Source: Pseudonocardia sp. T1-2H (GTDB taxonomy: Bacteria > Actinomycetota > Actinomycetes > Mycobacteriales > Pseudonocardiaceae). From it: a stretch of 64,000 nucleotides of DNA. The translations under genes and the position numbers were made by a program. The stretch is taken from the NCBI RefSeq assembly GCF_038039215.1, contig NZ_JBBPCL010000001.1, positions 3,720,001-3,784,000 of the forward strand, in the 5' to 3' direction. A model generated the notes under the pieces. That model was not told the DNA's origin. It did no database searches and saw only the letters and a program-made list of their open reading frames with translations. Positions 1-64,000 of the stretch are shown piece after piece. Each line of letters starts with the position of its first letter. Positions within the stretch are counted from its first letter, which is position 1.

Positions 1-620
<620 letters not shown>

Positions 621-645
621 GTGAGGGTTCTCCTCCACCACGTGC

Positions 646-682
646 AGAGCGGGGACGGGGTGTCGTCCCCCGCCCCCGCTCT
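646..682 (-). promoter_or_regulatory. Intercistronic hairpin between livK and livH
   Basis: A 9-bp stem (AGAGCGGGG paired with CCCCGCTCT) encloses a GC-rich loop that can form a second, shorter stem (GGGGAC with GTCCCC). It sits between the livK stop and the livH start on their strand and has no U-tract. Hairpins of this kind after the substrate-binding-protein gene often stabilise that part of the message or reduce read-through, giving more binding protein than permease; this role is inferred. Confidence 0.45.
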
Positions 683-720
683 ACCGTTGACGATCCGGTC
701 GGTCCCTCCTGGGGCCGACG

Positions 721-1953
721 TCAGCTGGCCTGGAACTCGCCGCTCTCCACCGGGGCGAACTTGCCACCCTGCACCGAGTAGATGGTCAGCACCTTGTTCG
801 TGGTGTCGCCGTACTGGTCGAAGGAGACCTTGCCGCTCGCGCCGTCGAGGTTGGTGTCCTGGACGGCGGTCAGCAGCGCGTCGCGCGTCGTGTTGCTGAA
901 GGTGCCGGAGCCGACGGCGGTGGTGAGGCCCTGGATCAGCACGTTGGTGGCGTCGTAGGTCAGCGCGCCGTACGTACTGTAGGGCTCCTTGTAGCCGGCC
1001 GCCGAGTAGGCGTCGATGAAGGCCTTGGCACTGGGCAGCTGGTCCGCCGGGGCGCCGACACTGGTCGCGAGGTCGCCCTCACGGCCACCGAGCGACACGT
1101 AGGTCTCGTCCTGGATGCCGTCGCCGCCCATCAGCGGAACGTTCAGTCCGGCGGCGGCGAGCTGCTTCGAGAGCGGGCCCGCGACCGGGTACTCGCCGCC
1201 GTAGTAGACGGCGTCCGGGTTGAGCGGCCGGATCTTGGAGATGACGCCGGAGAAGTCCGTGTCCTTCTCGCCCACCTTCTCCTGCGCGACGACCTTGGCG
1301 CCGCGCTTCTGCGCCTCGGCCGCGAAGGCCGCCGCCAGGCCGGCCCCGTAGGTCTTGCCGTCGTCGATCACGGCGATGTTCTTCTTGCCGGCCTTGTCGA
1401 CGAGGTACTGCGCGGCGAACGGGCCCTGCACGGCGTCCGTGGTGGCGACGCGGAAGTACGTCGGGTTGGGCCGGGACGCGGAGGCCGGGTTGTCGCCCTG
1501 GGTCAGCGACGGGTTGGTGTTCGCCGGCGAGATCTCGACGATCTTCTTCTGCCCCAGGATCGGGGCGACCGACTGGGCGGTGGAGGAGTTCAGCGTGCCG
1601 ATGACGCCGACGACGTTCGGGTCCGACGCGAGCTTCGTCGCGGCCTGACCGGCGATCTGGGCGGTCGCCTGGTCGTCCTCGGCCTGGAGCGCGAGCTTGT
1701 AGCCCGGCACCTTGCACGCCTGGTTCGCCTGGTTGACCGCGAGGTCCGCGGAGTTCTTCATGCCGAGACCGAGGGCCGAGAGCCCACCGGAGAGCGGCGC
1801 GACGAATCCGACCACGAGCGTGCCCTTGCTCGTGTCGCAGGACGAGCCGCTGCTGGCGCCGCCCGTCTCCGTCCGGTTCGTGGAGCAGGCCGTCAGCGCG
1901 AGCGCCCCGGCGAGCAAGGCGGCAGTCGCGACGACCGTCCGCTTCCGATCCAT
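721..1953 (-). CDS. livK: Branched-chain amino acid ABC transporter substrate-binding lipoprotein
   Basis: A 410-residue periplasmic-binding-fold protein (Peripla_BP_6, Leu/Ile/Val-binding family) delivering substrate to LivHM. The N-terminus is a lipoprotein signal: MDRKR, a hydrophobic stretch, then the lipobox LTAC with Cys at about residue 23, so the mature protein is lipid-anchored. The body shows the family features VVGVIGTLNSSTAQ, an IAVIDDGKTYGAG lobe hinge segment and VYYGGEYPVAGPL. Length is normal for the family. It is the first gene of the liv operon visible here. The actual ligand (branched-chain amino acid, urea, short amide) cannot be read from sequence. Confidence 0.92.
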   Translation of the reverse strand: MDRKRTVVATAALLAGALALTACSTNRTETGGASSGSSCDTSKGTLVVGFVAPLSGGLSALGLGMKNSADLAVNQANQACKVPGYKLALQAEDDQATAQIAGQAATKLASDPNVVGVIGTLNSSTAQSVAPILGQKKIVEISPANTNPSLTQGDNPASASRPNPTYFRVATTDAVQGPFAAQYLVDKAGKKNIAVIDDGKTYGAGLAAAFAAEAQKRGAKVVAQEKVGEKDTDFSGVISKIRPLNPDAVYYGGEYPVAGPLSKQLAAAGLNVPLMGGDGIQDETYVSLGGREGDLATSVGAPADQLPSAKAFIDAYSAAGYKEPYSTYGALTYDATNVLIQGLTTAVGSGTFSNTTRDALLTAVQDTNLDGASGKVSFDQYGDTTNKVLTIYSVQGGKFAPVESGEFQAS

Positions 1954-2249
1954 GTCATGTCCTTCCGTGCAACCACGTCGACGGCGGCCCCGACGCCACC
2001 GGGCCCCCGCGGAGCTGCCGAGAGCGTCGCGGACGTTAGGTCACCGACGGGTTCCGCGTCACCACACCGCCGGGGCTCTTTACCAGACCGCAACCGGATC
2101 CAGCGTTGTGTGACCACCCTCCCACACAGCGTGACTCCAAGGTCACGATCGTAGTGCAAACAAGATCATCAGGTAACGCCCTGAGCTGGGGGAAACCGCT
2201 TACCTTTGCTTACGATCATGTGTCGTCGAGATGTTCGGCACGAACGACG

Positions 2250-2280
2250 AAAGCCGTCCCGACAGCGTCGGGACGGCTTT
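2250..2280. terminator. Bidirectional rho-independent terminator
   Basis: A perfect 14-bp inverted repeat (AAAGCCGTCCCGAC / GTCGGGACGGCTTT) with a 3-nt loop AGC. On the minus strand it follows the response-regulator gene at 2300 and its 3' arm ends in T residues. It separates that gene from the liv operon downstream. Confidence 0.9.
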
Positions 2281-2299
2281 CACGGGTGGAGCGGAGCGG

Positions 2300-2929
2300 T
2301 CACGCCTTCGGGGTGGCTAGCCCTTCGATGACGGCCTCGGCGACCGCCTTCATCGTGGTCCGGCGGTCCATGGCGGTGCGCTGGATCCAGCGGAAGGCCT
2401 CGGGCTCGGTCATGTTCTGCCGCGCCATCAGCAGACCCTTGGCGCGGTCGACGACCTTGCGGGTCTCGAACCGGTCGTTGAGCGAGGCGACCTCGTCCTC
2501 GAGCGCGCGCTTCTCCGCGAACCGGGAGACCGCCAGCTCGATCGCCGGCACGAGCTCGTGCCGCGCGAACGGCTTGACCAGGTACGCCATCGCGCCGGCG
2601 TCCCGGGCCCGCTCGATCAGATCGCGCTGGCTGAACGCGGTGAGCATGACGACGGGAGCGATCTTCTCCTCGACGATCTCCGCCGCCGCCTCGATGCCGT
2701 CCTTCTTGGGCATCTTGACGTCCATGATCACGAGATCCGGCTTGAGCTCGCGGGCCATCTGCACCGCGGCCTCGCCGTCGGGGGCCTCCCCCGCGATCTG
2801 GTAACCCTCTTCGCCGAGCATCTCGGTCAGGTCGAGGCGGATCAGCGCCTCATCCTCGACGACGAGGACGCGCCAACCGACGGCCGGTCGGTCCTCGGCG
2901 TGCTGTTCCTCGGATACCTGCTGGCTCAC
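2300..2929 (-). CDS. pdtaR: ANTAR-domain response regulator, PdtaR type
   Basis: A 209-residue RNA-binding antiterminator regulator. Residues ~20-135 are a receiver domain: acidic pair in VLVVEDEALIRLD, phospho-acceptor Asp70 in LVIMDVKMPKKDG, and the TAFSQ and YLVKPF switch segments. Residues ~140-200 form the ANTAR domain (FETRKVVDRAKGLLMARQNMTEPEAFRWIQ), which binds paired hexaloop RNA hairpins. In mycobacteria PdtaR partners the histidine kinase PdtaS. The GTG start at 2929 is chosen over an ATG 36 codons upstream because GGAG lies at proper spacing and the receiver begins soon after. It stands alone: no kinase is adjacent. A strong terminator follows at 2250-2280. Confidence 0.9.
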   Translation of the reverse strand: MSQQVSEEQHAEDRPAVGWRVLVVEDEALIRLDLTEMLGEEGYQIAGEAPDGEAAVQMARELKPDLVIMDVKMPKKDGIEAAAEIVEEKIAPVVMLTAFSQRDLIERARDAGAMAYLVKPFARHELVPAIELAVSRFAEKRALEDEVASLNDRFETRKVVDRAKGLLMARQNMTEPEAFRWIQRTAMDRRTTMKAVAEAVIEGLATPKA

Positions 2930-3056
2930 CGGAGCTTCTCCTTCAACGGGCGGGTCGAACGCAGGGCTCGATGCTACCGGGATAAGGTGACCATCCCTGA
3001 GGTTATTCGGTACTTCGTGTGCGGAAACACTGCACACGAGGTGCGGAGGACCCCAG

Positions 3057-3130
3057 GCCCCCGTAGCCCAATCGGCAGAGGCAGCGGACTCAAAATCCGC
3101 CCAGTGTGAGTTCGAATCTCACCGGGGGCA
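3057..3130 (+). tRNA. tRNA with CAA anticodon (tRNA-Leu by anticodon), AICE attachment site
   Basis: A 74-nt cloverleaf: acceptor GCCCCCG/CGGGGGC, anticodon stem GCGGA/TCCGC with loop CTCAAAA (anticodon CAA at 3091-3093), T arm GTGAG-TTCGAAT-CTCAC. CCA is not encoded. The variable region is only about 5 nt (CCAGT, 3101-3105), whereas bacterial tRNA-Leu normally has a long class II arm, so the amino-acid identity is assigned from the anticodon only. The 3' half is the attachment core of the AICE; integration leaves this copy intact. Confidence 0.85.
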
Positions 3131-3131
3131 C
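3089..3131. repeat. attL core (direct repeat with 18160-18202)
   Basis: This 43-bp segment runs from the anticodon loop through the 3' end of the tRNA plus one base and is identical to 18160-18202. Identity stops at once on both sides. It is the expected crossover region for a tyrosine integrase using a tRNA gene. Confidence 0.93.
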
Positions 3132-3138
3132 ACCTTCC

Positions 3139-3160
3139 GACCGGCCCTTTTGGGCCGGTC
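3139..3160. terminator. Hairpin terminator between tRNA and integrase
   Basis: A perfect 9-bp stem (GACCGGCCC / GGGCCGGTC) with a TTTT loop lies immediately after the tRNA and 80 bp past the integrase stop on the other strand, so it may serve both transcripts. Confidence 0.6.
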
Positions 3161-3242
3161 ACCTGCGCAAACACCACCAACGGCCGGTCACGGCTGTCCG
3201 ACCGTGCCGGATGCCGTCCGGCCGTCGGCGGCTTGCTGCGGC

Positions 3243-4686
3243 CTATGCGTGGCCGAGCTGCGGCCTATCTGCGGCCGAGGGATCAGCGTCTCCCGCCACC
3301 TCAGCCGGCAGCCCCAGGGCGGTCTCGATACGCCGTCGTGCACTGTCCTCTTGGCCAGCGATCACCTTCGCGTAGATCTGGTGCAGGACCGCGACCGAGT
3401 GACCCGCCCACTCGGCGACCTGGGTCGACGGCACTCCCCCACCCAGCCATGTCGACACGCAAGCATGTCGAAGGTCGTATGGGCGGCGAGCAAGTGGCGA
3501 GGCGTACTCCGCTTCGGTCAGGGCCGCCTCGCGCGCCTTCCTCCACACCCGCGCGACCGTCGACTCCGCGACGTCGCTGCCGTAGAGGCCCCGGAACAGT
3601 CGGCCGTCGGTGGCAACGCCGTGCCGGCCCAGGTGGGCATGTAGTAACTCGGTGAGCGGCGGAGGCGACGGGACGTGCCTTACCTCCCCCTCCCCCGCTG
3701 TTTCAGCTGCCGTCGGTCCCGACGCTCCCCGAGTCGGTCCACGCCGCGCCGGCGACCGGGGCGGTCTCGGACAGCAGCAACTCGCCCCACCCGTTCTCCG
3801 GAAGCTGGAGATCCTGCTTCCGGAGCATCGCGGCCTCTTCCGGCCGAAGTCCCGCGTAGTACATGACGGCGAAGTAGGCCGTCAGCATCGGTCCGGAGGA
3901 CCGGCGGGGCTGCCCGTCGATGAACTGCGCTGCAACAGCGGAGAGCAGCTTCCGGGCCTGGTCCGGATTGATCACCACCCGCTTGTCGATCGACTTCACG
4001 TCCTTCGGCGGTGTCCACTTCACCTCCGGAAGACGGTTGCGGTTGAGCACCTTCAACTCGACGGCGTACTCCAGCGCGTTGTGCAACACGGCGCGCTTAC
4101 GCGCGACCGTCTTCGCCGCCGCTGGCTTGCCGTCCATCCGCACCGAGATCTGTTCGAGCGCTCGACGCGCCATGGCCGGATCGTCGAGCTGCGAGACCGG
4201 AACCGTGTTGTCCTGGAGCCATCTCAGCGCCCGCTCGACGTCCGCCGGCTTCGCAGCGTCCCGGCGCTTTGCGTTGAACGCCCAACCGGTCATCGCCTTG
4301 CGCAGGACCGCGTCGTCCGGGCGTCCACGGCTGCTTGATAGGAGGACCGGGGTGACGGTGGCTAGCGTGTCCGCGTTGCCGGCCCGCGACTTGCCCGCTG
4401 CTCTGGGCCACTTCATATCGATGTACCGCTGCGCGAAGTCGAACCAGCTCATCTCGTCGGCCTGCCTGGCGACCGACACCGGCAGGCCGTCGAGTAGCCG
4501 GAACGCTTCTCCTTCCTTTTGAGCCCGCTCCAACCGTGAGCGGAACCCGTTGGCGAGCGCGCGAGTCGGGAACGTGTCCGCCCACGGCTTCTTCGCCACC
4601 AGCCACCGGACCTCGTAGGCCTTTCTGCCGGTCCGTCCCTCACGGGCACGGATAGCCCACACACGGACGTCGTAGGTGGTGTCCAT
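3243..4686 (-). pseudogene. int: AICE tyrosine integrase, frame broken by two single-base deletions as sequenced
   Basis: A site-specific tyrosine recombinase of the actinomycete tRNA-integrating type. The intact first part (4686 down to about 3730) holds the N-terminal SAM-like domain and catalytic Arg I in YYAGLRPEEAAML. The second part (3243 to about 3680) holds RPYDLRHACVSTWL (Arg II box), AEWAGHS and the nucleophile Tyr in HQIYAKVI. Between them the reading frame needs two compensations: one missing G at the CCCC run 3727-3730 and one in the C runs 3686-3696. Restoring both gives the continuous segment DRRQLKQRGRGEVRHVPSPP typical of the family, ~480 residues in total. Start ATG overlaps the xis stop (TGATG). 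It is either a genuine pseudogene or two homopolymer errors. Confidence 0.85.
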
Positions 4687-4877
4687 CAGGCGGCCACCTC
4701 CTCAAGCGAGTCCAGCCAGTTCTCGAAGTCGGTACGGCGGATGCGGATCTCACCGTTTGGGAGCTTGATGCAGCGCGGGGCGCGTCCTTTGGCGCGCCAG
4801 TCGTAGAACGTCGAGCGTGAGACACCGAGTTCGGCGCAGAGGTCCTGGACCGTGAGGCGGGCGGGCGGCCGGCTCAT
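4686..4877 (-). CDS. xis: Excisionase, MerR-like helix-turn-helix
   Basis: A 63-residue DNA-binding protein with a single winged HTH: LTVQDLCAELGVSRSTFYDW followed by the wing (PNGEIRIRRTDFENWL). AICE excisionases have this size and fold and bias integrase toward excision by bending the att DNA. The stop overlaps the int start by one base, so the two are translationally coupled, as in other AICEs. The start ATG at 4877 is preceded by a GA-rich site (GGGAGAAC). It is the first gene transcribed from the repeat-rich region at 4894-5126. Confidence 0.85.
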   Translation of the reverse strand: MSRPPARLTVQDLCAELGVSRSTFYDWRAKGRAPRCIKLPNGEIRIRRTDFENWLDSLEEVAA

Positions 4878-4893
4878 CTGTTCTCCCGGGTCG

Positions 4894-5126
4894 GAGTGAC
4901 AGTCACTCGACTGTCACTCGGTTTGTCACAGCTGTTTGCGCAGTTCAGGCGGGGTGGGGTGACGCAGTGACGGAAGTAGGCCCCAGCGGGTGGTCCGCGG
5001 CTGTCACTCCCCCGCCGATGCGCCGTCACGACGATTCCCCTGGTCAGACGGGGCCGAGTGACTGAGTGACAGCAGTGACAGCGGCTCCGGAGGGGTGATG
5101 TCACTGCTGTCACTGGTGTCACTGAG
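4894..5126. repeat. Cluster of GTGAC/GTCAC motifs near repA 3' end and xis promoter
   Basis: About fourteen copies of GTGAC or its complement occur in ~230 bp. Examples are an inverted pair GAGTGAC/GTCACTC at 4894-4908, TGTCACTC at 4912 and 5002, a run of three at 5056-5081, and TGTCACTG-type triplets at 5100-5126. They fall in the non-coding gap before xis and continue into the 3' end of the ATPase gene, whose Ser/Asp-rich tail they encode. Related motifs recur at 14880-14927 and 17820-17898. They may be iterons, a repressor site or part of the origin; which one cannot be told from sequence. Confidence 0.6.
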
Positions 5127-6170
5127 CGGGTGGTATTGCCCGCCCGCGGTCGCGCGGAGCTGGCCGTCGAGGACCATCCGCCGGCAGGTCTGGCGGACGG
5201 TGTTCGCGTCGAGCTGCAGCGCCTCGGCGATCTGTTTCGGCCGCTGGCCGGGAAAGTCGCGGACGTAGCGCATGACGAGCGAGCGGGTGTCACGCAGTAG
5301 GTAGTCCTCGGCACGGCCGTCGAGGACCCGCCATGACCCGGCGTCGGAGTCGAACGAGAGCGCGTAGTCGGTTTCGTCGACGTCGCGGCCCGTGACGTGC
5401 AGAACCCCGTCCGCCTGCGCCCGTGCGCGTTCGAGGACCAGCACCGCATCCGCCGCGCCGGCGAGCCCGTTCGTCCCCGAGACCGTGGCCAGAAAGTCCT
5501 CCGCCGCCGCCTTGCGGACGTGGTGCACGAGCAGGACCGCGACTCCGTGTCGGTCGGCCACCCGCTTGATCCGCCCCATCGCCGCGTAGTCCGCGTCATA
5601 CGCGGCGACCCCGGCGGGCGGGGTGCCCCGGACCTTGGCGAACACGTCGATCACGACCAGGCGGGCGCCGGGGTGGGCGGTGAGCCAGGTATCGATCTCG
5701 ACGTCCCCACCGGCCGGCATCGGCGAGCACGCGATCGACAGCGTCAATCCCTCGGGCGCCGGCCGCCCGCCGAGCACCGTGCGCATCCGGGACTGCAACC
5801 GGCGCGGGGTGTCCTCCAACGCGAGGTAGAGCACCGGGCCGGCTTCGACCGGGATCGAGCCGAGCGCGGGACGGCCGGCGGCGATGTCGAGGGCGAGGTT
5901 GAGGCCCATCCAGGACTTGCCGACCTTCGGCGGACCGGCGAGCAGAGTCACGCCCTCGCAGATGATCCCGGGGACGGCCCAGCGGGGTTCGGGAAAGGTC
6001 AAGGACATCAGATCGGTGGCCTCCCAGGCGGTCCGACGCGGTGGGGGCACGGCTTCGAGTCCTCGACGGTCCCGGCCCGACACAGGGCCACTCGCGGGCC
6101 CCTGATCTGCGTCGTGCAGGCCTTTCGGGTCGGGGTCGGGGTGATGGGCCGGGGTCGGGTCCGGGTTCAT
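5004..6170 (-). CDS. RepA-like AAA ATPase / replicative helicase loader of the AICE
   Basis: A 388-residue P-loop ATPase of the RSF1010 RepA / bifunctional-primase-associated group (AAA_25). Walker A is GPPKVGKSW near residue 78, Walker B is ARLVVIDVF, and LLVHHVRK is a RecA-like sensor segment. The C-terminal third holds a winged helix (RPKQIAEALQLDANTVRQTCRRMV), then a low-complexity Ser/Asp tail encoded by the GTGAC repeats. Its ATG overlaps the stop of the upstream primase-polymerase gene (ATGA), so the two act together, presumably unwinding and priming the excised circular element. Helicase activity is inferred from the family. Confidence 0.82.
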   Translation of the reverse strand: MNPDPTPAHHPDPDPKGLHDADQGPASGPVSGRDRRGLEAVPPPRRTAWEATDLMSLTFPEPRWAVPGIICEGVTLLAGPPKVGKSWMGLNLALDIAAGRPALGSIPVEAGPVLYLALEDTPRRLQSRMRTVLGGRPAPEGLTLSIACSPMPAGGDVEIDTWLTAHPGARLVVIDVFAKVRGTPPAGVAAYDADYAAMGRIKRVADRHGVAVLLVHHVRKAAAEDFLATVSGTNGLAGAADAVLVLERARAQADGVLHVTGRDVDETDYALSFDSDAGSWRVLDGRAEDYLLRDTRSLVMRYVRDFPGQRPKQIAEALQLDANTVRQTCRRMVLDGQLRATAGGQYHPLSDTSDSSDITPPEPLSLLSLSHSAPSDQGNRRDGASAGE

Positions 6171-7156
6171 GCGGCGTCCTCGATCCGACGGGGTCGTTTC
6201 GCCCCGGCCCGCAGACCGGAGGCGATCGTCTGCTCGGCCTGCCGCCGGCTGTAGGCGCGCAGCGCGAGATGCCGGGCGGCCGCGGAGAGCAGCACCGCAC
6301 GGGCCTCGGTCTCGTCGAGGGAGCCGCCGGCGACGAGCTGACCCAGGGCGACGGAGGCGACGTAGAGGCAGGCGTTGCGCTGCGAGGCCGGGGCCTGGTG
6401 GACCCGTGCTGTTTCAGCCCGTAGCGCCCCGTCGAGATAGCGATCCCGCCGCCCGGACCCGGTCCGGATCGGGCCCACCGGAACCGCGGGCGGCAGAGCC
6501 GGGCGGAGTCGCTGTAGCAGCCAGCCGGGCAGCTCGGCGACCGGCCGGTCCACGGTGACCGCGTAGACGCCGGCCGGGGTGATCGAGCCGGGGGCCACGA
6601 CATAGCCGCCGTGGGCCCGGGTGTCGATCTTCCAGCCGAGCAGGCCGGCGGTGTTACGCAGCTCGATCCCGCCCGGAGCCCAGTAATAGAGATGTGTCCC
6701 GCCGGACGGGGTGGTGACGGTGAACGTGACCGGCAGGGTGGCACCGGCCTGCTCGGCGAGCCGGGCGAGGACGTCTGCGCCGCCGGTGGCGCCGGCCCAT
6801 TCCTCGGGTGGCCCAGCGTCCGGGCCGTCGGGGACGGTGGGGGTGTCGCAATCGACGACCAGCAGCCCGGCCGGTCCGGTGGCGAGCCCGATGTTGAACG
6901 CCCGCCCTCCGGTCCAGGCGCCGCGGATCCGGTCGGGGTCGGTGGTCGCGCGCTGCTCCCACCCCTGATGTCCGGTGGCGCAGGGTCCGTCGCCGGGGCA
7001 GCGGGTGTGTCCGTGCAGCGCGGGCCGCTTGGTTCCGGGGCACAGCGGGAACACCGGCCACCCCCGGCCGGCGGCGTCGAGCGCGGCGGCCAGCAGCCGG
7101 GCCACGCCGTCGGCACCTGGTCTCACGTCTCCGGCTTGGTGACTGTGTGTTGCCAT
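6167..7156 (-). CDS. Bifunctional DNA primase-polymerase (prim-pol domain), AICE replication protein
   Basis: A 329-residue protein whose N-terminal ~220 residues form a prim-pol domain (AEP superfamily). It shows WPVFPLCPGTKRPA, NIGLATGPAGLLVVDCDT with the metal-binding DCD, and SGGTHLYY. The C-terminal part is helical and probably contacts DNA or RepA. ATG 7156 is preferred to an ATG 75 codons upstream because AGGAG precedes it and the prim-pol fold begins directly after. Together with the ATPase it places the element in the prim-pol class of AICE replication systems rather than the RepSA rolling-circle class. Confidence 0.85.
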   Translation of the reverse strand: MATHSHQAGDVRPGADGVARLLAAALDAAGRGWPVFPLCPGTKRPALHGHTRCPGDGPCATGHQGWEQRATTDPDRIRGAWTGGRAFNIGLATGPAGLLVVDCDTPTVPDGPDAGPPEEWAGATGGADVLARLAEQAGATLPVTFTVTTPSGGTHLYYWAPGGIELRNTAGLLGWKIDTRAHGGYVVAPGSITPAGVYAVTVDRPVAELPGWLLQRLRPALPPAVPVGPIRTGSGRRDRYLDGALRAETARVHQAPASQRNACLYVASVALGQLVAGGSLDETEARAVLLSAAARHLALRAYSRRQAEQTIASGLRAGAKRPRRIEDAA

Positions 7157-7423
7157 CGGGGCTCCTGTTTTCGGCACGCGTCGACCGCCGCGACATCCGG
7201 TGTGGGGTGTCGTGTGGGGTCGGGCGGGTAGTGAGGTCGGCGGGTTAGCTGCCGCGGGTGGGGTTAGGTCTTTCACTCGGCCGCGCTGGTAGGGCACTGG
7301 CCAGCTGATCTGCGGAAAGTGATCGAGTGAGCCGAGTGAGGCCGAGCCCCATCCGGGCCGGAAACGGGCTCTGGCACGCAAGGCCGGCGCGCGGGCTCGA
7401 CCTCACTCGGTCAGCCGGGCGGG
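7157..7423. other. Intergenic region upstream of the replication genes
   Basis: A 267-bp gap between the translocase stop and the primase start. It has four GAGTGAG/CTCACTCG motifs (around 7273, 7324, 7334 and 7402), related to but not the same as the GTGAC cluster. No ORF with family resemblance was seen. It probably carries the promoter of the replication operon. Confidence 0.4.
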
Positions 7424-9664
7424 CTAGCCCTCGTCGTCGAGATCCTCGGTCGCACGCTTGGCCAGTGCTTCACGCACGGTGATCGGATCGAGGGGCCAGC
7501 GGTTGCCGGTCGAAGGCACCTTGACCCCGTACTCGGCCGAGAGTCGGGCGCGCAGCGCCTTGCCGGTCAGCGCTCGGTACGGCGTCCAGCCCGGCGCATA
7601 CGCGGCCAGCAGGGCCGGGACGTCGGCGATCGGGACCGGCTGCTCGCCGAGCACGGCGTCGAGGTCGTCGAGCAGGTCTCGGGCGGCCTGAACTGTGGGT
7701 GCCGTCGTGGCCGAGCCGGGAAGGGGCCGGCCGCTCCGGGCGATCGCGTCCAGGGCGCGGGCGATGATCGGAGTGACCTGGTCCCCGGTCCCGGAGTCCT
7801 TGTCCACGGACAGGAAGTAGACCTGCACGATGTCGCTGCGTTGCCCGGAGAAGCCCTTGACCACCGCGGTCCCCCGGTCGGTGCCCGGGATCAGCTCCGT
7901 CGCGCGGTGGCCGGCGGTGTACGCGCCCTGGCCGAGGAGGGCGTCGTTGGCGACGTGATCCCCGACGGCGAACGCGATCCCGTTGGAGCAGTTGCGGGTC
8001 ACGTCGCGCGGCATGGAGTCCTTCGTCGGCGCCTGCGTCGAGACGAAGACGTGGATGCCGCGCTTGCGGCCCAACCGAACGATGTCGACCAGCAGTTTCG
8101 CCGCCTCGGCCCCGTGGGTGGGGTGCTGGATAACCACATGGGCTTCCTCGAGCAGACAGAACAGCGGGTGCAACCCGATGTTCTTCGAGGCGTACTCCCG
8201 CGTCACCGCCGGGATCTCGTAGCGGACGAGCAGCTCACCGCGGGACTGGACCTCCGCGTGCAGCTCACGCAGGTGCTCGACGATCTCGGCGATCTTCTCG
8301 TCCTCGGCACCCATCACGTACCGCGAGCACCGCGGCCGGAACGCCTCGAAGTCGAAGTTGGCATCCGGTACCCAGATCCGCAGCTCCGCCGTCGGGTCCA
8401 GGGCTACGCCGGCGGCGACCGCGCGGGCCGCCGACGACTTGCCCTGTCCGGGCATCCCGCCACCGAGGGAGTTGCGCTCCATGAACGGCGCCAGCATCGG
8501 CGTCCCCCGCAGCGTGCGACCGAACGGGACACCCTTGAACACGTCCACGGCACCGTCGTCGAGCAGCGGATACGGGCCGGCGCCCTCGGCGAGCGCGCCC
8601 TTGTCCGCCACCCAGAGATCCAAGATCCCGGCCTCGCCGCCGGTGGTCGGCCACACCTCCTTCGCCAACCGGTGCAGACCGGTGGCGAGGTCCGCGCGGC
8701 GGCGGGCGATCTTCTCCGCGGTCACCCCGGCCGGCAGCCGGATCACCGCATGCGTCCCTCGGCCATCGACCCGGGCCGGGGTGAGGAACTGCAGCGGCGT
8801 CCCCTCCTTCAGGAACGCGGTGATCTGCGGGATCCGCAGCGCCGACAACGCACGGGCGATCGTGGTCTCGTCGATCGTCGCGTCTGCGTCCCCGTCGGAC
8901 GCGGTGGCCAGCCACGCCGGCGCCCGACCCCGGCGCCGGCCCTCCCGCCACGCCCCCAGGACCAGCAGGACGGGCGCAGCCATGACGAGCGGCGTCCAGG
9001 CCAGCGCGATCGCGGCGAACGACCAGCGGATCACGTCCGCGACGCCGATGATGACGTTCGTGAACTCCCCGGCCCCAGAGAGCTGTACCGCACCGGCGAT
9101 GGCGAGGATCAACACCGCGATCCCGGCGGCGGCGCCGAGGGCGACGCGGACCGCGGCGGCGACCATCGCCGGGGTGTCCATGATCCAGGCGTGCCGGCGG
9201 GCGGCGGCGGTCTCCTTGCGCTCCAGCCACTCTGCCAACCGCGCCTGGTCCCCGACCGCCTCGGCGGCGCGGATCTGGCGGCGATAGACGCCCATCGTCG
9301 AGGCGTCCCATCCCCGGCGGGCCCAGGACTCGAACCCCTGCGCCACCGTTACTCCCGTCCGGGCGACCAGACGCACGCCCTGAACCGGGCGCTCGGACTC
9401 CCGCAGCGTGGTGATGACGTGCACGGTCTGCCTGCGCGCCACCGTGCCCGCCCGACGCACCAGCGCCGTCCCCGGCCGGCCCACCGGCGTGCTGGCTTCC
9501 GCGGCGGGATCGGTGACGATCTCGCCCCCCACGACGAACGGTGCGCCGTCCCCACTGTCCGCGGTCGGGTGGGTGGTGGGGTGCAGGTGGACGACGTTGT
9601 CCCGCTCGTCGTCGCCATCGTCGTCGGGGTTGTGGGGTGTTCCGGTGTAGGTCGACGTGCTCAT
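7424..9664 (-). CDS. TraB/FtsK-SpoIIIE-type DNA translocase for conjugal transfer
   Basis: A 746-residue membrane-anchored hexameric motor. Two transmembrane segments lie at about 168-194 and 212-239. The FtsK-like ATPase follows, with Walker A GMPGQGKSS at ~403-411 and Walker B LFCLLEEAH at ~501-509, and the arginine-finger region around VDIVRLGRKRGIHVFVSTQ. The C-terminal ~90 residues look like a small winged-helix DNA-reading domain, comparable to the gamma/TRS-recognition domain of TraB. In AICEs and Streptomyces plasmids TraB alone moves double-stranded DNA between hyphae. Its ATG overlaps the stop of the upstream Spd-like gene by one base. Confidence 0.88.
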   Translation of the reverse strand: MSTSTYTGTPHNPDDDGDDERDNVVHLHPTTHPTADSGDGAPFVVGGEIVTDPAAEASTPVGRPGTALVRRAGTVARRQTVHVITTLRESERPVQGVRLVARTGVTVAQGFESWARRGWDASTMGVYRRQIRAAEAVGDQARLAEWLERKETAAARRHAWIMDTPAMVAAAVRVALGAAAGIAVLILAIAGAVQLSGAGEFTNVIIGVADVIRWSFAAIALAWTPLVMAAPVLLVLGAWREGRRRGRAPAWLATASDGDADATIDETTIARALSALRIPQITAFLKEGTPLQFLTPARVDGRGTHAVIRLPAGVTAEKIARRRADLATGLHRLAKEVWPTTGGEAGILDLWVADKGALAEGAGPYPLLDDGAVDVFKGVPFGRTLRGTPMLAPFMERNSLGGGMPGQGKSSAARAVAAGVALDPTAELRIWVPDANFDFEAFRPRCSRYVMGAEDEKIAEIVEHLRELHAEVQSRGELLVRYEIPAVTREYASKNIGLHPLFCLLEEAHVVIQHPTHGAEAAKLLVDIVRLGRKRGIHVFVSTQAPTKDSMPRDVTRNCSNGIAFAVGDHVANDALLGQGAYTAGHRATELIPGTDRGTAVVKGFSGQRSDIVQVYFLSVDKDSGTGDQVTPIIARALDAIARSGRPLPGSATTAPTVQAARDLLDDLDAVLGEQPVPIADVPALLAAYAPGWTPYRALTGKALRARLSAEYGVKVPSTGNRWPLDPITVREALAKRATEDLDDEG

Positions 9665-10584
9665 CAGGCAGCCTCCTGCCGCTCGGCGACGGGCATCGGG
9701 TCAGTAGCGGGTGCGGGGTCGCGGAGGGCGGCGGCGAGCTTGACCGAGGTCCCGGCCGAACAGCCGGTCACCGCCCGGCACCACGCCGGCGACAGGTCCA
9801 CCCGTTCCCCCGCACCCGTGGCGCGGTCGAGCTCGGCGCGGGCCTCGGCGAGGTAGTCCGCGAGCAGCCGGCGCGGCCGCGGGGCCGGCTTCCGCCGCGC
9901 CCGCCGAACCGGGCGTTCACAGGCCGGCTCACGAACCGCGTCCACGATGGACTCACGAACCGGCGCCTCCACCGCGCCCGACGACGGCGGCGGGTCCTGG
10001 TGAACCTCCATGCCCTCGGCGGCCGGTGTGCGCTCGATGAGCGCGCGATGCACGGCCTCGGTGAGCCGATCCCGCAGACCCGGGCCGGTCTCCGCCGTGG
10101 CGAACACGACCAGCGGCGGCACCGAATGCAGCACCACCCCAGCCGCGGAGAACGGGTGATCGGCCAGGCCCCACGACGTCCAGGTGTTCATGACGTAGGT
10201 GGCGGCGAAGGTGAGCCACTTCGTCCGCCGGCCCCAGGCCGGCAGGCTGACTTGGTAGCGGGCGGTGACCTGCTCGGCGCGCAGGACCGCGAGCAGCACC
10301 AGGGACACCATAGGGTCGAGCAGCCAGGCCACCCACCAGCCCGCCGAGAAGGTCGGCGAGCCGGCAGCGGCGAATCCCTGGACGTTGACCATCGTGAAGG
10401 CCAGGCCGAGCACGATCCCCGCCCACAACAGGGCGTCCACTTGCGAGCGCACCCGCTCGACACGGAGCGCGATCACGTCAGGATCCGTCGTCAGCGCCCG
10501 GACCCGGGCGGCGTTGGCAGCCTCGGCCGCCAACCGGGCCACCTTCCCGACCGGCCGGTTCTCTGTGGTCGTCTGGACGGTCAT
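9664..10584 (-). CDS. SpdB-like membrane protein (intramycelial spread)
   Basis: A 306-residue protein with an N-terminal helical region (~1-50), four hydrophobic segments between ~52 and ~170 (ALLWAGIVLGLAFTMV, WWVAWLLDPMVSLVLL, WLTFAATYVMN, SAAGVVLHSVPPLVVF) and a long charged C-terminus with RRARRKPAPRPRR. The position directly before the translocase, with stop-start overlap, and the topology match Spd proteins that help transferred DNA move between mycelial compartments. Assigned by context and topology, not by a catalytic motif. Confidence 0.7.
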   Translation of the reverse strand: MTVQTTTENRPVGKVARLAAEAANAARVRALTTDPDVIALRVERVRSQVDALLWAGIVLGLAFTMVNVQGFAAAGSPTFSAGWWVAWLLDPMVSLVLLAVLRAEQVTARYQVSLPAWGRRTKWLTFAATYVMNTWTSWGLADHPFSAAGVVLHSVPPLVVFATAETGPGLRDRLTEAVHRALIERTPAAEGMEVHQDPPPSSGAVEAPVRESIVDAVREPACERPVRRARRKPAPRPRRLLADYLAEARAELDRATGAGERVDLSPAWCRAVTGCSAGTSVKLAAALRDPAPATDPMPVAERQEAA

Positions 10585-10904
10585 CGGTAGCCACCTCCGT
10601 GGATCGAGCGCGGCAGCTCACGCACCGAGAACATCCGCGCCAATGCCGCCCCGGCGACCAGCGCCGGCACCCCCAATACCCCGGCCATCACCGCCGGCGG
10701 GGCGTCGTAGGCGATGACCGTCCACTGCACCCCGACGATCAGCGCCGCGATGAGCAGCGTCCGCCCGGCCGTGCTCGACCGCCGACCCGCCGAGGCAACC
10801 CCTCGTTCGATCGTCCGGCCCGCTCGCGCGCCGGAGGACCACACCGAGATCAGACCCACGCCGGCGAGCACGACCAGCGCCACGGTCATCTGTGTCGTGC
10901 TCAC
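10581..10904 (-). CDS. Small Spd-like membrane protein
   Basis: A 107-residue protein with three predicted hydrophobic stretches (MTVALVVLAGVGLISVW, LLIAALIVGVQWTVIAY, AGVLGVPALVAGAALA) and an Arg-rich tail. It overlaps both neighbours by about 4 bp in the transfer operon, so it is almost certainly translated with them. Function is unknown beyond likely membership in the spread apparatus. Confidence 0.6.
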   Translation of the reverse strand: MSTTQMTVALVVLAGVGLISVWSSGARAGRTIERGVASAGRRSSTAGRTLLIAALIVGVQWTVIAYDAPPAVMAGVLGVPALVAGAALARMFSVRELPRSIHGGGYR

Positions 10905-11482
10905 CGGACCTCACCGCCCGGAGCCTCGGCAGGCGCGCCCGCCGGGCGGGCCCTGTTCGCCTCTACCATCGCGTTCTCTCCGTTCACCTGCTGGTGGTTG
11001 GGGAGACCCAGCCCGGCGGCTACTTCCGCCAAGAACCCGTCGCCGGGCTGGACTCCCATGAACTCGCCGCGATCCAACGCGGCCTCGTACTCCCGCTCCG
11101 CCAGGGTCGGCAGGCCCGACAGGCGTGCCGTGACGTGTCGCTCGTCGATGTGGTCGCAGCGCCCGCACAGCCGCCACAACCAGCCGCAGCCCTCCCACGA
11201 CGACGGGTCCTGCCACGGCTCGTGCCCGTCGTGCTCCGGGATCGACCGATCACACGCGCACACCCGCCACGACCCCGGCTCGTAGTCGTGCCCGAACGAC
11301 CGGCACCGCTGCCGGTCCGCACACACCGGGCACAGCAGCCGGCCAGACAAGCGCCGAACCCAGGACAGCCGCTCCGCCGCCCCGAGAGCCGCCTCCGCGG
11401 TCTCGAACCGACCTTCGTCCCCGCCCTCGCGCTGCTCGACCGCACAGCCATCACAGGCGGCCACCACCGCTCGGACGATCAC
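10901..11482 (-). CDS. Cysteine-rich hypothetical protein of the transfer operon
   Basis: A 193-residue protein I do not recognise. It has CxxC pairs CDGC, CPVC and CGRC plus CACD and isolated Cys/His, suggesting two or three zinc-binding sites, then an acidic, Ala-rich C-terminus. The GTG start at 11482 is chosen because it overlaps the upstream stop (GTGA), like the other junctions of this operon. It heads the tra/spd transcript after the 94-residue gene. Confidence 0.6.
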   Translation of the reverse strand: MIVRAVVAACDGCAVEQREGGDEGRFETAEAALGAAERLSWVRRLSGRLLCPVCADRQRCRSFGHDYEPGSWRVCACDRSIPEHDGHEPWQDPSSWEGCGWLWRLCGRCDHIDERHVTARLSGLPTLAEREYEAALDRGEFMGVQPGDGFLAEVAAGLGLPNHQQVNGENAMVEANRARPAGAPAEAPGGEVR

Positions 11483-11763
11483 GCCGCCTCGCCACCAGCG
11501 GTCGGCGCCGAGAAGACGGCCGCGGTACCGAGGGCAGGAACGGAGCGAAGCCGGCGGGACGGCCGGATCTCGGCTCGCTCCTTGTCGTCCATCAGCAGCC
11601 ATGCGGTCGGCTCGGGTCGGCGTTCACGAGCGATGTCCCGGTAGGCGTCCCACTGGATCTCTCGGACGTCGTCCGGCGTCAGACCGTCTGGCGACCAGGA
11701 CTCCTCGATGTCGAGGCTGTCGAGGGTCACTCGGTGCATTGCGTCGAGGCGGTGAACGTTCAT
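11479..11763 (-). CDS. Hypothetical protein, first gene of the transfer operon
   Basis: A 94-residue, charged, soluble protein without recognisable domain. The start at 11763 (MNVHRLDAMHRV) has a GGGAGA ribosome site; a longer frame upstream would run into the palindrome at 11783-11812. Being the first gene after that palindrome, it is a likely target of the GntR repressor encoded divergently. Ends with a 4-bp overlap into the Cys-rich gene. Confidence 0.55.
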   Translation of the reverse strand: MNVHRLDAMHRVTLDSLDIEESWSPDGLTPDDVREIQWDAYRDIARERRPEPTAWLLMDDKERAEIRPSRRLRSVPALGTAAVFSAPTAGGEAA

Positions 11764-11782
11764 GGTGTCTCCCGGTTCGTGA

Positions 11783-11812
11783 ACCACATAGCACCACAAG
11801 GTGCTATGTGGT
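11783..11812. promoter_or_regulatory. Perfect palindrome, probable GntR operator
   Basis: Two 13-bp arms (ACCACATAGCACC and GGTGCTATGTGGT) are separated by ACAA. A degenerate half copy, GTGGTGCTGTGTAGTGG, follows at about 11837-11853, close to the GntR start. The site lies between the divergent tra operon and the GntR gene, so it can control both. Binding by the adjacent regulator is inferred. Confidence 0.65.
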
Positions 11813-11879
11813 GCTTCGTCTGTCAAGGCTCGTGTTTGTGGTGCTGTGTAGTGGCCTACGCGGCCGGTAGCCTGTCGCG

Positions 11880-12218
11880 GTGGCGATCGATCCGAACAGC
11901 GCCGTCCCGCTCAGCGCGCAGGTCAAGGCCGACATCGTCGAGCGCATCAACTCCGGCGAGTACGCCGTGGGCGAGAAGATCCCGTCCCTGCGCAGCCTCG
12001 CCGCACAACACGGAGTGGCAGAGCTGACCGTGCACGCCGCGGTGAAGGAACTTCAGTACGAGGGCGTCCTGGAGTCCGCGAGCGGACGCGGCACCTTCGT
12101 GCGGGCGCTCCCGGGTGTCGGGCCCAGCGATCTCGTGAAGGCCGTCGAGGAGTTGCGCCGGGAGGTTGCCGAACTCCGTGACCGTGTCTCCGCGATCGAG
12201 AGCACCGACCGCATCTGA
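11880..12218 (+). CDS. Short GntR-family repressor (KorSA-like role)
   Basis: A 112-residue regulator: winged HTH at ~8-75 (VPLSAQVKADIVERINSGEY, IPSLRSLAAQHGVAELTVHAAVKELQYEG, GRGTFV) and a C-terminal coiled coil (VEELRREVAELRDRVSAIES). There is no ligand-binding domain, as in plasmid and AICE GntR repressors such as pSAM2 KorSA, which hold transfer and replication genes silent. The GTG at 11880 starts the frame; no clear ribosome site precedes it, so translation may be leaderless. The palindrome at 11783-11812 is its likely binding site. Confidence 0.82.
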   Translation: MAIDPNSAVPLSAQVKADIVERINSGEYAVGEKIPSLRSLAAQHGVAELTVHAAVKELQYEGVLESASGRGTFVRALPGVGPSDLVKAVEELRREVAELRDRVSAIESTDRI

Positions 12219-12307
12219 CCGGCTCGCAAGGTGTTCCTTGAAGTTCATGGGTACATAGGACCGCGGAACCGCGGACGCCAACACCGCACTTCACAGGCCG
12301 TTTCTGG

Positions 12308-12355
12308 ACGTCCCGGACGGACCCGATCTCTCGAAAACGTCCCCGAAACGTCCCG
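12308..12355. repeat. Direct repeats ACGTCCC upstream of the HTH/PLD-like gene
   Basis: ACGTCCCS occurs at 12308, 12337 and 12348; the last two are part of a near-perfect 11-bp tandem CGAAACGTCCC (one copy with an extra A). They lie just before the start of the HTH protein and could be its own operator. Confidence 0.4.
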
Positions 12356-12374
12356 AGATGTGGATGATGAACCG

Positions 12375-13118
12375 GTGCCCAACGACCGACTCCGCGCCGC
12401 CATGGACGCAGCCGGGCTGACTATCGAAGATGTCTCCGCCCGCGTAGAGGTCGACCCCAAGACGGTCGGCCGGTGGGTCTACGCCGACGGCCGGCGGCCC
12501 CACCGAACCACGCGAACTCTCGTCGCCGAGCTACTCCGTGTCGAGGAAACCCACCTGTGGCCAGCGGAAAAGCGGCCCGCGAGCTCACCGGCCGTCGCCG
12601 AGCTAGTCCACCTCTACCCGACCCGATCCGCCGTTCCGTTCGCCCTTTGGACAGACCTCATCCGTGGCGCCACCGAGGCCGTGGACGTGCTGGTGTTCTC
12701 CGGGCAGTTCCTCGTCGAGCAACACGACCTACTGCCGGTCATCCGCGCCAAGGAAGCAGCCGGCGTCCGGTTCCGAATCGCCGTTGGCGACCACACCTCG
12801 TCGGCCGTCGTGCAACGCGCTGCGGAGGAGGGCACCACCGGCGGGCTCGAAGGCCGAGTGCAGATGATGCGCCGCTACCTGCAGGACGTTGCCCACCTCC
12901 CCGGCGTCGAGATCCGCACCCACGGCACGATCCTCTACAACTCGATCTACCGATTCGACGGCCAGGCCCTCATCAACGGCCACGCCTTCGGCTCCCTCGC
13001 CGGCCAGAACCCCATGCTGCACATCCGCCACGTCCCCGACGGGACCATGTGGGAGCACTACATGCGTTCGTTCGACCGCGTCTGGGACCTCGCCCGACCC
13101 GAACCCACCGAGAGGTAA
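12375..13118 (+). CDS. XRE-type HTH protein with PLD-like C-terminal domain
   Basis: A ~247-residue protein with an N-terminal Cro/C1-type HTH (RLRAAMDAAGLTIEDVSARV, VDPKTVGRWVYADGRRP, up to ~residue 65). The C-terminal domain of ~160 residues resembles a phospholipase-D-like fold (VDVLVFSGQFLVEQ, FRIAVGDH, HGTILYNSIYRFDGQALINGH) without the canonical HKD motif. The GTG at 12375 or 12360 is the start; the upstream ATG at 12231 would add an unstructured Arg-rich stretch. Proteins of this build are common in AICEs next to a Nudix hydrolase, as here (5-bp gap). Regulation plus sensing of a nucleotide or nucleic acid is a guess. Confidence 0.65.
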   Translation: MPNDRLRAAMDAAGLTIEDVSARVEVDPKTVGRWVYADGRRPHRTTRTLVAELLRVEETHLWPAEKRPASSPAVAELVHLYPTRSAVPFALWTDLIRGATEAVDVLVFSGQFLVEQHDLLPVIRAKEAAGVRFRIAVGDHTSSAVVQRAAEEGTTGGLEGRVQMMRRYLQDVAHLPGVEIRTHGTILYNSIYRFDGQALINGHAFGSLAGQNPMLHIRHVPDGTMWEHYMRSFDRVWDLARPEPTER

Positions 13119-13123
13119 AGCCC

Positions 13124-13606
13124 ATGGGACGCATCGACTACTTCGACGACCCCGCCGCACCCGCGATCAACAGCGTCGTCCCCTCCGTCACCGTCGCCGC
13201 CCGCGACGACACCGGCCGGATCTTGCTCATCCACAAGATCGATAACGGGTACTGGGCGCTCCCCGGCGGCGGTCACGACCCCGGCGAGAGCATCATCGAC
13301 ACCGCCGTCCGCGAGGTCCGCGAAGAGACTGGCATCACCGTCCGCATCACCGGTCTGGTCGGCACCTACACGGATCCCCGTCACGTCATGAAGTACAACG
13401 ACGGCGAGGTCCGCCAACAGTTCTCGCTGTGCTTCCACGCCGTCCCGCTCGAGGAGGCAGACGCACCCCGGCCTGACGGCACTGAGACCAAAGCCGCCTC
13501 GTGGATCGAGCCCGACGACGTCCCCGGACTCAGCATCCACCCATCCATGCGGTTGCGGATCGACCACGCGCTCGACGAGCAACGCACCGAGCCCTACCTA
13601 GGCTGA
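13124..13606 (+). CDS. Nudix hydrolase
   Basis: A 160-residue pyrophosphohydrolase acting on a nucleoside diphosphate-X substrate. The Nudix box is complete: GGGHDPGES followed by AVREVREETGI (G-x5-E-x7-REVREETGI), residues ~47-70. A GAGAGG ribosome site precedes ATG 13124. It is in an operon with the HTH/PLD-like gene. In pSAM2 the immunity factor Pif also has a Nudix motif and blocks redundant transfer between carriers, so an entry-exclusion role is plausible here but unproven. Confidence 0.87.
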   Translation: MGRIDYFDDPAAPAINSVVPSVTVAARDDTGRILLIHKIDNGYWALPGGGHDPGESIIDTAVREVREETGITVRITGLVGTYTDPRHVMKYNDGEVRQQFSLCFHAVPLEEADAPRPDGTETKAASWIEPDDVPGLSIHPSMRLRIDHALDEQRTEPYLG

Positions 13607-14152
13607 CCCAGCCGCCAACCGGGCCTCTGTCCGGCGGACCGACTCCGCCAGGATCGGGCCCGCCGTCAGCCACGCCTCATGCACCGGATCGTTGGCTGGA
13701 TAGCGGTCGAGAATCTCGGAAATCCGCTCGTCATAGGTCAGCCGCTCACCGGAGGGCCCCGTCGTCAGATCCGCGGTCACCAACGCGTCAAGCAGCGGCC
13801 CATCTGGGAACGGGAACTCCGCCAGCTCCGCGCCGAGCCCACGCTGTTCGGCCTCGTAACGCGCCCCCGAATGGTGCGCCACGAGACCAACGATGACAGC
13901 CGACCAACCCTGATCACGTAGATAGCGGGCCCCATCGAGCGGGTGGAAGCGCGTGTGGCCGATCTCCGGCGAGTACCCGATGTCGTGGAGCCACGCGGCG
14001 GCGACGAGACGGTCACCATCCCCACCAGGGACGGCGCCGCTCAGCTCATCAGCGCGGGCGGCGACAGCCTGCACATGCGACCACCGCCGACCCAGCGGCA
14101 CCACAAGCCGCTCAGCGAGCCGGCGCGCCTCGGGAACTAGGTCAGCAGGCAT
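13598..14152 (-). CDS. HD-domain phosphohydrolase
   Basis: A 184-residue metal-dependent phosphohydrolase. The HD signature is LVAAAWLHDIGYSPEIGHTRFHPLDGARYL (distal His and HD pair) with a later VAHHSGA. It is convergent with the Nudix gene and overlaps it by 9 bp at the 3' ends. The pairing with a Nudix enzyme suggests both act on small nucleotides. The start ATG 14152 has a weak upstream site and a few codons may be added. Confidence 0.78.
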   Translation of the reverse strand: MPADLVPEARRLAERLVVPLGRRWSHVQAVAARADELSGAVPGGDGDRLVAAAWLHDIGYSPEIGHTRFHPLDGARYLRDQGWSAVIVGLVAHHSGARYEAEQRGLGAELAEFPFPDGPLLDALVTADLTTGPSGERLTYDERISEILDRYPANDPVHEAWLTAGPILAESVRRTEARLAAGSA

Positions 14153-14339
14153 CAGCGACAGTCGTTCCGAGGTCTGTGAGGGGCCTGTCGTCCCAGGTTT
14201 CTCCACGACGCCCGACGCTACAGATTGGACGGCACCCTCGTCGTGTACAGCACCCGCGGCCCCACCCAGGTGTCCCCCGTACGGCTGAGGCCACTCTGGG
14301 GGGCACCGCCACGACGCCGCCGGGCAGTCCCCACCGTCG

Positions 14340-14582
14340 TCAGCCGATGATGAGGCCACCATCTGTGCGGCCCGTGTGGGGGCACGGGAACCACGTATCA
14401 ATGTCGGTCCGCTCTCCGTGGGGGTCGAGGATGTCCCGCAGCTCTTTCCAGACCTGTTCGGGGATCTCCTCGTCGTGGAGGTCCACGGCCAGGTGCTCGG
14501 AAAGCGTGTAGGCCACATCTGACGGGTCGAGGTAGAGCCTGCCGGCCACCTCGTCGAGAGTCCGGGGAGCCGGGATCTTCAC
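14340..14582 (-). CDS. Hypothetical protein
   Basis: An 80-residue acidic protein with a GTG start and no recognised domain. It is downstream of and on the same strand as the HicB-like gene, 43 bp apart, so a pair is possible, but it does not look like HicA. AICE cargo. Confidence 0.4.
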   Translation of the reverse strand: MKIPAPRTLDEVAGRLYLDPSDVAYTLSEHLAVDLHDEEIPEQVWKELRDILDPHGERTDIDTWFPCPHTGRTDGGLIIG

Positions 14583-14625
14583 GAGTGACTCTGGGAGTCA
14601 CCAGGCGCGTGCATCTCCGATGCGC

Positions 14626-14841
14626 TCACGCCTCATCCAGGGGCAGACTGAGCCGGGCCCACGCAGGCACCTTGCTCGGAGTTGTGAGTTCCGGCCTCCG
14701 GACCTGGAGCATCTCGGACGCATATCGGACGGCCTGCTCAGCGTCTCTGCGGGTTTTGCCCCTGCCGGACACCCCGACGCCGGGGATCCTCACAACCCAC
14801 ACGTAGCCGTCATCGGTTCTCCGTACCGTTCGCAGCTCCAC
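14626..14841 (-). CDS. HicB-like antitoxin domain protein
   Basis: A 71-residue protein with the HicB beta-strand/helix pattern: TDDGYVWVVRIPGVGVSGRGKTRRDAEQ. A HicA partner was not seen next to it. HicB proteins mask HicA mRNA interferases; an orphan may act only as a regulator. Start is GTG. Confidence 0.5.
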   Translation of the reverse strand: MELRTVRRTDDGYVWVVRIPGVGVSGRGKTRRDAEQAVRYASEMLQVRRPELTTPSKVPAWARLSLPLDEA

Positions 14842-15199
14842 GCGGTGATCATAAGGCGCCGATGAGGCACCGAACAGCCACGTGACGCTCAGGGCACCGA
14901 TCGACTACGTGACGTATCTACGTGACGGGAACGATCTGGTATCCGACGCTACAAATATCAGGCTTCAAGATCAAGGATCAGGTCGCACCTAGGCATCGTC
15001 ATCCAGAGGCCGCCGCGGACGCGGCGTGGCTACAGCGAAGGCATCGACTCCCGCAGGGCGGCAGCGTGATGACGTTCGGGGAAGTCGGTGTCGCGCCAGA
15101 GACCGCGGTGCCACCCCATGCCGATTTAAGCCGAGTGGGGGATAGTCACGCTCGCACCGATCAGGTCTCGACGGTGCAGGCGACTCGGGGAGCTGCGCG
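14842..15199. other. Intergenic region in the AICE cargo
   Basis: A 358-bp gap with no believable gene. It holds three copies of ACGTGACG at 14880, 14907 and 14920 (the last two as CTACGTGACG), which share the GTGAC core seen near the replication genes. Confidence 0.5.
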
Positions 15200-15925
15200 A
15201 TGGCCGCAGGGAATGGAGAGCAGCGGCTGCACGATTCGTCCGGCGATTCGGTCTTGGTGTGGGTCCAGGACTTCGACGGTTACACCTTGTCGATCAACGC
15301 GGGGCACCGGGCGGTGTTGGGGTGGTCGTTGGACGAGCTGTCGGCGGTGCCGTTCTGGGAGCTGGTGCACCCCGACGACCAGCAGCGGTTGATGGAGGAC
15401 CGGGAGCGGCTGGTGCTGCGCGGGCCGGGTCGGATGCCCGCCCGGCGGGTGCGGATGCTGCGCCGGGACGGCTCGCACCGCCTCATCGCCTGCGGGATGC
15501 GGGCCACGCCGGAGGAGGAACGCATCTACCTCTCCGGTGAGGACGTCACCGACCACCAACCGAACGTTTGCGGAGAGCGGTTCCTCGTCGGGTCCTGGGA
15601 CTGGGACATCAGCCGGGACTCCGCGACGTGGTCGGAGGGCATGTACGAGATCTATGGGCTCGAGCCGGGGACGGGGCACAACCTGGACATCGCCCTGCAG
15701 CGCATTCACGAAGACGACCGAGCGGCCGTGACCGAGGCGATCGGCTGGGCTCTGGCGACCAAGGAGTCCTATGCCGCCAGCCATCGGATCGTGCGGCCGG
15801 ACGGCGCGGTCCGGTGGCTGTACTCGACGGGCCGGGTCTTCGTCGGGGAGGACGGGGAGCCCGCGCGGATGCGCGGCCTGACCTGGGATGTCACCGACCG
15901 CTGGCAGAGCCCGCCCGACGGTTAG
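15200..15925 (+). CDS. Tandem PAS-domain protein without output domain
   Basis: A 241-residue protein with two PAS domains. The first, ~10-118, has VLVWVQDFDGYTLSINAG, LGWSLDEL, FWELVHPDDQ. The second, ~125-235, has WDWDISRDSATWSEGMYEIYGLEPG, RIHEDDRAAVTEAI, a PAC motif ending TWDVTDRW. No kinase, GGDEF or DNA-binding domain follows, so it must signal by protein contact or has lost its output module. GGGGAG precedes the ATG. Located between the conserved AICE genes and attR, hence cargo. Confidence 0.75.
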   Translation: MAAGNGEQRLHDSSGDSVLVWVQDFDGYTLSINAGHRAVLGWSLDELSAVPFWELVHPDDQQRLMEDRERLVLRGPGRMPARRVRMLRRDGSHRLIACGMRATPEEERIYLSGEDVTDHQPNVCGERFLVGSWDWDISRDSATWSEGMYEIYGLEPGTGHNLDIALQRIHEDDRAAVTEAIGWALATKESYAASHRIVRPDGAVRWLYSTGRVFVGEDGEPARMRGLTWDVTDRWQSPPDG

Positions 15926-16229
15926 CGCCGCGTGCGGGTCCGAACATTGCCGCTGAAGGTTGCTGCGAGCTCCTCGGCGTCCTAGCCCTGCAACGGCACT
16001 CACCGGTCTCCTGGGAGAGGATGCACCGTCCACGGCGTTGCTCCTTGACCGTCCGGCTGCACCCTGACCGAGCCCGCTTCCCCCGGGCCCGCGTTACGGC
16101 GTACCAAGATCCTCGGGGAAGAATCGCCGTGAACGACGCCGAACGTGAGGCGCTGCTGCTTTGATCTGTCGTCGCCGGGCAGCGGATGGCCGATACCGGT
16201 CCAGCGCGTGTCGTCACCCAGAGGCGCCA
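15926..16229. other. Intergenic region
   Basis: A 304-bp gap after the PAS gene and before the terminator of the convergent collagen-like gene. I see no gene or repeat in it. Confidence 0.5.
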
Positions 16230-16266
16230 GCGGGCGCCCTCCCGTGACGTAGCGGAGGGCGCCCGC
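16230..16266 (-). terminator. Terminator of the collagen-like gene
   Basis: A perfect 13-bp stem (GCGGGCGCCCTCC / GGAGGGCGCCCGC) with an 11-nt loop, 18 bp beyond the stop of the collagen-like gene on its strand. Confidence 0.75.
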
Positions 16267-16284
16267 CGGAGGAACGTGAGTCGC

Positions 16285-17010
16285 TCAGTGCCTGTTCGCG
16301 TCCCGGGCGCCGGTGCTCGCGATCTCGGTCATGTTGGCCCAGGTCTTCTGCTGCAGCTTGATCATGTTTTCGAGCAGCGAGGCGAAGATCTGGACCGGAG
16401 TGAACGCCATGGCGAGGCCGGATTCGAGGCCGGCCGCCTTCGACGTCGCCGGCCTGGTCCACTCCGTCGCCTGCTGGGGCTGACGGCCGGGTTCGGGAGC
16501 CCAGCCCTGCTGTCCCTGCGGGCCCGGCAGCCCCTGCGGCCCGGGCTTGCCCTGCGGCCCGGGCGGGCCGGCCGGTGCGACCGGACCCGGCTCGCCGCGC
16601 TCGCCCTTCTCGCCGCGCTCGCCCTTCTCGCCGCGCTCGCCCTTCTCGCCGGCCGGGCCCGGCTCGCCGCGCGGGCCCGGCTCGCCGCGCTCGCCCTTCT
16701 CGCCGCGCTCGCCCTTCTCGCCGGCCGGGCCCGGCTCGCCGCGCGGGCCCGGCTCGCCGGGCTCGCCCTTCTCGCCGGCTGGCCCCTGCTCGCCGCGGGG
16801 GCCCTTGTCGCCTTGCTCGCCGCGCGGCCCCGGCTCGCCGTGCTCACCACGGGGCCCGGGCTCACCGGGCTTGCCCGGCTGACCGGGCAGGCCCTGTTCG
16901 CCCTGCGGGCCCTGCTCGCCGCGGGGGCCGTGCTCGTCGACCCCCGGGCGGTCGGTGGCGGTGGTGGTGCGTCGGGGTCCCGAGGACGGCTGGTTGGCTG
17001 CCTGTGCCAT
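16285..17010 (-). CDS. Collagen-like Gly-X-Y repeat protein with phasin-like tail
   Basis: A 241-residue protein. After a 27-residue polar N-terminus come 39 uninterrupted Gly-X-Y triplets rich in GER, GEK, GEP and GPR, a single APA break, then seven more triplets to about residue 170. The ~70-residue C-terminus has no repeats; its last 45 residues ([30 protein letters not shown]) form a probable amphipathic helix that resembles phasin or trimerisation segments. There is no signal peptide or transmembrane segment, so a cytoplasmic, possibly granule-associated trimer is inferred. GGAG lies 6 nt before ATG. The DNA of the repeat (16580-16870) is strongly tandem and may vary in copy number. Confidence 0.8.
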
Positions 17011-17155
17011 TGCGCTCCTTCGTCGTGAGATCAGGTTCTTCGTCGTGCGATCAGTGCTCGGCAGTGCGCCGAGGCCATCTCGCGTGGGATGTCGGGTGCT
17101 GTGCAGTGGGGGGTGCTCGTCGCCGGGTGGCTACGGCACCGGGGAGAACGGGGCG

Positions 17156-17184
17156 CCCAGCCGCCGATCACCGTGGCGGCTGGG
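17156..17184 (-). terminator. Terminator of the small membrane protein gene
   Basis: A 10-bp stem (CCCAGCCGCC / GGCGGCTGGG) with a 9-nt loop, 12 bp past the stop at 17197. Confidence 0.65.
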
Positions 17185-17196
17185 CAGGGATCCCGC

Positions 17197-17496
17197 TCAG
17201 GCGTCGTAGTGGTCGCGGCTGCCGGCCTTGGCCAACCCGCGACTGATCATGTAGCCGATCGTGAGCAGCGTGATGTAGAACCACGCCTTGTCGGCCAAGA
17301 ATGGGTCGCCCCGGCCGTCGGTCTCGTTGACCAGGTAGGAAGCGACCAACACCCCGGCGACGGCGACGAGGAAGACGACGAACTCGGTCGTCTTGAACGC
17401 GGCCTTCGTCTCGGTGGAGCGTCGCGGCGTTTCGGTGGGGCGTCGCGGAGACGCAGTGGCGGTGGCGACGTCGGTCGTTGAAGGCTGTTGGCTCAT
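17197..17496 (-). CDS. Small two-helix membrane protein
   Basis: A 99-residue protein: polar Thr/Arg-rich N-terminus, then helices FVVFLVAVAGVLVASYLV and AWFYITLLTIGYMIS, and a short charged tail. ATG 17496 has AGAGAGG upstream; an in-frame ATG further up lacks one. Similar small proteins are widespread in actinobacteria without known function. It is upstream of the collagen-like gene on the same strand but separated from it by a terminator, so probably a separate unit. Confidence 0.65.
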   Translation of the reverse strand: MSQQPSTTDVATATASPRRPTETPRRSTETKAAFKTTEFVVFLVAVAGVLVASYLVNETDGRGDPFLADKAWFYITLLTIGYMISRGLAKAGSRDHYDA

Positions 17497-18159
17497 CGGT
17501 ACCTCTCTTGCAGTGCTCGTGCCGGATCTCGCCCGCCTACCTCGCCGGGGGAGCGGTAATCCGAGATTCGCAAAATTAGGCCGAGCGTCCACATCACCGC
17601 GGGCCGCCCGCAGCACGCCGGCCGCCTATGTGGCCGAGTTCCGCTCCGCGCCCATGGTCAGACTGTGATCAGCGCAATGACCTGCGGCTCCGCTGGCAGT
17701 CGCGCCGAGATCACCTGGACCGACGTCGGCACCAAAACGACAGGAGCAATCGACGCTCTGGACCTCGCTGAAGGCTGCGTGGCCGCCTGGCAGACCTTCA
17801 TCTCTCCTACAACAATATCTGTCACTATCTACCTCTACATGCGCTGGCCTGCGAAAACGGCAGTGACAGAGAGAGTGACAGCGGAGCGGCTGTCACTCTC
17901 CCCCGCGGCCGGCGTCCAGCCCCCGTTCCCAATACGTACCCAAATCGCCGATCGGGCCGTCGTCGAAGACGCATCACCGCAGGTCAGAGGCTTGACGAAT
18001 TCGACCCTCCGCCCGCTCTCCTAAAGCGGAGCGCTCTGCGGTCGCAGGAGCGCCGCCAGTCCCTCTCCCGCCTCCACGACTTCAGGCTCCGGCCTATCCG
18101 TGGCCGAGGCGAGCACGGGTGGCGAATAGTTCCTGGTCATCGCCACATCGGCGGCCGCC
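17497..18159. other. Right end of the AICE, non-coding, with GTGAC motifs
   Basis: A 663-bp region without a credible gene. At 17820-17898 it carries four GTGAC/GTCAC motifs (TGTCAC 17820, GTGACAG 17863 and 17875, TGTCACTC 17891), the same core as beside xis and repA, close to the other end of the element. It may hold an origin-related or integrase-arm site. Confidence 0.5.
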
Positions 18160-18202
18160 CTCAAAATCCGCCCAGTGTGAGTTCGAATCTCACCGGGGGC
18201 AC
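18160..18202. repeat. attR core (direct repeat with 3089-3131)
   Basis: This is an exact 43-bp copy of the tRNA 3' half, without the 5' half, so it is not a tRNA gene. It marks the distal junction of the AICE. Confidence 0.93.
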
Positions 18203-18330
18203 CGCCTTCAACCCCACACATGTGCCCTTGACCTGGGCAGACACCACTAACCCGTCAGCAGCGGCGTCCGGCCGTCAGCGGCTCTGACCTACCGTCGGGT
18301 CACTGCGGCCTATTCGCGGCCTGGCTTGCC
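18203..18330. mobile_element. Probable scar of a second related element beside attR
   Basis: Sequence outside attR resembles the inner left end of the AICE just after attL. Shared stretches on the minus strand include TGGTGT-TGC-CAGGT next to the core, CGCTGACGGCCGGACG versus CGCCGACGGCCGGACG, and AATAGGCCGCAG versus CATAGGCCGCAG at the place of the int stop. This is expected if another element using the same tRNA had integrated earlier and decayed. No integrase reading frame survives. Confidence 0.5.
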
Positions 18331-18489
18331 GGAGAGGTAGCCCGCGCTCGGCATACGGCATCAACGCTGCCTTGCGCGGCATCGTGACGTCGAGGCTGGA
18401 CGCTGGGTGGGGAGTGCCCCCCAGCGCTCGGTACGGAGTCGGTCGGCTGAGTCGGCCGCGGCCTGTTGAGAGCGTGAGGAGGTCGACGG

Positions 18490-19080
18490 TCATGTCGCCC
18501 GGGGCTCCGCCGTGGTCGGCTTCTCGCGCGCGGGATCGGGCACGACAAGGACAGGTCGGCGCTGGTGGGCGATCAGGCCGTGGGACACCGATCGCTTCAG
18601 GATGCGATCGAAGACCGAGCCGAGGCCTTCCCCACGCGACCCCACGATGATCATCAGCGCGTCCGTTTCCTCGGCCACCGCGGCGAGCAGCTCGACCGGG
18701 TCACCGCGCCAGGCGTGATAGCTCCAGCCCAGAGCGCGGTCGGCGAGGGCATCGGCTACCCGCTGTTGCTGGGTGTCGAGGGCGTGCTGGGCCTGGGCCT
18801 CCCAGTCCGCGCTGTCGGGGTCGATCGGGTAGTCGGACAGGTCGATCCCGTGCACCACATGCAGATGCGCGCGCAGTCGCCGGGCCAGGTCCGCTGCTAC
18901 CGGGAGGGCGGCTTCGCTGAAGTCGGAGCGGTCATACCCCAGAACGAGATGAACCTCTGGCGGGGTCGCCGGTTCGGCCGTGCGACGGATCCTGTGCGAG
19001 GTGCTTTCGATGGTGTCCGAGGTGTGGTCAGGGGACGGGCCGCTCGCCGGTGGCAGGGTCGGGGGCGGTGGTTCGGTCAC
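18490..19080 (-). CDS. Universal stress protein (UspA family)
   Basis: A 196-residue protein, single Usp domain from ~42: VHLVLGYDRSDFSEAALPVAADLARR, HVVHGIDL, and the ATP-binding loop DALMIIVGSRGEGLGSVFDR followed by SVSHGLI. The first 40 residues are Pro/Thr-rich and disordered. Usp proteins bind ATP or AMP under stress or dormancy. It lies 19 bp downstream of the crcB pair on the same strand, so it is likely co-transcribed with the fluoride channel genes. Confidence 0.87.
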   Translation of the reverse strand: MTEPPPPTLPPASGPSPDHTSDTIESTSHRIRRTAEPATPPEVHLVLGYDRSDFSEAALPVAADLARRLRAHLHVVHGIDLSDYPIDPDSADWEAQAQHALDTQQQRVADALADRALGWSYHAWRGDPVELLAAVAEETDALMIIVGSRGEGLGSVFDRILKRSVSHGLIAHQRRPVLVVPDPAREKPTTAEPRAT

Positions 19081-19099
19081 GGTGGGTTCTCCCGCCTGC

Positions 19100-19453
19100 T
19101 CAGATTCCGGTGCCGATGACCAGGCCGGCCGTGGCGGCGGCGATCCCGACGAGGACGCTGGCCACCACGTTGGTGACGCCGACGAGGCGGTTGCGGCCTT
19201 CGATGAGCCCCACCGTCTCGTAGCTGAAGGTGCTGTAGGTGGTCAGCGCCCCACAGAAGCCGGTCCCCATGATCGCCGAGACCGACGGGCCGGCGGTTGC
19301 GGTGACCAGCCCGAGGACGAACGAGCCAACCACGTTGACCACGAACGTGCCCCAGGGGAAGCGGCCTGGGAACATCCGTTGCAGGGCCCGGTCGGTGAGG
19401 AAACGCAGTGGCGCTCCGACCGCCGCCCCGGCCGCCACGAACAGCACGCTCAC
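19100..19453 (-). CDS. crcB: Fluoride channel subunit CrcB/Fluc (second gene)
   Basis: A 117-residue four-helix membrane protein exporting F-. The Fluc motifs are present: GAPLRFLTDR, GTFVVNVVGSFVLG and CGALTTYSTFSYE. Its GTG start overlaps the stop of the upstream crcB (GTGA). Pairs of adjacent crcB genes usually make a dual-topology heterodimer; the differing charge distribution of the two supports this. Confidence 0.9.
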   Translation of the reverse strand: MSVLFVAAGAAVGAPLRFLTDRALQRMFPGRFPWGTFVVNVVGSFVLGLVTATAGPSVSAIMGTGFCGALTTYSTFSYETVGLIEGRNRLVGVTNVVASVLVGIAAATAGLVIGTGI

Positions 19454-20046
19454 CGCTCCGCCTCGTGGTCGCGCGCGGCCGTGCCCTTCGCGGTGGTGGC
19501 ACCGTCGGCGGCGGGCCCGCTTGTGGCCCCCCCACGGTGACGCGACCGCGCGGCGGCGGCGAGGGCCCGGGTGAGGGTGGCCCCCACCGCAGCAGCGACG
19601 ATCGCGATCACCGGCGTGGCGACCAGATAGCCGAGCGCCAGGGGTGTGCGGCCGGCGCGGGCCAGGGTGAGGACGTCGACGGTGTAGGTGGAGAAGGTGG
19701 TGTAGCCGCCGAGGAATCCCACACCGAGGAACGGGCGGGCCAGCGGATGCGCCTGGATCAGTTCGGTGATCACCACCATCAGCACGCCGATCGCCACACA
19801 GCCGCTGGTGTTGATCAGCAGGGTGGACCAGGGCCACTGCGCGGGGCCATGCGGCAGTGCCGATCCGAGCCCATACCGGGTCTCGGCACCCAGCACGCCG
19901 CCCGCAGCGACCGCCGCGACCGAACTGATCAGCCGCGGCTCACGCCACCGCGGCCCCGGGCGGTCGGATTGGAGGTCGGGGTCAACGTTGGAAGCATGCC
20001 CCCCGTCTGACCGATCGGACGGCGAGGAGTCGCCGGGGAACTTCAT
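19450..20046 (-). CDS. crcB: Fluoride channel subunit CrcB/Fluc (first gene)
   Basis: A 198-residue paralogue with ~40-residue N-terminal and ~30-residue C-terminal polar extensions. Core: GGVLGAETRYGLG, STLLINTSGCVAIGVL, and VGFLGGYTTFSTYTVDVL. It works with the downstream crcB. I looked for a fluoride riboswitch in the 97 bp upstream and did not find the conserved core. Confidence 0.9.
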   Translation of the reverse strand: MKFPGDSSPSDRSDGGHASNVDPDLQSDRPGPRWREPRLISSVAAVAAGGVLGAETRYGLGSALPHGPAQWPWSTLLINTSGCVAIGVLMVVITELIQAHPLARPFLGVGFLGGYTTFSTYTVDVLTLARAGRTPLALGYLVATPVIAIVAAAVGATLTRALAAAARSRHRGGATSGPAADGATTAKGTAARDHEAER

Positions 20047-20143
20047 ATCGCACCTACCTTGATACGGCGTTCACGTCTGCCCGTGAGCGCGCCCGAGGTC
20101 CGCCGCCGATGGTGAGCTCCGCGTGGCCGGCCGAGGGTGGCGG

Positions 20144-20422
20144 TCATCGTCGTGCCGAGTCCGAGCCGTACTGCCACGGCACCCAGCAGGTCAACAGCAC
20201 GATCGCGCCCAGTGTGACCGCCGTTGATGCCGAGAGCAGGTCCCCGCCGAGCACCATCAGCAGGCCCAGCACGAACATCACCCTGCCGATCACCACCCCG
20301 ACATGGGTTCGCGCACGGCGCAGACCTGGTCGGGACAGCTGCTCGGCGAGGCCCGGGTCGTCCTGCGCGAGCTGCTGCCCCAGCGCGGCCAACTCACGAC
20401 GCTGTCTACGCGTCAGCTTCAT
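20144..20422 (-). CDS. DUF3040 membrane protein
   Basis: A 92-residue protein: basic N-terminus (MKLTRRQRRELAALGQQL), ASP-rich middle, then two hydrophobic helices (GRVMFVLGLLMVLGG and AVTLGAIVLLTCW). This layout is DUF3040, common and uncharacterised in actinobacteria. ATG 20422 is preceded by GGAGGG; a longer frame upstream lacks support. First gene upstream of the crcB-usp group. Confidence 0.7.
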   Translation of the reverse strand: MKLTRRQRRELAALGQQLAQDDPGLAEQLSRPGLRRARTHVGVVIGRVMFVLGLLMVLGGDLLSASTAVTLGAIVLLTCWVPWQYGSDSARR

Positions 20423-20686
20423 CGGGGGGCCCTCCCCACTCCCGGCTTGATCCGAGTGGGCCGTCCTCGCCCGCCGCGGACGCCGCGGCCGGGCACGTTG
20501 ATGCGTTCCTGCCGACCTCGGGGTTGTGATGGCAGGGACGATGACCACGATGTCGTGCCGAAGGTCGTGGCGGTAGCTCGTCGAGGACACCAGACGGTGC
20601 GATGCCGCAGCCGAGAGCGAGCCGACGGCGGAAGAACTTCGATGGCCGGTTCACGACGCACTCCTACCTAGATCAGGTAGGGGCTA
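20423..20686. other. Intergenic region
   Basis: There are 264 bp here, and together with 20918-21127 about 475 bp, around a doubtful small ORF. No recognisable gene in this part. Confidence 0.4.
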
Positions 20687-20917
20687 TCAGCCCGGCGTCG
20701 GGCGGTTAAGGGCGAGCTCCATCGCCGCTGACCACTCTAGCCTGACGACGGTGGGCGCCGCGAGGTGCGGCAGTCGCAAATCGAGCGCCTTCTCCGCCCT
20801 GCCGACCGCATGGGCGTCGCCCGGCTGCCGGTGGTCGGGCCACCACGCCCACCGGCGGACAAAACCGCCGCCGGCGGCGTGGGCCATCCGTGTGACGGGT
20901 CTCCCGGTGAGCAGCAC
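20687..20917 (-). CDS. Possible small hypothetical protein
   Basis: A 76-residue frame with GC-rich third positions and a GTG start preceded 8 nt upstream by a TAGACC box, which would fit a leaderless transcript. The C-terminal half (HAVGRAEKALDLRLPHL, VVRLEWSAAMELALNRP) looks protein-like. I do not recognise a family, and it could be spurious. Confidence 0.3.
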   Translation of the reverse strand: MLLTGRPVTRMAHAAGGGFVRRWAWWPDHRQPGDAHAVGRAEKALDLRLPHLAAPTVVRLEWSAAMELALNRPTPG

Positions 20918-20994
20918 GCAGGTCTAGCCTCCCTGGTCCCATAACCTATGGGTGATGGAACTCGCTCGAACCGCAGCATTGATCGCTGACGGCC

Positions 20995-21020
20995 CCTAGT
21001 CGCTCGCCTGAGCGACTAGG
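20995..21020 (+). promoter_or_regulatory. Hairpin overlapping a Shine-Dalgarno sequence upstream of fmdA
   Basis: A perfect 11-bp stem (CCTAGTCGCTC / GAGCGACTAGG) with loop GCCT. The AGG closing the stem is the start of AGGAGG, which serves an ATG at 21028 that opens an 87-codon frame running into fmdA out of frame. The hairpin could hide that site or end transcription from upstream. Confidence 0.45.
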
Positions 21021-21127
21021 AGGCTGCATGAGCTACCCCATGAGCTACCCCGGGGGCCGAATTCGCATCAACGTCCGGTGCGCAATCCATAGCTGTATGG
21101 CTCCGCGTCGGCATAGGGAGAGGTCCA

Positions 21128-22381
21128 ATGCCCGAGGTTGTGTTCCCGCTCGACAACACCAAGAAGTTCACCGAACAGCAGATCGTCGGCCACAACCGGT
21201 GGCACCCCGACGTCCCGGCGCAGGTGCAGGTCAAGCCGGGGGACGCCTTCCGAGTGGAATGCCGGGAGTGGTTCGACGGCGCGATCCATAACGACGACTC
21301 GGCCGAGGACGTGCTGAACGCCCCGTTGCCCAGCGTGCACGTGCTCAGCGGGCCGCTCGAGGTACAGGGCGCGCAGCCCGGGGACCTGCTGATGGTCGAC
21401 ATCCTCGACGTCGGCCCGGTCCCCCAGGAGGACTCCGGCCCGCTGGCCGGGCAGGGCTGGGGGTACACCGGCATCTTCGCCAAGCAGAACGGAGGCGGGT
21501 TCCTCACCGACCAGTTCCCCGACGCCTACAAGGTGATCTGGGACTTCCGCGGCGGTGTGGCGACCTCGCGGCACATCCCCGGGGTGTCCTTCACCGGCAT
21601 CGTCCACCCCGGCCTGATGGGCACCGCACCCTCGGCGGAGCTGCTGGCGAAGTGGAATGCTCGCGAGCAGGAACTCATCGACACCGACCCGGAGCGCGTG
21701 CCGCCGCTGGCCCTGCCACCGCTGCCCGACTCGGCCGTCCTGGGCAACCTGTCCGGGGACGAGTTCGACCGGGTAGCCCGGGAGGCCGCGCGCACCGCCC
21801 CGCCCCGGGAGAACGGCGGAAATCAGGACATCAAGAACTTCACGAAGGGGACCCGGGTGTTCTACCCGGTCTTCGTCGACGGCGCGAAGCTGTCGATGGG
21901 TGATCTGCACTTCTCCCAGGGCGACGGCGAGATCACGTTCTGCGGGGCGATCGAGATGGGCGGGTTCATCGATCTCGGCGTCGATCTGATCAAGGGCGGG
22001 ATGGAGACCTATGGCGTCTCCGAGAACGCGATCTTCATGCCGGGCAACACACCCCCGCAGTACAGCGAATGGCTGGCCTTCTCCGGCACGTCGGTGACCC
22101 TGGAGGGCAAGCAGCACTATCTCGACGCCCAGCTTTCCTACCAGCGGGCCTGCCTGCATGCTATCGACTACCTGACCAAGTTCGGCTACAGCCCGGAGCA
22201 GGCCTACATGATCCTGGGCGCGGCACCGATCGAAGGTCGCCTCTCGGGTGTGGTGGACATCCCGAACTCGTGCTCAACGGTCTACATCCCCACCGCGATC
22301 TTCGACTTCGACGTCCGCCCGGGCAAGGCCGGTCCGCACCAGATCGACCCAGGCCAGGGCGTGCCCAAGGCCAGCTTCTGA
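21128..22381 (+). CDS. fmdA: Formamidase / acetamidase-formamidase
   Basis: A 417-residue cytoplasmic amidohydrolase converting formamide to formate and ammonia. The FmdA_AmdA domain spans the whole protein: FPLDNTKKF, GHNRWHPDVP, GGVATSRHIPGVSFTGIVHPG, LHFSQGDGEITFCGAIEMGG and a C-terminal AYMILGAAPIEGRLSGVVDIPN. Length is exactly that of the Methylophilus-type enzyme. GGGAGAGG lies just before the ATG. No transporter or regulator is adjacent; downstream is IS debris. Confidence 0.93.
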   Translation: MPEVVFPLDNTKKFTEQQIVGHNRWHPDVPAQVQVKPGDAFRVECREWFDGAIHNDDSAEDVLNAPLPSVHVLSGPLEVQGAQPGDLLMVDILDVGPVPQEDSGPLAGQGWGYTGIFAKQNGGGFLTDQFPDAYKVIWDFRGGVATSRHIPGVSFTGIVHPGLMGTAPSAELLAKWNAREQELIDTDPERVPPLALPPLPDSAVLGNLSGDEFDRVAREAARTAPPRENGGNQDIKNFTKGTRVFYPVFVDGAKLSMGDLHFSQGDGEITFCGAIEMGGFIDLGVDLIKGGMETYGVSENAIFMPGNTPPQYSEWLAFSGTSVTLEGKQHYLDAQLSYQRACLHAIDYLTKFGYSPEQAYMILGAAPIEGRLSGVVDIPNSCSTVYIPTAIFDFDVRPGKAGPHQIDPGQGVPKASF

Positions 22382-22673
22382 GGCGACCGGGACAGGCGGG
22401 CAAGGCGGACGGACAGCCTTCCCGCCGGACTGATGGACTACCAGCCGGCCACGTCGTTCGCGGCGCGCTGCCGCGCCGACACCTCCGCCCGGTACGCAGC
22501 CTCCGCCCGCCGTCCCGCGAGCTCCGCCCGGCCCGCGTCGGTGAGGGGCGCGGCGGCCTCGAGGCGGGCGTGGACGCCTCGGCATAGACCGGCACGTCGG
22601 CGCTGCGGTCTCTGGCGCGACGCCGCGACCAAGAGCGACCGGCAAGTGAGGCCTCGGCGTGTCGTCGCAGGTA
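22382..22673. other. Region between fmdA and IS remnant
   Basis: About 290 bp. A minus-strand Ala/Arg-rich frame exists (22438-22698) but has no family resemblance, and I do not count it as a gene. Confidence 0.35.
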
Positions 22674-22741
22674 GAGGCACGGACCCGCGAGCGATCATCG
22701 GATTGCTGAAGTCTGATGGTCATCTGGAGGGTCCGTGCCTC
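22674..22741. repeat. 13-bp inverted repeat at the start of the IS remnant
   Basis: GAGGCACGGACCC (22674-22686) and GGGTCCGTGCCTC (22729-22741) are perfect inverted copies 42 nt apart; the second overlaps the transposase GTG start. It may belong to the left terminus of the IS or be a regulatory hairpin over the start. Confidence 0.5.
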
Positions 22742-23336
22742 TGCTGCCAGCATCTCTGACCGAGCCCTTGTGGGTCGAGTTCGCTGCCCTGATCGGGTCG
22801 AGCGAGCGCTCGGAGTTCTCCCGGCCCGTCCCTGGGGGTGGCACCGCCGCCGGATCGGTGACCGGGTCGTGTTCGACCACGTACTCGCCGCACCGGTGCA
22901 CGGCAGCGGCTACGAACGCATCGCCACACCAGGCTGCTCGGACCGCACCATCCGACGGCGCCTGGTCGAGTGGGCCGAGGCCGGTGTGGGTCAGGAGCTG
23001 CTGCGGATCGGGCTCGACGCCTACGACCGGATGATCGGCCTGGCCCCGGAGGACCTGTCCGTCGACGAGTCGATCACGAAGTCCCCGCGCGGTGGTGAGG
23101 TGTCCGGGCGCAGCCCGGTTGACCGGGGCGAAAAGGCACCAAACGGTCCGTGGCCTGTGACGGGACGGGAACGGGCTGCACCTGGTCGCCGCCCGCGCGA
23201 ACGATCACGACTCGCCGCTGCTCGAGCCGACCCTGGCCGGGATCTGCGACATGGTCGGCCCAGTGCCTGAGCGGCCGTGCCTGCACCTGGACCGCGGCTA
23301 TGACTCCCGCAAGACCCGCGACCTGCTCGACATGCC
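22735..23336 (+). pseudogene. IS5-family transposase remnant
   Basis: The broken frames together read as an IS5-type (DDE) transposase. They show an N-terminus VPLLPASLTEPLWVEF, a middle IATPGCSDRTIRRRLVEWAEAG, LSVDESITKSPRGGEVSGRSP, then LHLVAARANDHDSPLLEPTL and LHLDRGYDSRKTRDLLDMP. At least two frameshifts interrupt it and the C-terminal catalytic Glu region is missing. No right terminal repeat was found. It lies between formamidase and ctaD. Confidence 0.75.
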
Positions 23337-23568
23337 GTTGCAGTACTCGGCCAGGTGCCCAGCGCCACGCCCACCACCGACAGGCTGAGCCCGACGGGAC
23401 AGGGTCGGGTGCCCGGCCTTGTTCTGGCAGGACCAGGCCCGGTCCGTAATGCACGACGATCCTGGTGTGATGGCTCCGCGAGCCGAGCGGGCCATGGCTG
23501 CCCGGCGTGGGCATTCTCGCTCGCCGCCATCGTCACGCCGTGCTGACCGGACATGGCTGGAGGTTGAT

Positions 23569-25329
23569 GTGAGCACGACCGTACCGAGGCGGCCCAGCAC
23601 GGTCCCGTTCCCGTATCCAGTCCGGCGGGCGGCCAAGGGGTCCCGGCTGCTGAAGATGATCGGGACTACCGACCCGAAACAGATCGGCATCTTGTATCTG
23701 GTCACCGCGGTCGGGTTCTTCATGGCCGGCGGGCTGATGGCGCTGCTGATGCGGGCCGAGCTGGCACGTCCGGGGCAGCAGTTCCTGTCCGCCGAGCAGT
23801 ACAACCAGCTGTTCACCATGCATGGCACGATCATGCTGCTGCTCTACGCGACGCCGATCCTGTTCGGCTTCGCCAACTACATCGTGCCGCTGCAGATCGG
23901 CGCCCCCGACGTGGCGTTCCCCCGGCTCAACGCGCTGTCCTACTGGCTGTTCCTGTTCGGCGGGCTGATCGTGCTCGCCGGGTTCGTCACCGCCGGTGGG
24001 GCACCGGACTTCGGCTGGACCGCCTACATCCCGCTGTCCGGCCCGATCCGCCAGCCAGGTCCCGGCGGCGACCTATGGTTCATGGGGTTGGCGATCGCCG
24101 GGCTGGGCACCATCCTGGGCGCGGTCAACTTCATCACCACGATCGTCTGCCTGCGCGCCCCGGGGATGGTCATGTTCCGGATGCCGATCTTCTGCTGGAA
24201 CATCTTCGTCACCGGGATCCTGATCCTGATCGCGTTCCCGGTACTCACCGCCGCACTGCTGGTGAACGAGGTTGACCGGCACCTGGGCGCGCACGCGTTC
24301 GATCCGGCCAACGGCGGGGCGATCCTGTGGCAGCACCTGTTCTGGTTCTTCGGCCACCCCGAGGTCTACATCGTCGCGCTACCGTTCTTCGGCATCGTCA
24401 CCGAGATCATCCCGGTGTTCAGCCGCAAACCCCTGTTCGGCTACAAGGGCATGGTGTTTGCCACGATCGCGATCGGATTCCTCTCCGCCGCGGTGTGGGC
24501 GCACCACATGTTCGCCACCGGCGCGGTCCTGCTGGCGTTCTTCTCCTTCACCACGTTCCTCATCGCGATCCCGACGGGCGTCAAGTTCGTCAACTGGATC
24601 GGCACCATGTGGCGCGGCAAGCTCACGTTCGAGACGCCGATGCTGTTCTCGGTCGGCTTCCTGGCCACGTTCCTGCTCGGCGGCCTGACCGGGGTGCTTC
24701 TAGCTTCCCCACCACTGGACTTCCACGTCACCGACACCTACTTCGTGGTCGCGCACTTCCACTACGTGCTCTTCGGCACGATCGTGTTCGCGACCTACGC
24801 CGGCATCTACTTCTGGTTCCCGAAGATGACCGGCCGGATGCTCGACGAGACCCTCGGCAAGATTCACTTCTGGACCACGTTCATCGGGTTCCACCTGACG
24901 TTCCTGGTGCAGCACTGGCTGGGCAACGAGGGCATGCCGCGCCGCTACGTAGACTACCTGCCCACCGACGGGTTCACCACGCTGAACATGATCTCCTCGA
25001 TCGGCGCGTTCCTGCTCGGCGCGTCGATCCTGCCGTTCATCTGGAACGTGTTCAAGAGCTACCGCTACGGCCGGGTGGTCACCGTGGACGACCCGTGGGG
25101 TTACGGCAACTCCCTGGAGTGGGCCACCTCGTGTCCGCCGCCGCGGCACAACTTCACCGAGCTGCCCCGGATCCGCTCCGAGCGCCCTGCGTTCGAACTG
25201 CACTACCCGCACTACGTCGAACGGATGCGCGCCGAGGCCCACGTTGGCCACGCCCCGGCGCCCTCCGAGATCGCCGCCCACCACGTCGGCCGGGAGGAGA
25301 TGCCCGACGACGACCCGCGCTCCCGGTGA
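23569..25329 (+). CDS. ctaD: Cytochrome c oxidase subunit I (aa3 type)
   Basis: A 586-residue heme-copper oxidase subunit I that reduces O2 and pumps protons. Twelve hydrophobic helices are visible. Heme a ligation is in [17 protein letters not shown] ([17 protein letters not shown]) gives the CuB His and the cross-linked Tyr; HHMF supplies two CuB His, and HFHYVLFGT the heme ligands. [11 protein letters not shown] is present near the C-terminus. GTG 23569 has GGAGG upstream. No ctaC, ctaE or qcr genes are adjacent, so this is probably an extra copy pairing with subunits encoded elsewhere; the next gene is a ctaG-type assembly factor. Confidence 0.95.
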
Positions 25330-25559
25330 CCGCGCCCGCCGCCCCACCCGAGCACCCCGGCGCGGCCGCCCTCGGGTGCTGTCGGGTGCGCATCCGGCCC
25401 GGCCAGACGAGCAACGAAACTCCAGCCCCGATGCACGCTGTCAGCCGCATCGCACGGGCGTGCTGATCACCGGCGCGACCAGGCTCACCCGAAGCGCTGC
25501 AGGCACACTGTGGGCGGTGCCCCGGAATCCGGGGTTGCCGTGCGGGAGGAGCGTCCATC

Positions 25560-26564
25560 ATGGTCACCGTTGTCGCGGTCGCGAGCTCACCCCTCCCGCC
25601 GCTGTCCGTGATGCGCACGTTGACCGCGTGGCGGTTCGCGCCGGGCGTCGTCGCCGTGGCCGGCGGCCTGCTCGGTGGCTACGGCGCGGGGGTCCGGCGC
25701 TGGCAGGCGAGTGGGAAAGGGCCGTGGCCGCGGTCGAGGACCTGGTGCTTCGGGCTCGGTGTGCTGGTTCTGCTGCTGGTCGGCTGTTCCTTCGTGGGGG
25801 TCTACGACGACATGCTGTTCTGGGTCCGCGCGGTGCAGAACATCGTGTTGTTGATGGTCGTCCCGATGTTTCTGGCGGTGGGTGCACCGCTCACGCTGTT
25901 GGCCTCCGCGGTGTCGCCATCGGTGCGGACGCGGCTGTCGCGGGTTCTGCACTCCCGTCCGGCGGTGTTGGTGACGTTGCCGCTGGTGGTCACGGTCGTG
26001 CTGGTCGTGCCCATCCTGGTGCTGTACACGTGCCCGATCTACGAGGCCACGTTGCGTGACCCGGTGGTGTCCGGGGTGGCGGGGACCGCGCTCGTGGTGG
26101 CGGGTTTCGTCTATTTCTGGACGCGGTTCCGGATCGATCCGACCCCGCGGCCGGGATCGCACCTGGTGACGCTGGCGATCACGATCGTCGAGGTCGTCGG
26201 GGACGCCGTACTGGGGGTCGTCGTATGGCTGGGCCCGCTGATCGCTGCGGGCTTCTACACCGCTCTGAACCGCCAGTGGGGGCCCGATCTACGGACCGAC
26301 CAGCTGCTCGGGGCCGGGGTGCTGTGGGTCGGTGGTGACGTCGTCGGGCTGCCGTTCATCGGCATCGTCCTGGCGCGGATGGTGCGTGAGGACGAGGAAC
26401 ACGCCCGCATCGTCGACGCCGTGCTCGACCGCGGAGACGCCGGTTCCGCCGGGGCAGAGGAAGTGCCGGGCGCCGGTGCGGCAGCGGAGCCTGGTTCAGC
26501 GGCCGGGCGATTGTGGTGGGAGGACGACCCGCAGCTCGCCGATCGCTTCCGGCATCCGCGCTGA
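25560..26564 (+). CDS. Cytochrome c oxidase assembly protein, caa3_CtaG family
   Basis: A 334-residue polytopic membrane protein (PF09678 type) thought to help deliver copper to the oxidase CuB site. Hydrophobic helices start at ~28 and continue to ~275; family features include GVYDDMLFWVRAVQNIVLLMVVPMFLAVGAPL and the TM segment VLTLPLV-rich region, DPVVSGVAGT, and FVYFWTRFRIDPTPRP. The soluble C-terminus ends in RLWWEDDPQLADRFR. A GGGAGGAG ribosome site precedes the ATG. Proximity to ctaD supports the oxidase role. Confidence 0.85.
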   Translation: MVTVVAVASSPLPPLSVMRTLTAWRFAPGVVAVAGGLLGGYGAGVRRWQASGKGPWPRSRTWCFGLGVLVLLLVGCSFVGVYDDMLFWVRAVQNIVLLMVVPMFLAVGAPLTLLASAVSPSVRTRLSRVLHSRPAVLVTLPLVVTVVLVVPILVLYTCPIYEATLRDPVVSGVAGTALVVAGFVYFWTRFRIDPTPRPGSHLVTLAITIVEVVGDAVLGVVVWLGPLIAAGFYTALNRQWGPDLRTDQLLGAGVLWVGGDVVGLPFIGIVLARMVREDEEHARIVDAVLDRGDAGSAGAEEVPGAGAAAEPGSAAGRLWWEDDPQLADRFRHPR

Positions 26565-26774
26565 CCCGCGAACGACGCCGGTGGGCTTCGAAGGACGGCC
26601 CCATACCGCTGATGGCGAGGCGGCGTCATCAGCCGGCTCAACGATGAGGGCGGTCGGTCGGATGCAACACCAGCGCGGTGGCCACCGGCTCCGACAACTC
26701 CTCCCCGGGGTTCGGTACGGCCGCGTCTTGGGGCAGCTCAGCCCTGCTTCATGGGCTGCAGCCTTGTTCGTTTC

Positions 26775-27281
26775 CAACGCGACTCGATCGACGGCGCCGG
26801 TCAGCAGCTGCTCGGCATAGTCCACTTCGGCAGGAACTACGACAACGCGTTCTACGACGGCGCCGGGCACATGTTCTTCGGCGACGGCGACGGCCGCATC
26901 CTGACCCGGACCACCGCTGGCATTGATGTGATCGCGCACGAGCTCACCCACGGGGTGACGCAGAACACCGCGAACCTCGTGTACTCCGGGCAATCGGGGG
27001 CACTCAACGAGTCGGTCTCTGACTGCTTCGGGATCATGGCCAAGCAGATGGAGCTCGGCCAGAGCGCGACGCAGTCGGACTGGTTGATCGGCGCGGACAT
27101 CGTTGGTGATCTGCTCAAGCCCGCCTTGCGTTCGATGAAGGCTCCGGGCACGGCACATATGGGCGACGACCAGCCAGCGGACATGGACAGCTATGTGCCC
27201 TCCGGCGACGGGCACACCAACTCCGGCATTCCCAACCGAGCTTTCTACCTGGTGGCCTCGTCACTCGGGGGCAACTCGTGA
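26775..27281 (+). pseudogene. M4 (thermolysin/protealysin-type) metallopeptidase, truncated and frameshifted
   Basis: The reading frame preserves the zinc site HELTH (in GIDVIAHELTHGVTQNTANLV), the third ligand Glu in SGALNESVSDCFG, and SDWLIGADIV. It lacks about 100 N-terminal residues of the catalytic domain. At GGNS the frame stops at TGA where the family has SWE, and the C-terminal helices are largely missing. Protealysin-like enzymes lack signal peptides and act inside the cell. The gene is followed immediately by the remains of its inhibitor. Confidence 0.7.
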
Positions 27282-27302
27282 GATGCCGCGTGGCCCTATG
27301 GC

Positions 27303-27545
27303 GTGGGTCGCGTGTCTTACAGGATCCGATCTGTGCCGCACTACGCGGGTGAGCTCGACGCATTGCCCTGGGGACGCACGGTGCCGCCCGCGGTCCGTCC
27401 TGATCAGTTCTACTACGAGGTGACCATCGAGCAGGATGGGGCGCGTCGCTCCGCTGTTCTGTCTGACGATGAGGTTCCGCCCGCTCTGCGACCCCTCCTC
27501 GAGCGACTCCCGGAGGTCGGTGAGATCCCGCCGCCCTCCGGTTGA
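27303..27545 (+). pseudogene. Emfourin-like protealysin inhibitor, N-terminally altered
   Basis: An 80-residue frame whose second half matches the emfourin inhibitor pattern: DQFYYEVTIEQDGARRSAVL, SDDEVPPALRPLLERL. The first beta strands usual in emfourin (SGGFAG-type) are absent and the frame begins inside the M4 remnant. A deletion joining the two genes explains it. Emfourins are normally encoded in the same operon as protealysin. Confidence 0.55.
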
Positions 27546-27746
27546 ACGGTCTGATTCGCGGCGCGGGCATTCGGCTCCATCAATCGCTCGCGGTGCTGAT
27601 CACGTTCACGGATACCGCGGCTGGCTGCTCGTCGGGGCGGCCGTACAGATCCAGGATCCAGGATGCGGTCATAGCCCGTCTGGTGCGCCGGCCGGTAGAA
27701 ATCATCCGGCCGCAGGACTCGACCACATCAGCCATCGCGTCCTTGC

Positions 27747-28160
27747 TCAGCAACTGGCGTGAATGAGGACACCTTCTCGGACAGCGCGCTGCACGTGGGG
27801 CCCCTCCCCCAACAAATCCAGACCGATGAGGATCGTCCGGATGCCGAACAGGCGGAAGGCGTCAATCGCCGCCGGGCTCGGCTCCCGGTCTGGATCGAAC
27901 CTCTGGATGAATAACTGTGTCGCGAACAGGCCGATACTCCCGTTCCCCACGGTTCGACGCAGGCTCCCGCTGCCACGCTCGGCGTCTGCCGTTGGCCGAT
28001 CGGCTCCGAGACCAGTGAGGTCAGCAGCGACAGCAGGACCGCCATCCCCGCCGTCGACAGCGCCGACGCCCATAGGGCGCTCAACAGCCCGTTTCTTGTG
28101 AACAAGGATCGGGCGAAACACCAGAGTTCCCGACGGAGCCCACCCCCGAGACGTGAGTGC
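27747..28160 (-). pseudogene. Degraded small membrane protein gene
   Basis: Two minus-strand frames read as parts of one polytopic protein: LLSALWASALSTAGMAVLLSLL, then, after a frameshift, IDAFRLFGIRTILIGLDLL and VQRAVREGVLIHAS. I cannot name the family. The rest of 27546-28298 holds nothing else I can support. Confidence 0.35.
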
Positions 28161-28298
28161 GTTCCCCCGGTCTTCAGGTAGGCGGACAGCACCACCGGCC
28201 ACCAGCCCCGGGCCGTACGTACAATTGCGCATTTTCCCATTCGGCCCGGCCCGGCCAGGATCGGGCAGGGTTCCTCTCATACCGGGTGCGGGGGTGTC

Positions 28299-29401
28299 AT
28301 GGCGGCCGTGAAGCGCACCATCCAGACCGCGATCGTCCTGCAGGGGGGCGGCGCGTTGGGCGCCTACGAGTACGGCGTCCTCAAGGCCCTCTATGAGCAG
28401 CGACCCGGCTTCCGCCCGGTAGCGGTGGCGGGGATCTCCATCGGCGCAATCACCGCAGCGGTGCTCGGGGGCGCGAAGGGCAACCCGCTAGACGCCCTGG
28501 ACACGCTCTGGCGGAAGAAGCTCACCGTGCCACCGGTGCCCGCACCCTGGCTCCCGTCTCCGATCGCGCAACGGCTCGCCGCCCTCGGCAACCCCGGCAT
28601 GTACAAGCTGCGGCCCGGGCTGTTCACGCCGGCGCCGTGGCTGCTCACGAGCATCTACGACACCGCGCCCTTGCGCCGCACACTCGCCGACCTCGTGGAT
28701 CCGGCACGCCTGAACGACGACGCGACACGCGTGATCGTCGGAGCGATCAACGTGGGCACGGGCGAAATGGAGTACTTCGACCGGGACCAGCCAGGCGGCC
28801 TCACCTTCGAGCACGTGGCCGCCAGCGGCAGCCTGCCCCCGGGTTTTCCGATGACGTGCATCAACGGCAACCACTACTGGGACGGCGGCCTGTTCTCCAA
28901 CACGCCGCTAAGCCCGGCGATCGACGTCCTGGAGGAGGCGGCAGGCGGTGACCGCTCCGTCGAGCGGGAGTCGTCGTCGTCGAGCTGTTTCCGATGAAGG
29001 CACCGATCCCGCACACCTTCCCCGAGGTGCTGCAGCGGATGCTGCAGCTGCAGTACACAAGCCGCCTGACCCTTGACAGCGACTTCTTCGACCAGATGAG
29101 CCACGTCGTCGACCTCATCGCGCAGGTCGAGGACGAGCTCCCAACCGACAGCACCATCCACACCGACCCGCTGTTCACCAAGCTCCGCGACCACCGCAAG
29201 ATCAACCACCTCAACGTGGTGACCTCCAGCCTGCCCCGCCGCCTGTCCGATGCCACGGACTTCTCCCCCTCGTCGATCCAAAAGCGAATCGAGGCCGGAT
29301 ACCAGGACGCGATCGAGCAGGGAATCGGCGATGTGGACGCCCCAGGGCTCCGCTCCGGGGTCACCTCGGCCGCGGCCGAGCGGGTCGGCGGTCCCGCCTG
29401 A
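28299..29401 (+). pseudogene. Patatin-like phospholipase with DUF3734 tail, one frameshift
   Basis: A serine lipid acyl hydrolase. The oxyanion hole is LQGGGALGAYEYGVL, the nucleophile elbow GISIG (Ser ~48) and the catalytic Asp is in YWDGGLFSNTPL. The frame breaks at 28961-28975 (GCGGGAGTCGTC); one base added there continues as VVVELFPMKAPIPHTFPEVL, the DUF3734 C-terminal domain, to 29401, giving ~368 residues. Everything else looks intact, so this may be a recent mutation or a sequence error. Confidence 0.8.
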
Positions 29402-29469
29402 CTCCGGGCCCAGCCCCCGCCCAGTCCCCTGAGGCGTCGGCGAAGCGACATCCGACAACAACGATGCGT

Positions 29470-29640
29470 CTTCCACCACCGGGTCCAACACTTCTCGATC
29501 CCACTCGAAGACCGCGTTCGCGAGCTCGACGCGGGTGCGCCGGCGCTGCCGGTCGAGCAGCTCGGTCCGCATCCGTCCCCAGAACGCCTCGGCATCGGCG
29601 TTGTCGTCCGGCTCGCCGACGCTGCCCGACGATGGCAGCA
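29470..29640 (-). pseudogene. IS3-family transposase C-terminal remnant
   Basis: The minus strand reads LPSSGSVGEPDDNADAEAF, then MRTELLDRQRRRTRVELANAVFEW, the end of an IS3-type orfB integrase domain (DNAxAE with the last catalytic Glu). The remainder of the transposase is missing. Confidence 0.6.
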
Positions 29641-29650
29641 GTGTCCGGTG

Positions 29651-29863
29651 TCAGGGGTCGAGCTCGTAGACCATGACGGGGCTGGCCAGCGGATGAGCCG
29701 GACGGTGGTCTTCCCGGGCGGCCTCGGCGCGGCGGTCCGCGATCAGCTCGTCGACCACCGAGCCCTCCCCGGTCCAGGACTCGGCGATCTCGCGGCGGAT
29801 CCGCTGGGCGAGTTGCTCCCGGGTCTCGATCACGACCCGGCCGTCCTCGACGTAGACCACCAT
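29651..29863 (-). CDS. AbrB/MazE-like antitoxin C-terminal fragment or small regulator
   Basis: A 70-residue frame beginning YVEDGRVVIETREQLAQRIRREI and continuing VVDELIADRRAEAARED, which matches the linker and C-terminus of AbrB-type antitoxins. The N-terminal DNA-binding strand pair is not seen, so it may be truncated. No toxin gene follows. Confidence 0.4.
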   Translation of the reverse strand: MVVYVEDGRVVIETREQLAQRIRREIAESWTGEGSVVDELIADRRAEAAREDHRPAHPLASPVMVYELDP

Positions 29864-30062
29864 CGGGTGATCTTCACCGATGATCTCCGGAGTCGAGGCG
29901 CCCCCTCCTCAGCCGAAACGACCCCTCCGCCCGCCGCGGACTTCGATCAGTCCTGCGACTTGGTTGCGATAGCTAACGAGATGGTCCTACGGTCGAGATG
30001 TCACAGGCAGGTGGCCGCTTGTTGCCGGTGCGTAACCGGGCGACAAGGAGGAGGCAGGCGCT

Positions 30063-31919
30063 ATGTGTGGCATTGCAGGACAGTGCGACTTCCGGGGGGA
30101 CCTCGAGCGCGAGCGGACTCGCGTGCAGCCGATGGTCGACACCATGGCCTGCCGGGGCCCGGACGACCAGGGGCTGTGGACGAGCCGGCACGCCGCGCTC
30201 GGTCACCGCCGGCTCGCGATCATCGACGTGCCCGGCGGACGGCAGCCGATGACCGTCACGGAGAACGGCGAGACGCTGGCGACGATCGTCTACAGCGGCG
30301 AGGTCTACAACTTCACCGAACTGCGCGCCGAGCTGCAGGGGCGCGGCCACACGTTCCGGACCGACAGTGACACCGAGGTCGTGCTGCACGGCTACCTCGA
30401 GTGGGGCGAGGACGTCGTCGATCGCCTCAACGGGATGTTCGCGTTCGCGCTGTGGGATGCCCGGCGCGAGGAGCTGTTCCTGGTCCGGGACCGCATGGGC
30501 GTCAAGCCGCTGTACTACTACCCGACCCCCGACGGCGTGCTGTTCGGCTCCGAGCCCAAGGCGATCCTCGCCCATCCGTCGGCGCCGGCCGCACTCGACA
30601 CCGACGGCCTGCGCGAACTGCTCGCCCACGTGAAGACCCCTGGCCACGGGATCTACAAGGGCATGCACGAGGTCCGCCCGGGCTCGCTGGTCCGGGTGAA
30701 CCGCGACGGCCTCACCATCCGGCGCTATTGGCAGCTGGAGGCCCTCGAGCACACCGACGACCGGGACACCACTGTGGCTCACGTCCGTGAGCTGCTCGAC
30801 GACATCGTCGCCCGCCAGCTGATCTCCGATGTGCCGCTGTGCTCGCTGCTCTCGGGGGGCCTGGACTCCAGCGCCGTGACCGCGCTGGCCGCGCAGAAGC
30901 TCGCCGCGGCCGGCGCCGGGCCGGTGCGCTCGTTCTCGGTCGGGTTCGTCGGCTACGAGGAGAACTTCAGCGCCGACCCGATGCGTGACACCCCCGACGG
31001 CCCGTACGTCCGTGAGCTCGCCGAACACGTCGGCGCGAACCACAGCGACATCACCCTGTCCAACGACGACCTGATGGACCCGGACGCCCGGGCCGCGGTG
31101 CTGCGGGCCCGGGACCTGCCGGTGAGCATCGGGGACATGGACACCTCGCTGTATCTGCTGTTCAAGGCGATTCGGGGTCGCTCGACGGTGGCCCTGTCGG
31201 GTGAGTCGGCCGACGAGGTCTTCGGCGGGTACCGCTGGTTCCACGACGCGGCGGCGGTCAACGCCGACACCTTCCCGTGGATGGCGGTGCCGGGTCGCAG
31301 CCCGCTCGACGAGAGCGGCAGCCTGTTCGAGCCGGGCCTGCTGCAGAAGCTGGACCTGCCCGGCTACCGCGACGCCTCCTACCGCGACGCTCTCGCGGAG
31401 GTGCCGCACGTCGACGGTGTCTCGGCGCAGGAGCGCCGGATGCGGGAGGTCTGCTACCTGCACCTCACCCGGTTCGTGCAGATACTGCTCGACCGCAAGG
31501 ACCGGATGAGCATGGCCAGCGGCCTCGAGGTCCGGGTGCCGTTCTGCGACCACCGCCTGGTCCAGTACGTGTTCAACACCCCGTGGGCGCTCAAGACGTT
31601 CGACGGCCGGGAGAAGAGCCTGCTGCGGGCCGCGGCCCGCGATGTGCTGCCGAAGTCGATCCTCGAGCGGGTCAAGAGCCCGTACCCGTCCACTCAGGAC
31701 CCCGGCTACGAGCAGATGCTGCGCGACCAGCTCGCCAAGCTGCTGGTAGCCGAGGACTCGCCGGTCCTGCCGCTCATCAACCGGGACGCCGCACGGGCGC
31801 TGACCGAGCAGGAGGTCGGCTCCCGGAGCCTCGAGTCGGCCCGCGCGAGGATCGAGAACGTGCTCCAGCTCGACGCCTGGCTGCGCCGCTACCAGCCGAC
31901 ACTGGACATCGCCGCCTGA
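30063..31919 (+). CDS. asnB: Asparagine synthetase, glutamine-hydrolysing
   Basis: A 618-residue cytoplasmic enzyme making asparagine from aspartate, glutamine and ATP. The N-terminal glutaminase begins with the nucleophile Cys2 (MCGIAGQCDF) and has RGPDDQG and YSGEVYNFTELR. The synthetase domain has the PP-loop SGGLDSSAV at ~264 and LSGESADEVFGGY. KDRMSMASGLEVRVPFCDHR is conserved. AAGGAGGAGG lies 10 nt before the ATG. Length is typical of actinobacterial AsnB. A terminator follows at 31935; convergent with the ferredoxin-P450 pair. It could serve primary metabolism or amidation of a secondary metabolite. Confidence 0.94.
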   Translation: MCGIAGQCDFRGDLERERTRVQPMVDTMACRGPDDQGLWTSRHAALGHRRLAIIDVPGGRQPMTVTENGETLATIVYSGEVYNFTELRAELQGRGHTFRTDSDTEVVLHGYLEWGEDVVDRLNGMFAFALWDARREELFLVRDRMGVKPLYYYPTPDGVLFGSEPKAILAHPSAPAALDTDGLRELLAHVKTPGHGIYKGMHEVRPGSLVRVNRDGLTIRRYWQLEALEHTDDRDTTVAHVRELLDDIVARQLISDVPLCSLLSGGLDSSAVTALAAQKLAAAGAGPVRSFSVGFVGYEENFSADPMRDTPDGPYVRELAEHVGANHSDITLSNDDLMDPDARAAVLRARDLPVSIGDMDTSLYLLFKAIRGRSTVALSGESADEVFGGYRWFHDAAAVNADTFPWMAVPGRSPLDESGSLFEPGLLQKLDLPGYRDASYRDALAEVPHVDGVSAQERRMREVCYLHLTRFVQILLDRKDRMSMASGLEVRVPFCDHRLVQYVFNTPWALKTFDGREKSLLRAAARDVLPKSILERVKSPYPSTQDPGYEQMLRDQLAKLLVAEDSPVLPLINRDAARALTEQEVGSRSLESARARIENVLQLDAWLRRYQPTLDIAA

Positions 31920-31934
31920 ACCGAGCGGGTGCTG

Positions 31935-31962
31935 CTCCGGGATCCCGCCGAGGATCCCGGAG
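31935..31962. terminator. Bidirectional terminator between asnB and ferredoxin gene
   Basis: A perfect 11-bp stem (CTCCGGGATCC / GGATCCCGGAG) with a 6-nt loop, placed between two convergent genes. Confidence 0.8.
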
Positions 31963-31971
31963 TGGTCCCGC

Positions 31972-32169
31972 TCAGTCCTCGCTCAGCGAGAGCGCTTGAC
32001 TGGGGCAGATGTGGACGGCTTGCCGCACGTGTTCCAGGGCGTCCCCACTCACCTGTTCGGTGCGCAGCACGACCGTGCCTTCGTCCTCGTCCTGGTCGAA
32101 GATCTCGGGCTCGGCGAGCACGCACTGCCCGGCACCCACGCAACGCCCGGTGTCCGCCACGATTCGCAC
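31972..32169 (-). CDS. [3Fe-4S] ferredoxin, P450 redox partner
   Basis: A 65-residue ferredoxin with three cluster Cys: CVGAGQC near the N-terminus and HICPSQAL near the C-terminus; the position of a fourth Cys is filled by Gly/Ala, the hallmark of 3Fe-4S ferredoxins serving actinobacterial P450s. GTG start with GGGAGG upstream. It is 27 bp downstream of the P450 on the same strand. Confidence 0.9.
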   Translation of the reverse strand: MRIVADTGRCVGAGQCVLAEPEIFDQDEDEGTVVLRTEQVSGDALEHVRQAVHICPSQALSLSED

Positions 32170-32196
32170 GACTGCACCTCCCCGCCTCTGCCGGCT

Positions 32197-33405
32197 CTAC
32201 CAGGTCACCGGGAGCGCGTGGAGGCCGTAGATGACGACGTCGTCCTTGAACGGCAGGTTGCCGACAGCGGTCGCGAGCCGCAGCTGCGGGATGCGCTGGA
32301 ACAGCGTGTCGAACACGATCTGCAGCTCCGTCCGCGCCAGGTTCTGCCCGAGACACTGGTGGGCGCCGAAACCGAATGCCACGTGGTGCCGGGCGCCGCG
32401 CTCGACGTCGAGGGCGTCCGGGTCCTCGAAGGCCTCCGGATCGCGGTTGGCCGCGTTGCCCAGCGCGATCACGCCCTCGCCGGCCCGGATGTGTACCCCG
32501 CCCAGCTCCACGTCCTCGAGTGCCAGCCGCGACGTTGCCGTGTCGACGATGGTGAAGTACCGCAGTAGCTCCTCGACGGCGGCGGGGGTATTGCCCGGGT
32601 CGGCCCTGATGATGGCGAGCTGCTCCGGGTTCTCCAGGAGCGCGACGGTGCCCAGCGAGATCATGTTCGCGGTGGTCTCGTGTCCGGCGATCAGCAGCAG
32701 GAACGCGAGCGAGACCAGCGCCGCGTGGTCCTCGGTGGCGGTCTGGCGCTGCCTGAGCACCTGTCGGCCGAGCAGGTCCTCGCTCGGCTCGCGTTCCTTC
32801 CCGGTGACCAGGTCGTCGAGATAGGAGCGGAGCTCGTCGATCCCGACCTGCCGCGCCTGCGGGCTCGTGGTGCGGGAGAACAGCAGCTTCGACCGTGACT
32901 GGAAGAACTCGTGGTCGGCATAGGGCACGCCGAGCAGCTCGCAGATGACCAGCGAGGGCACTGGCAGCGAGAGCGCCTGCACCAGGTCTGTCGGCCGCGG
33001 CCCGGCCAGCATCGCGTCGATGCAGTCGTCGACGATCTCCTGGATCCGCGGGCGTAGCGCCTGGATCCGCTTGACGGTGAACTCGCCGACCACCGCGCGC
33101 CGTGCCGGACCGTGTTCGGGCGGATCCATCCCGATCAGCGACGGGGTGAAGTTCAAGCTGGGCTGCGGGAACTTGATCAGCCGCGGGAAGTCGGGGTGGC
33201 GGCGATCGGAGCTGAACCGCGGGTCGGCCAACATCGCGCGCACATCCGCGTGTCTGGTCACCAACCAGGCATGCCGTCCGGACGGCAGCAGAGCGCGGGT
33301 GATCGGGGTCGCCTCGCGGAGCTCGCCGTACTCGGCCGGCGGGCTGAACGGGCAGGTGCGCTGCATCGGGAATGTCGGAACGTGCTGGTCGGCCACCTGA
33401 GTCAT
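32197..33405 (-). CDS. Cytochrome P450 monooxygenase
   Basis: A 402-residue class I soluble P450. Heme loop FGFGAHQCLGQNLAR with the thiolate Cys351; I-helix LLIAGHETTANM with the acid-Thr pair; K-helix region EELLRYF. The N-terminus is MTQVADQHVPTFPMQRTCPF, with the CPF-x-PP motif common in CYP105/CYP107-like enzymes. It receives electrons from the adjacent ferredoxin. The substrate is unknown. The divergent, frameshifted TetR gene probably controls it. Confidence 0.92.
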   Translation of the reverse strand: MTQVADQHVPTFPMQRTCPFSPPAEYGELREATPITRALLPSGRHAWLVTRHADVRAMLADPRFSSDRRHPDFPRLIKFPQPSLNFTPSLIGMDPPEHGPARRAVVGEFTVKRIQALRPRIQEIVDDCIDAMLAGPRPTDLVQALSLPVPSLVICELLGVPYADHEFFQSRSKLLFSRTTSPQARQVGIDELRSYLDDLVTGKEREPSEDLLGRQVLRQRQTATEDHAALVSLAFLLLIAGHETTANMISLGTVALLENPEQLAIIRADPGNTPAAVEELLRYFTIVDTATSRLALEDVELGGVHIRAGEGVIALGNAANRDPEAFEDPDALDVERGARHHVAFGFGAHQCLGQNLARTELQIVFDTLFQRIPQLRLATAVGNLPFKDDVVIYGLHALPVTW

Positions 33406-33567
33406 GGCGAGGCCCCAATCCGGACAAAGCCTATGTGGAGGCTCCTATTCCGTTTACCTGGCTCAGGCTACGCACGTGGAGGGCTTGCGTCCACCGGCCG
33501 TTGGTGACGCCTCGTCGGCGAACCGGACGACGTGCGAAGATCTGGGCAACCTGCAGAGATGGTGGCG

Positions 33568-34202
33568 ATGACGGCGGATTCGGCGACGGGCCTGCGGGCC
33601 GATGCGCGTCGTAACCGCGACCAGATCCTGGCTGCGGCGAAGGAACGGTTCGCCGCGCAGGGCCCGGATGTTCCGATGGAGGAGATCGCCCGCGCGGCCG
33701 GCGTCGGGGTCGGGACTCTGTACCGCCGCTTCCCGATCGGGAAGCTTTGGTCAGGGCAGTGGCCCGGGACAACTTCGGCAATGCACTGGCCGAGGTGCGC
33801 ACCGCGGTAGCGGAGGAAGCCACGGCGTGGCAGGCGCTGGTCCGGTTTCTGCGCCAGTCGCAGGAACTCCGGTTGACCATCCAGCTCGCTATGGCCTCGC
33901 CGCTGGCCAGGACGATCGTTTCCGAGGATGCGGAGACCGACGAGCTGCGCCGCGCGATGATCGAGGTGCTCGACGGCGTGGTGCACGCCGCGCAGACCGA
34001 AGGCACCCTGCGTACCGATATCGACACCGGTGACGTGGCGATGATGTTCGTGCTGCTGGTACGCCAACTGCCCGTGCCCTACGAGGAGGCCGCTCGACTG
34101 GCACCGGAGCGGTGCATGACGCTGATGCTCGACGGCCTGCGCGCCCAGCCCGGTACCGACCTCCCCGGTCGCCCCCTGACCGGCGAGGACCTGGGTCTCT
34201 GA
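33568..34202 (+). pseudogene. TetR-family regulator, one frameshift
   Basis: Residues ~1-55 give a TetR HTH ([40 protein letters not shown]). At 33731-33741 the sequence CCCGATCGGGAA lacks one base relative to the family reading F-P-x-R-E-A-L-V. Restoring it continues as [20 protein letters not shown] to the stop at 34202, ~211 residues. It is divergent from the P450. If the shift is real, the P450-ferredoxin pair is released from this control. Confidence 0.8.
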
Positions 34203-34292
34203 CCCCGCCGCGCTGAGCTCGAGCCGCTGTCAACATCGGCTATGTGGTCGGCCTGCTGTACTGCGACCGCCCCGCCCCGCCCCACACCGCCG

Positions 34293-34311
34293 TGGCCGGC
34301 CGCGCCGGCCA
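34293..34311. terminator. Hairpin between convergent tetR and LCP genes
   Basis: An 8-bp stem TGGCCGGC / GCCGGCCA with loop CGC, in the 221-bp gap between two converging genes; no U-tract. Confidence 0.45.
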
Positions 34312-34423
34312 GGGAGGCGCCGCCACCCGACGCGGAACGACGACCGCGGCCCGGCGTCGGTGCGCTGACCACGAACGTTCACCGGGTCGGCGACTGAACA
34401 GTGCTCGGTTGAAGACCGGTCGC

Positions 34424-35884
34424 TCAGTTCACGCAGGGCAGGCCGCCCGCGGTGATGGGCGGCGCGTCGGACGCTGCAGGATCGGCGCCTCCGGTTCCGC
34501 CCGGCGTCGTCCCCGCCGAGGGCCCGTCCGGGTCCGAGGCCGAGGTCGGGCTGCCGCTGACCTCCGGTCCACGGTAGTCCCGCCCGAGCACGATCTTGAC
34601 GTGTCCGGCGGCCACGGCGCCGTCGTCCACGACGGTGAGCCCCCCGAGGATCCGGGCGACCTGGGCCGCGGCCGCCGCCGTGGCGGCGTCGGCGCGGACG
34701 ACCGACCTCGCCGTCGTGGCGGCGTTGCCGAGCGTCCCGGGCACCATGCCGTGGTCGTCGAGGACGCTCTGCACGGCCGCGGCGAGCCCGGTGCGGCCAC
34801 TGGCATTCTCGACGTCGACGGTCGCGGCCGAGGAGGCGGCGGTGCCCGGATCCGCGGAAGCGGCAGCGGAGGGTGAGCTGACGCCGGCGACGAAGGAACG
34901 GACCAGAGCCGGGTTCACCTCGACCGCCGCGCCGTCGGAGGGAGTCGGGAGGGCAAGACGACCCGTCGGGATGGTGCGGAACTGGACGTTCCCACCGGTG
35001 AGCCCCTGGGCCTGCGTCGCGAACCGCAGCAGGTCCCAGCCCTGGTCGATGACGATGTAGCGGTTGACGGCGCTGATCAGCCCGGCGAGGGCGGTCGGGT
35101 CCGCGAGGGTTCCGGCCGAGAGCAACTGATGCGCGAGGCTCGCCATGAACGCCTGCTGGCGCACGATGCGGTCCAGGTCGCCGCGCGGAAGCCCGTGCCG
35201 CTGCCGGACGAACGCCAGAGCCTGCGCGCCCTCGAGGGTCTGGGGACCCGCGGGCAGGTCGACGCCGGAATAGGAGTCCTGGACGGGTGCCACGAGGCAT
35301 ACCGGGACGCCGCCCACCGCCCGGGTGACCTCGGCGAACCCCACCAGATTCACCTCCGCGTAGTGGTCGACGGATGCGCCGGTGAGCTGCTCGACGGTGG
35401 AGATCAGCTCACGCCGCCCGGCCTGGCTGGCCTGGGTCTCCAAGTCCGCCCCGGTGACGCCCCTTTCCTCCAATGAGGCCCGCGCGTCGGTCATCGCGCG
35501 CTCGTACGCAGAGTTGATCTTGTGCGTGCCGAACCCGGGAACGTCGACGTAGGAGTCGCGCGGGATCGAGATCGCCGTCGCGACGGCCGTAGCGTCGTTC
35601 GGGACCCGCACGAGCACGAGGGTGTCGGTGTTGAGCGTCCCGGTGTCCGTGCCGGCGCTCAGTTCGTCGAGCACCTGCTGGGGCAGCGGGTTGCCGTGAC
35701 CGTCCGTCCGGCTGTCGAGGCCGACGAGCAGGATGTCGGTGGCCCCGTCCGATGGGCGATTCGTGCCGAGGACGTCGCTCGTCGCGAGGCCGCGGTCGAT
35801 CCGGTGGTAGGCCGACCACCCGTATCCGGTGACCAGCAGCACCGCCGCCGAGAGAACGGCGACGAGTACCCGACCCGCCCGCAT
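34424..35884 (-). CDS. LytR-CpsA-Psr (LCP) family cell-wall glycopolymer transferase
   Basis: A 486-residue protein with one N-terminal transmembrane helix (VLVAVLSAAVLLVTGYGW) and an extracellular LCP domain at ~45-290. Conserved residues are in DILLVGLDSRTD, ISIPRDSYVDVPGFG, HKINSAYERA, and the Arg of FVRQRHGLPRGDLDR. A LytR_C domain follows (VDVENASGRTGLAAAVQSVL). LCP enzymes attach arabinogalactan or teichoic acids to peptidoglycan. ATG 35884 is preceded by GGAGGT; a 42-codon longer frame has no ribosome site. Confidence 0.92.
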   Translation of the reverse strand: MRAGRVLVAVLSAAVLLVTGYGWSAYHRIDRGLATSDVLGTNRPSDGATDILLVGLDSRTDGHGNPLPQQVLDELSAGTDTGTLNTDTLVLVRVPNDATAVATAISIPRDSYVDVPGFGTHKINSAYERAMTDARASLEERGVTGADLETQASQAGRRELISTVEQLTGASVDHYAEVNLVGFAEVTRAVGGVPVCLVAPVQDSYSGVDLPAGPQTLEGAQALAFVRQRHGLPRGDLDRIVRQQAFMASLAHQLLSAGTLADPTALAGLISAVNRYIVIDQGWDLLRFATQAQGLTGGNVQFRTIPTGRLALPTPSDGAAVEVNPALVRSFVAGVSSPSAAASADPGTAASSAATVDVENASGRTGLAAAVQSVLDDHGMVPGTLGNAATTARSVVRADAATAAAAAQVARILGGLTVVDDGAVAAGHVKIVLGRDYRGPEVSGSPTSASDPDGPSAGTTPGGTGGADPAASDAPPITAGGLPCVN

Positions 35885-36109
35885 CGGACCTCCACGCGAA
35901 CGCACGCCGGACAACAGGCCTCCTGTCGTTTCGTGACCTGCCGTCGGCAGCCGTCGACGGCGCGAGCACGTCCGGCGGCAGCCTCGCGCGGCTGACAGGG
36001 AAGGTCTCACAGCGGCCGCGAAGTTCAGGTGAAGTCACGGTGGTCCAAGTGGGCGAGGACGAGACCCCGCTCGCGCCACGAAAGCTCGACCGTGGGCTGC
36101 GGGGCCGGC

Positions 36110-36232
36110 CGCCCGCCAGTTCTCACCTGGCCGACGGAGCTCACGTGGTCGCCGTCGACCCCGCCACGCACCACAGCTTCTACCCGCTGCCCGCCGGAGC
36201 GGACAGCCACCCAGCGCCCCGCCTGAGGGTGA
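36110..36232 (+). pseudogene. Beta-propeller (YncE-like) repeat fragment
   Basis: A short frame reads LADGAHVVAVDPATHHSFYPLPAG, a single YVTN/YncE-type blade ending, without the rest of a protein. Probably the tail of a deleted gene; weakly supported. Confidence 0.25.
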
Positions 36233-36265
36233 CCACTATCCGGATCGCGGGCCGGCCAGGAAGGC

Positions 36266-38233
36266 TCAGGAGCTGCGGCTTCCAGCTGCGGTTACTGCAG
36301 TGGTCTGCGGCATTGCCGCGTCGGTGGGTCGCGGTGGGCGGCGCCCGAGCCAGCCTTGTTCGCCCACGCCGAGGTGGTAGGGCACGTCGACCACGACGAC
36401 ACCGGGCGTGAACAGCAGGCGGGTCTTGAGCCGCAGCGCGCTCTGGTTGTGCAGCAGCTGCTGCCACCACCGGGTGACCACGTACTCGGGCAGGAACACC
36501 ATGACGACGGTGCCGGGGTTGTCGGCGCGCAGCCGCTTGACATAGGAGATGAGGGGGCGTCCGAGGTCGCGATAGGGGGCCTCCAGGACGGTCAGGCGAA
36601 CCGGGATGCTCAGCTTCTCCCAGTCGGCCCGCAGCTTCCGGGTGTCGACCTCGTCGACGTCCAGGGTGACCGCTGTGAGGCTGTCCGGGCAGATCGTGCG
36701 GGCGAGCTCGAGGGCGCGCAGGGCGGGTTTGTGCAGGCGGGACACCAGCACGATCGCGTGCACGTGGCTGGGACGGGTGCCGAGGGCGTCGTCCTGGCCG
36801 GGCGTGACCTCGGCGGTGACCCGGGCGTAGTAGCGGTTGACGGCCCGCATCGCTGCGAAGAGCGCGATCATCGCCAGGACCGCGATCCAGGCGCCGTGGG
36901 TCACCTTGGTCGCGAACACGACGACGAGCACGACCGCGGTGAACACCGCTCCGAGGGCGTTCACCGACTGCGCACGCCGCATCCCGGCGCGGCCGACGAG
37001 GTCGGGTGCACGCAGGATCCGCTGCCAGTGCCGGACCATGCCGAGCTGGGAGAGGGTGAAACTGGTGAACACCCCCACGATGTAGAGCTGGATGAGCCGG
37101 TCCAGGTTGGCGTCGAAACCGATGATCAACGCGACGGACGCGGCCGCGAGCAGCACGACCCCGTTGGAGAACACCAGTCGGTCACCGCGGTTGTGCAGCT
37201 GACGAGGCAGGTACCAGTCCCGGGCCAGGATCGAGGCCAGCACCGGGAAGCCGTTGAAGGCGGTGTTGGCGGCCAGCACGAGGATCGCGGCCGTGGCCGC
37301 CTGGAACAGGTAGAACAGCGGGGAACTGCCGCCGAACACCGCGCCGGCGATCTGCGAGATCACCGAGGGGTCACCGTCGGGCAGCGCTCGCGCGTTCAGC
37401 GCGACCGCGAGGACGGTGATGCCGCCGAAGAGCACGACTGCGATGAGCCCCATCAGGGTGAGAGTGGTCGCGGCGTTGCGGGCCTTCGGCTTGCGGAAGG
37501 CAGGTACCCCGTTGCTGATCGCCTCGACCCCGGTCAGCGCGGTGCATCCCGAGGAGAACGCCCGAACCAGCAGCAGCACCATCGCGAGCCCGGCGAGCCC
37601 GGTGGAGGGCGGAACCGGAACCGACGCCGTGGCAGCCTGCGGAAGCCCGTCGGTCAGCGCGCGGACACCAGCCCAGACGAACAGCAACAACGTGAGCCCG
37701 ACGAACGCGTAGGTGGGCACGGCGAAGGCCCGCCCGGACTCGCGCGTGCCGCGCAGGTTCATCAGCGTCAGCACGACGACCAGCACGATCGCGAGGGCGA
37801 CGGCGTGGCGGGACAGCACGGGGAACGCCGAGGTCACCGCGACCACGCCCGAGGTCACCGAAACCGTCACAGTCATGACGTAGTCGACCAAGAGTGCCGC
37901 GGCGGCCGCGAGCGACGCGTTCTCGCCGAGGTTCTCCCGGCTGACCACGTAGGCCCCGCCGCCGCTCGGGTAGGCGTAGCAGGTCTGCCGGTACGAGGCG
38001 ACCACCGTGACCAGCAGCAGCACCACGACCAGGCCGACCCATGGAGTTGCCTGCAGCGCGGCCAGCCCGCCGGCGGCCAGGACCAACACGATCTGTTCGG
38101 TCGCGTAGGCCACGGACGAGATCGGGTCCGAGCAGAAGACCGCGAGCGCGATCCGCTTGGGCAGCAGCGTCTCACCCAGACGGGAGCTGCGCAGCGGTCG
38201 ACCGACGAGGAGCCGCTTGACCACCTCGAACAT
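36266..38233 (-). CDS. APC-superfamily amino acid permease
   Basis: A 655-residue transporter with about 12 helices in the first 470 residues (FCSDPISSVAYATEQIVLVL, SGGGAYVVSRENLGENASL, TALTGVEAISNGVPAF) and a ~170-residue cytosolic C-terminus with Usp-like alternation (HVHAIVLVSRLHKPALRAL, LTAVTLDVDE). The class is the large actinobacterial APC family often annotated as KUP-neighbour or potassium/amino acid permeases. The start at 38233 (MFEVVKRLLVGRP) matches the family start. Substrate unknown. Confidence 0.85.
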   Translation of the reverse strand: MFEVVKRLLVGRPLRSSRLGETLLPKRIALAVFCSDPISSVAYATEQIVLVLAAGGLAALQATPWVGLVVVLLLVTVVASYRQTCYAYPSGGGAYVVSRENLGENASLAAAAALLVDYVMTVTVSVTSGVVAVTSAFPVLSRHAVALAIVLVVVLTLMNLRGTRESGRAFAVPTYAFVGLTLLLFVWAGVRALTDGLPQAATASVPVPPSTGLAGLAMVLLLVRAFSSGCTALTGVEAISNGVPAFRKPKARNAATTLTLMGLIAVVLFGGITVLAVALNARALPDGDPSVISQIAGAVFGGSSPLFYLFQAATAAILVLAANTAFNGFPVLASILARDWYLPRQLHNRGDRLVFSNGVVLLAAASVALIIGFDANLDRLIQLYIVGVFTSFTLSQLGMVRHWQRILRAPDLVGRAGMRRAQSVNALGAVFTAVVLVVVFATKVTHGAWIAVLAMIALFAAMRAVNRYYARVTAEVTPGQDDALGTRPSHVHAIVLVSRLHKPALRALELARTICPDSLTAVTLDVDEVDTRKLRADWEKLSIPVRLTVLEAPYRDLGRPLISYVKRLRADNPGTVVMVFLPEYVVTRWWQQLLHNQSALRLKTRLLFTPGVVVVDVPYHLGVGEQGWLGRRPPRPTDAAMPQTTAVTAAGSRSS

Positions 38234-38705
38234 GCCGCAAGTATCGGCGCCCGGCCGGACCGACCCCGTCATGGTCGCGTCTGTTTCCGGGGAAGGAGCG
38301 TCAGAATTTCGTCAAGATCCGTACGCGTCGAGCGCCTGGAGGAGAACGCCGGTGCGACCCAGATGGCACTGACCGACGACGCGTCCGCATGGGTCGGGTA
38401 CCGCCCGAGGCCGACCTGAGCAAGGACACCATCGCCGAGGCGGTGCGCGCCGCTGGCGTCGGGGCGGCGTTCCTTGCTGACCTGAATGAGATCGATCTCG
38501 TCAAGGTCCGTGCCGAACTGAACCGGCAGGGCGCCACCTCGCAGAATCGCCTATCACCGCGCCCGCGAGAGGCGCCCGGACCGACCTGGCAGCTTCGGTG
38601 GACTCTTCCACTAGGTGAGGAAGACCGAGGGTTCTCGGCCTTGACTCTGAGATCGACCCGCAGCGGCGCCCGGCGCAGCTACCAACGTCCAGAGGGGCAT
38701 GAACG
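38234..38705. other. Intergenic region
   Basis: A 472-bp gap. A plus-strand stretch reads LSKDTIAEAVRAAGVGAAFL and VKVRAELNRQ, which looks protein-like, but it has no start, no family and ends in unrelated sequence; possibly gene debris. Confidence 0.3.
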
Positions 38706-40636
38706 ATGCAGTTCTATCTCAACGGCTACAAGACCGGCGACCCGTTCATCGAGGACCCGCATCCGTCCGTCGCGGAGCGGCCGGGAGGCCTCCCCGCGGA
38801 TGTCGACGTCCTGATCATCGGGTGCGGTCCGGCCGGTCTGGTCCTGGCTGCACAGATGGCCAACTTCCCCGACATCAGGACCGTGGTCGTCGACCGCAAG
38901 GACGGTCCGCTCGAGGTGGGCCAGGCCGACGGGGTCGCCTGCCGCAGCGTGGAGATGTTCGAGGCGTTCGGCCTGGCTGATCGTCTGGTCGAGGAGGCGT
39001 ACCGGGTCAACGAGGTCGCCTTCTGGCGGCCGGACCCGGACGACCCGAGCAAGATCAAGCGGACGGGGCGCATCCAGGATGTCGAAGAAGGCTTGTCGGA
39101 GATGCCGCACGTGATCGTCAACCAAGCGCGGATGCTCGACTACCTCCTGGACCACATGGAGCGGTCGGCAAGCAGGTTGGAGCCGTTCTACGGCCTCCAC
39201 GCCAGCGACGTCCAGATCGACGGCAGCGGCTCGTCGGAGTACCCGGTGACGGTCACCCTGCAGCACATGAAGGACTTCGAGGAGACCGGGGAGACCTCGA
39301 CTGTCCGGGCCAAGTACGTCGTCGGCAGCGACGGCTCACGCAGCGGCACCCGGACCGCGATCGGCCGCGAACTGGTCGGCGACCCGATGAACCAGTCCTG
39401 GGGTGTCATGGACGCCTTTGCGGTCACCGACTTCCCGGACATCCGGCTCAAGTGCGCGATCCACTCCGCCAACCAGGGCAACATCCTCATCATCCCGCGT
39501 GAGGGCGGATACATGGTCCGGTTCTACGTCGCGCTGGACAATGTCCGGGACAAGGAGATGCTCGACAACCGGAATGTCACCCCGGAGAAGCTGGCCACGG
39601 TCGCGAACCGGATCCTGCACCCGTACACCGTCGAGGTCGAAGACGTCGCATGGTGGGCGGTGTACGAGATCGGCCAGCGTCTGTGCGACAAGTTCGACGA
39701 CGTGCCGGTAGCGGAGATGGCCACCCGTCTGCCGCGGGTGTTCATCGCGGGCGATGCCTGCCACACGCACAGCGCCAAGGCCGGTCAGGGCATGAACGTG
39801 TCCATGGCCGACACCTGGAACCTCGGGTGGAAGCTGGGCGCCGTCCTCAGGGGACGGCCAAGCCGGAACTGCTGCACACCTATTCCGAGGAACGCCAGAA
39901 GATCGCCGAGCAGCTCATCGATTTCGACCGCGAGTTCTCCAAGATGTTCAGCGCCCACCCGACCGAGTCCGGTGACAGTGACGATGTAGAGGGTGTCGAC
40001 CCGGAGGAGTTCCAGCAGTACTTCATCACGCAAGGCCGCTTCACCGCGGGAGTCGCGACCATATACGCCCCGTCGATGATCACCGCCGAGGCGATGTTCC
40101 AGCACCTCGCCGAGGGCTTCCCGGTCGGGATGCGCTTCCACTCCGCCCCGGTTGTCCGGTTGGCCGACGCCAAGCCCGTCCACCTCGGCCATGTCGCCCG
40201 GGCGGACGGCGCCTGGCGCCTCTACATCTTCGCCGACCAGAAGGACCCGACGGGCGGAGACTCCCATTTCCGAGGTTTGTGCGAGTTCTTGGAGTCGGAC
40301 GCGTCTCCGATCAAGTGCTTCACGCCGGCCGGGGCCGATCCCGACTCGGTGATCGATGTCCGTGCCGTCTTCCAGCAGGGGCATCGTGACCTGGCCGTCG
40401 ACAAGATGCCGTCGGTCCTGCTGCCGAAGAAGGGCAAACTCGGCCTGGTCGACTACGAGAAGATGTTCTGCCCCGACCCGAAGGCCGATGACATCTTCGC
40501 GCTGCGAGGCGTGAACCGCGAGACGGGCTGCATGGTCGTCGTCCGCCCGGACCAGTACGTCTCGCACGTGCTCCCACTGCACGGACACGAGGCACTGGCC
40601 GACTTCTTCGCCGGGATCCTGATCGACGCCGAGTAG
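38706..40636 (+). pseudogene. FAD-dependent phenol 2-monooxygenase-like flavoprotein, one frameshift
   Basis: A ~643-residue aromatic hydroxylase. The N-terminal FAD/NADPH domain has the Rossmann motif GCGPAGLVLAAQM, the DG motif GSDGSRSGTR and the GD motif FIAGDACHTHSAKAGQGMN. The C-terminal thioredoxin-like dimerisation domain ends at GHEALADFFAGIL. The frame breaks at 39850-39853 in AGGGGACGG, where one base restores LRG-T-AKPELLHTYSEERQ. A GAGGGG site precedes the ATG. The family hydroxylates phenol-type rings using NADPH and O2. Real mutation or homopolymer error. Confidence 0.82.
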
Positions 40637-40657
40637 GGCCGACACGTCCGGCGCCGT

Positions 40658-40897
40658 CTACGTGCCGTGACGCACCGGCGCTGCCGGGGAGGGGGTGGGG
40701 GCGAGCCAGGCCAGGGCGGCGGTGACCAGGGCTTCGGTGCCGGTGTCGAGGGTTGGCTGGATGACCGGCGCGAACCGGGCGGAGTGGTTGACCGGGAGGT
40801 CGCGGCTGAGGGTGCCGGCCGCCTCGGCGGCGCGGTAGGTGTCGGGGTCGGTTCCGCCGATGCCCCAGTAGGTGTAGGCGACCTCCGTGCACGGTGA
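40658..40897 (-). pseudogene. M20-family amidohydrolase C-terminal remnant
   Basis: A minus-strand frame ends YTYWGIGGTDPDTYRAAE, LPVNHSARFAPVIQPTLDTG, ALVTAALAWL, the C-terminus of an M20/hippurate-hydrolase type amidohydrolase. The catalytic N-terminal part is missing. Confidence 0.65.
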
Positions 40898-40979
40898 TCC
40901 GCAGGCTGTCAGCGGCGGAGAGCACCGCGCCGCGGCGGGTGCCGACCTGCCCGGCGGGGCATGGGCAGGACATGCTGGC

Positions 40980-41185
40980 CGAGCGTCGGTCAGCGCGATC
41001 GGTGTGCCGTGCTGCAGCAGGGTGTCGCGAATCGCCCCGCCACCCAGCCCGGACATGATCGCCAACGCCGCGAACCCGATGGGATCGAGCCGTTCGTGGC
41101 GGGCAATCACCCCACCGAGCACGGCATTCGCGAACACCCCGGTCAGGTCAACGTCGCGAAAGACCTCGCTGACCGCCCCCTCAAC
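40980..41185 (-). pseudogene. TRIC/UPF0126 membrane channel remnant
   Basis: The frame reads VFRDVDLTGVFANAVLGG, ARHERLDPIGFAALAIMSGL, GGGAIRDTLLQHGTPIALTD, the first two helices of a bacterial TRIC-type channel (YadS/UPF0126). It breaks off at a junction with the M20 remnant; the remaining helices are absent. Confidence 0.65.
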
Positions 41186-41725
41186 GCATCTCGGCGCGCC
41201 ATGCCACGTCCGGCGATCGCCACTTCCAACGACGCTCAGCTCAGCATGCCGTCCACGGGCCCGCGGACGAGCCGACACCACTCCCGGTGGGTGGTCGGCC
41301 GACCTGCTCGTGGCCGCCCTCGATGCGTCCAAGGGATCACCGGTGACCGTCGGATCGGAGGACGAGTCGCTGCCGCTCGCCCCAACCGCGGGCCTGCCGA
41401 TCACGACTGGCTGAGTCTGCGGAGCGTGTACCGCCCCGGGCGGGGCCCAACCCGTCCGGTCCCCGGCAGATTCCCCCGCAGCAGCGGTGACCGGCGCATG
41501 GAGCCGACGCCTCCGGGCAACTACCGGAGCGAACAGCGGATCGATCGACCGGGAGGAGTGCGGCATGGCTGTGTGCGAAGTGTGCGGGTTCATCGCCGCT
41601 CGCCCTATCCGTGGCGTGCTGGGCATTCACAGGGGTTCCCAGCTGGATTCCTTTCGCCGAATCCAGCTGGGGAATCCGTAGCTTCGCCGGAGTCGCCGGG
41701 GAAAGGGCGCCGTCCGTAGGCTCGG
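41186..41725. other. Non-coding stretch upstream of the acyltransferase gene
   Basis: About 540 bp without a gene I can support. It contains the hairpin at 41636-41674. Confidence 0.45.
41636..41674. terminator. Strong hairpin upstream of the acyltransferase gene
   Basis: An 11-bp stem CCAGCTGGATT / AATCCAGCTGG, extended by TTC/GAA with one extra G, and a 10-nt loop. It has no T-run after it; it may end read-through or act as a regulatory structure. Confidence 0.5.
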
Positions 41726-43861
41726 GTGATGGAGGAGGGGGCCCCGGGACGCCCGTTCCGGCCGGACATCGAGGGCCTGCGGGCCGTCGCGGTCCTGGCC
41801 GTCGTCCTCTTCCACGCGGCGGTGCCGCGGATCGCCGGCGGGTTCGTCGGCGTGGACGTCTTCTTCGTGCTCTCCGGGTTCCTGATCACCGGCCTGCTGT
41901 GGCGCGAGGTGGGGAAGACCGGCCGGGCGCGGCCTGCCCGGTTCTACGCTGCGCGGGCGCGTCGGTTGCTGCCGTCCGCGATCACGGTCCTCGTCGCCAC
42001 GGCGGCGGTCGCGACCGCCGTGCTGCCGCCGCTGCAGGTCCGCAGGGTGCTCGGCGACGCCGTGGCCAACGCGCTCTACGTGGGCAACTACCGCCTGGCC
42101 CTGCAGGGCACGGATTACCTCGCGGAGAACCAAGCGCCCTCTCCGTTCCAGCACTACTGGTCGCTGGGTGTCGAGGAGCAGTTCTACCTGCTCTGGCCGA
42201 CGCTGGTCGTGCTCGCCGCGGTGCTCGGCCGGCGTCTCGCGCGGCGGTCGGCCACCCCGGTCGTGGCGCCGTTCGCCGCGCTCGCCCTGGTGACGGGGGC
42301 CTCGTTCGCAGGCTCCCTCGCATGGACCAACACGAGCCCGCCCTGGGCCTACTTCTCGCTGCCGACGCGGGCGTGGGAGCTCGGCGTCGGTGGGCTGGTG
42401 GCGCTGGGCGTGCCGCTCTGGCACCGGGCGCCGCCCGCTGTCGCGGGGCTCTCGGGCTGGGCGGGGCTCGCTCTCGTGGTGGGCAGCTGCGTGCTGCTCA
42501 GCGGCTCGACGCCGTTCCCGGGGACAGCGGCGCTCGCCCCCGTCCTCGGGACGGCGCTGGTGATCGCCGCCGGATGCGCCGGGCCCGCATGGGGGGCCGG
42601 AGCGGTGCTCGGGCTGCCGCCGCTGCGGGCGGTCGGGCGCGTGTCGTACTCCTGGTACCTGTGGCACTGGCCGGTCCTCGTGCTGGCTCCCGCGGTCCTC
42701 GGTCACCCGCTGGGGCTGCCGGCCCGGCTGGCCGCGGCCGCGGTCTCGGGCGTGCTCGCGGCGGGCACCCTCGTCCTGGTCGAGAACCCGGTCCGCTTCG
42801 CCGCGCCACTGCACCGCTCGCCGCTACGCAGCCTGCTCGTCGGCGGCGGACTGACCGCGGCCGGCGTCTGCGCCGCGTTGATGGCGCTCGTCCTGGCGCC
42901 GGCGACGGTGGGGCACGGAGCCGCGATTGCCGCGCCGAAGCTCGGCGTCCCGGACGGCTCGACAGGGCCGACGGCGCCCGCTCCCGACCCGCGAGAGGCG
43001 CAGCTGCAGGCGCTCACCCGCCAGGTGCAGACGGCGGTGGCAGCCGCGGCCGGCGCCCGGGCTGTGCCGACCAACCTCACGCCACCCCTGGCACAGGCGT
43101 CCTCCGACACGGCCTTGCCCTTCCAGAACGGTTGCGATCAGAGCTACACCACCTCCGCGCAGCCGCCCTGCGTGTTCGGTGACCCGGCGGGGACGTCGAC
43201 GGTCGCGCTGGTCGGCGACTCGCACTCCGCCAACTGGTATCCGACGGTCGAGCCACTGGCCGAGCAACGGCACTGGCGCCTCGACGTCCTCGCGAAGGCC
43301 ACGTGCCCGTTCCTGCTGGATCTGCCCACCAGGAGCCCCTACCTCGGCCGGGAGTTCACCGAGTGCGAGCAGTGGCGGGCGACGGTGCTCAGCCGGCTGC
43401 AGGCCGAGCACCCCTCGCTCGTACTGCTGGCCATGTCCCGCCGGTACGGCGCCGACTTCGACTTCACCTCCTACGACGCCTCGTGGCAGGCCGCGCTGAC
43501 CCGAACCGTGGCCACACTGCGGGCCGCCGGGTCGACCGTCCTCGTGCTGGGGCCTGTGCCGGACCCGCGCACCTGGGCGCCCACCTGCCTGTCCGACCAC
43601 CTCGACTCCGCGACCGCCTGCGCCCCGGACCGGGCCGCAGCGGTGAACGCGCAGGGCATCGCCGCGGAGGACGCGGCGACCCGGACCGGTGGCGGCCGCT
43701 TCGCCGACCTGGCCGACCTGTTCTGCACCGCCGACACGTGCCCGCTGATCGTGGCCAACGACCTCGTCTACCGCGACGACAACCACATCACCGTCGAGTA
43801 CGCCGCGATGCTGGCCCCCGTGATGGCCGCGGAGATCGACAGCGCACTGCCGGGAGGATGA
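41726..43861 (+). CDS. Acyltransferase-3 / SGNH fusion protein (OafA-like)
   Basis: A 711-residue integral membrane O-acyltransferase. About ten helices span ~15-400: RPDIEGLRAVAVLAVVLFHA (catalytic His), GGFVGVDVFFVLSGFLI, HYWSLGVEEQFYLLWP. After a linker rich in Ala/Pro, the extracellular SGNH domain starts near 485 (VALVGDSHSANWYP, nucleophile Ser) and ends with the Asp-His pair in YRDDNHIT. Such proteins acetylate cell-surface polysaccharide or peptidoglycan. The start is GTG 41726 or ATG 41729; no clear ribosome site, possibly leaderless. Confidence 0.88.
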   Translation: MMEEGAPGRPFRPDIEGLRAVAVLAVVLFHAAVPRIAGGFVGVDVFFVLSGFLITGLLWREVGKTGRARPARFYAARARRLLPSAITVLVATAAVATAVLPPLQVRRVLGDAVANALYVGNYRLALQGTDYLAENQAPSPFQHYWSLGVEEQFYLLWPTLVVLAAVLGRRLARRSATPVVAPFAALALVTGASFAGSLAWTNTSPPWAYFSLPTRAWELGVGGLVALGVPLWHRAPPAVAGLSGWAGLALVVGSCVLLSGSTPFPGTAALAPVLGTALVIAAGCAGPAWGAGAVLGLPPLRAVGRVSYSWYLWHWPVLVLAPAVLGHPLGLPARLAAAAVSGVLAAGTLVLVENPVRFAAPLHRSPLRSLLVGGGLTAAGVCAALMALVLAPATVGHGAAIAAPKLGVPDGSTGPTAPAPDPREAQLQALTRQVQTAVAAAAGARAVPTNLTPPLAQASSDTALPFQNGCDQSYTTSAQPPCVFGDPAGTSTVALVGDSHSANWYPTVEPLAEQRHWRLDVLAKATCPFLLDLPTRSPYLGREFTECEQWRATVLSRLQAEHPSLVLLAMSRRYGADFDFTSYDASWQAALTRTVATLRAAGSTVLVLGPVPDPRTWAPTCLSDHLDSATACAPDRAAAVNAQGIAAEDAATRTGGGRFADLADLFCTADTCPLIVANDLVYRDDNHITVEYAAMLAPVMAAEIDSALPGG

Positions 43862-44138
43862 GGCGGGATCGCGGAGGACGCAGAAGGAGACGAGGGCGAC
43901 CGCGGGCAGCTGAGCAACGTCGTCTGAACGAGACGCGGGGTCCGCCCACTGCTGCCACGCACCGACCCACACCAGCAGGGCCGGCCACGCCATCCTCACG
44001 GTCAAACCGACGCTCTAAGCTGGTTCCCAGCTGGGTAGAACGAGGCGATGAGCCTGGTTCGGCGCCTACAGTGGGGGGTGTTGCGCTGCCGGTACGCCCG
44101 GCGCCCGCCGGCTACCCGGCGCAGTCAGGAAGTGCGAC

Positions 44139-46673
44139 ATGTTCGAACGGTTCACCGACGGCGCACGGCGGGTGGTCGTCCTGGCGAAGGAAGAGGCCAG
44201 GATGCTCGACCACAACTACATCGGCACCGAGCACCTCCTGCTGGGGCTGATCCACGAGGATGAGGGCGTCGCGGCGAAGGCGCTCGAGTCGCTGGGCATC
44301 GCCCTCGACGGGGTCCGCCATCAGGTCGAGGAGATCATCGGCCAGGGTCGGCAGGCGCCCAGTGAGCACATCCCCTTCACCCCGAGGGCGAAGAAGGTCC
44401 TGGAGCTGTCGCTGCGTGAGGCGCTGCAGCTGGGCCACAACTACGTCGGCACCGAGCACATCCTGCTCGGGCTGATCCGCGAGGGCGAGGGCATTGCCGC
44501 GCGGGTGCTGTTCAAGCTCGGCGCCGACCTCGGCCGGGTGCGCCAGCAGGTGCTGCAGCAGCTCTCCGGCGACCCAGAGCCGGAACCCGGCACCGGCGCC
44601 TCGAGTGCTCCCGGCGAGATTGTCCCGGCCGGGTCGCCGCTGTTGGATCAGTTCGGCCGCAACCTGACCCAGCAGGCCCGCGAGGGCAAGCTGGACCCGG
44701 TCATCGGCCGCGAGAAGGAGATCGAGCGGGTCATGCAGGTGCTCTCGCGGCGCACCAAGAACAACCCCGCTCTGGTGGGTGAGGCCGGAGTGGGCAAGAC
44801 CGCCGTCGTCGAGGGGCTGGCCCAGGACATCGTCAAGGGCGAGGTCCCGGAGACGCTGAAGGACAAGCAGCTCTACACCCTGGATATGGGCTCGCTGGTG
44901 GCCGGTTCGCGGTATCGGGGTGACTTCGAGGAGCGGCTGAAGAAGGTGCTCAAGGAGATCCGCACCCGGGGCGACATCATCCTGTTCATCGACGAGATGC
45001 ACACCCTGGTGGGTGCGGGTGCCGCCGAGGGCGCGATCGACGCCGCGAGCATCCTCAAGCCGATGCTGGCCCGTGGCGAGCTGCAGACCGTCGGCGCGAC
45101 CACGCTCGACGAGTACCGCAAGCACGTGGAGAAGGACCCCGCCCTGGAGCGCCGTTTCCAGCCGATCCAGGTCGCCGAGCCGAGCGTCACGCACACCATC
45201 GAGATCCTCAAGGGCCTGCGGGACCGCTACGAGGCGCACCACCGGGTCAGTTACACCGACGCGGCGCTGGTCGCCGCCGCCACGCTGGCGGACCGCTACA
45301 TCTCGGACCGGTTCCTGCCGGACAAGGCGATCGACCTGATCGACGAGGCCGGTGCCCGGATGCGGATCCGCCGGATGACCGCGCCGCCACAGCTGCGCGA
45401 GTTCGACGAGAAGATCGCGAACGTGCGCCGGGACAAGGAGCTGGCGATCGACGGCCAGGACTTCAAGCGGGCCGTACAGCTGCGCAACTGGGAGAAGACC
45501 CTGCTCGGCGATAAGTCCGAGTGGGAGAAGCAGTGGCGGGCTGGTGGCCTGGACGTCGTGGCCGAGGTCGACGACGAGCAGATCGCCGAGGTCCTGGGCA
45601 ACTGGACCGGCATCCCGGTCTTCAAGCTGACCGAGGCCGAGACCACTCGTCTGCTCCGCATGGAGGACGAAGTCCACAAGCGGATCATCGGCCAGGGCGA
45701 GGCCGTCAAGTCGGTCGCCAAGGCGATCCGCCGGACCCGTGCCGGGCTGAAGGACCCGAAGCGCCCCTCCGGCTCGTTCATCTTCGCCGGCCCGTCCGGT
45801 GTCGGTAAGACCGAGCTCTCGAAGGCGCTGGCGAACTTCCTGTTCGGCGAGGACGACGCGCTCATCCAGATCGACATGGGCGAGTTCCAGGACCGCTACA
45901 CCGCCTCGCGGCTCTTCGGTGCCCCTCCCGGGTACGTGGGCTACGAGGAGGGCGGCCAGCTCACCGAGAAGGTGCGGCGCAAGCCGTTCTCGGTCGTGCT
46001 GTTCGACGAGATCGAGAAGGCCCACCAGGAGATCTACAACACGCTCCTGCAGGTCCTCGAGGACGGCCGTCTCACCGACGGCCAGGGTCGCACGGTCGAC
46101 TTCAAGAACACCGTGCTGATCTTCACCTCGAACCTGGGTACCCAGGACATCTCGAAGGCGGTCGGGCTCGGCTTCGCGCAGAGCAACGACGAGGCGTCGA
46201 ACTACGAGCGGATGAAGACGAAGGTCAACGACGAGCTGAAGAAGCACTTCAGGCCGGAGTTCTTGAACCGCATCGACGACATCGTCGTGTTCCACCCGCT
46301 GACCGAGCCGCAGATCGTCTCCATGGTGGATCTGATGATCGCTCGGGTCGAGGCGGCGCTGCGGACCAAGGACATGGCGATCGAGCTCATGCCGAACGCG
46401 CGCACGCTGCTCGCCCGCCGGGGCTTCGACCTGGTGCTCGGCGCGCGGCCGCTGCGCCGCACGATCCAGCGCGAGATCGAGGACCGGCTCTCGGAGAAGC
46501 TCCTGTTCGGCGAGATCGCGCCCGGCCAGATCGTCATCATCGACACCCAAGGCTTCGACCCCACCGACACCACCCGCACCGCGCAGGACAAGGCCCACTT
46601 CGTCTTCCATGGCCAGCCCAAGCCCGCCCTCAGCGTGCCCGACACCCTCCCCGTCGCCATGAGCGAGGAATAG
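44139..46673 (+). CDS. clpC: ATP-dependent Clp protease ATP-binding subunit ClpC
   Basis: An 844-residue Hsp100 unfoldase feeding ClpP. Two N-terminal Clp_N repeats ([36 protein letters not shown]) are followed by AAA-1 with Walker A GEAGVGKT. Next come a UVR-like middle segment ([18 protein letters not shown]) and AAA-2 with GPSGVGKT and LFDEIEKAH, then the arginine fingers. The IGF/L-type ClpP loop region is FSVVLF-proximal as in ClpC. The last ~30 residues ([12 protein letters not shown]) are less conserved. Upstream 277 bp separate it from the acyltransferase gene. It may be the only or a second clpC; this window cannot tell. Confidence 0.93.
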
Positions 46674-47335
46674 CAGCGCCCCGGCGCAGGACCGGACACC
46701 AGAGTCGCCCGCGACGCAAAGTCAGAGGTACCCGCGAGGCGAAGCCAGAGCTACCTCGCGAGGCCGTTGACTTCGGCCGCAGGAGGCGCCGGGGAACTCC
46801 AGGCCTCCGCACAGCTCCGCGGCCGAACTCGGCGGCCGGTCAACGACAGCTGGATCGCGGCGAGTCGCCTCGTCCGAGACCTGCCGCTGGCGACGTCCTG
46901 CGAGGCCCCGTCGCAGGCGCGCTCGGCGGCCACGGCCCGGTCCACCGCCTCGACCGCATGCGCGGCGGCGGCACCGGCGGCGTCCTGCACCTCGGCCGCG
47001 CGATAGGCGGCGGCCTGGTGAGCGCCCCGTGTCCGCGGCCTCGGCGAAGGCAGCGTCCCGCTTGGCGAGCGCATCGCGGGCAGTGTCGGTACCCACACAT
47101 CGCGGGGAACTCGCGGAATGAACCGAACCGCCTGAAGTTTGGCCACCCGGCACACGCCGCCCGTCCGGCGGACAACACGGTCGGACCAGCGGATTCGGAG
47201 GGGACGCCCAGTCGGCCGGGCCCGCCCACGGTCCGCTGCAACCGGCCGGCCGCCATGTCACGTCACGGACGCCACGGTGTGACGCTCGCCCGGACAACGG
47301 GCTCCATCCCGGTCGGCGCGCCTAGGCTGCCGCTG
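46674..47335. other. Long intergenic region after clpC
   Basis: 662 bp. Minus-strand Ala/Arg-rich frames with heptad-like stretches (AAEVQDAAGAAAAHAVEAVD) exist in two phases, which could be a decayed coiled-coil gene, but none has a start or family. I see no repeat or RNA gene. Confidence 0.35.
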
Positions 47336-47497
47336 GTGAACACGCCACCACCTGCACCCGGACTGACACGGACCTGCCCGTGGTGCGCCGAGGCCCGTGT
47401 CATTGCGTTCAGCGACGAGGGGCTCGTCCGCGCCCTCTCCCGGCACCTCGAGAGCTGCCCGGGTGCGACGACGGACGAACCGCCGCCGGCCACCTGA
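47336..47497 (+). CDS. Small CxxC zinc-ribbon-like protein
   Basis: A 53-residue frame with a GTG start preceded by TAGGCT 8 nt upstream (a -10-like box, leaderless transcript). Sequence features: CPWCAEARVI, then ALSRHLESCPG, giving a possible Cys2-His-Cys zinc site. Function unknown. Confidence 0.45.
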   Translation: MNTPPPAPGLTRTCPWCAEARVIAFSDEGLVRALSRHLESCPGATTDEPPPAT

Positions 47498-47608
47498 CGC
47501 CGCGACGGCGGCGGAGCGCCGTCGTCTGGCAGGTCACGCGCGGAGGTGCGCCTTGCCGATGACCCCGTACACGCCCGTGAGTGCAGGCGAGGATGAGCGA
47601 GCGATCGC

Positions 47609-48142
47609 TCACTCCGCCGGGACCCAGGTCGTGAGGTCCTGCCAGCCCAGCGCACGCCGGGGGTTCAGCGCCGGAGGCTGGACCGCTTCCGGATGGCCGA
47701 GACACACGATCGGCTCCGGGACCCATCCCGCGGGCACCGCCAGCACCACGCCGACCGCGGCGCGGCTGAACGAGCTCACCGGGCCGGCGCCCACACCCAG
47801 GGCGTGCGCGGCGAGCAGCATGGTCGCGGCGGCGGTGCCGACGTCGACGGACAGTCCCGGTGCGTCCGGCCGGAATCCGTAGGCCTCCGCCGAGGCCCGG
47901 TCGACGCAGATCGTCACCGCCGCCGTCGGGCGCTGGATCATCCCCGGCGACACCATGCGCAGCACCCGGAGCGTGCCGGGATCGACGGTCGCCACGAACC
48001 GCTGGAGGTGCCGGTTCCCGGCGGTGGGCGCCCAACGGCCGGCGTCGAGGACCGCCTCGACCGTGTCGCGCCCGACCGGCTCCTCCGTCATCGCCCGGAC
48101 CACGCGACGGCTCCGGATGGCGGCAAGCACGGGATCGGTCAC
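47609..48142 (-). CDS. Nitroreductase-family oxidoreductase
   Basis: A 177-residue FMN-dependent enzyme: IRSRRVVRAMTEEPVGRDTVEAVLDAGRWAPTAGN (FMN-binding N-terminus), VDVGTAAATMLLAAHALGVG, and CLGHPEAVQPP near the C-terminus. Slightly short for the family. The GTG at 48142 overlaps the upstream DUF6092 stop by 4 bp. It is the last gene of the minus-strand group that begins with the nuo-like operon, 120 bp further up. Substrate unknown. Confidence 0.85.
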   Translation of the reverse strand: MTDPVLAAIRSRRVVRAMTEEPVGRDTVEAVLDAGRWAPTAGNRHLQRFVATVDPGTLRVLRMVSPGMIQRPTAAVTICVDRASAEAYGFRPDAPGLSVDVGTAAATMLLAAHALGVGAGPVSSFSRAAVGVVLAVPAGWVPEPIVCLGHPEAVQPPALNPRRALGWQDLTTWVPAE

Positions 48143-48480
48143 GCCGGGCCCGTCGTCCCCGGAGCCGACGCGTACCGCGCGAGAAGAATCTCCGCGACCG
48201 AGCGGCACACCTCGTCCAGGCGCGCCACGTAGCCGTCGCGGTCGTCCCGGGGCACGGCCAACAGCGGCATCGTCCGGAGCGGGCCGTCCACCAGCGCGCC
48301 CGTCCTGTCCCGCGACCGCGAGTCGATCTTCTCGGCGAGCCGGTGCGCGGCCGTGAGCAGCCTCATCGGGCCGTACTCGGCGGCTTCGTCGACCTGGGTA
48401 CGGGCGGCGGTGACGAGGTAGGCGAGCAACTCCAGCGCGTCGTCCTCGTCGAGGACCCAGGCGGCGGACATGCGCCTCAT
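48139..48480 (-). CDS. DUF6092-like protein
   Basis: A ~113-residue soluble helical protein: DDALELLAYLVTAARTQVDEAAEYGPMRLLTAAHRLAEKI, a pattern of DUF6092, then a divergent C-terminus. Start ATG 48480 or 48471; neither has a strong site. Function unknown; coupled to the nitroreductase gene. Confidence 0.55.
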   Translation of the reverse strand: MRRMSAAWVLDEDDALELLAYLVTAARTQVDEAAEYGPMRLLTAAHRLAEKIDSRSRDRTGALVDGPLRTMPLLAVPRDDRDGYVARLDEVCRSVAEILLARYASAPGTTGPA

Positions 48481-48600
48481 CGTGGCCCCCGGCGTGCGAC
48501 ACGCCAAGAGCCGCTGCCTCGGGGGCCCGGACGGTGGGGGGCAGCGTCCGCCCGCCACGAACGGTGAGCGCGACACCGCGCCGGGAACCGGCTCTGCCGG

Positions 48601-50016
48601 TCACGACACGAGGCCCCCGATGACCAGCGGCAGCACCGCCCCACCCCCGATCCCGAGCAGCACCGACACCGCGGCGGCGAGCACCGCGACCACGGTCGCC
48701 CGCCGGGCGACCGGCTGCTCGGCGCCGTCCCCGGCCCCCGCCCGGAAGGCGGGCGCGATCCAGCGCAGGTAGTAGAAGACGCTGGCCACCGTGTTCACGA
48801 TCGCGACGACGGCCAGCCAGGCCATCCCGCCGTCGACGGCGGCGGTGAACAGGGTCAGCTTGCCGAGGAACACCGCGGTCGGCGGCGTCCCGATCAGCCC
48901 GAGCAGGCACACCACCAGTGCTCCGGCCGGCGCGGGGGCCCGCCTCGCGAGGCCCCGCATGTCGTCCAGGGTGCGGGCCCGGGGCAGGGCGGCGACCACG
49001 GCGAAGGCGCCGAGGTTCGTCACCGCGTAGCCGGCGAGGTAGAACAGCAGGCCCGGGAGCGCCTCCGGTGCGCGACCCGCCACCGCGACGGCCATGAGCA
49101 GGTAGCCGACCTGCGAGATCGTCGAGTACGCGAGCAGCCGCTGGACGGAGGTCTGGAAGAACGCGGCCAGGTTGCCCAGGCTCATCGACGCCGCGGCCAG
49201 CACCGCGAGCAGCACGGGCCAGGCGACGACGTCGGCGGGCACGGCCACGTCCAGGAGCCGGTAGGCGCCGACGAGGGCACCGACCTTCGGGATCGTGGTG
49301 ACGACGGCGGCGACCGGCGCGGGGGTGCCGTCGGTGACGTCGGGGACCCAGAACTGGGCCGGCACCGCTCCCGCCTTGAAGGCCAGTCCGGCGAGCACGG
49401 CGACCAGCCCGACCGCCGCGAGCGCGGCCGGCGCGGTGGCCAGCCCCTCGCGCAGGGCCGGGTAGGCGGTCGCCCGGCCCGCCCCGTAGACCAGGGCGAC
49501 ACCGGTGACCATCGCGACCCCGGAGAACGCGCCGGACAGGTAGTACTTCATCGCCGCCTCGGTCGCGCGCGCGTCGCCGGCCCAGCCCACGACCGCGTAG
49601 AACGGCACGCCGGCCAGCAGGAACGCGGCGAAGAGCAGCAGCAGGTCGTTCGCTCCGGCCATGACGACCGCCCCGAGGCCACCGAGCTGGACGAGCACGG
49701 CGAACTCGGTCTCCCGGCGGTGCCCGGCGACCGCGTCCGCCGAGAGCCACAGCGCGAGCAGTACCGACACCAGAACGATCGCGCGAGCGGCCGTGGTCGC
49801 CGTGTCGACGGCATAGGCGCCGCCGAACACCGTCTCGCCCTGCCGGGCGGACGCCGTGGCGACCAGCCCGCCCACGGCGGTCGCCGTCGCGAGCCACCGG
49901 ACCAGGCCCTGGCGCCTGCGCGGTGACCAGGACCCGAGCAGCAGGCCGGCGACCGCGCCGCCGAGCAGGAAGAGCTCCGGGAGCAGCGCCAGCGGGTTCT
50001 CGTTCATGCCGGTCAT
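48601..50016 (-). CDS. nuoN: NADH-quinone oxidoreductase subunit N-like, antiporter-type
   Basis: A 471-residue membrane subunit with 13-14 helices of the Mrp/complex-I antiporter family. Key segments: EFAVLVQLGGLGAVVMAGANDLL (Glu), FKAGAVPAQFWVPDVTDGTP with the channel Lys, SVQRLLAYSTISQVGYL, and IGTPPTAVFLGKL. ATG 50016 overlaps the nuoM stop (ATGA). It pumps protons in complex I; here it is the last nuo gene of the operon. Confidence 0.92.
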   Translation of the reverse strand: MTGMNENPLALLPELFLLGGAVAGLLLGSWSPRRRQGLVRWLATATAVGGLVATASARQGETVFGGAYAVDTATTAARAIVLVSVLLALWLSADAVAGHRRETEFAVLVQLGGLGAVVMAGANDLLLLFAAFLLAGVPFYAVVGWAGDARATEAAMKYYLSGAFSGVAMVTGVALVYGAGRATAYPALREGLATAPAALAAVGLVAVLAGLAFKAGAVPAQFWVPDVTDGTPAPVAAVVTTIPKVGALVGAYRLLDVAVPADVVAWPVLLAVLAAASMSLGNLAAFFQTSVQRLLAYSTISQVGYLLMAVAVAGRAPEALPGLLFYLAGYAVTNLGAFAVVAALPRARTLDDMRGLARRAPAPAGALVVCLLGLIGTPPTAVFLGKLTLFTAAVDGGMAWLAVVAIVNTVASVFYYLRWIAPAFRAGAGDGAEQPVARRATVVAVLAAAVSVLLGIGGGAVLPLVIGGLVS

Positions 50017-51518
50017 CGCGCCACCAGCTCCACGAGCCCCCGCGCGGCGGGCTCGATCACGTCGAGCAGGACGCGCGGCAGGACCCCGATCACCAGCGCG
50101 AGCGCGAGCAGCGGTGCGACCGCCAGCGCCTCGCTCGCCCGGACGTCCGGGAGAGGACGCGGCGCGCCGGGGGCGTCGGGCGTCCGCAGCGGACCGAGGA
50201 ACAGCCGCTGCAGCGCCAGCAGGAACAGCGCCGCGGTGACGAGGATGCCGGTGACGGCCAGGGCGGTCGGGACCGGGGCCGCCCCGAGCGCCCCGGTGAA
50301 GACCTGGAACTCCGCGATGAACCCGGAGAACCCGGGCAGCCCGAGCGAGGCGAACGCGGCGACCGCGAACAGTGCGGCGAACCGCGGGGTGCGCGCGGCC
50401 AGGCCCGAGTACGCCCGCATGTCGTAGGTCCCGCCGCGCTCGTGCAGCACCCCGGCCAGCAGGAACAGCGCACCGGTGATCAGGCCGTGCGACACCATCT
50501 GCGTGACGGCGCCCGTCGTGGCGAGGGCGCGGGCCTGCACGTCGCCCCCGGCCACCAGACCGGCCGCGCCCACGCCGAGCACCACGTAGCCCATGTGGTT
50601 GATCGAGGTGTAGGCGATCATGCGTTTGACGTCGGTCTGGGCCAGGGCGACGAGCGCGCCGTACACCACGGAGACGACCCCGACGATCACGACCACCAGT
50701 GCGTACTGCCGCCAGCTCGCCGGCAGCAGCGGCATCGCGATCCGCACGAAACCGTAGGCGCCCATCTTCAGCAGGACCCCGGCGAGGATCGCCGAACCGG
50801 TCGCCGGCGCCTCGGTGTGCGCGGGCGGCAGCCAGGTGTGGAACGGCACCGTCGGGGTCTTCACCGCGAGGCCGACGCCGAGCGCCAGCAGGGTCAGCCC
50901 CGCGTACAGGCCTCCGCCCGCCAGCGGATTCGCGGCGGTCAGGGCCGGGATGTCGAAGGTGTGCGGTACGGCGGCGAGGAACAGCGCGATGATGCCGAGC
51001 AGCAGCGCGAGCGAGCCGAGGAACGTGTAGAGGAAGAACTTCAGCGCCGCGGCCCGGGCCCGTTCGCCGTGCCCCCACCCGGCGATCACGAAGTACATCA
51101 GCACGATCGACAGGTCGAAGAAGAGGAAGAACAGGATGAGGTCGAGCGCCGCGAACAGCCCCGTGCTCACCGTCTGCAGGGCCAGGAACAGCACCACGTA
51201 GGGCTTGACCCGGCGGGTCTCTCTCAGCGCGAACACGGCGCAGGCGAGGAACAGCACGGCGGTGAGCGCGAGCAGCGGCAGGGACAGCCCGTCGACGCCG
51301 AGGTGGTAGGAGATCCCCGCGCTCGGGATCCAGGGCAGCCGCTCCTCGAACCCGTAACCCTGCGGGGGCAGCCGCAGCCACACCGCGACGACCAGGGCGA
51401 GGTCGAGCATCCCGGCCGCGATCCACGCGCCCACGAACAGCCGCGCCGGGAGCCGGGCCGGCAGGCACAGCAGCACCGCGCCCACCAGGGCGGGCCAGAA
51501 GACGATCAAGGACAGCAC
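50013..51518 (-). CDS. nuoM: NADH-quinone oxidoreductase subunit M-like, antiporter-type
   Basis: A 501-residue polytopic protein: SYHLGVDGLSLPLLALTAVL, VLMYFVIAGWGHGERARAAL-type region, VKTPTVPFHTWLPPAHTEAP (channel Lys and His), and TDVKRMIAYTSINHMGYVVL. It starts 7 bp after the nuoL stop. GTG start. Complete and normal in length. Confidence 0.92.
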   Translation of the reverse strand: MLSLIVFWPALVGAVLLCLPARLPARLFVGAWIAAGMLDLALVVAVWLRLPPQGYGFEERLPWIPSAGISYHLGVDGLSLPLLALTAVLFLACAVFALRETRRVKPYVVLFLALQTVSTGLFAALDLILFFLFFDLSIVLMYFVIAGWGHGERARAAALKFFLYTFLGSLALLLGIIALFLAAVPHTFDIPALTAANPLAGGGLYAGLTLLALGVGLAVKTPTVPFHTWLPPAHTEAPATGSAILAGVLLKMGAYGFVRIAMPLLPASWRQYALVVVIVGVVSVVYGALVALAQTDVKRMIAYTSINHMGYVVLGVGAAGLVAGGDVQARALATTGAVTQMVSHGLITGALFLLAGVLHERGGTYDMRAYSGLAARTPRFAALFAVAAFASLGLPGFSGFIAEFQVFTGALGAAPVPTALAVTGILVTAALFLLALQRLFLGPLRTPDAPGAPRPLPDVRASEALAVAPLLALALVIGVLPRVLLDVIEPAARGLVELVAR

Positions 51519-51525
51519 AGGGCGG

Positions 51526-53379
51526 TCACCTCACCACGATCACGAACAGGGCCAGCGCGGCCAGGGCGGCGACGCCGATCGAGAGCTGGGCGAGGTACTG
51601 GTGCAGTTGGCCGGTCTGGGGTCGGCGCGCCCACCGGCCCAGGGTCCGGGCACCGGCCGCGACCGCACCGACGGCGCCGTCGACGGCGGGCTCGCCGCGC
51701 CGGTCCAGCAGTCCCGCGAGCCGGACGACGGCGCGCGCGGAGCCGTCGACGGCCCGGTCGAGCACGTCGGCGTCGAAGCGGGCGAGGGCCGACGCCAGGG
51801 CCACGGTGGGCCGGGCGACCAGCGTCCGGGCGAGACTCTCGAGGCCGAGCCAGCTCGCGAGGAGCCCGGATCCCCGACCGGCGCGGGCCGGCCCGGAAGG
51901 TTCCCGCCCGGCCCCCCGGCGCCGGGACAGCACCGCCCACGTCGCGGCCGCGGCGACGACGGCGAGCACCGCCGAGGCGGCGAGCTCGACGGCGCCGGGT
52001 CCCGGTCCGCCGAGCAGCGCACCGACCCCGGTCAGCGCCGCGGGTACGGCGAGCAGCACGAGGGGCGCGGCCATGAGCCCGGCGACCCGGCCCGCGGGCT
52101 CCTGCTCGTGCACCGGCTCGCCCGGCTCCGCGGGCTGCCACACGAACCACAACGCCTTCACGCTGTACACCGCCGCCACGACCGCGCCGGCCAGCCCCAC
52201 GACGTACAACGCCGCCGAGCGCTCCAGCACCGCGGCGAGCACGGCGTCCTTCCCGACCCACAGCGACAGCGGCGGGATTCCCGCCAGCGACAGGGCGCCG
52301 GTCGTGAACGTCGCCCCGACCAGCGGGAACCGGCGGGCCGCGCCCCGCAGCCCGTCGAGCTGCCTGGTACCCAGGGCGACCAGCCACGCCCCGGCCGCGA
52401 GGAACAGCAGGCTCTTCGTGGCCGCGTGGGCGACGAGTTGCAGTGCACCCTGCGGGACCCCGCCGACGCCGGCAGCGAGCACCGTGTACCCGATCTGCGC
52501 GCAGGTCGACGCGGCCAGCAGCTGCTTCAGGTCGGACTGCGCGACGGCGACGAGCCCGAGCAGCACCGCCGTCGCGGCCCCGACCCAGGCGACCAGCGGG
52601 CCGGCCCACCCGGTCACGTCGAGCAGCGGCGCGACCCGCAGCAGCAGGTAGGCCCCGGCGGCGACCATCGTCGCGGAGTGCAGCAGCGCGGAGACCGGGC
52701 TCGGCCCCCGCATCGCGCCGGAGAGCCAGAAGCTGAACGGCAGCTGCGCGGACTTGCCCAGCGCCGCCACGACGACCCCGGCGGCGGCCACGTGCAGCCA
52801 CGCTCCCCTGAGGGCCGGAAGCCCGGCCAGGGCCAGGGTGCTCACGCCGCCCGCCAGCGCCGCGCCCGCCGCCAGGTAGAGGCCCAGGTCTGCGGCCCGC
52901 GTCGTGAGGAAGGCGGTCCGGGCCGCGCCGACGGCCGCGAGGTCGCGGTGGTGATACGCAATCAGCGCCCAGCTCGTGGCGCCCATGACCTCCCAGGCCA
53001 TGAGCAGCGGCGCGAGGGTGGTCGCGGTGACCGTCACCAGCATCGCCCCGGCGAAGACCAGGATCGTTCCGACGAACCGCGGGCGCCGCAGCTCCGCCTC
53101 CCCCGCCGCGAACACCAGCACCGCGAGCAGCACCACTGCCACCGTCACGACGAGCACCGACGACAGCCCGTCGACCGCCAGGCCCGCCGGGATCCCGGCC
53201 AGCAGCGGGGCGCTCGCGGCCGGCCGCAGGACGGCGGCCGCGACGGCGAGGCCCAGCACGCCGGAACCGAGGAGGACGCCGGCGGGCGCGGCGAACCGGC
53301 CGGACCACGCCCCGAACCCGGCGAGCACCAGCAGCGCCCCGCCCACGAGTGGGACCCCGATGAGCCACCACAGCAGCAC
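51526..53379 (-). CDS. nuoL: NADH-quinone oxidoreductase subunit L-like, antiporter-type
   Basis: A 617-residue subunit L: VDGLSSVLVVTVAVVLLAVLVF, LLMAWEVMGATSWALIAYHH, GKSAQLPFSFWLSGAMRGPSPVSALLHSATMV, and QSDLKQLLAASTCAQIGYTVL. The C-terminal lateral helix is shorter and Arg-rich. Note SFWLSGAMRGPSPVS where canonical NuoL has HTWLPDAMEGPTPVS: the His and the Glu differ. GTG start, 3 bp after nuoK stop. The change resembles antiporter-type proteins in the second actinobacterial nuo cluster. Confidence 0.9.
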   Translation of the reverse strand: MLLWWLIGVPLVGGALLVLAGFGAWSGRFAAPAGVLLGSGVLGLAVAAAVLRPAASAPLLAGIPAGLAVDGLSSVLVVTVAVVLLAVLVFAAGEAELRRPRFVGTILVFAGAMLVTVTATTLAPLLMAWEVMGATSWALIAYHHRDLAAVGAARTAFLTTRAADLGLYLAAGAALAGGVSTLALAGLPALRGAWLHVAAAGVVVAALGKSAQLPFSFWLSGAMRGPSPVSALLHSATMVAAGAYLLLRVAPLLDVTGWAGPLVAWVGAATAVLLGLVAVAQSDLKQLLAASTCAQIGYTVLAAGVGGVPQGALQLVAHAATKSLLFLAAGAWLVALGTRQLDGLRGAARRFPLVGATFTTGALSLAGIPPLSLWVGKDAVLAAVLERSAALYVVGLAGAVVAAVYSVKALWFVWQPAEPGEPVHEQEPAGRVAGLMAAPLVLLAVPAALTGVGALLGGPGPGAVELAASAVLAVVAAAATWAVLSRRRGAGREPSGPARAGRGSGLLASWLGLESLARTLVARPTVALASALARFDADVLDRAVDGSARAVVRLAGLLDRRGEPAVDGAVGAVAAGARTLGRWARRPQTGQLHQYLAQLSIGVAALAALALFVIVVR

Positions 53380-53382
53380 GGG

Positions 53383-53688
53383 TCAGCCCTTCAGGTCCGC
53401 GGCGGCGTCGGTCGTGTCGACCTGGCGGGCGCGGTAGATCGCGGTGGCGACGGCGAAGCCGACGGCCATCTCGATCGCCATCGCGGTGACCACGACGACG
53501 ATCAGCACGGGGCCGTCGGTCCCGTCCGGAGCGACGAAGAACCAGAGGGCGGCCGCCGCGAGGACGACACCGTTGAGCATCAGCTCCAGCCCCATCATCA
53601 GCATCACGATCGACTGCTGGGACAGCGCGCCGTAGAGGCCGATCGCGAACAGGCCGGCCGCGGCGAGCAGGAACAGCTGCAGCGTCAT
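53383..53688 (-). CDS. nuoK: NADH-quinone oxidoreductase subunit K-like
   Basis: A 101-residue three-helix subunit: LFAIGLYGALSQQSIVMLMMGLELMLNGVVL, with the conserved membrane Glu in GLELMLN, and TAMAIEMAVGFAVATAIYR with the second Glu. ATG 53688 overlaps the nuoJ stop. Confidence 0.93.
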   Translation of the reverse strand: MTLQLFLLAAAGLFAIGLYGALSQQSIVMLMMGLELMLNGVVLAAAALWFFVAPDGTDGPVLIVVVVTAMAIEMAVGFAVATAIYRARQVDTTDAAADLKG

Positions 53689-54239
53689 CCCGGCCCACCT
53701 CCGCCGGGGTCGTCGGCGCGGCGGCGGTCGAGATCGTCGCCGAACCGGTCGTACCGGCCCCGCGCCGTGGCCAGCACGACGGTGCCGACGATCGTGGCGA
53801 ACAAGGTGACCCCGAGGGTCATCATCGTGAGCATCTGCCTGCCCATGAGTGCCTCGCCGAGCGCGAAGGTCTGGTCCGGCGCGGGTGAGCCGCGGCGGGT
53901 GGGCCAGTCCGTCAGCAGGACGCCCGCGGCCAGCACGCCGAAGGTGCCGACCGCGATCGCCATCGACCCGGACTTGTTGTGGTACATGGTCATCGGCATC
54001 AGTCCGGCCGGGTTCATCATGTACATGACCATGAACACGGCCATGATCACCATCTCGATGACCATCATCAGGACGATCACCACGCCCAGGTAGCCCAGGC
54101 CCAGGAGCAGCACCAGCCCGGCGACGGCGAGGAAGGACACGAGCAACGCGAAGGTCACCTGCGCCATCGAGTTCAGCCGGAACACGGCGAACCCCGCGAC
54201 CACGGCGCCGACCGCCAGGATCCAGAAGAGCACGGTCAT
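53685..54239 (-). CDS. nuoJ: NADH-quinone oxidoreductase subunit J-like
   Basis: A 184-residue five-helix subunit: VLFWILAVGAVVAGFAVFRLN, SMAQVTFALLVSFLAVAGLVLLL, and a Met-rich third helix (VLMMVIEMVIMAVFMVMYMM) in place of the usual LHAEFLAAVQVLVYAGAVMVL; the rest is divergent. ATG overlaps the nuoH stop. The unusual methionine density is worth noting beside the copper genes. Confidence 0.85.
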   Translation of the reverse strand: MTVLFWILAVGAVVAGFAVFRLNSMAQVTFALLVSFLAVAGLVLLLGLGYLGVVIVLMMVIEMVIMAVFMVMYMMNPAGLMPMTMYHNKSGSMAIAVGTFGVLAAGVLLTDWPTRRGSPAPDQTFALGEALMGRQMLTMMTLGVTLFATIVGTVVLATARGRYDRFGDDLDRRRADDPGGGGPG

Positions 54240-55185
54240 CCGGCACCTCCCCCGTTCAGGACGAGCAGCGCGACGGCGAGCGCCTGCACGATCGTCAGTG
54301 GCACCAGGACGATCCACGCGAACTCGGTGAACCGATCGGCGCGGATCGTCGGGAACCGCCTGCGCACGAGCAGGACGAGCGCCAGGAGGACCGCCGTCTT
54401 CACCGCCACCCACAGCCAGGCGGGCAGCCACGGACCGGCACCGCCGCCGAGGAACAGCGGCACCGCCAGGGCCACCGCGACCACCAGCAGCAGCCACCGG
54501 CCACCGGCGAACACCAGCCGGTCGACACCGGACAGTTCGGCGGCCGCGCCGCCCGCCACGTCGCGGCCGACCGGGGCATCGAACGGACCCAGAAGGCCAT
54601 CGCCGTGGCGGAGATCAGGTACACGACGAAGGCCACCGGCATGATCACCACGAACCAGAGACCCCGCTGGGCGGCGACGATGTCGGTCAGCCGCAGGCTC
54701 TCCGCGCCGAGAGCCGCGGTGATGATCGCGAACATGTGCGGGAGCTCGTAGGCGAGGCCCTGGGCGACGAACCGGTAGCCGCCGACCAGCCCGAGCGCGC
54801 TGTTCGGGCCCCAGCCGACCATCCAGACGGCCGCCCAGGCCAGCACCTCCATGGCGTTGAACCAGACGACGCCGACGGACAGGTCGGTCACCGGTCGGGT
54901 CCCGAGCGGCAGCACCACCCCGGCCAGGACCGCGGCGACGGGCAGGACCGCGCCGCCTGCCCGCCACAGCACGGAGTCCGCGGCGACGGTCCGCCGCCGC
55001 TGCCCGAGGAGCAGCCGCCCCGCCTCCCGTACCGGCAGGAGGGCGTCGGCCCGGGCGCCACGGGCCCGGGCCGTGAGTCCCGCGTCGGCCGCGACCAGGG
55101 CCGCGGCCACCGCGACGAGCAGGAACGGCAGGAGGACGACCCACCAGAGCGGCAGCGCGGCCGGCGCGGGCATCGGCTCAGGCAT
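54236..55185 (-). pseudogene. nuoH: NADH-quinone oxidoreductase subunit H-like, one frameshift as sequenced
   Basis: The first part (55185 to ~54595) reads LPLWWVVLLPFLLVAVAAAL, SVGVVWFNAMEVLAWAAVWMVGWGPN, VAQGLAYELPHMFAIITAAL, family NuoH. At 54588-54590 the minus-strand TTCTGGGTCC needs one more G to give FWGPFDAPVGRDVAGGAAAE and continue to the stop at 54236 (TEFAWIVLVPLTIVQALAVA). Restored length ~316 residues. It starts inside the end of the NuoB/D-like gene. Every other gene in the operon is intact, so a homopolymer error is likely. Confidence 0.85.
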
Positions 55186-56266
55186 GCCGTGCCCCCCGTT
55201 CGGCGGCCACGAGGTCGGTGTCCGGGTCCACGACGGCGACGACGAGGCGCGCGGCCGCGAACTCGGCCCCGACGACCGCGCGGGCCAGCGCGGCGAGGTC
55301 GGGCGGCCGCGGCGGGCCGGGTTGCGGCGACGGGATCCCGTCGACCGCGGCGTCGAGGGCGGCGAGCCGGTCGGCCAGCCGGGCCGCGACGTCACGCTCG
55401 CCCGCCGGGATCCCGCGGACGAGCCACCGCAGCGTCCGCGACCGGCGGACCCGGTCGGTGAGCGCGTGCACCTGTCCGCGCACCGCGGCCGGTTCGGCGC
55501 CGGCGAGCAGTTCGTCCCGGAGCCTGCGGGCCCGCGCCGCCGGATCGGCCCAGCCGGCGACGCCGAGGAACCGCGCGAGGGCGTCGAGATGTCCGCCGGC
55601 GAGGTGCCGCGGGTCCTCGTCCCGCCAGAACGATCGCCCGCTTCCGGGGGCGAGGACCTCCGCCTCGGCCTCCTGGATCACGTCGCCCTGGAGCGCGACG
55701 CGCAGGACGAGCCCCGCCGGCCAGTCCGGCAGGACCGGCCCGAGGGCGACGTGCAGGCGGTCGAGCATCAGCCCGTCGCGGTCCTCGCCGAGGTCGGCCA
55801 TGCGGAGGCCCCCGGGCATCTCCATGTCCCCGTGCTCGTGTCCCCCGTGGTCCGGCCCGCCGTGCTCGTGCCCCCCGGAGTTCCCGGGCGCGCTCGCGCC
55901 TTCGTCGTGGGCTTCGGTGCACTCCTCGGGCGGGTGGCCGACGGGCCCGCCGGGAGCCCGGTCGGCGAGCCGGGAGGCCGCCGCGTCGAGCGTCCCGGAC
56001 ACGTGAGCAACGGCTTCGACGACCACCCGCACCCGCGGCTCGGGCATCTGCGCCCAGACCCGGTCGACGACCGCTGCCATCGCCGGAGCGGGCGGCCCCG
56101 CCACGACGAGCACGTCGGCGTCCGCCGGGGAGACCGCGGCGGCCCAACCCCGTCGGCCGAGCTCGGCCTCCACCGCCAGCCGAGCCTCGGTGGCGCCGGG
56201 CAGCGCGACCAGCAGGACGTGGGGCCGGGCGGACGCGAGGCGGAGGAGCAGCCGTCTCAGGTCCAT
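55178..56266 (-). CDS. NuoB/NuoD-like fused protein with His-rich linker, lacking cluster ligands
   Basis: A 362-residue soluble protein between nuoA and nuoH, the place of nuoBCD. Residues ~1-95 resemble a NuoB fold (RRGWAAAVSPADADVLVVAG, MAAVVDRVWAQMPEPRVRVV), but the Cys ligands of cluster N2 are absent; the only Cys is C116. Residues ~118-150 are His/Met-rich (HEHGGPDHGGHEHGDMEM). Residues ~165-250 resemble the N-terminus of NuoD (LHVALGPVLPDWPAGLVLRV, LQGDVIQEAEAEVL). Overlaps nuoA by 10 bp and nuoH by 8 bp. It may cap the membrane arm without electron transfer, or bind metal. Function is inferred. Confidence 0.6.
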   Translation of the reverse strand: MDLRRLLLRLASARPHVLLVALPGATEARLAVEAELGRRGWAAAVSPADADVLVVAGPPAPAMAAVVDRVWAQMPEPRVRVVVEAVAHVSGTLDAAASRLADRAPGGPVGHPPEECTEAHDEGASAPGNSGGHEHGGPDHGGHEHGDMEMPGGLRMADLGEDRDGLMLDRLHVALGPVLPDWPAGLVLRVALQGDVIQEAEAEVLAPGSGRSFWRDEDPRHLAGGHLDALARFLGVAGWADPAARARRLRDELLAGAEPAAVRGQVHALTDRVRRSRTLRWLVRGIPAGERDVAARLADRLAALDAAVDGIPSPQPGPPRPPDLAALARAVVGAEFAAARLVVAVVDPDTDLVAAERGARHA

Positions 56267-56607
56267 CGCAGCGCGCCCTCCCGCCAGGCGTAGACGACGC
56301 CGGCCAGCAGGATCCCGAGGAACAGGAACATCTCGACCACCGCCGAGGGCCCGATCCGCGACACGACCAGTGTCCACGGATACATGAAGATCATCTCCAT
56401 GTCGAAGGCCAGGAAGACCATCGTCACCGGGTACCACCGGACGTGGAACCGGGAGAACGCGTGCTCGGTCGGCGCGAGGCCGCCGCTGAAGGGCAGGACC
56501 TCCAGCGCGGTCCGCCGCACCGTCAGCAGGCGCGCCGCCCCGTAGAGCAGCAGGATGGCGGCGACGACGACGCCGAGCGCCACGAGCACGGGTACGAACT
56601 CGTCCAT
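56257..56607 (-). CDS. nuoA: NADH-quinone oxidoreductase subunit A-like
   Basis: A 116-residue three-helix subunit: LVALGVVVAAILLLYGAARL, LPFSGGLAPTEHAFSRFHVRWYPVTMVFLAFDMEMIFMYPW (the FDxE helix). The usual Cys-Gly loop (YECG) is LPFSGG, without Cys. AAGAGG precedes ATG 56607. First gene of the operon; a CsoR-like palindrome lies 33 bp upstream. Confidence 0.92.
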   Translation of the reverse strand: MDEFVPVLVALGVVVAAILLLYGAARLLTVRRTALEVLPFSGGLAPTEHAFSRFHVRWYPVTMVFLAFDMEMIFMYPWTLVVSRIGPSAVVEMFLFLGILLAGVVYAWREGALRWT

Positions 56608-56640
56608 CCGCACGCCTCTTCCACTTCGGCGGCACCACAA

Positions 56641-56651
56641 CCCCCTGGGGG
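56641..56651. promoter_or_regulatory. CsoR-like palindrome upstream of nuoA
   Basis: CCCCCTGGGGG, flanked by AA and TAT, is a G/C-tract palindrome of the kind bound by CsoR-family copper repressors (TACCCC-GGGGTA type). It sits 33-43 bp before the nuoA start and 130 bp from the CsoR gene. If used, it would put the nuo-like operon under copper control. Confidence 0.5.
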
Positions 56652-56769
56652 TATCGTGCCCCGTCCTCGCACCCGTTGTCCATGCGGATGGGCAGAACCC
56701 CAGCTCATCAGGTGAGAGCGGGACGCGATCTCCCGCTTCGACCGCCGCCTGATCTGCGAACCGGTTGCG

Positions 56770-56789
56770 TACGGTACCCCCCTACCGTA
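56770..56789. promoter_or_regulatory. CsoR operator candidate upstream of csoR
   Basis: A perfect 7-bp inverted repeat TACGGTA / TACCGTA around CCCCCC, 34 bp before csoR. The AT-flanked C-tract matches CsoR operators; autoregulation of csoR-copA is expected. Confidence 0.7.
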
Positions 56790-56823
56790 TGTTGGGCGCT
56801 GTCCGGACGAGTCGGAGGAGCCC

Positions 56824-57105
56824 ATGAACGGATACACGGAGGACAAGGCCGCGTACCTGCGGCGGATGCGCCGCATCGAGGGGCAGGTCCGCGGGATCAC
56901 CCGGATGATCGAGGACGACAAGTACTGCATCGACGTCCTCACCCAGATCTCCGCGGTGAACAAGGCCCTCGAGGCGGTCGCCCTGGGCCTGCTCGACGAG
57001 CACCTCAAGCACTGCGTGACCGAGGCGGTCGCCGAGGGCGGCGACGTCGCAGACCGGAAGGTCGCCGAGGCGAGCGCCGCGATCGCCCGCCTCGTCAGGT
57101 CCTGA
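56824..57105 (+). CDS. csoR: CsoR-family copper-sensing repressor
   Basis: A 93-residue four-helix DNA-binding repressor. The Cu(I) ligands Cys35, His60 and Cys64 are present (YCIDVLTQI and DEHLKHCV), with the N-terminal RRIEGQVRGI signature. Copper binding releases the operator. GGAGGAG lies 5 nt before the ATG. Divergent from nuoA and upstream of copA. The Cys-His-Cys set fits copper rather than nickel or formaldehyde sensors. Confidence 0.92.
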   Translation: MNGYTEDKAAYLRRMRRIEGQVRGITRMIEDDKYCIDVLTQISAVNKALEAVALGLLDEHLKHCVTEAVAEGGDVADRKVAEASAAIARLVRS

Positions 57106-57149
57106 TCCCGGGGCGCGGCCCCGTCGGATCGCCACCCCCCGGCCCAGCC

Positions 57150-57322
57150 GGCGAGGGCCCCGGATCCGCTTCGTCGCCGAGGTGCCCTCGACCAGTGGGT
57201 ACCGGCTGTTCCTGGACTTCCGGCACGGCGGCGCCGTCCACACCGCCGAGTTCACCGTCCCCACCCGCCCCGGCGGCACCGAGGCCGCGGACGGCCACAC
57301 CCACGAGGGAGGCGCGCGATGA
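57150..57322 (+). pseudogene. C-terminal remnant of a secreted/metal-associated protein before copA
   Basis: The frame reads [20 protein letters not shown], then [17 protein letters not shown] and HTHEGGAR, ending in a TGA that overlaps the copA ATG (ATGA). This is the end of a small beta-rich protein often next to copper ATPase genes; its N-terminus is gone. Translational coupling to copA is kept in sequence but cannot work without a start. Confidence 0.55.
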
Positions 57323-59610
57323 CCACCACGTCGCAGACCCGCGCGAAGGATCTGGTTCGCGAGGTCGAGCTGTCCATCGGCGGCATGACCTGCGCGTCCT
57401 GCGCCAACCGGGTCGAGCGGAAGCTCAACAAGCTCGACGGTGTCGTCGCGACCGTCAACTACGCCACCGAGCAGGCCAGGGTCGACGCCCCCGCCGGGAT
57501 CGACCCCGCGGACCTCGTCGCCGCCGTCGAGGCCGCCGGCTACACCGCCCGGCTCCCCCGCCCGGCCGATGAGAACGGCCCGGACGACACGGGTGACCGA
57601 GAAGCCGGGCCGGACGACCCGCTGCGCACCCGGCTGATCGTCTCCGCGGTCCTGTCGGTGCCGGTGATCGCGATGGCGATGGCGCCCGCACTGCAGTTCA
57701 CCTACTGGCAGTGGGTCTCGCTGGTCCTCGCCGCACCGGTGGTCGTCTGGGGCGCCCTGCCCTTCCATCGCGCGGCGTGGACGAACCTGCGGCACGGCGC
57801 GGCGACCATGGACACCCTCGTTTCGATGGGGACCCTGGCGGCGTTCGCGTGGTCGCTCTACGCCCTGCTGCTCGGCGCGGCCGGCGTCCCGGGCATGACG
57901 CACCCCTTCGAGCTGACCGTCGCCCGGAGCGACGGAGCCGGGAACATCTACCTCGAGGTCGCCGCCGGCGTCACCACGTTCATCCTGGCCGGACGGTGGT
58001 TCGAGGTTCGGTCGAAGCGCCGGGCCGGCGCCGCGCTGCGGGCGCTGTTGGAAGCTGGGGCGAAGGACGTGGCGGTCCTGCGGACCCGGGACGGCGTGGA
58101 CCACGAGGAACGGGTCCCCGTCGACCGGCTGGCCGTGGGCGACCGGTTCGTCGTCCGCCCCGGCGAGAAGATCGCCACCGACGGCGTCGTGGTCGACGGC
58201 AGCTCCGCGGTCGACGCCTCGATGCTCACCGGGGAGTCCGTCCCGGTCGAGGTGGGTGCCGGCGACACCGTCGTCGGCGGCACGGTCGACGTCGGCGGCC
58301 GGCTCACGGTACGGGCCACCCGCGTCGGCTCGGACACCCAGCTCGCCCGGATGGCGACGCTGGTCGAGGACGCGCAGACCGGGAAGGCGCAGGTCCAGCG
58401 TCTCGCCGACCGGATCTCGGGGATCTTCGTCCCGATCGTCATCGCGCTCGCGCTGCTCACGCTCGGCTTCTGGCTCGGCACCGGGGCCGGCGCCGCGGCG
58501 GCCTTCACCGCCGCCGTGGCCGTGCTCATCGTCGCGTGCCCCTGCGCGCTCGGGCTGGCCACGCCCACCGCGCTGCTGGTCGGCACGGGGCGCGGTGCCC
58601 AGATGGGCGTGCTGATCAAGGGCCCGGAGGTGCTCGAGTCCACCCGCCGCGTCGACACCGTCGTCCTGGACAAGACCGGCACCGTGACCACCGGCCGGAT
58701 GACGCTCCAGGAGGTCGTCACCGCCGACGGGGTCGACCGGGCCGAGACCCTGCGCCTCACCGGGGCGGTGGAGGCGGCGTCGGAGCACCCGATCGCCGCG
58801 GCTATCGCGAGCGGGGCCGTCGACGAGGTGGGCCGGCTGCCCGAGGTGGGTGACTTCAGGAACCTCGAGGGGCTCGGGGTCCAGGGCGTGGTCGACGGGC
58901 ACGCCGTGCTGGTCGGGCGGCCCTCCCTGCTCGACCGGGGGAGCCAGGGCCTGCCCGCCGACCTCGCCGAGGCCGCCCGCGTCGCGACGGAGCAGGGCCG
59001 CACCGCGGTCGCCGTCGCCTGGGACGGCGAGGCGAAGGCCGTCCTCACGGTCGCCGACGCCGTGAAGGAGACCTCGGCCGAGGCGATCGCCCAGCTGCGC
59101 GGACTCGGGCTGACCCCCGTCCTGCTCACCGGGGACAACCGGGCCGTCGCCGAGCGCGTCGCCCGGGAGGTCGGGATCGACGTCGGGCCGGCCACGGTCA
59201 TCGCGGACGTCCTGCCCGCCGACAAGCTCGGCGTCGTCGAGGACCTGCAACGGCGCGGGAGGGTCGTGGCCATGATCGGCGACGGCGTCAACGACGCCGC
59301 CGCCCTGGCCCGGGCGGACCTCGGCATGGCGATGGGCACGGGGACCGACGTCGCCATCGAGGCCGCCGACATCACGCTCGTCCGGGGAGACCTGCGCGCC
59401 GCGGCCGACGCCCTCCGGCTCGCGCGCCGCACCCTGCGCACCGTCAAGGGCAACCTGTTCTGGGCCTTCGCGTACAACGTCGCCGCGCTGCCGCTCGCCG
59501 CCGCGGGCCTGCTGAACCCCATGCTCGCCGGGGCGGCGATGGCGTTCAGCTCGGTGTTCGTGGTGGGCAACAGCCTGCGGCTACGTCGCTTCCGGAGCCG
59601 GGCCTCGTGA
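57319..59610 (+). CDS. copA: Copper-translocating P1B-type ATPase
   Basis: A 763-residue Cu(I) exporter. One N-terminal heavy-metal domain ([16 protein letters not shown]), then membrane helices, the actuator loop TGES, the ion-binding CPC ([12 protein letters not shown]), the phosphorylation site DKTGTVTTG, the nucleotide-binding HP motif (SEHPIAAAI), [10 protein letters not shown], and the C-terminal metal-site segments [10 protein letters not shown] and [15 protein letters not shown] (P1B-1 type, hence copper). ATG with GGGAGG upstream. It follows csoR and should be derepressed by copper. Confidence 0.95.
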
Positions 59611-59712
59611 GGCTCCTCGCCGGCTCGTCGCGTGCACGCCGCCGGTTTCGGCGAGCTTCACAGGGGAGCCGGTGCGGGGAGGACGTCTTCGGCCCGGGTT
59701 CGGGCTTCGACC

Positions 59713-60594
59713 TCAGCTCGGATCGGCCGCGCGGCGGCGTTCGAGGAAGACGGTGTCGCGCCAAACCCCGCGGTGGCGTCCGATGCGTTCGCGGACACCG
59801 AGGGTGCGGTAGCCGGCGGACTGGTGCAGCGCGATCGATGCCCGGTTCTCGGGGAAGATCGCGGTCTGCAGGGTCCAGAGCCCGCCCTCGTCCGCGGCGG
59901 TGACCTGCTTGTGCAGCAACGCCTTGCCGACGCCCCTGCCGCGGTGCCCCTCGCCGACGTAGACCGAGGTCTCGGCGACGCCCGCGTAGACCGGGCGGGC
60001 GGACGTCGCGGTGAGGGCCGTCCACCCGGCCACATCGCCGTCGACCTCGGCGACCCAGCGGTGGCCGGGCAGCCACCTGCGGTCGAGCTCGCCGCGGTCC
60101 GGGACCTCGGTCTCGAAGGTCGCGTCGCCGGTGGCGATGCCCTCGGCGTAGATCCGCCGCACCGCCGGCCAGTCCTCTGGCGCGAGGGCGCGGACGGTGA
60201 CGTCGGCGGGTACGTCCGCAGGGCAGCAGGGGCGTGGGCCGAGCATGCCCATGACGGCGTCGGCCGCGTGGGGCAGCCCCGTGCAACAGGCCGGGTTGAC
60301 GGACACAAGCGTGGCGGTCCCCTCCCTCCGCAGCGTCACGAAGCCGACGTCGGCCAGTTTCCGCAGGTGGTGCGAGCAGGTGGACTGGCTGATCCCGAGC
60401 TCTGCGGTCAGCTCGCCCACGGTCGTCGCGCGCCCGGCGACGGCGACCGCGTGCAGGAGCCGGACGCGGGTGGGCTCGGCGAGGCAGGCGAACCACTCGG
60501 CGTAGGTCGCGGCGTCCCCCGGGCCCAGCTGGGCCGGTGGCGGGGCGGACACGTCGGTCAGCGGGATCGGGCGGACGGACGGGCTCGCGCTCAT
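59713..60594 (-). CDS. ArsR-GNAT fusion: arsenic-type repressor with ArsN1-like acetyltransferase
   Basis: A 293-residue two-domain protein. Residues ~28-105 form an ArsR winged helix (WFACLAEPTRVRLLHAV, ELGISQSTCSHHLRKL). Two vicinal Cys pairs follow, C103-C104 and C123-C124, possible As(III) ligands. Residues ~131-290 are a GNAT domain of the phosphinothricin/arsinothricin N-acetyltransferase type (ALAPEDWPAVRRIYAEGI, SVYVGEGHRGRGVGKALL, NRASIALHQSAGYRTLG). ArsN1 enzymes acetylate arsinothricin. The fusion may couple sensing and detoxification. Divergent from the flavoprotein-arsR-acr3 operon, sharing the operators at 60631-60677. ATG 60594. Confidence 0.82.
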   Translation of the reverse strand: MSASPSVRPIPLTDVSAPPPAQLGPGDAATYAEWFACLAEPTRVRLLHAVAVAGRATTVGELTAELGISQSTCSHHLRKLADVGFVTLRREGTATLVSVNPACCTGLPHAADAVMGMLGPRPCCPADVPADVTVRALAPEDWPAVRRIYAEGIATGDATFETEVPDRGELDRRWLPGHRWVAEVDGDVAGWTALTATSARPVYAGVAETSVYVGEGHRGRGVGKALLHKQVTAADEGGLWTLQTAIFPENRASIALHQSAGYRTLGVRERIGRHRGVWRDTVFLERRRAADPS

Positions 60595-60630
60595 GCGGCC
60601 GAGTATCGACCCGGGCCGATGATTGCGTCA

Positions 60631-60677
60631 ATCGATCGACGTCGATACAGTCCGCGCAAGAATCGATCTGCATCGAT
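60631..60677. promoter_or_regulatory. Two 16-bp ArsR-type operators
   Basis: ATCGATCGACGTCGAT (60631-60646) and ATCGATCTGCATCGAT (60662-60677) are two copies of the dyad ATCGATCKRCRTCGAT. They lie between the divergent ArsR-GNAT gene and the flavoprotein gene. A related TGCATCGATGAGCG occurs at 62068, before arsR. Confidence 0.7.
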
Positions 60678-60700
60678 GGAAACTGGTCGTGGAGGTTCTG

Positions 60701-62077
60701 ATGGGGACGAGTGGACTTCCGGTCGTGGTCGTCGGTGCCGGGCCCGTGGGCCTGGCGGCGGCGGCGCACCTCACCGGACGGGGACTGGACGCGCTGGTCC
60801 TCGAGGCCGGGGCGCGGGCCGGCGCGCACGTGCGGGAGTGGCACGCCGTGCGGTTGTTCTCCCGGTGGGCCGAGGTGGTCGATCCGGCGGCGGAGAAGCT
60901 GCTCGCCCTGACCGGCTGGCGACACCCCGACCCGGACTCCTACCCGACCGGGCAGGAGTGGGCCGAGCGCTACCTGCAGCCCCTCGCCGACGCGCTGGAC
61001 GGACGGGTTCGCTACGGCGCCCGGGTGGTCGGCGTCGCCCGACAGGGCCGGGACCGCGTCGTCGACGCCGGGCGGGACACCGAGCCCCTGACGGTGCACG
61101 TCGAGACGGCGACGGGCGAGGAGCGGATCGCCGCCCGCGCCGTGGTCGACGCCTCCGGGACCTGGGCCTCGCCCAACCCGCTCGGCGCGGACGGGCTGCC
61201 CGCGATCGGGGAGAAGGCCGCGCGGGACCGCATCGCCTATCGGGTGCCCGATCTGGCCGAACCCGCCACGCGTGCCCGCTACGCCGGGAAGCGTGTCGCC
61301 GTCGCCGGGAGCGGCCACTCGGCCCTGACCGCGCTGGTCGCGTTCGCGGGCCTGGCCCGGGAGGCGCCCGGGACGCACGTGGACTGGCTGGTGCGGCGCG
61401 GCCGGGTGGGCGACACGTTCGGGGGCGGCGACGCCGACCAGCTCCCGGCCCGCGGGGCACTCGGCACGCGGGCCGCAGCCGCCGTCGAGGCCGGACGCAT
61501 CAGCACGGTGACCGGCTTCCGCACGGCCGTCGTCGAGCCCGTCGGGGAACGGCTCGCGCTCGAGTCCCTGGACGGGCGCCGGCTCCGGCCCGTCGACGAG
61601 GTGGTCGTGCTGACCGGGTTCCGCCCGGACCTGTCCTGGCTCTCGGAGGTGCGCCTGGACCTGGATCCGACGTTGCAGGCCGCTCGCGAGCTCGCGCCGC
61701 TGATCGACCCGAACGTCCACTCGTGCGGCACTGCTCACCCGCACGGCGCGCGCGAGCTGGCGCAGCCGGAGCCGGGGGTGTTCCTGGTCGGGATGAAGAG
61801 CTACGGCCGGGCACCGACCTTCCTGGCGATGACCGGCTACGAGCAGGTCCGCTCGGTCGCCGCCGCGATCGACGGCGACCAGGAGGCCGCGGAGCGGGTC
61901 GAGCTGGTGCTGCCCGAGACCGGCGTGTGCGGCGGTGCGGGAGTGTTCGACGACCCGGACCCGTCTGCCGAGGGCGGATGCTGCGGAGCCCCGGCCGAGC
62001 CGGTCGGGATCTCGCTCGGGAGCCGGCCGGCGGGACACCGACACCCGCGGGGCCCGCTTGCGCCCCTGCATCGATGA
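60701..62077 (+). CDS. FAD/NAD(P)-binding monooxygenase-like protein of the ars operon
   Basis: A 458-residue flavoprotein. Rossmann FAD motif VVVVGAGPVGLAAAAHLTG at the N-terminus, LFSRWAEVVDPAAEKLL, a second dinucleotide motif KRVAVAGSGHSALTALV near residue 200, and TGFRPDLSWLSEV late. The family is the flavin monooxygenase group found in actinobacterial ars clusters (ArsO-like). The C-terminal tail has CGGAG and GGCCGAP, a vicinal Cys pair that may bind As(III). ATG 60701 has GGAGG. First gene of the operon with arsR and acr3-arsC. Confidence 0.78.
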   Translation: MGTSGLPVVVVGAGPVGLAAAAHLTGRGLDALVLEAGARAGAHVREWHAVRLFSRWAEVVDPAAEKLLALTGWRHPDPDSYPTGQEWAERYLQPLADALDGRVRYGARVVGVARQGRDRVVDAGRDTEPLTVHVETATGEERIAARAVVDASGTWASPNPLGADGLPAIGEKAARDRIAYRVPDLAEPATRARYAGKRVAVAGSGHSALTALVAFAGLAREAPGTHVDWLVRRGRVGDTFGGGDADQLPARGALGTRAAAAVEAGRISTVTGFRTAVVEPVGERLALESLDGRRLRPVDEVVVLTGFRPDLSWLSEVRLDLDPTLQAARELAPLIDPNVHSCGTAHPHGARELAQPEPGVFLVGMKSYGRAPTFLAMTGYEQVRSVAAAIDGDQEAAERVELVLPETGVCGGAGVFDDPDPSAEGGCCGAPAEPVGISLGSRPAGHRHPRGPLAPLHR

Positions 62078-62093
62078 GCGTCAACATAGACGT

Positions 62094-62477
62094 GTGTCGA
62101 TTCCGCTGCCGCTGCTGATCTCCTCCGCGGCGACCCATCAGGCCCTCAGCGCCGACGAGGCCGTCGAGCTGGCGGCGGCGTTCAAGGCTCTCGGCGACCC
62201 GGTCCGGCTGCGCCTGCTCTCGCTGATCGCCGCCCACGAAGGCGGCGAGGCGTGCGTGTGCGACCTGACCGGCGCGTTCGAACTGTCCCAGCCCACGATC
62301 TCGCACCACCTCAAGGTGCTGCGCGACGCCGGCCTGGTCCGCAGCGAGCGACGGGCGACCTGGGTCTACTACCGGGTCCGGCCCGAGGTCATCGGCCTGC
62401 TCGCCACCGTGCTGGTCCCCGGCGACGCGCCGCTCCGCAGCACCTGCCCACCCGACGGAAGTGACCTGCCCGCATGA
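62094..62477 (+). CDS. arsR: ArsR-family arsenite-responsive repressor
   Basis: A 127-residue winged-helix repressor: AAAFKALGDPVRLRLLSLIA, the metal site ACVCDLTGAF (Cys54, Cys56), recognition helix QPTISHHLKVLRDAGLV, wing SERRATWVYYRV. The GTG at 62094 lacks a clear ribosome site; a TAGACG box 8 nt upstream suggests a leaderless start or coupling to the gene before. The stop overlaps acr3-arsC by 4 bp. Confidence 0.9.
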   Translation: MSIPLPLLISSAATHQALSADEAVELAAAFKALGDPVRLRLLSLIAAHEGGEACVCDLTGAFELSQPTISHHLKVLRDAGLVRSERRATWVYYRVRPEVIGLLATVLVPGDAPLRSTCPPDGSDLPA

Positions 62478-63985
62478 GTGCCCTCCCCACGACCGACGCC
62501 GACGCCCCGGTCGCGAAGCGCCTGTCCACCCTCGATCGCTTCCTGCCGGTCTGGATCATCGCCGCGATGGTCGTCGGGCTGCTCGCCGGGCGGCTGATCC
62601 CCGGCCTCGGCGGCGCGCTCGACGCCATCGCAGTCGACGGAGTGTCGCTCCCGATCGCGCTCGGCCTGCTGATCATGATGTACCCGGTGCTGGCGAAGGT
62701 CCGCTACGACCGCCTCGGCACCGTCACCGGCGACCGCCGCCTGCTGATCAGCTCACTCGTCCTGAACTGGGTCTTCGGCCCGCTGCTCATGTTCGCCCTG
62801 GCCTGGCTGCTGCTGCCGGCCCTGCCCGAGTACCGCACCGGGCTGATCATCGTCGGTCTCGCCCGCTGCATCGCCATGGTCGTCATCTGGAACGACCTCG
62901 CCTGCGGCGACCGCGAGGCCGCCGCCGTGCTCGTCGCGATCAACTCGGTGTTCCAGGTGATCGCGTTCGCCGCCCTGGGCTGGTTCTACCTGTCCGTGCT
63001 GCCCGGCCGGCTCGGGCTCCCGCAGGCCGACCTCGACGTGTCTCCTTGGCAGATCGCCGGGTCCGTACTGATCTTCCTGGGTGTCCCGCTCGTCGCCGGC
63101 TACCTCACCCGACACTTCGGGGAGAAGGCCAAGGGCCGCGCCTGGTACGAGGAGAAGCTCATCCCGCGCGTCGGGCCGTTCGCCCTCTACGGACTGCTGT
63201 TCACGATCGTCGTCCTGTTCGCGCTGCAGGGCGACGCCATCACCTCCCGGCCCCTGGACGTCGCCCGCATCGCCCTCCCGCTGCTGGCCTACTTCGCGAT
63301 CATGTGGTTCGGCTCGCTCGCCCTGGCCAAGGCGATCGGCCTGGGCTACGAGCGGTCCGCGACGCTGGCGTTCACCGCCGCGGGCAACAACTTCGAGCTC
63401 GCCATCGCCGTCGCGATCGCCACCTTCGGCGTCACCTCCGGGCAGGCCCTCGCCGGGGTCGTCGGCCCGCTGATCGAGGTCCCGGTCCTCGTCGCGCTGG
63501 TCTACGTCTCCCTCGCCGCCCGGCGCCGCTGGACGTCGAGCCCGGGCCGGCCCGATCTCGAGGAGCTTCTCGTGAAGAACATCCCCGAGGTGCTGTTCGT
63601 CTGTGTGCACAACGCCGGACGCTCCCAGATGGCCGCCGCTCTGCTCCACCACCACGCCCGGGGTTCGGTCGCCGTCCGCTCCGCCGGCTCCGCACCCGCC
63701 GACACCGTCAACCCCGCCGTCCGCGAGGTCATGGCCGAGATCGGGCTCGACCTGTCCCAGGAGTTCCCCAAGCCGCTGACCGAAGATGCCGTCCGCGCGG
63801 CCGACGTCGTGATCACCATGGGCTGCGGCGACGCCTGCCCCGTCTACCCCGGCAAGCGCTACCTCGACTGGGAGCTCACCGACCCCGCCGGCAGGACCGC
63901 CGCCGAGATCCGGCCCATCCGTGACGACATCGAGACCCGCGTGAAGGCGCTCATCGCCGAGCTGACCGGGCCCGCGAACGGGTGA
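62474..63985 (+). CDS. Acr3 arsenite permease fused to ArsC arsenate reductase
   Basis: A 503-residue fusion. Residues ~20-355 are an Acr3 exporter with ten helices and the conserved GLARCIAMVVIWNDLACGD (arsenite-thiol Cys) and FTAAGNNFELAIAVAI. Residues ~368-500 are a LMW-phosphatase-type arsenate reductase: P-loop Cys377-x5-Arg383 (VCVHNAGRS) and resolving Cys451 and Cys455 in TMGCGDACP. Arsenate is thus reduced and the arsenite exported by one chain, as in the M. tuberculosis ArsC fusion. Stop at 63985; the last 15 bases of the window hold no more genes. Confidence 0.94.
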   Translation: MSALPTTDADAPVAKRLSTLDRFLPVWIIAAMVVGLLAGRLIPGLGGALDAIAVDGVSLPIALGLLIMMYPVLAKVRYDRLGTVTGDRRLLISSLVLNWVFGPLLMFALAWLLLPALPEYRTGLIIVGLARCIAMVVIWNDLACGDREAAAVLVAINSVFQVIAFAALGWFYLSVLPGRLGLPQADLDVSPWQIAGSVLIFLGVPLVAGYLTRHFGEKAKGRAWYEEKLIPRVGPFALYGLLFTIVVLFALQGDAITSRPLDVARIALPLLAYFAIMWFGSLALAKAIGLGYERSATLAFTAAGNNFELAIAVAIATFGVTSGQALAGVVGPLIEVPVLVALVYVSLAARRRWTSSPGRPDLEELLVKNIPEVLFVCVHNAGRSQMAAALLHHHARGSVAVRSAGSAPADTVNPAVREVMAEIGLDLSQEFPKPLTEDAVRAADVVITMGCGDACPVYPGKRYLDWELTDPAGRTAAEIRPIRDDIETRVKALIAELTGPANG

Positions 63986-64000
63986 CGGCCTCGCCTCGGG

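Follow-up and report, generated by a model that had tools for sequence, protein, structure and literature searches.

A complex I-like operon beside csoR and copA in Pseudonocardia sp. T1-2H: predicted CsoR-type copper control and a possible role in Cu(I) transport

A nuo-like operon of Pseudonocardia sp. T1-2H appears to be linked to copper, and this link is well supported by sequence comparison. Copper-responsive control of the operon by a repressor of the CsoR type is very probable. The operon lies in the window, the 64,000-nucleotide stretch of DNA that was analysed, next to csoR and copA. Taken as a whole, the data are best explained by a pair of CsoR operators and a copper-induced Cu(I) transporter derived from complex I, which most likely works in the direction of export, and we regard this combined explanation as somewhat more probable than improbable. 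Its individual steps, namely repression, copper binding, transport and the direction of transport, are ones that we infer from sequence. A sequence-only reading of the window had proposed that copper stress and this complex are connected; dyad enrichment, csoR adjacency, runs of copA into nuoA and four plasmid copies close to copper or heavy-metal genes all support this proposal.

A stretch of 216 bp separates the divergent genes nuoA (ATG at 56607, minus strand) and csoR (ATG at 56824, plus strand). The 11-mer CCCCCTGGGGG (56641-56651), which has no other exact copy in the window, is separated by 33 bp from the nuoA ATG, as the sequence-only reading had noted. It is contained in AACCCCCTGGGGGTA (56639-56653, minus strand), the whole nuoA-side site, located 31 bp upstream of nuoA. 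This predicted CsoR-type operator has the structure AAC-CCCCTGGGG-GTA, or TAC-CCCCAGGGG-GTT when read on the nuoA strand. The second dyad proposed before csoR was also recovered: TACCCCCCTACCGTA (56775-56789, plus strand) is a predicted operator of the form TAC-CCCCCTACC-GTA, 34 bp upstream of the csoR ATG. In the published work on S. lividans CsoR, the type-2 consensus is ATATACCCCTNAGGGGTATAT, binding requires a TAC-N9-GTA dyad and swapping the TAC/GTA motif abolishes binding (PMC3902906). The dyad of this operator surrounds a G-tract pseudopalindrome. In the window, the csoR-side site is an exact TAC-N9-GTA, whereas the nuoA-side site (TAC-N9-GTT) is one base off. The targets named in the passages on this operator are csoR and two copZA operons, with no nuo-like operon among them (PMC3902906).

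Taken as a bare GC palindrome, the 11-mer does not stand out: the window contains 34 matches with up to two mismatches, compared to 77 in shuffled sequences. Palindrome counting was rejected as evidence, because it is uninformative alone, and the published dyad was used instead. With up to one mismatch, TACCCC-N3-GGGGTA occurs at 8 sites in the 7-Mb genome; with up to two, it becomes common, giving 157 matches versus 96 for the reversed control. The CsoR-type box claimed at nuoA thus held as a rare operator-like site (8 per genome), but it departs from the published dyad by GTT in place of GTA. Two of the 8 sites fall within 1.5 kb of the only other csoR in the genome, which adjoins a gene for a CopZ-like HMA protein. 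A copA-like label given to a gene beside this second csoR was dropped, as Pfam identified an acetyl-CoA synthetase-like protein. One further site stands in front of the gene for an ArsP-type permease; a DUF305 gene comes next, and a multicopper oxidase is encoded on the opposite strand. This arrangement of box, permease and DUF305 gene (L160, 5976-10093; genome C1, about 1851975-1856093) looks like a further part of a CsoR regulon. A looser genome pattern, TACCC-N5-GGGTW, was set aside, as it picked up a repeated element as well. The 15-mer TACCCCACACGGGTT is found at four places in genome C1 (295063, 1275171, 2102018 and 3648575) and, among the matches listed, TACCCCGGGAGGGGA lies 124 bp from it at three of the four; these sites probably represent a repeated element.

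The dyad was also searched for upstream of nuoA in related operons. We collected 114 upstream regions (250 bp each, one shorter) and removed 19 near copies, including L070 and L072 (near copies of L052), which left 95 loci. TAC-N9-GTA was present in 32 of these, window included (44 sites), while the other spacings from 3 to 21 were found in 0 to 11 loci each and the reversed motif GTA-N9-TAC in 2. The density of the motif reached 1.86 per kb upstream of nuoA versus 0.067 per kb elsewhere in the same loci, a 28-fold difference. In three Actinomycetospora loci (L083, L088 and L095), exact dyads lie 30, 24 and 40 bp before nuoA, a place matching that of the window box. No TAC-N9-GTA was detected in a 19-kb stretch of the ordinary complex I cluster that the genome carries separately. 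The exact dyad is absent within 250 bp of nuoA in 63 of the 95 loci, indicating that control is not universal or does not always act through the exact motif. Neither a box nor a copper gene was found within 6 kb in 27 of the 95 (more than 6 kb upstream was covered in 79). Conservation of the box beside orthologous operons, a check suggested in the sequence-only reading, is partial: the dyad is enriched across genera with spacing 9 singled out, but about two thirds of the loci (63 of 95) lack its exact form.

These counts bear on the simplest alternative, in which the association is due to chance: the box would serve csoR alone, and the nuo-like operon would merely be adjacent. The exact dyad of the window is indeed on the csoR side, and of the 10 loci in which csoR is the adjacent divergent gene, 8 have boxes for which csoR on its own could account. 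More generally, in 12 of the 32 boxed loci the box may belong to a copper-type gene transcribed divergently at a distance of up to 600 bp (csoR, DUF305, a beta-propeller protein or copZ, the latter for instance in L084, L086 and L098). However, none of the 11 copper-type query genes is divergent within 600 bp in the other 20 boxed loci, 17 of which have at least 850 bp of upstream sequence, so that the promoter of csoR itself does not explain the boxes there. The spacing control, the density contrast and the plasmid contexts described below also argue against a bystander role, which we consider very improbable.

The gene csoR (56824-57105, plus strand) encodes a 93-residue RicR-like copper-sensing repressor that matches Pfam PF02583 with 106 bits. 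Residues C35, H60 and C64 are present in the sequence and form what we take to be the Cys-His-Cys copper ligand pattern of the CsoR family. The domain and this pattern together place the protein among the CsoR/RicR family repressors. The closest NCBIfam model is RicR (NF052430), a CsoR-family copper repressor of mycobacterial origin. The match of 166 bits is under the curated cut-off of 175, and the window gene differs from RicR also in lying beside copA and a nuo-like operon. copA itself (57319-59610, plus strand) encodes a copper/heavy-metal P-type ATPase with an N-terminal HMA domain, as indicated by Pfam and NCBIfam matches. The gap between csoR and copA (57106-57318) holds a remnant. It matches the C-terminal portion of a secreted protein that is longer in L082 and other loci and in which no Pfam domain was found. 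Positions 59713-63985, which adjoin the copper genes, contain an arsenic-type cluster: an ArsR-acetyltransferase fusion and a further ArsR-type gene accompany a flavoprotein gene and a gene for a transporter of the SBF type, ACR3-like as read, whose chain also includes a domain of the low-molecular-weight phosphatase/arsenate reductase type.

The adjacency of csoR to the operon recurs in relatives. It was assayed around the gene for a NuoB-NuoD-like fusion, the second gene of the operon, in 40 retrieved regions (window included, a fragment in G028 excluded), against a background of 91 CsoR-family genes in 36 genomes (239 Mb). A CsoR gene lies within 6 kb of the fusion gene in 13 of the 40 loci versus 0.20 expected, and within 2.5 kb in 9 versus 0.084 expected; the associated P values assume independent loci and are too small, since the genomes are related. 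In four loci (L052, L056, L070 and L072, three of them near relatives), the stop of copA and the start of nuoA are -4 to 8 nt apart, and two exact dyads precede copA in each. In three others (L111, L136 and L151), copA ends 123-148 nt before nuoA. Among the 95 loci, the neighbouring gene clusters include DUF305 (27), CopA (26), CsoR (18), multicopper oxidase (8) and DUF326 copper-storage-like proteins (4); these counts come from ORF clusters, with wrong-strand artefacts ignored, and differ slightly from tblastn counts. A copper-type gene was found within 6 kb in 57 of the 95 loci, a figure that has no matched control and in which the CopZ query may also match the HMA domain of CopA.

The nature of these neighbours could suggest that the complex imports or loads copper, passing it to or from extracytoplasmic cuproproteins encoded nearby. 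DUF305 and multicopper oxidase genes, together with the sulfocyanin-like genes that also occur near the operon, fit such a role. But operators of the CsoR type are released by excess copper, which is the wrong sign for uptake, and copA abuts nuoA in four loci. Importing or loading is thus improbable in our opinion; CsoR-type control and the abutting copA point to copper removal instead.

Relatives of the operon occur in many actinobacteria. A search for the fusion gene in 150 genomes of the same family gave 51 matches, of which 37 scored above 40 bits (own genome included, one a fragment). The other 14 matches, presumably to ordinary NuoB, were weak, none exceeding 23 bits over some 55 residues. 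An alignment scan of GTDB genomes with NuoJ detected at least 288 relatives. The best 80 of these, which were kept, include Pseudonocardia, Actinomycetospora, Streptomyces, Amycolatopsis, Saccharothrix, Nonomuraea, Geodermatophilus, Nocardiopsis and Mycobacterium, among others. With a NuoJ profile, 62 of 396 genomes across the phylum were matched, 16 of them (own genome included) with at least 150 bits. More distant NuoJ relatives (104-132 bits) were observed in 18 genomes of one other family (f19).

NuoJ matches were also obtained on 15 of 72,556 plasmid records (E up to 1e-5, covering 32-47% of the query). The four plasmids inspected all carry A, H, J, K, L, M and N, with at least one hypothetical protein in the place of the fusion, and nuoE, F, G and I were not seen in these annotated copies. 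On the Pseudonocardia autotrophica plasmid, genes for a heavy-metal ATPase, an HMA protein and a metal regulator are divergent and DUF305 lies downstream. Genes upstream of the operon encode a multicopper oxidase and DUF305 on the Arthrobacter FB24 plasmid, a heavy-metal ATPase and an HMA protein on Mycobacterium avium pMAH135, and a copper multicopper oxidase and CopB on the plasmid of the gammaproteobacterium Halomonas KO116. TAC-N9-GTA occurs some 200-300 bp before nuoA on the P. autotrophica plasmid and on pMAH135; none was found in the Arthrobacter FB24 stretch or near nuoA in Halomonas KO116. By reading, Halomonas NuoJ and NuoA retain Met and His residues, with the Met motif present in NuoJ, so this set of residues is either old or was transferred together with the operon. 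The loci in which the operon is plasmid-borne with copper or heavy-metal genes, also outside Actinobacteria (Halomonas), are L082 (P. dioxanivorans pPSED01), L166, L167, L168 and L169.

The operon (48601-56607) contains the genes A, B-D, H, J, K, L, M and N, in this order, and no nuoE, F, G or I was seen within these coordinates. An ordinary complex I cluster is located elsewhere in the genome, from which A, B, D, G, H, I, J, K and L were read. The B-D gene (55178-56266, minus strand) encodes the NuoB-NuoD-like fusion, identified by profile and fold. Its predicted structure has a mean pLDDT of 85 and a pTM of 0.81. At a threshold of E 0.001, Foldseek gave no hit; the weaker hits listed are NuoB or NuoD chains or relatives of these, with a best E value of 0.0012, a probability of 1.00 and low TM-scores. 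When 33 fusions were combined into a profile, NuoB chains were matched weakly (best E 0.00036), Pfam gave a sub-threshold NuoB match (14.9 bits for a cut-off of 27), and no NCBIfam model scored above its cut-off. The NuoD part is short and was recognised by its fold only. None of the invariant or nearly invariant columns of the 33 fusions is a Cys and, in the first 100 residues of 94 fusions, 48 have no Cys while 46 have one to three. The two parts are joined by a His/Met-rich linker at about residues 105-161. This feature had been picked out in the sequence-only reading and was confirmed by counting, with 9 His and 4 Met in 87 residues in the window. Across 94 fusions, the median linker content is 10 His and 3 Met. 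At least five His and Met in total are present in 76, showing that a His/Met-rich linker is common, not universal; two of the 18 fusions with fewer than five have cut starts.

Homologues of A, H, J, K, L, M and N together with B- and D-like folds relate the predicted complex to respiratory complex I (NDH-1). It differs from the latter in that the fusion has no conserved Cys, and hence no conserved NuoB N2-cluster cysteines, and in that the electron-input subunits NuoE, F, G and I were not seen in the operon (48601-56607). Since neither Fe-S ligands nor subunits for electron input could be recognised, the reaction of complex I is unlikely to be carried out. Mrp antiporters are complex I relatives without redox centres, and the L- and M-like subunits of the operon are related to theirs. 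Yet the operon also has A, H, J and K and the B-D-like fusion, with conserved Met and His, and no Mrp-specific small subunit (B, E, F or G) was found among the best matches of its genes. By gene content, the predicted complex can be placed in the complex I superfamily, broadly defined, but it is not a respiratory complex I and, judging by the best matches of its genes, lacks the subunits that define Mrp antiporters.

The membrane subunits carry an unusual set of Met and His residues. In nuoJ (53685-54239, minus strand; PF00499), the Met array LMMxxEMxxMxxFMxMxMMNPAGLMPMxMxHN bears out the Met richness for which this subunit had been singled out: 13 Met are invariant in 33 sequences, along with E62 and H87, and the motif is present in 94 of 95 sequences. 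Its predicted structure is of middling quality (pLDDT 70) and resembles NuoJ chains of complex I. On a helical wheel, M59, M63, M66, M70 and M74 fall within 80 degrees. Met and His residues were compared with the complex I of the same genome for A, H (residues 1-199), J, K and L, the subunits for which a comparator was available. In NuoJ, most Met and H87 have no counterpart there; pairing of the two sequences is uncertain, while conservation within the family is certain. In NuoA (56257-56607, minus strand; PF00507), the family-conserved H49, H55, M70 and M75 have no counterpart in the ordinary subunit, and M93 has no aligned residue. The same comparison leaves without counterpart M112, M151 and M182 in NuoH (first 199 residues) and the conserved M29, M31, M70 and M74 in NuoK (53383-53688, minus strand; sequence matches). 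The nuoH gene (54236-55185, minus strand; PF00146, 82 bits for the first piece) shows a frame break near 54585 (54560-54620), beside a short G run, due to mutation or sequencing error. In NuoL, the conserved M132 has no counterpart and H593 no aligned residue. NuoM and NuoN have 11 and 2 conserved Met/His positions, respectively, as judged from family conservation alone, with no ordinary comparator, and could have gained Met or His too.

These ligand-rich sites could also be taken as redox centres, with copper replacing Fe-S clusters, for instance by oxidizing Cu(I) with quinone and coupling this to proton pumping. The complex I frame is in favour of this, as is the position of the sites in subunits that surround the former quinone/coupling region. 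But conserved Cys residues are lacking in the fusion, the NuoD part of which is short and was recognised by fold alone, and Met-rich sites in general favour Cu(I) over redox cycling. A redox role for copper thus has little likelihood.

The antiporter-like subunits NuoL (51526-53379), NuoM (50013-51518) and NuoN (48601-50016), all on the minus strand and identified by sequence matches, appear to have kept their proton half-channels. NuoL retains E130, K209, H234, K285, K322 and K377. NuoM retains K220, H227, H234, K251 and E403, and has D135 where solved NuoM has Glu. We take the residues listed to be proton-channel residues of complex I. Since the half-channels are kept, the likely source of power is the proton motive force. 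The same residues would serve a copper-induced, Mrp-like cation/proton antiporter, moving Na+, K+ and H+ to defend membrane energy, with Met and His reflecting copper tolerance or a tuning of assembly. In line with this, NuoL, M and N match Mrp subunits too, and the B-D part has no conserved Cys. This leaves unexplained, however, the recurrent Met and His in A, H, J and K and the common His/Met-rich linker on the cytosolic side, and we hold such an antiporter to be unlikely, if less so than a redox or importing role.

In complex I, NuoA, H, J and K are part of the region coupling the peripheral arm to the antiporters. Retained half-channels, Cu(I)-type ligands, the linker and CsoR control with copA together suggest a Cu(I) transporter driven by the proton motive force, most likely an exporter. 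From the operator sequences and the published behaviour of CsoR, apo-CsoR would repress both csoR-copA and the nuo-like operon through the operator pair, and Cu(I) would release CsoR and switch on both transcription units. The product would be a membrane complex that descends from complex I and in which no redox centres can be recognised. In this complex, the His/Met-rich linker of the cytosolic fusion may gather Cu(I), and the Met set of NuoA, H, J and K may conduct it. Inward proton flow through the half-channels of NuoL, M and N would power the transport step, with export as the most likely direction, in parallel to the ATP-driven CopA. The detailed version, an exporter powered by the proton motive force with a Met-lined path in NuoA/H/J/K, proton flow in NuoL/M/N, a CsoR-type switch and plasmid spread with copper resistance genes, is put forward tentatively, at a little short of an even chance. 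CusA-type transporters of the RND family are proton-driven Cu(I) exporters. A Met relay for Cu(I) combined with proton flow would be common to both, as a proposal only for the nuo-like complex, which is of unrelated fold. We found no report of a copper-linked nuo-like operon in a literature search with thin coverage of subscription journals and preprints.

Altogether, these results hint at an undescribed proton-powered copper-handling machine in many actinobacteria. If copper transport is confirmed, the complex would represent a new class of copper transporter, and genes now labelled NADH-quinone oxidoreductase in databases would have to be re-annotated. As a natural experiment, it would also bear on the debated question of how the antiporter subunits of complex I communicate with its coupling region. 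Finally, it would mean that the coupling machinery of complex I can drive transition-metal transport, beyond electron transfer or alkali-ion exchange.
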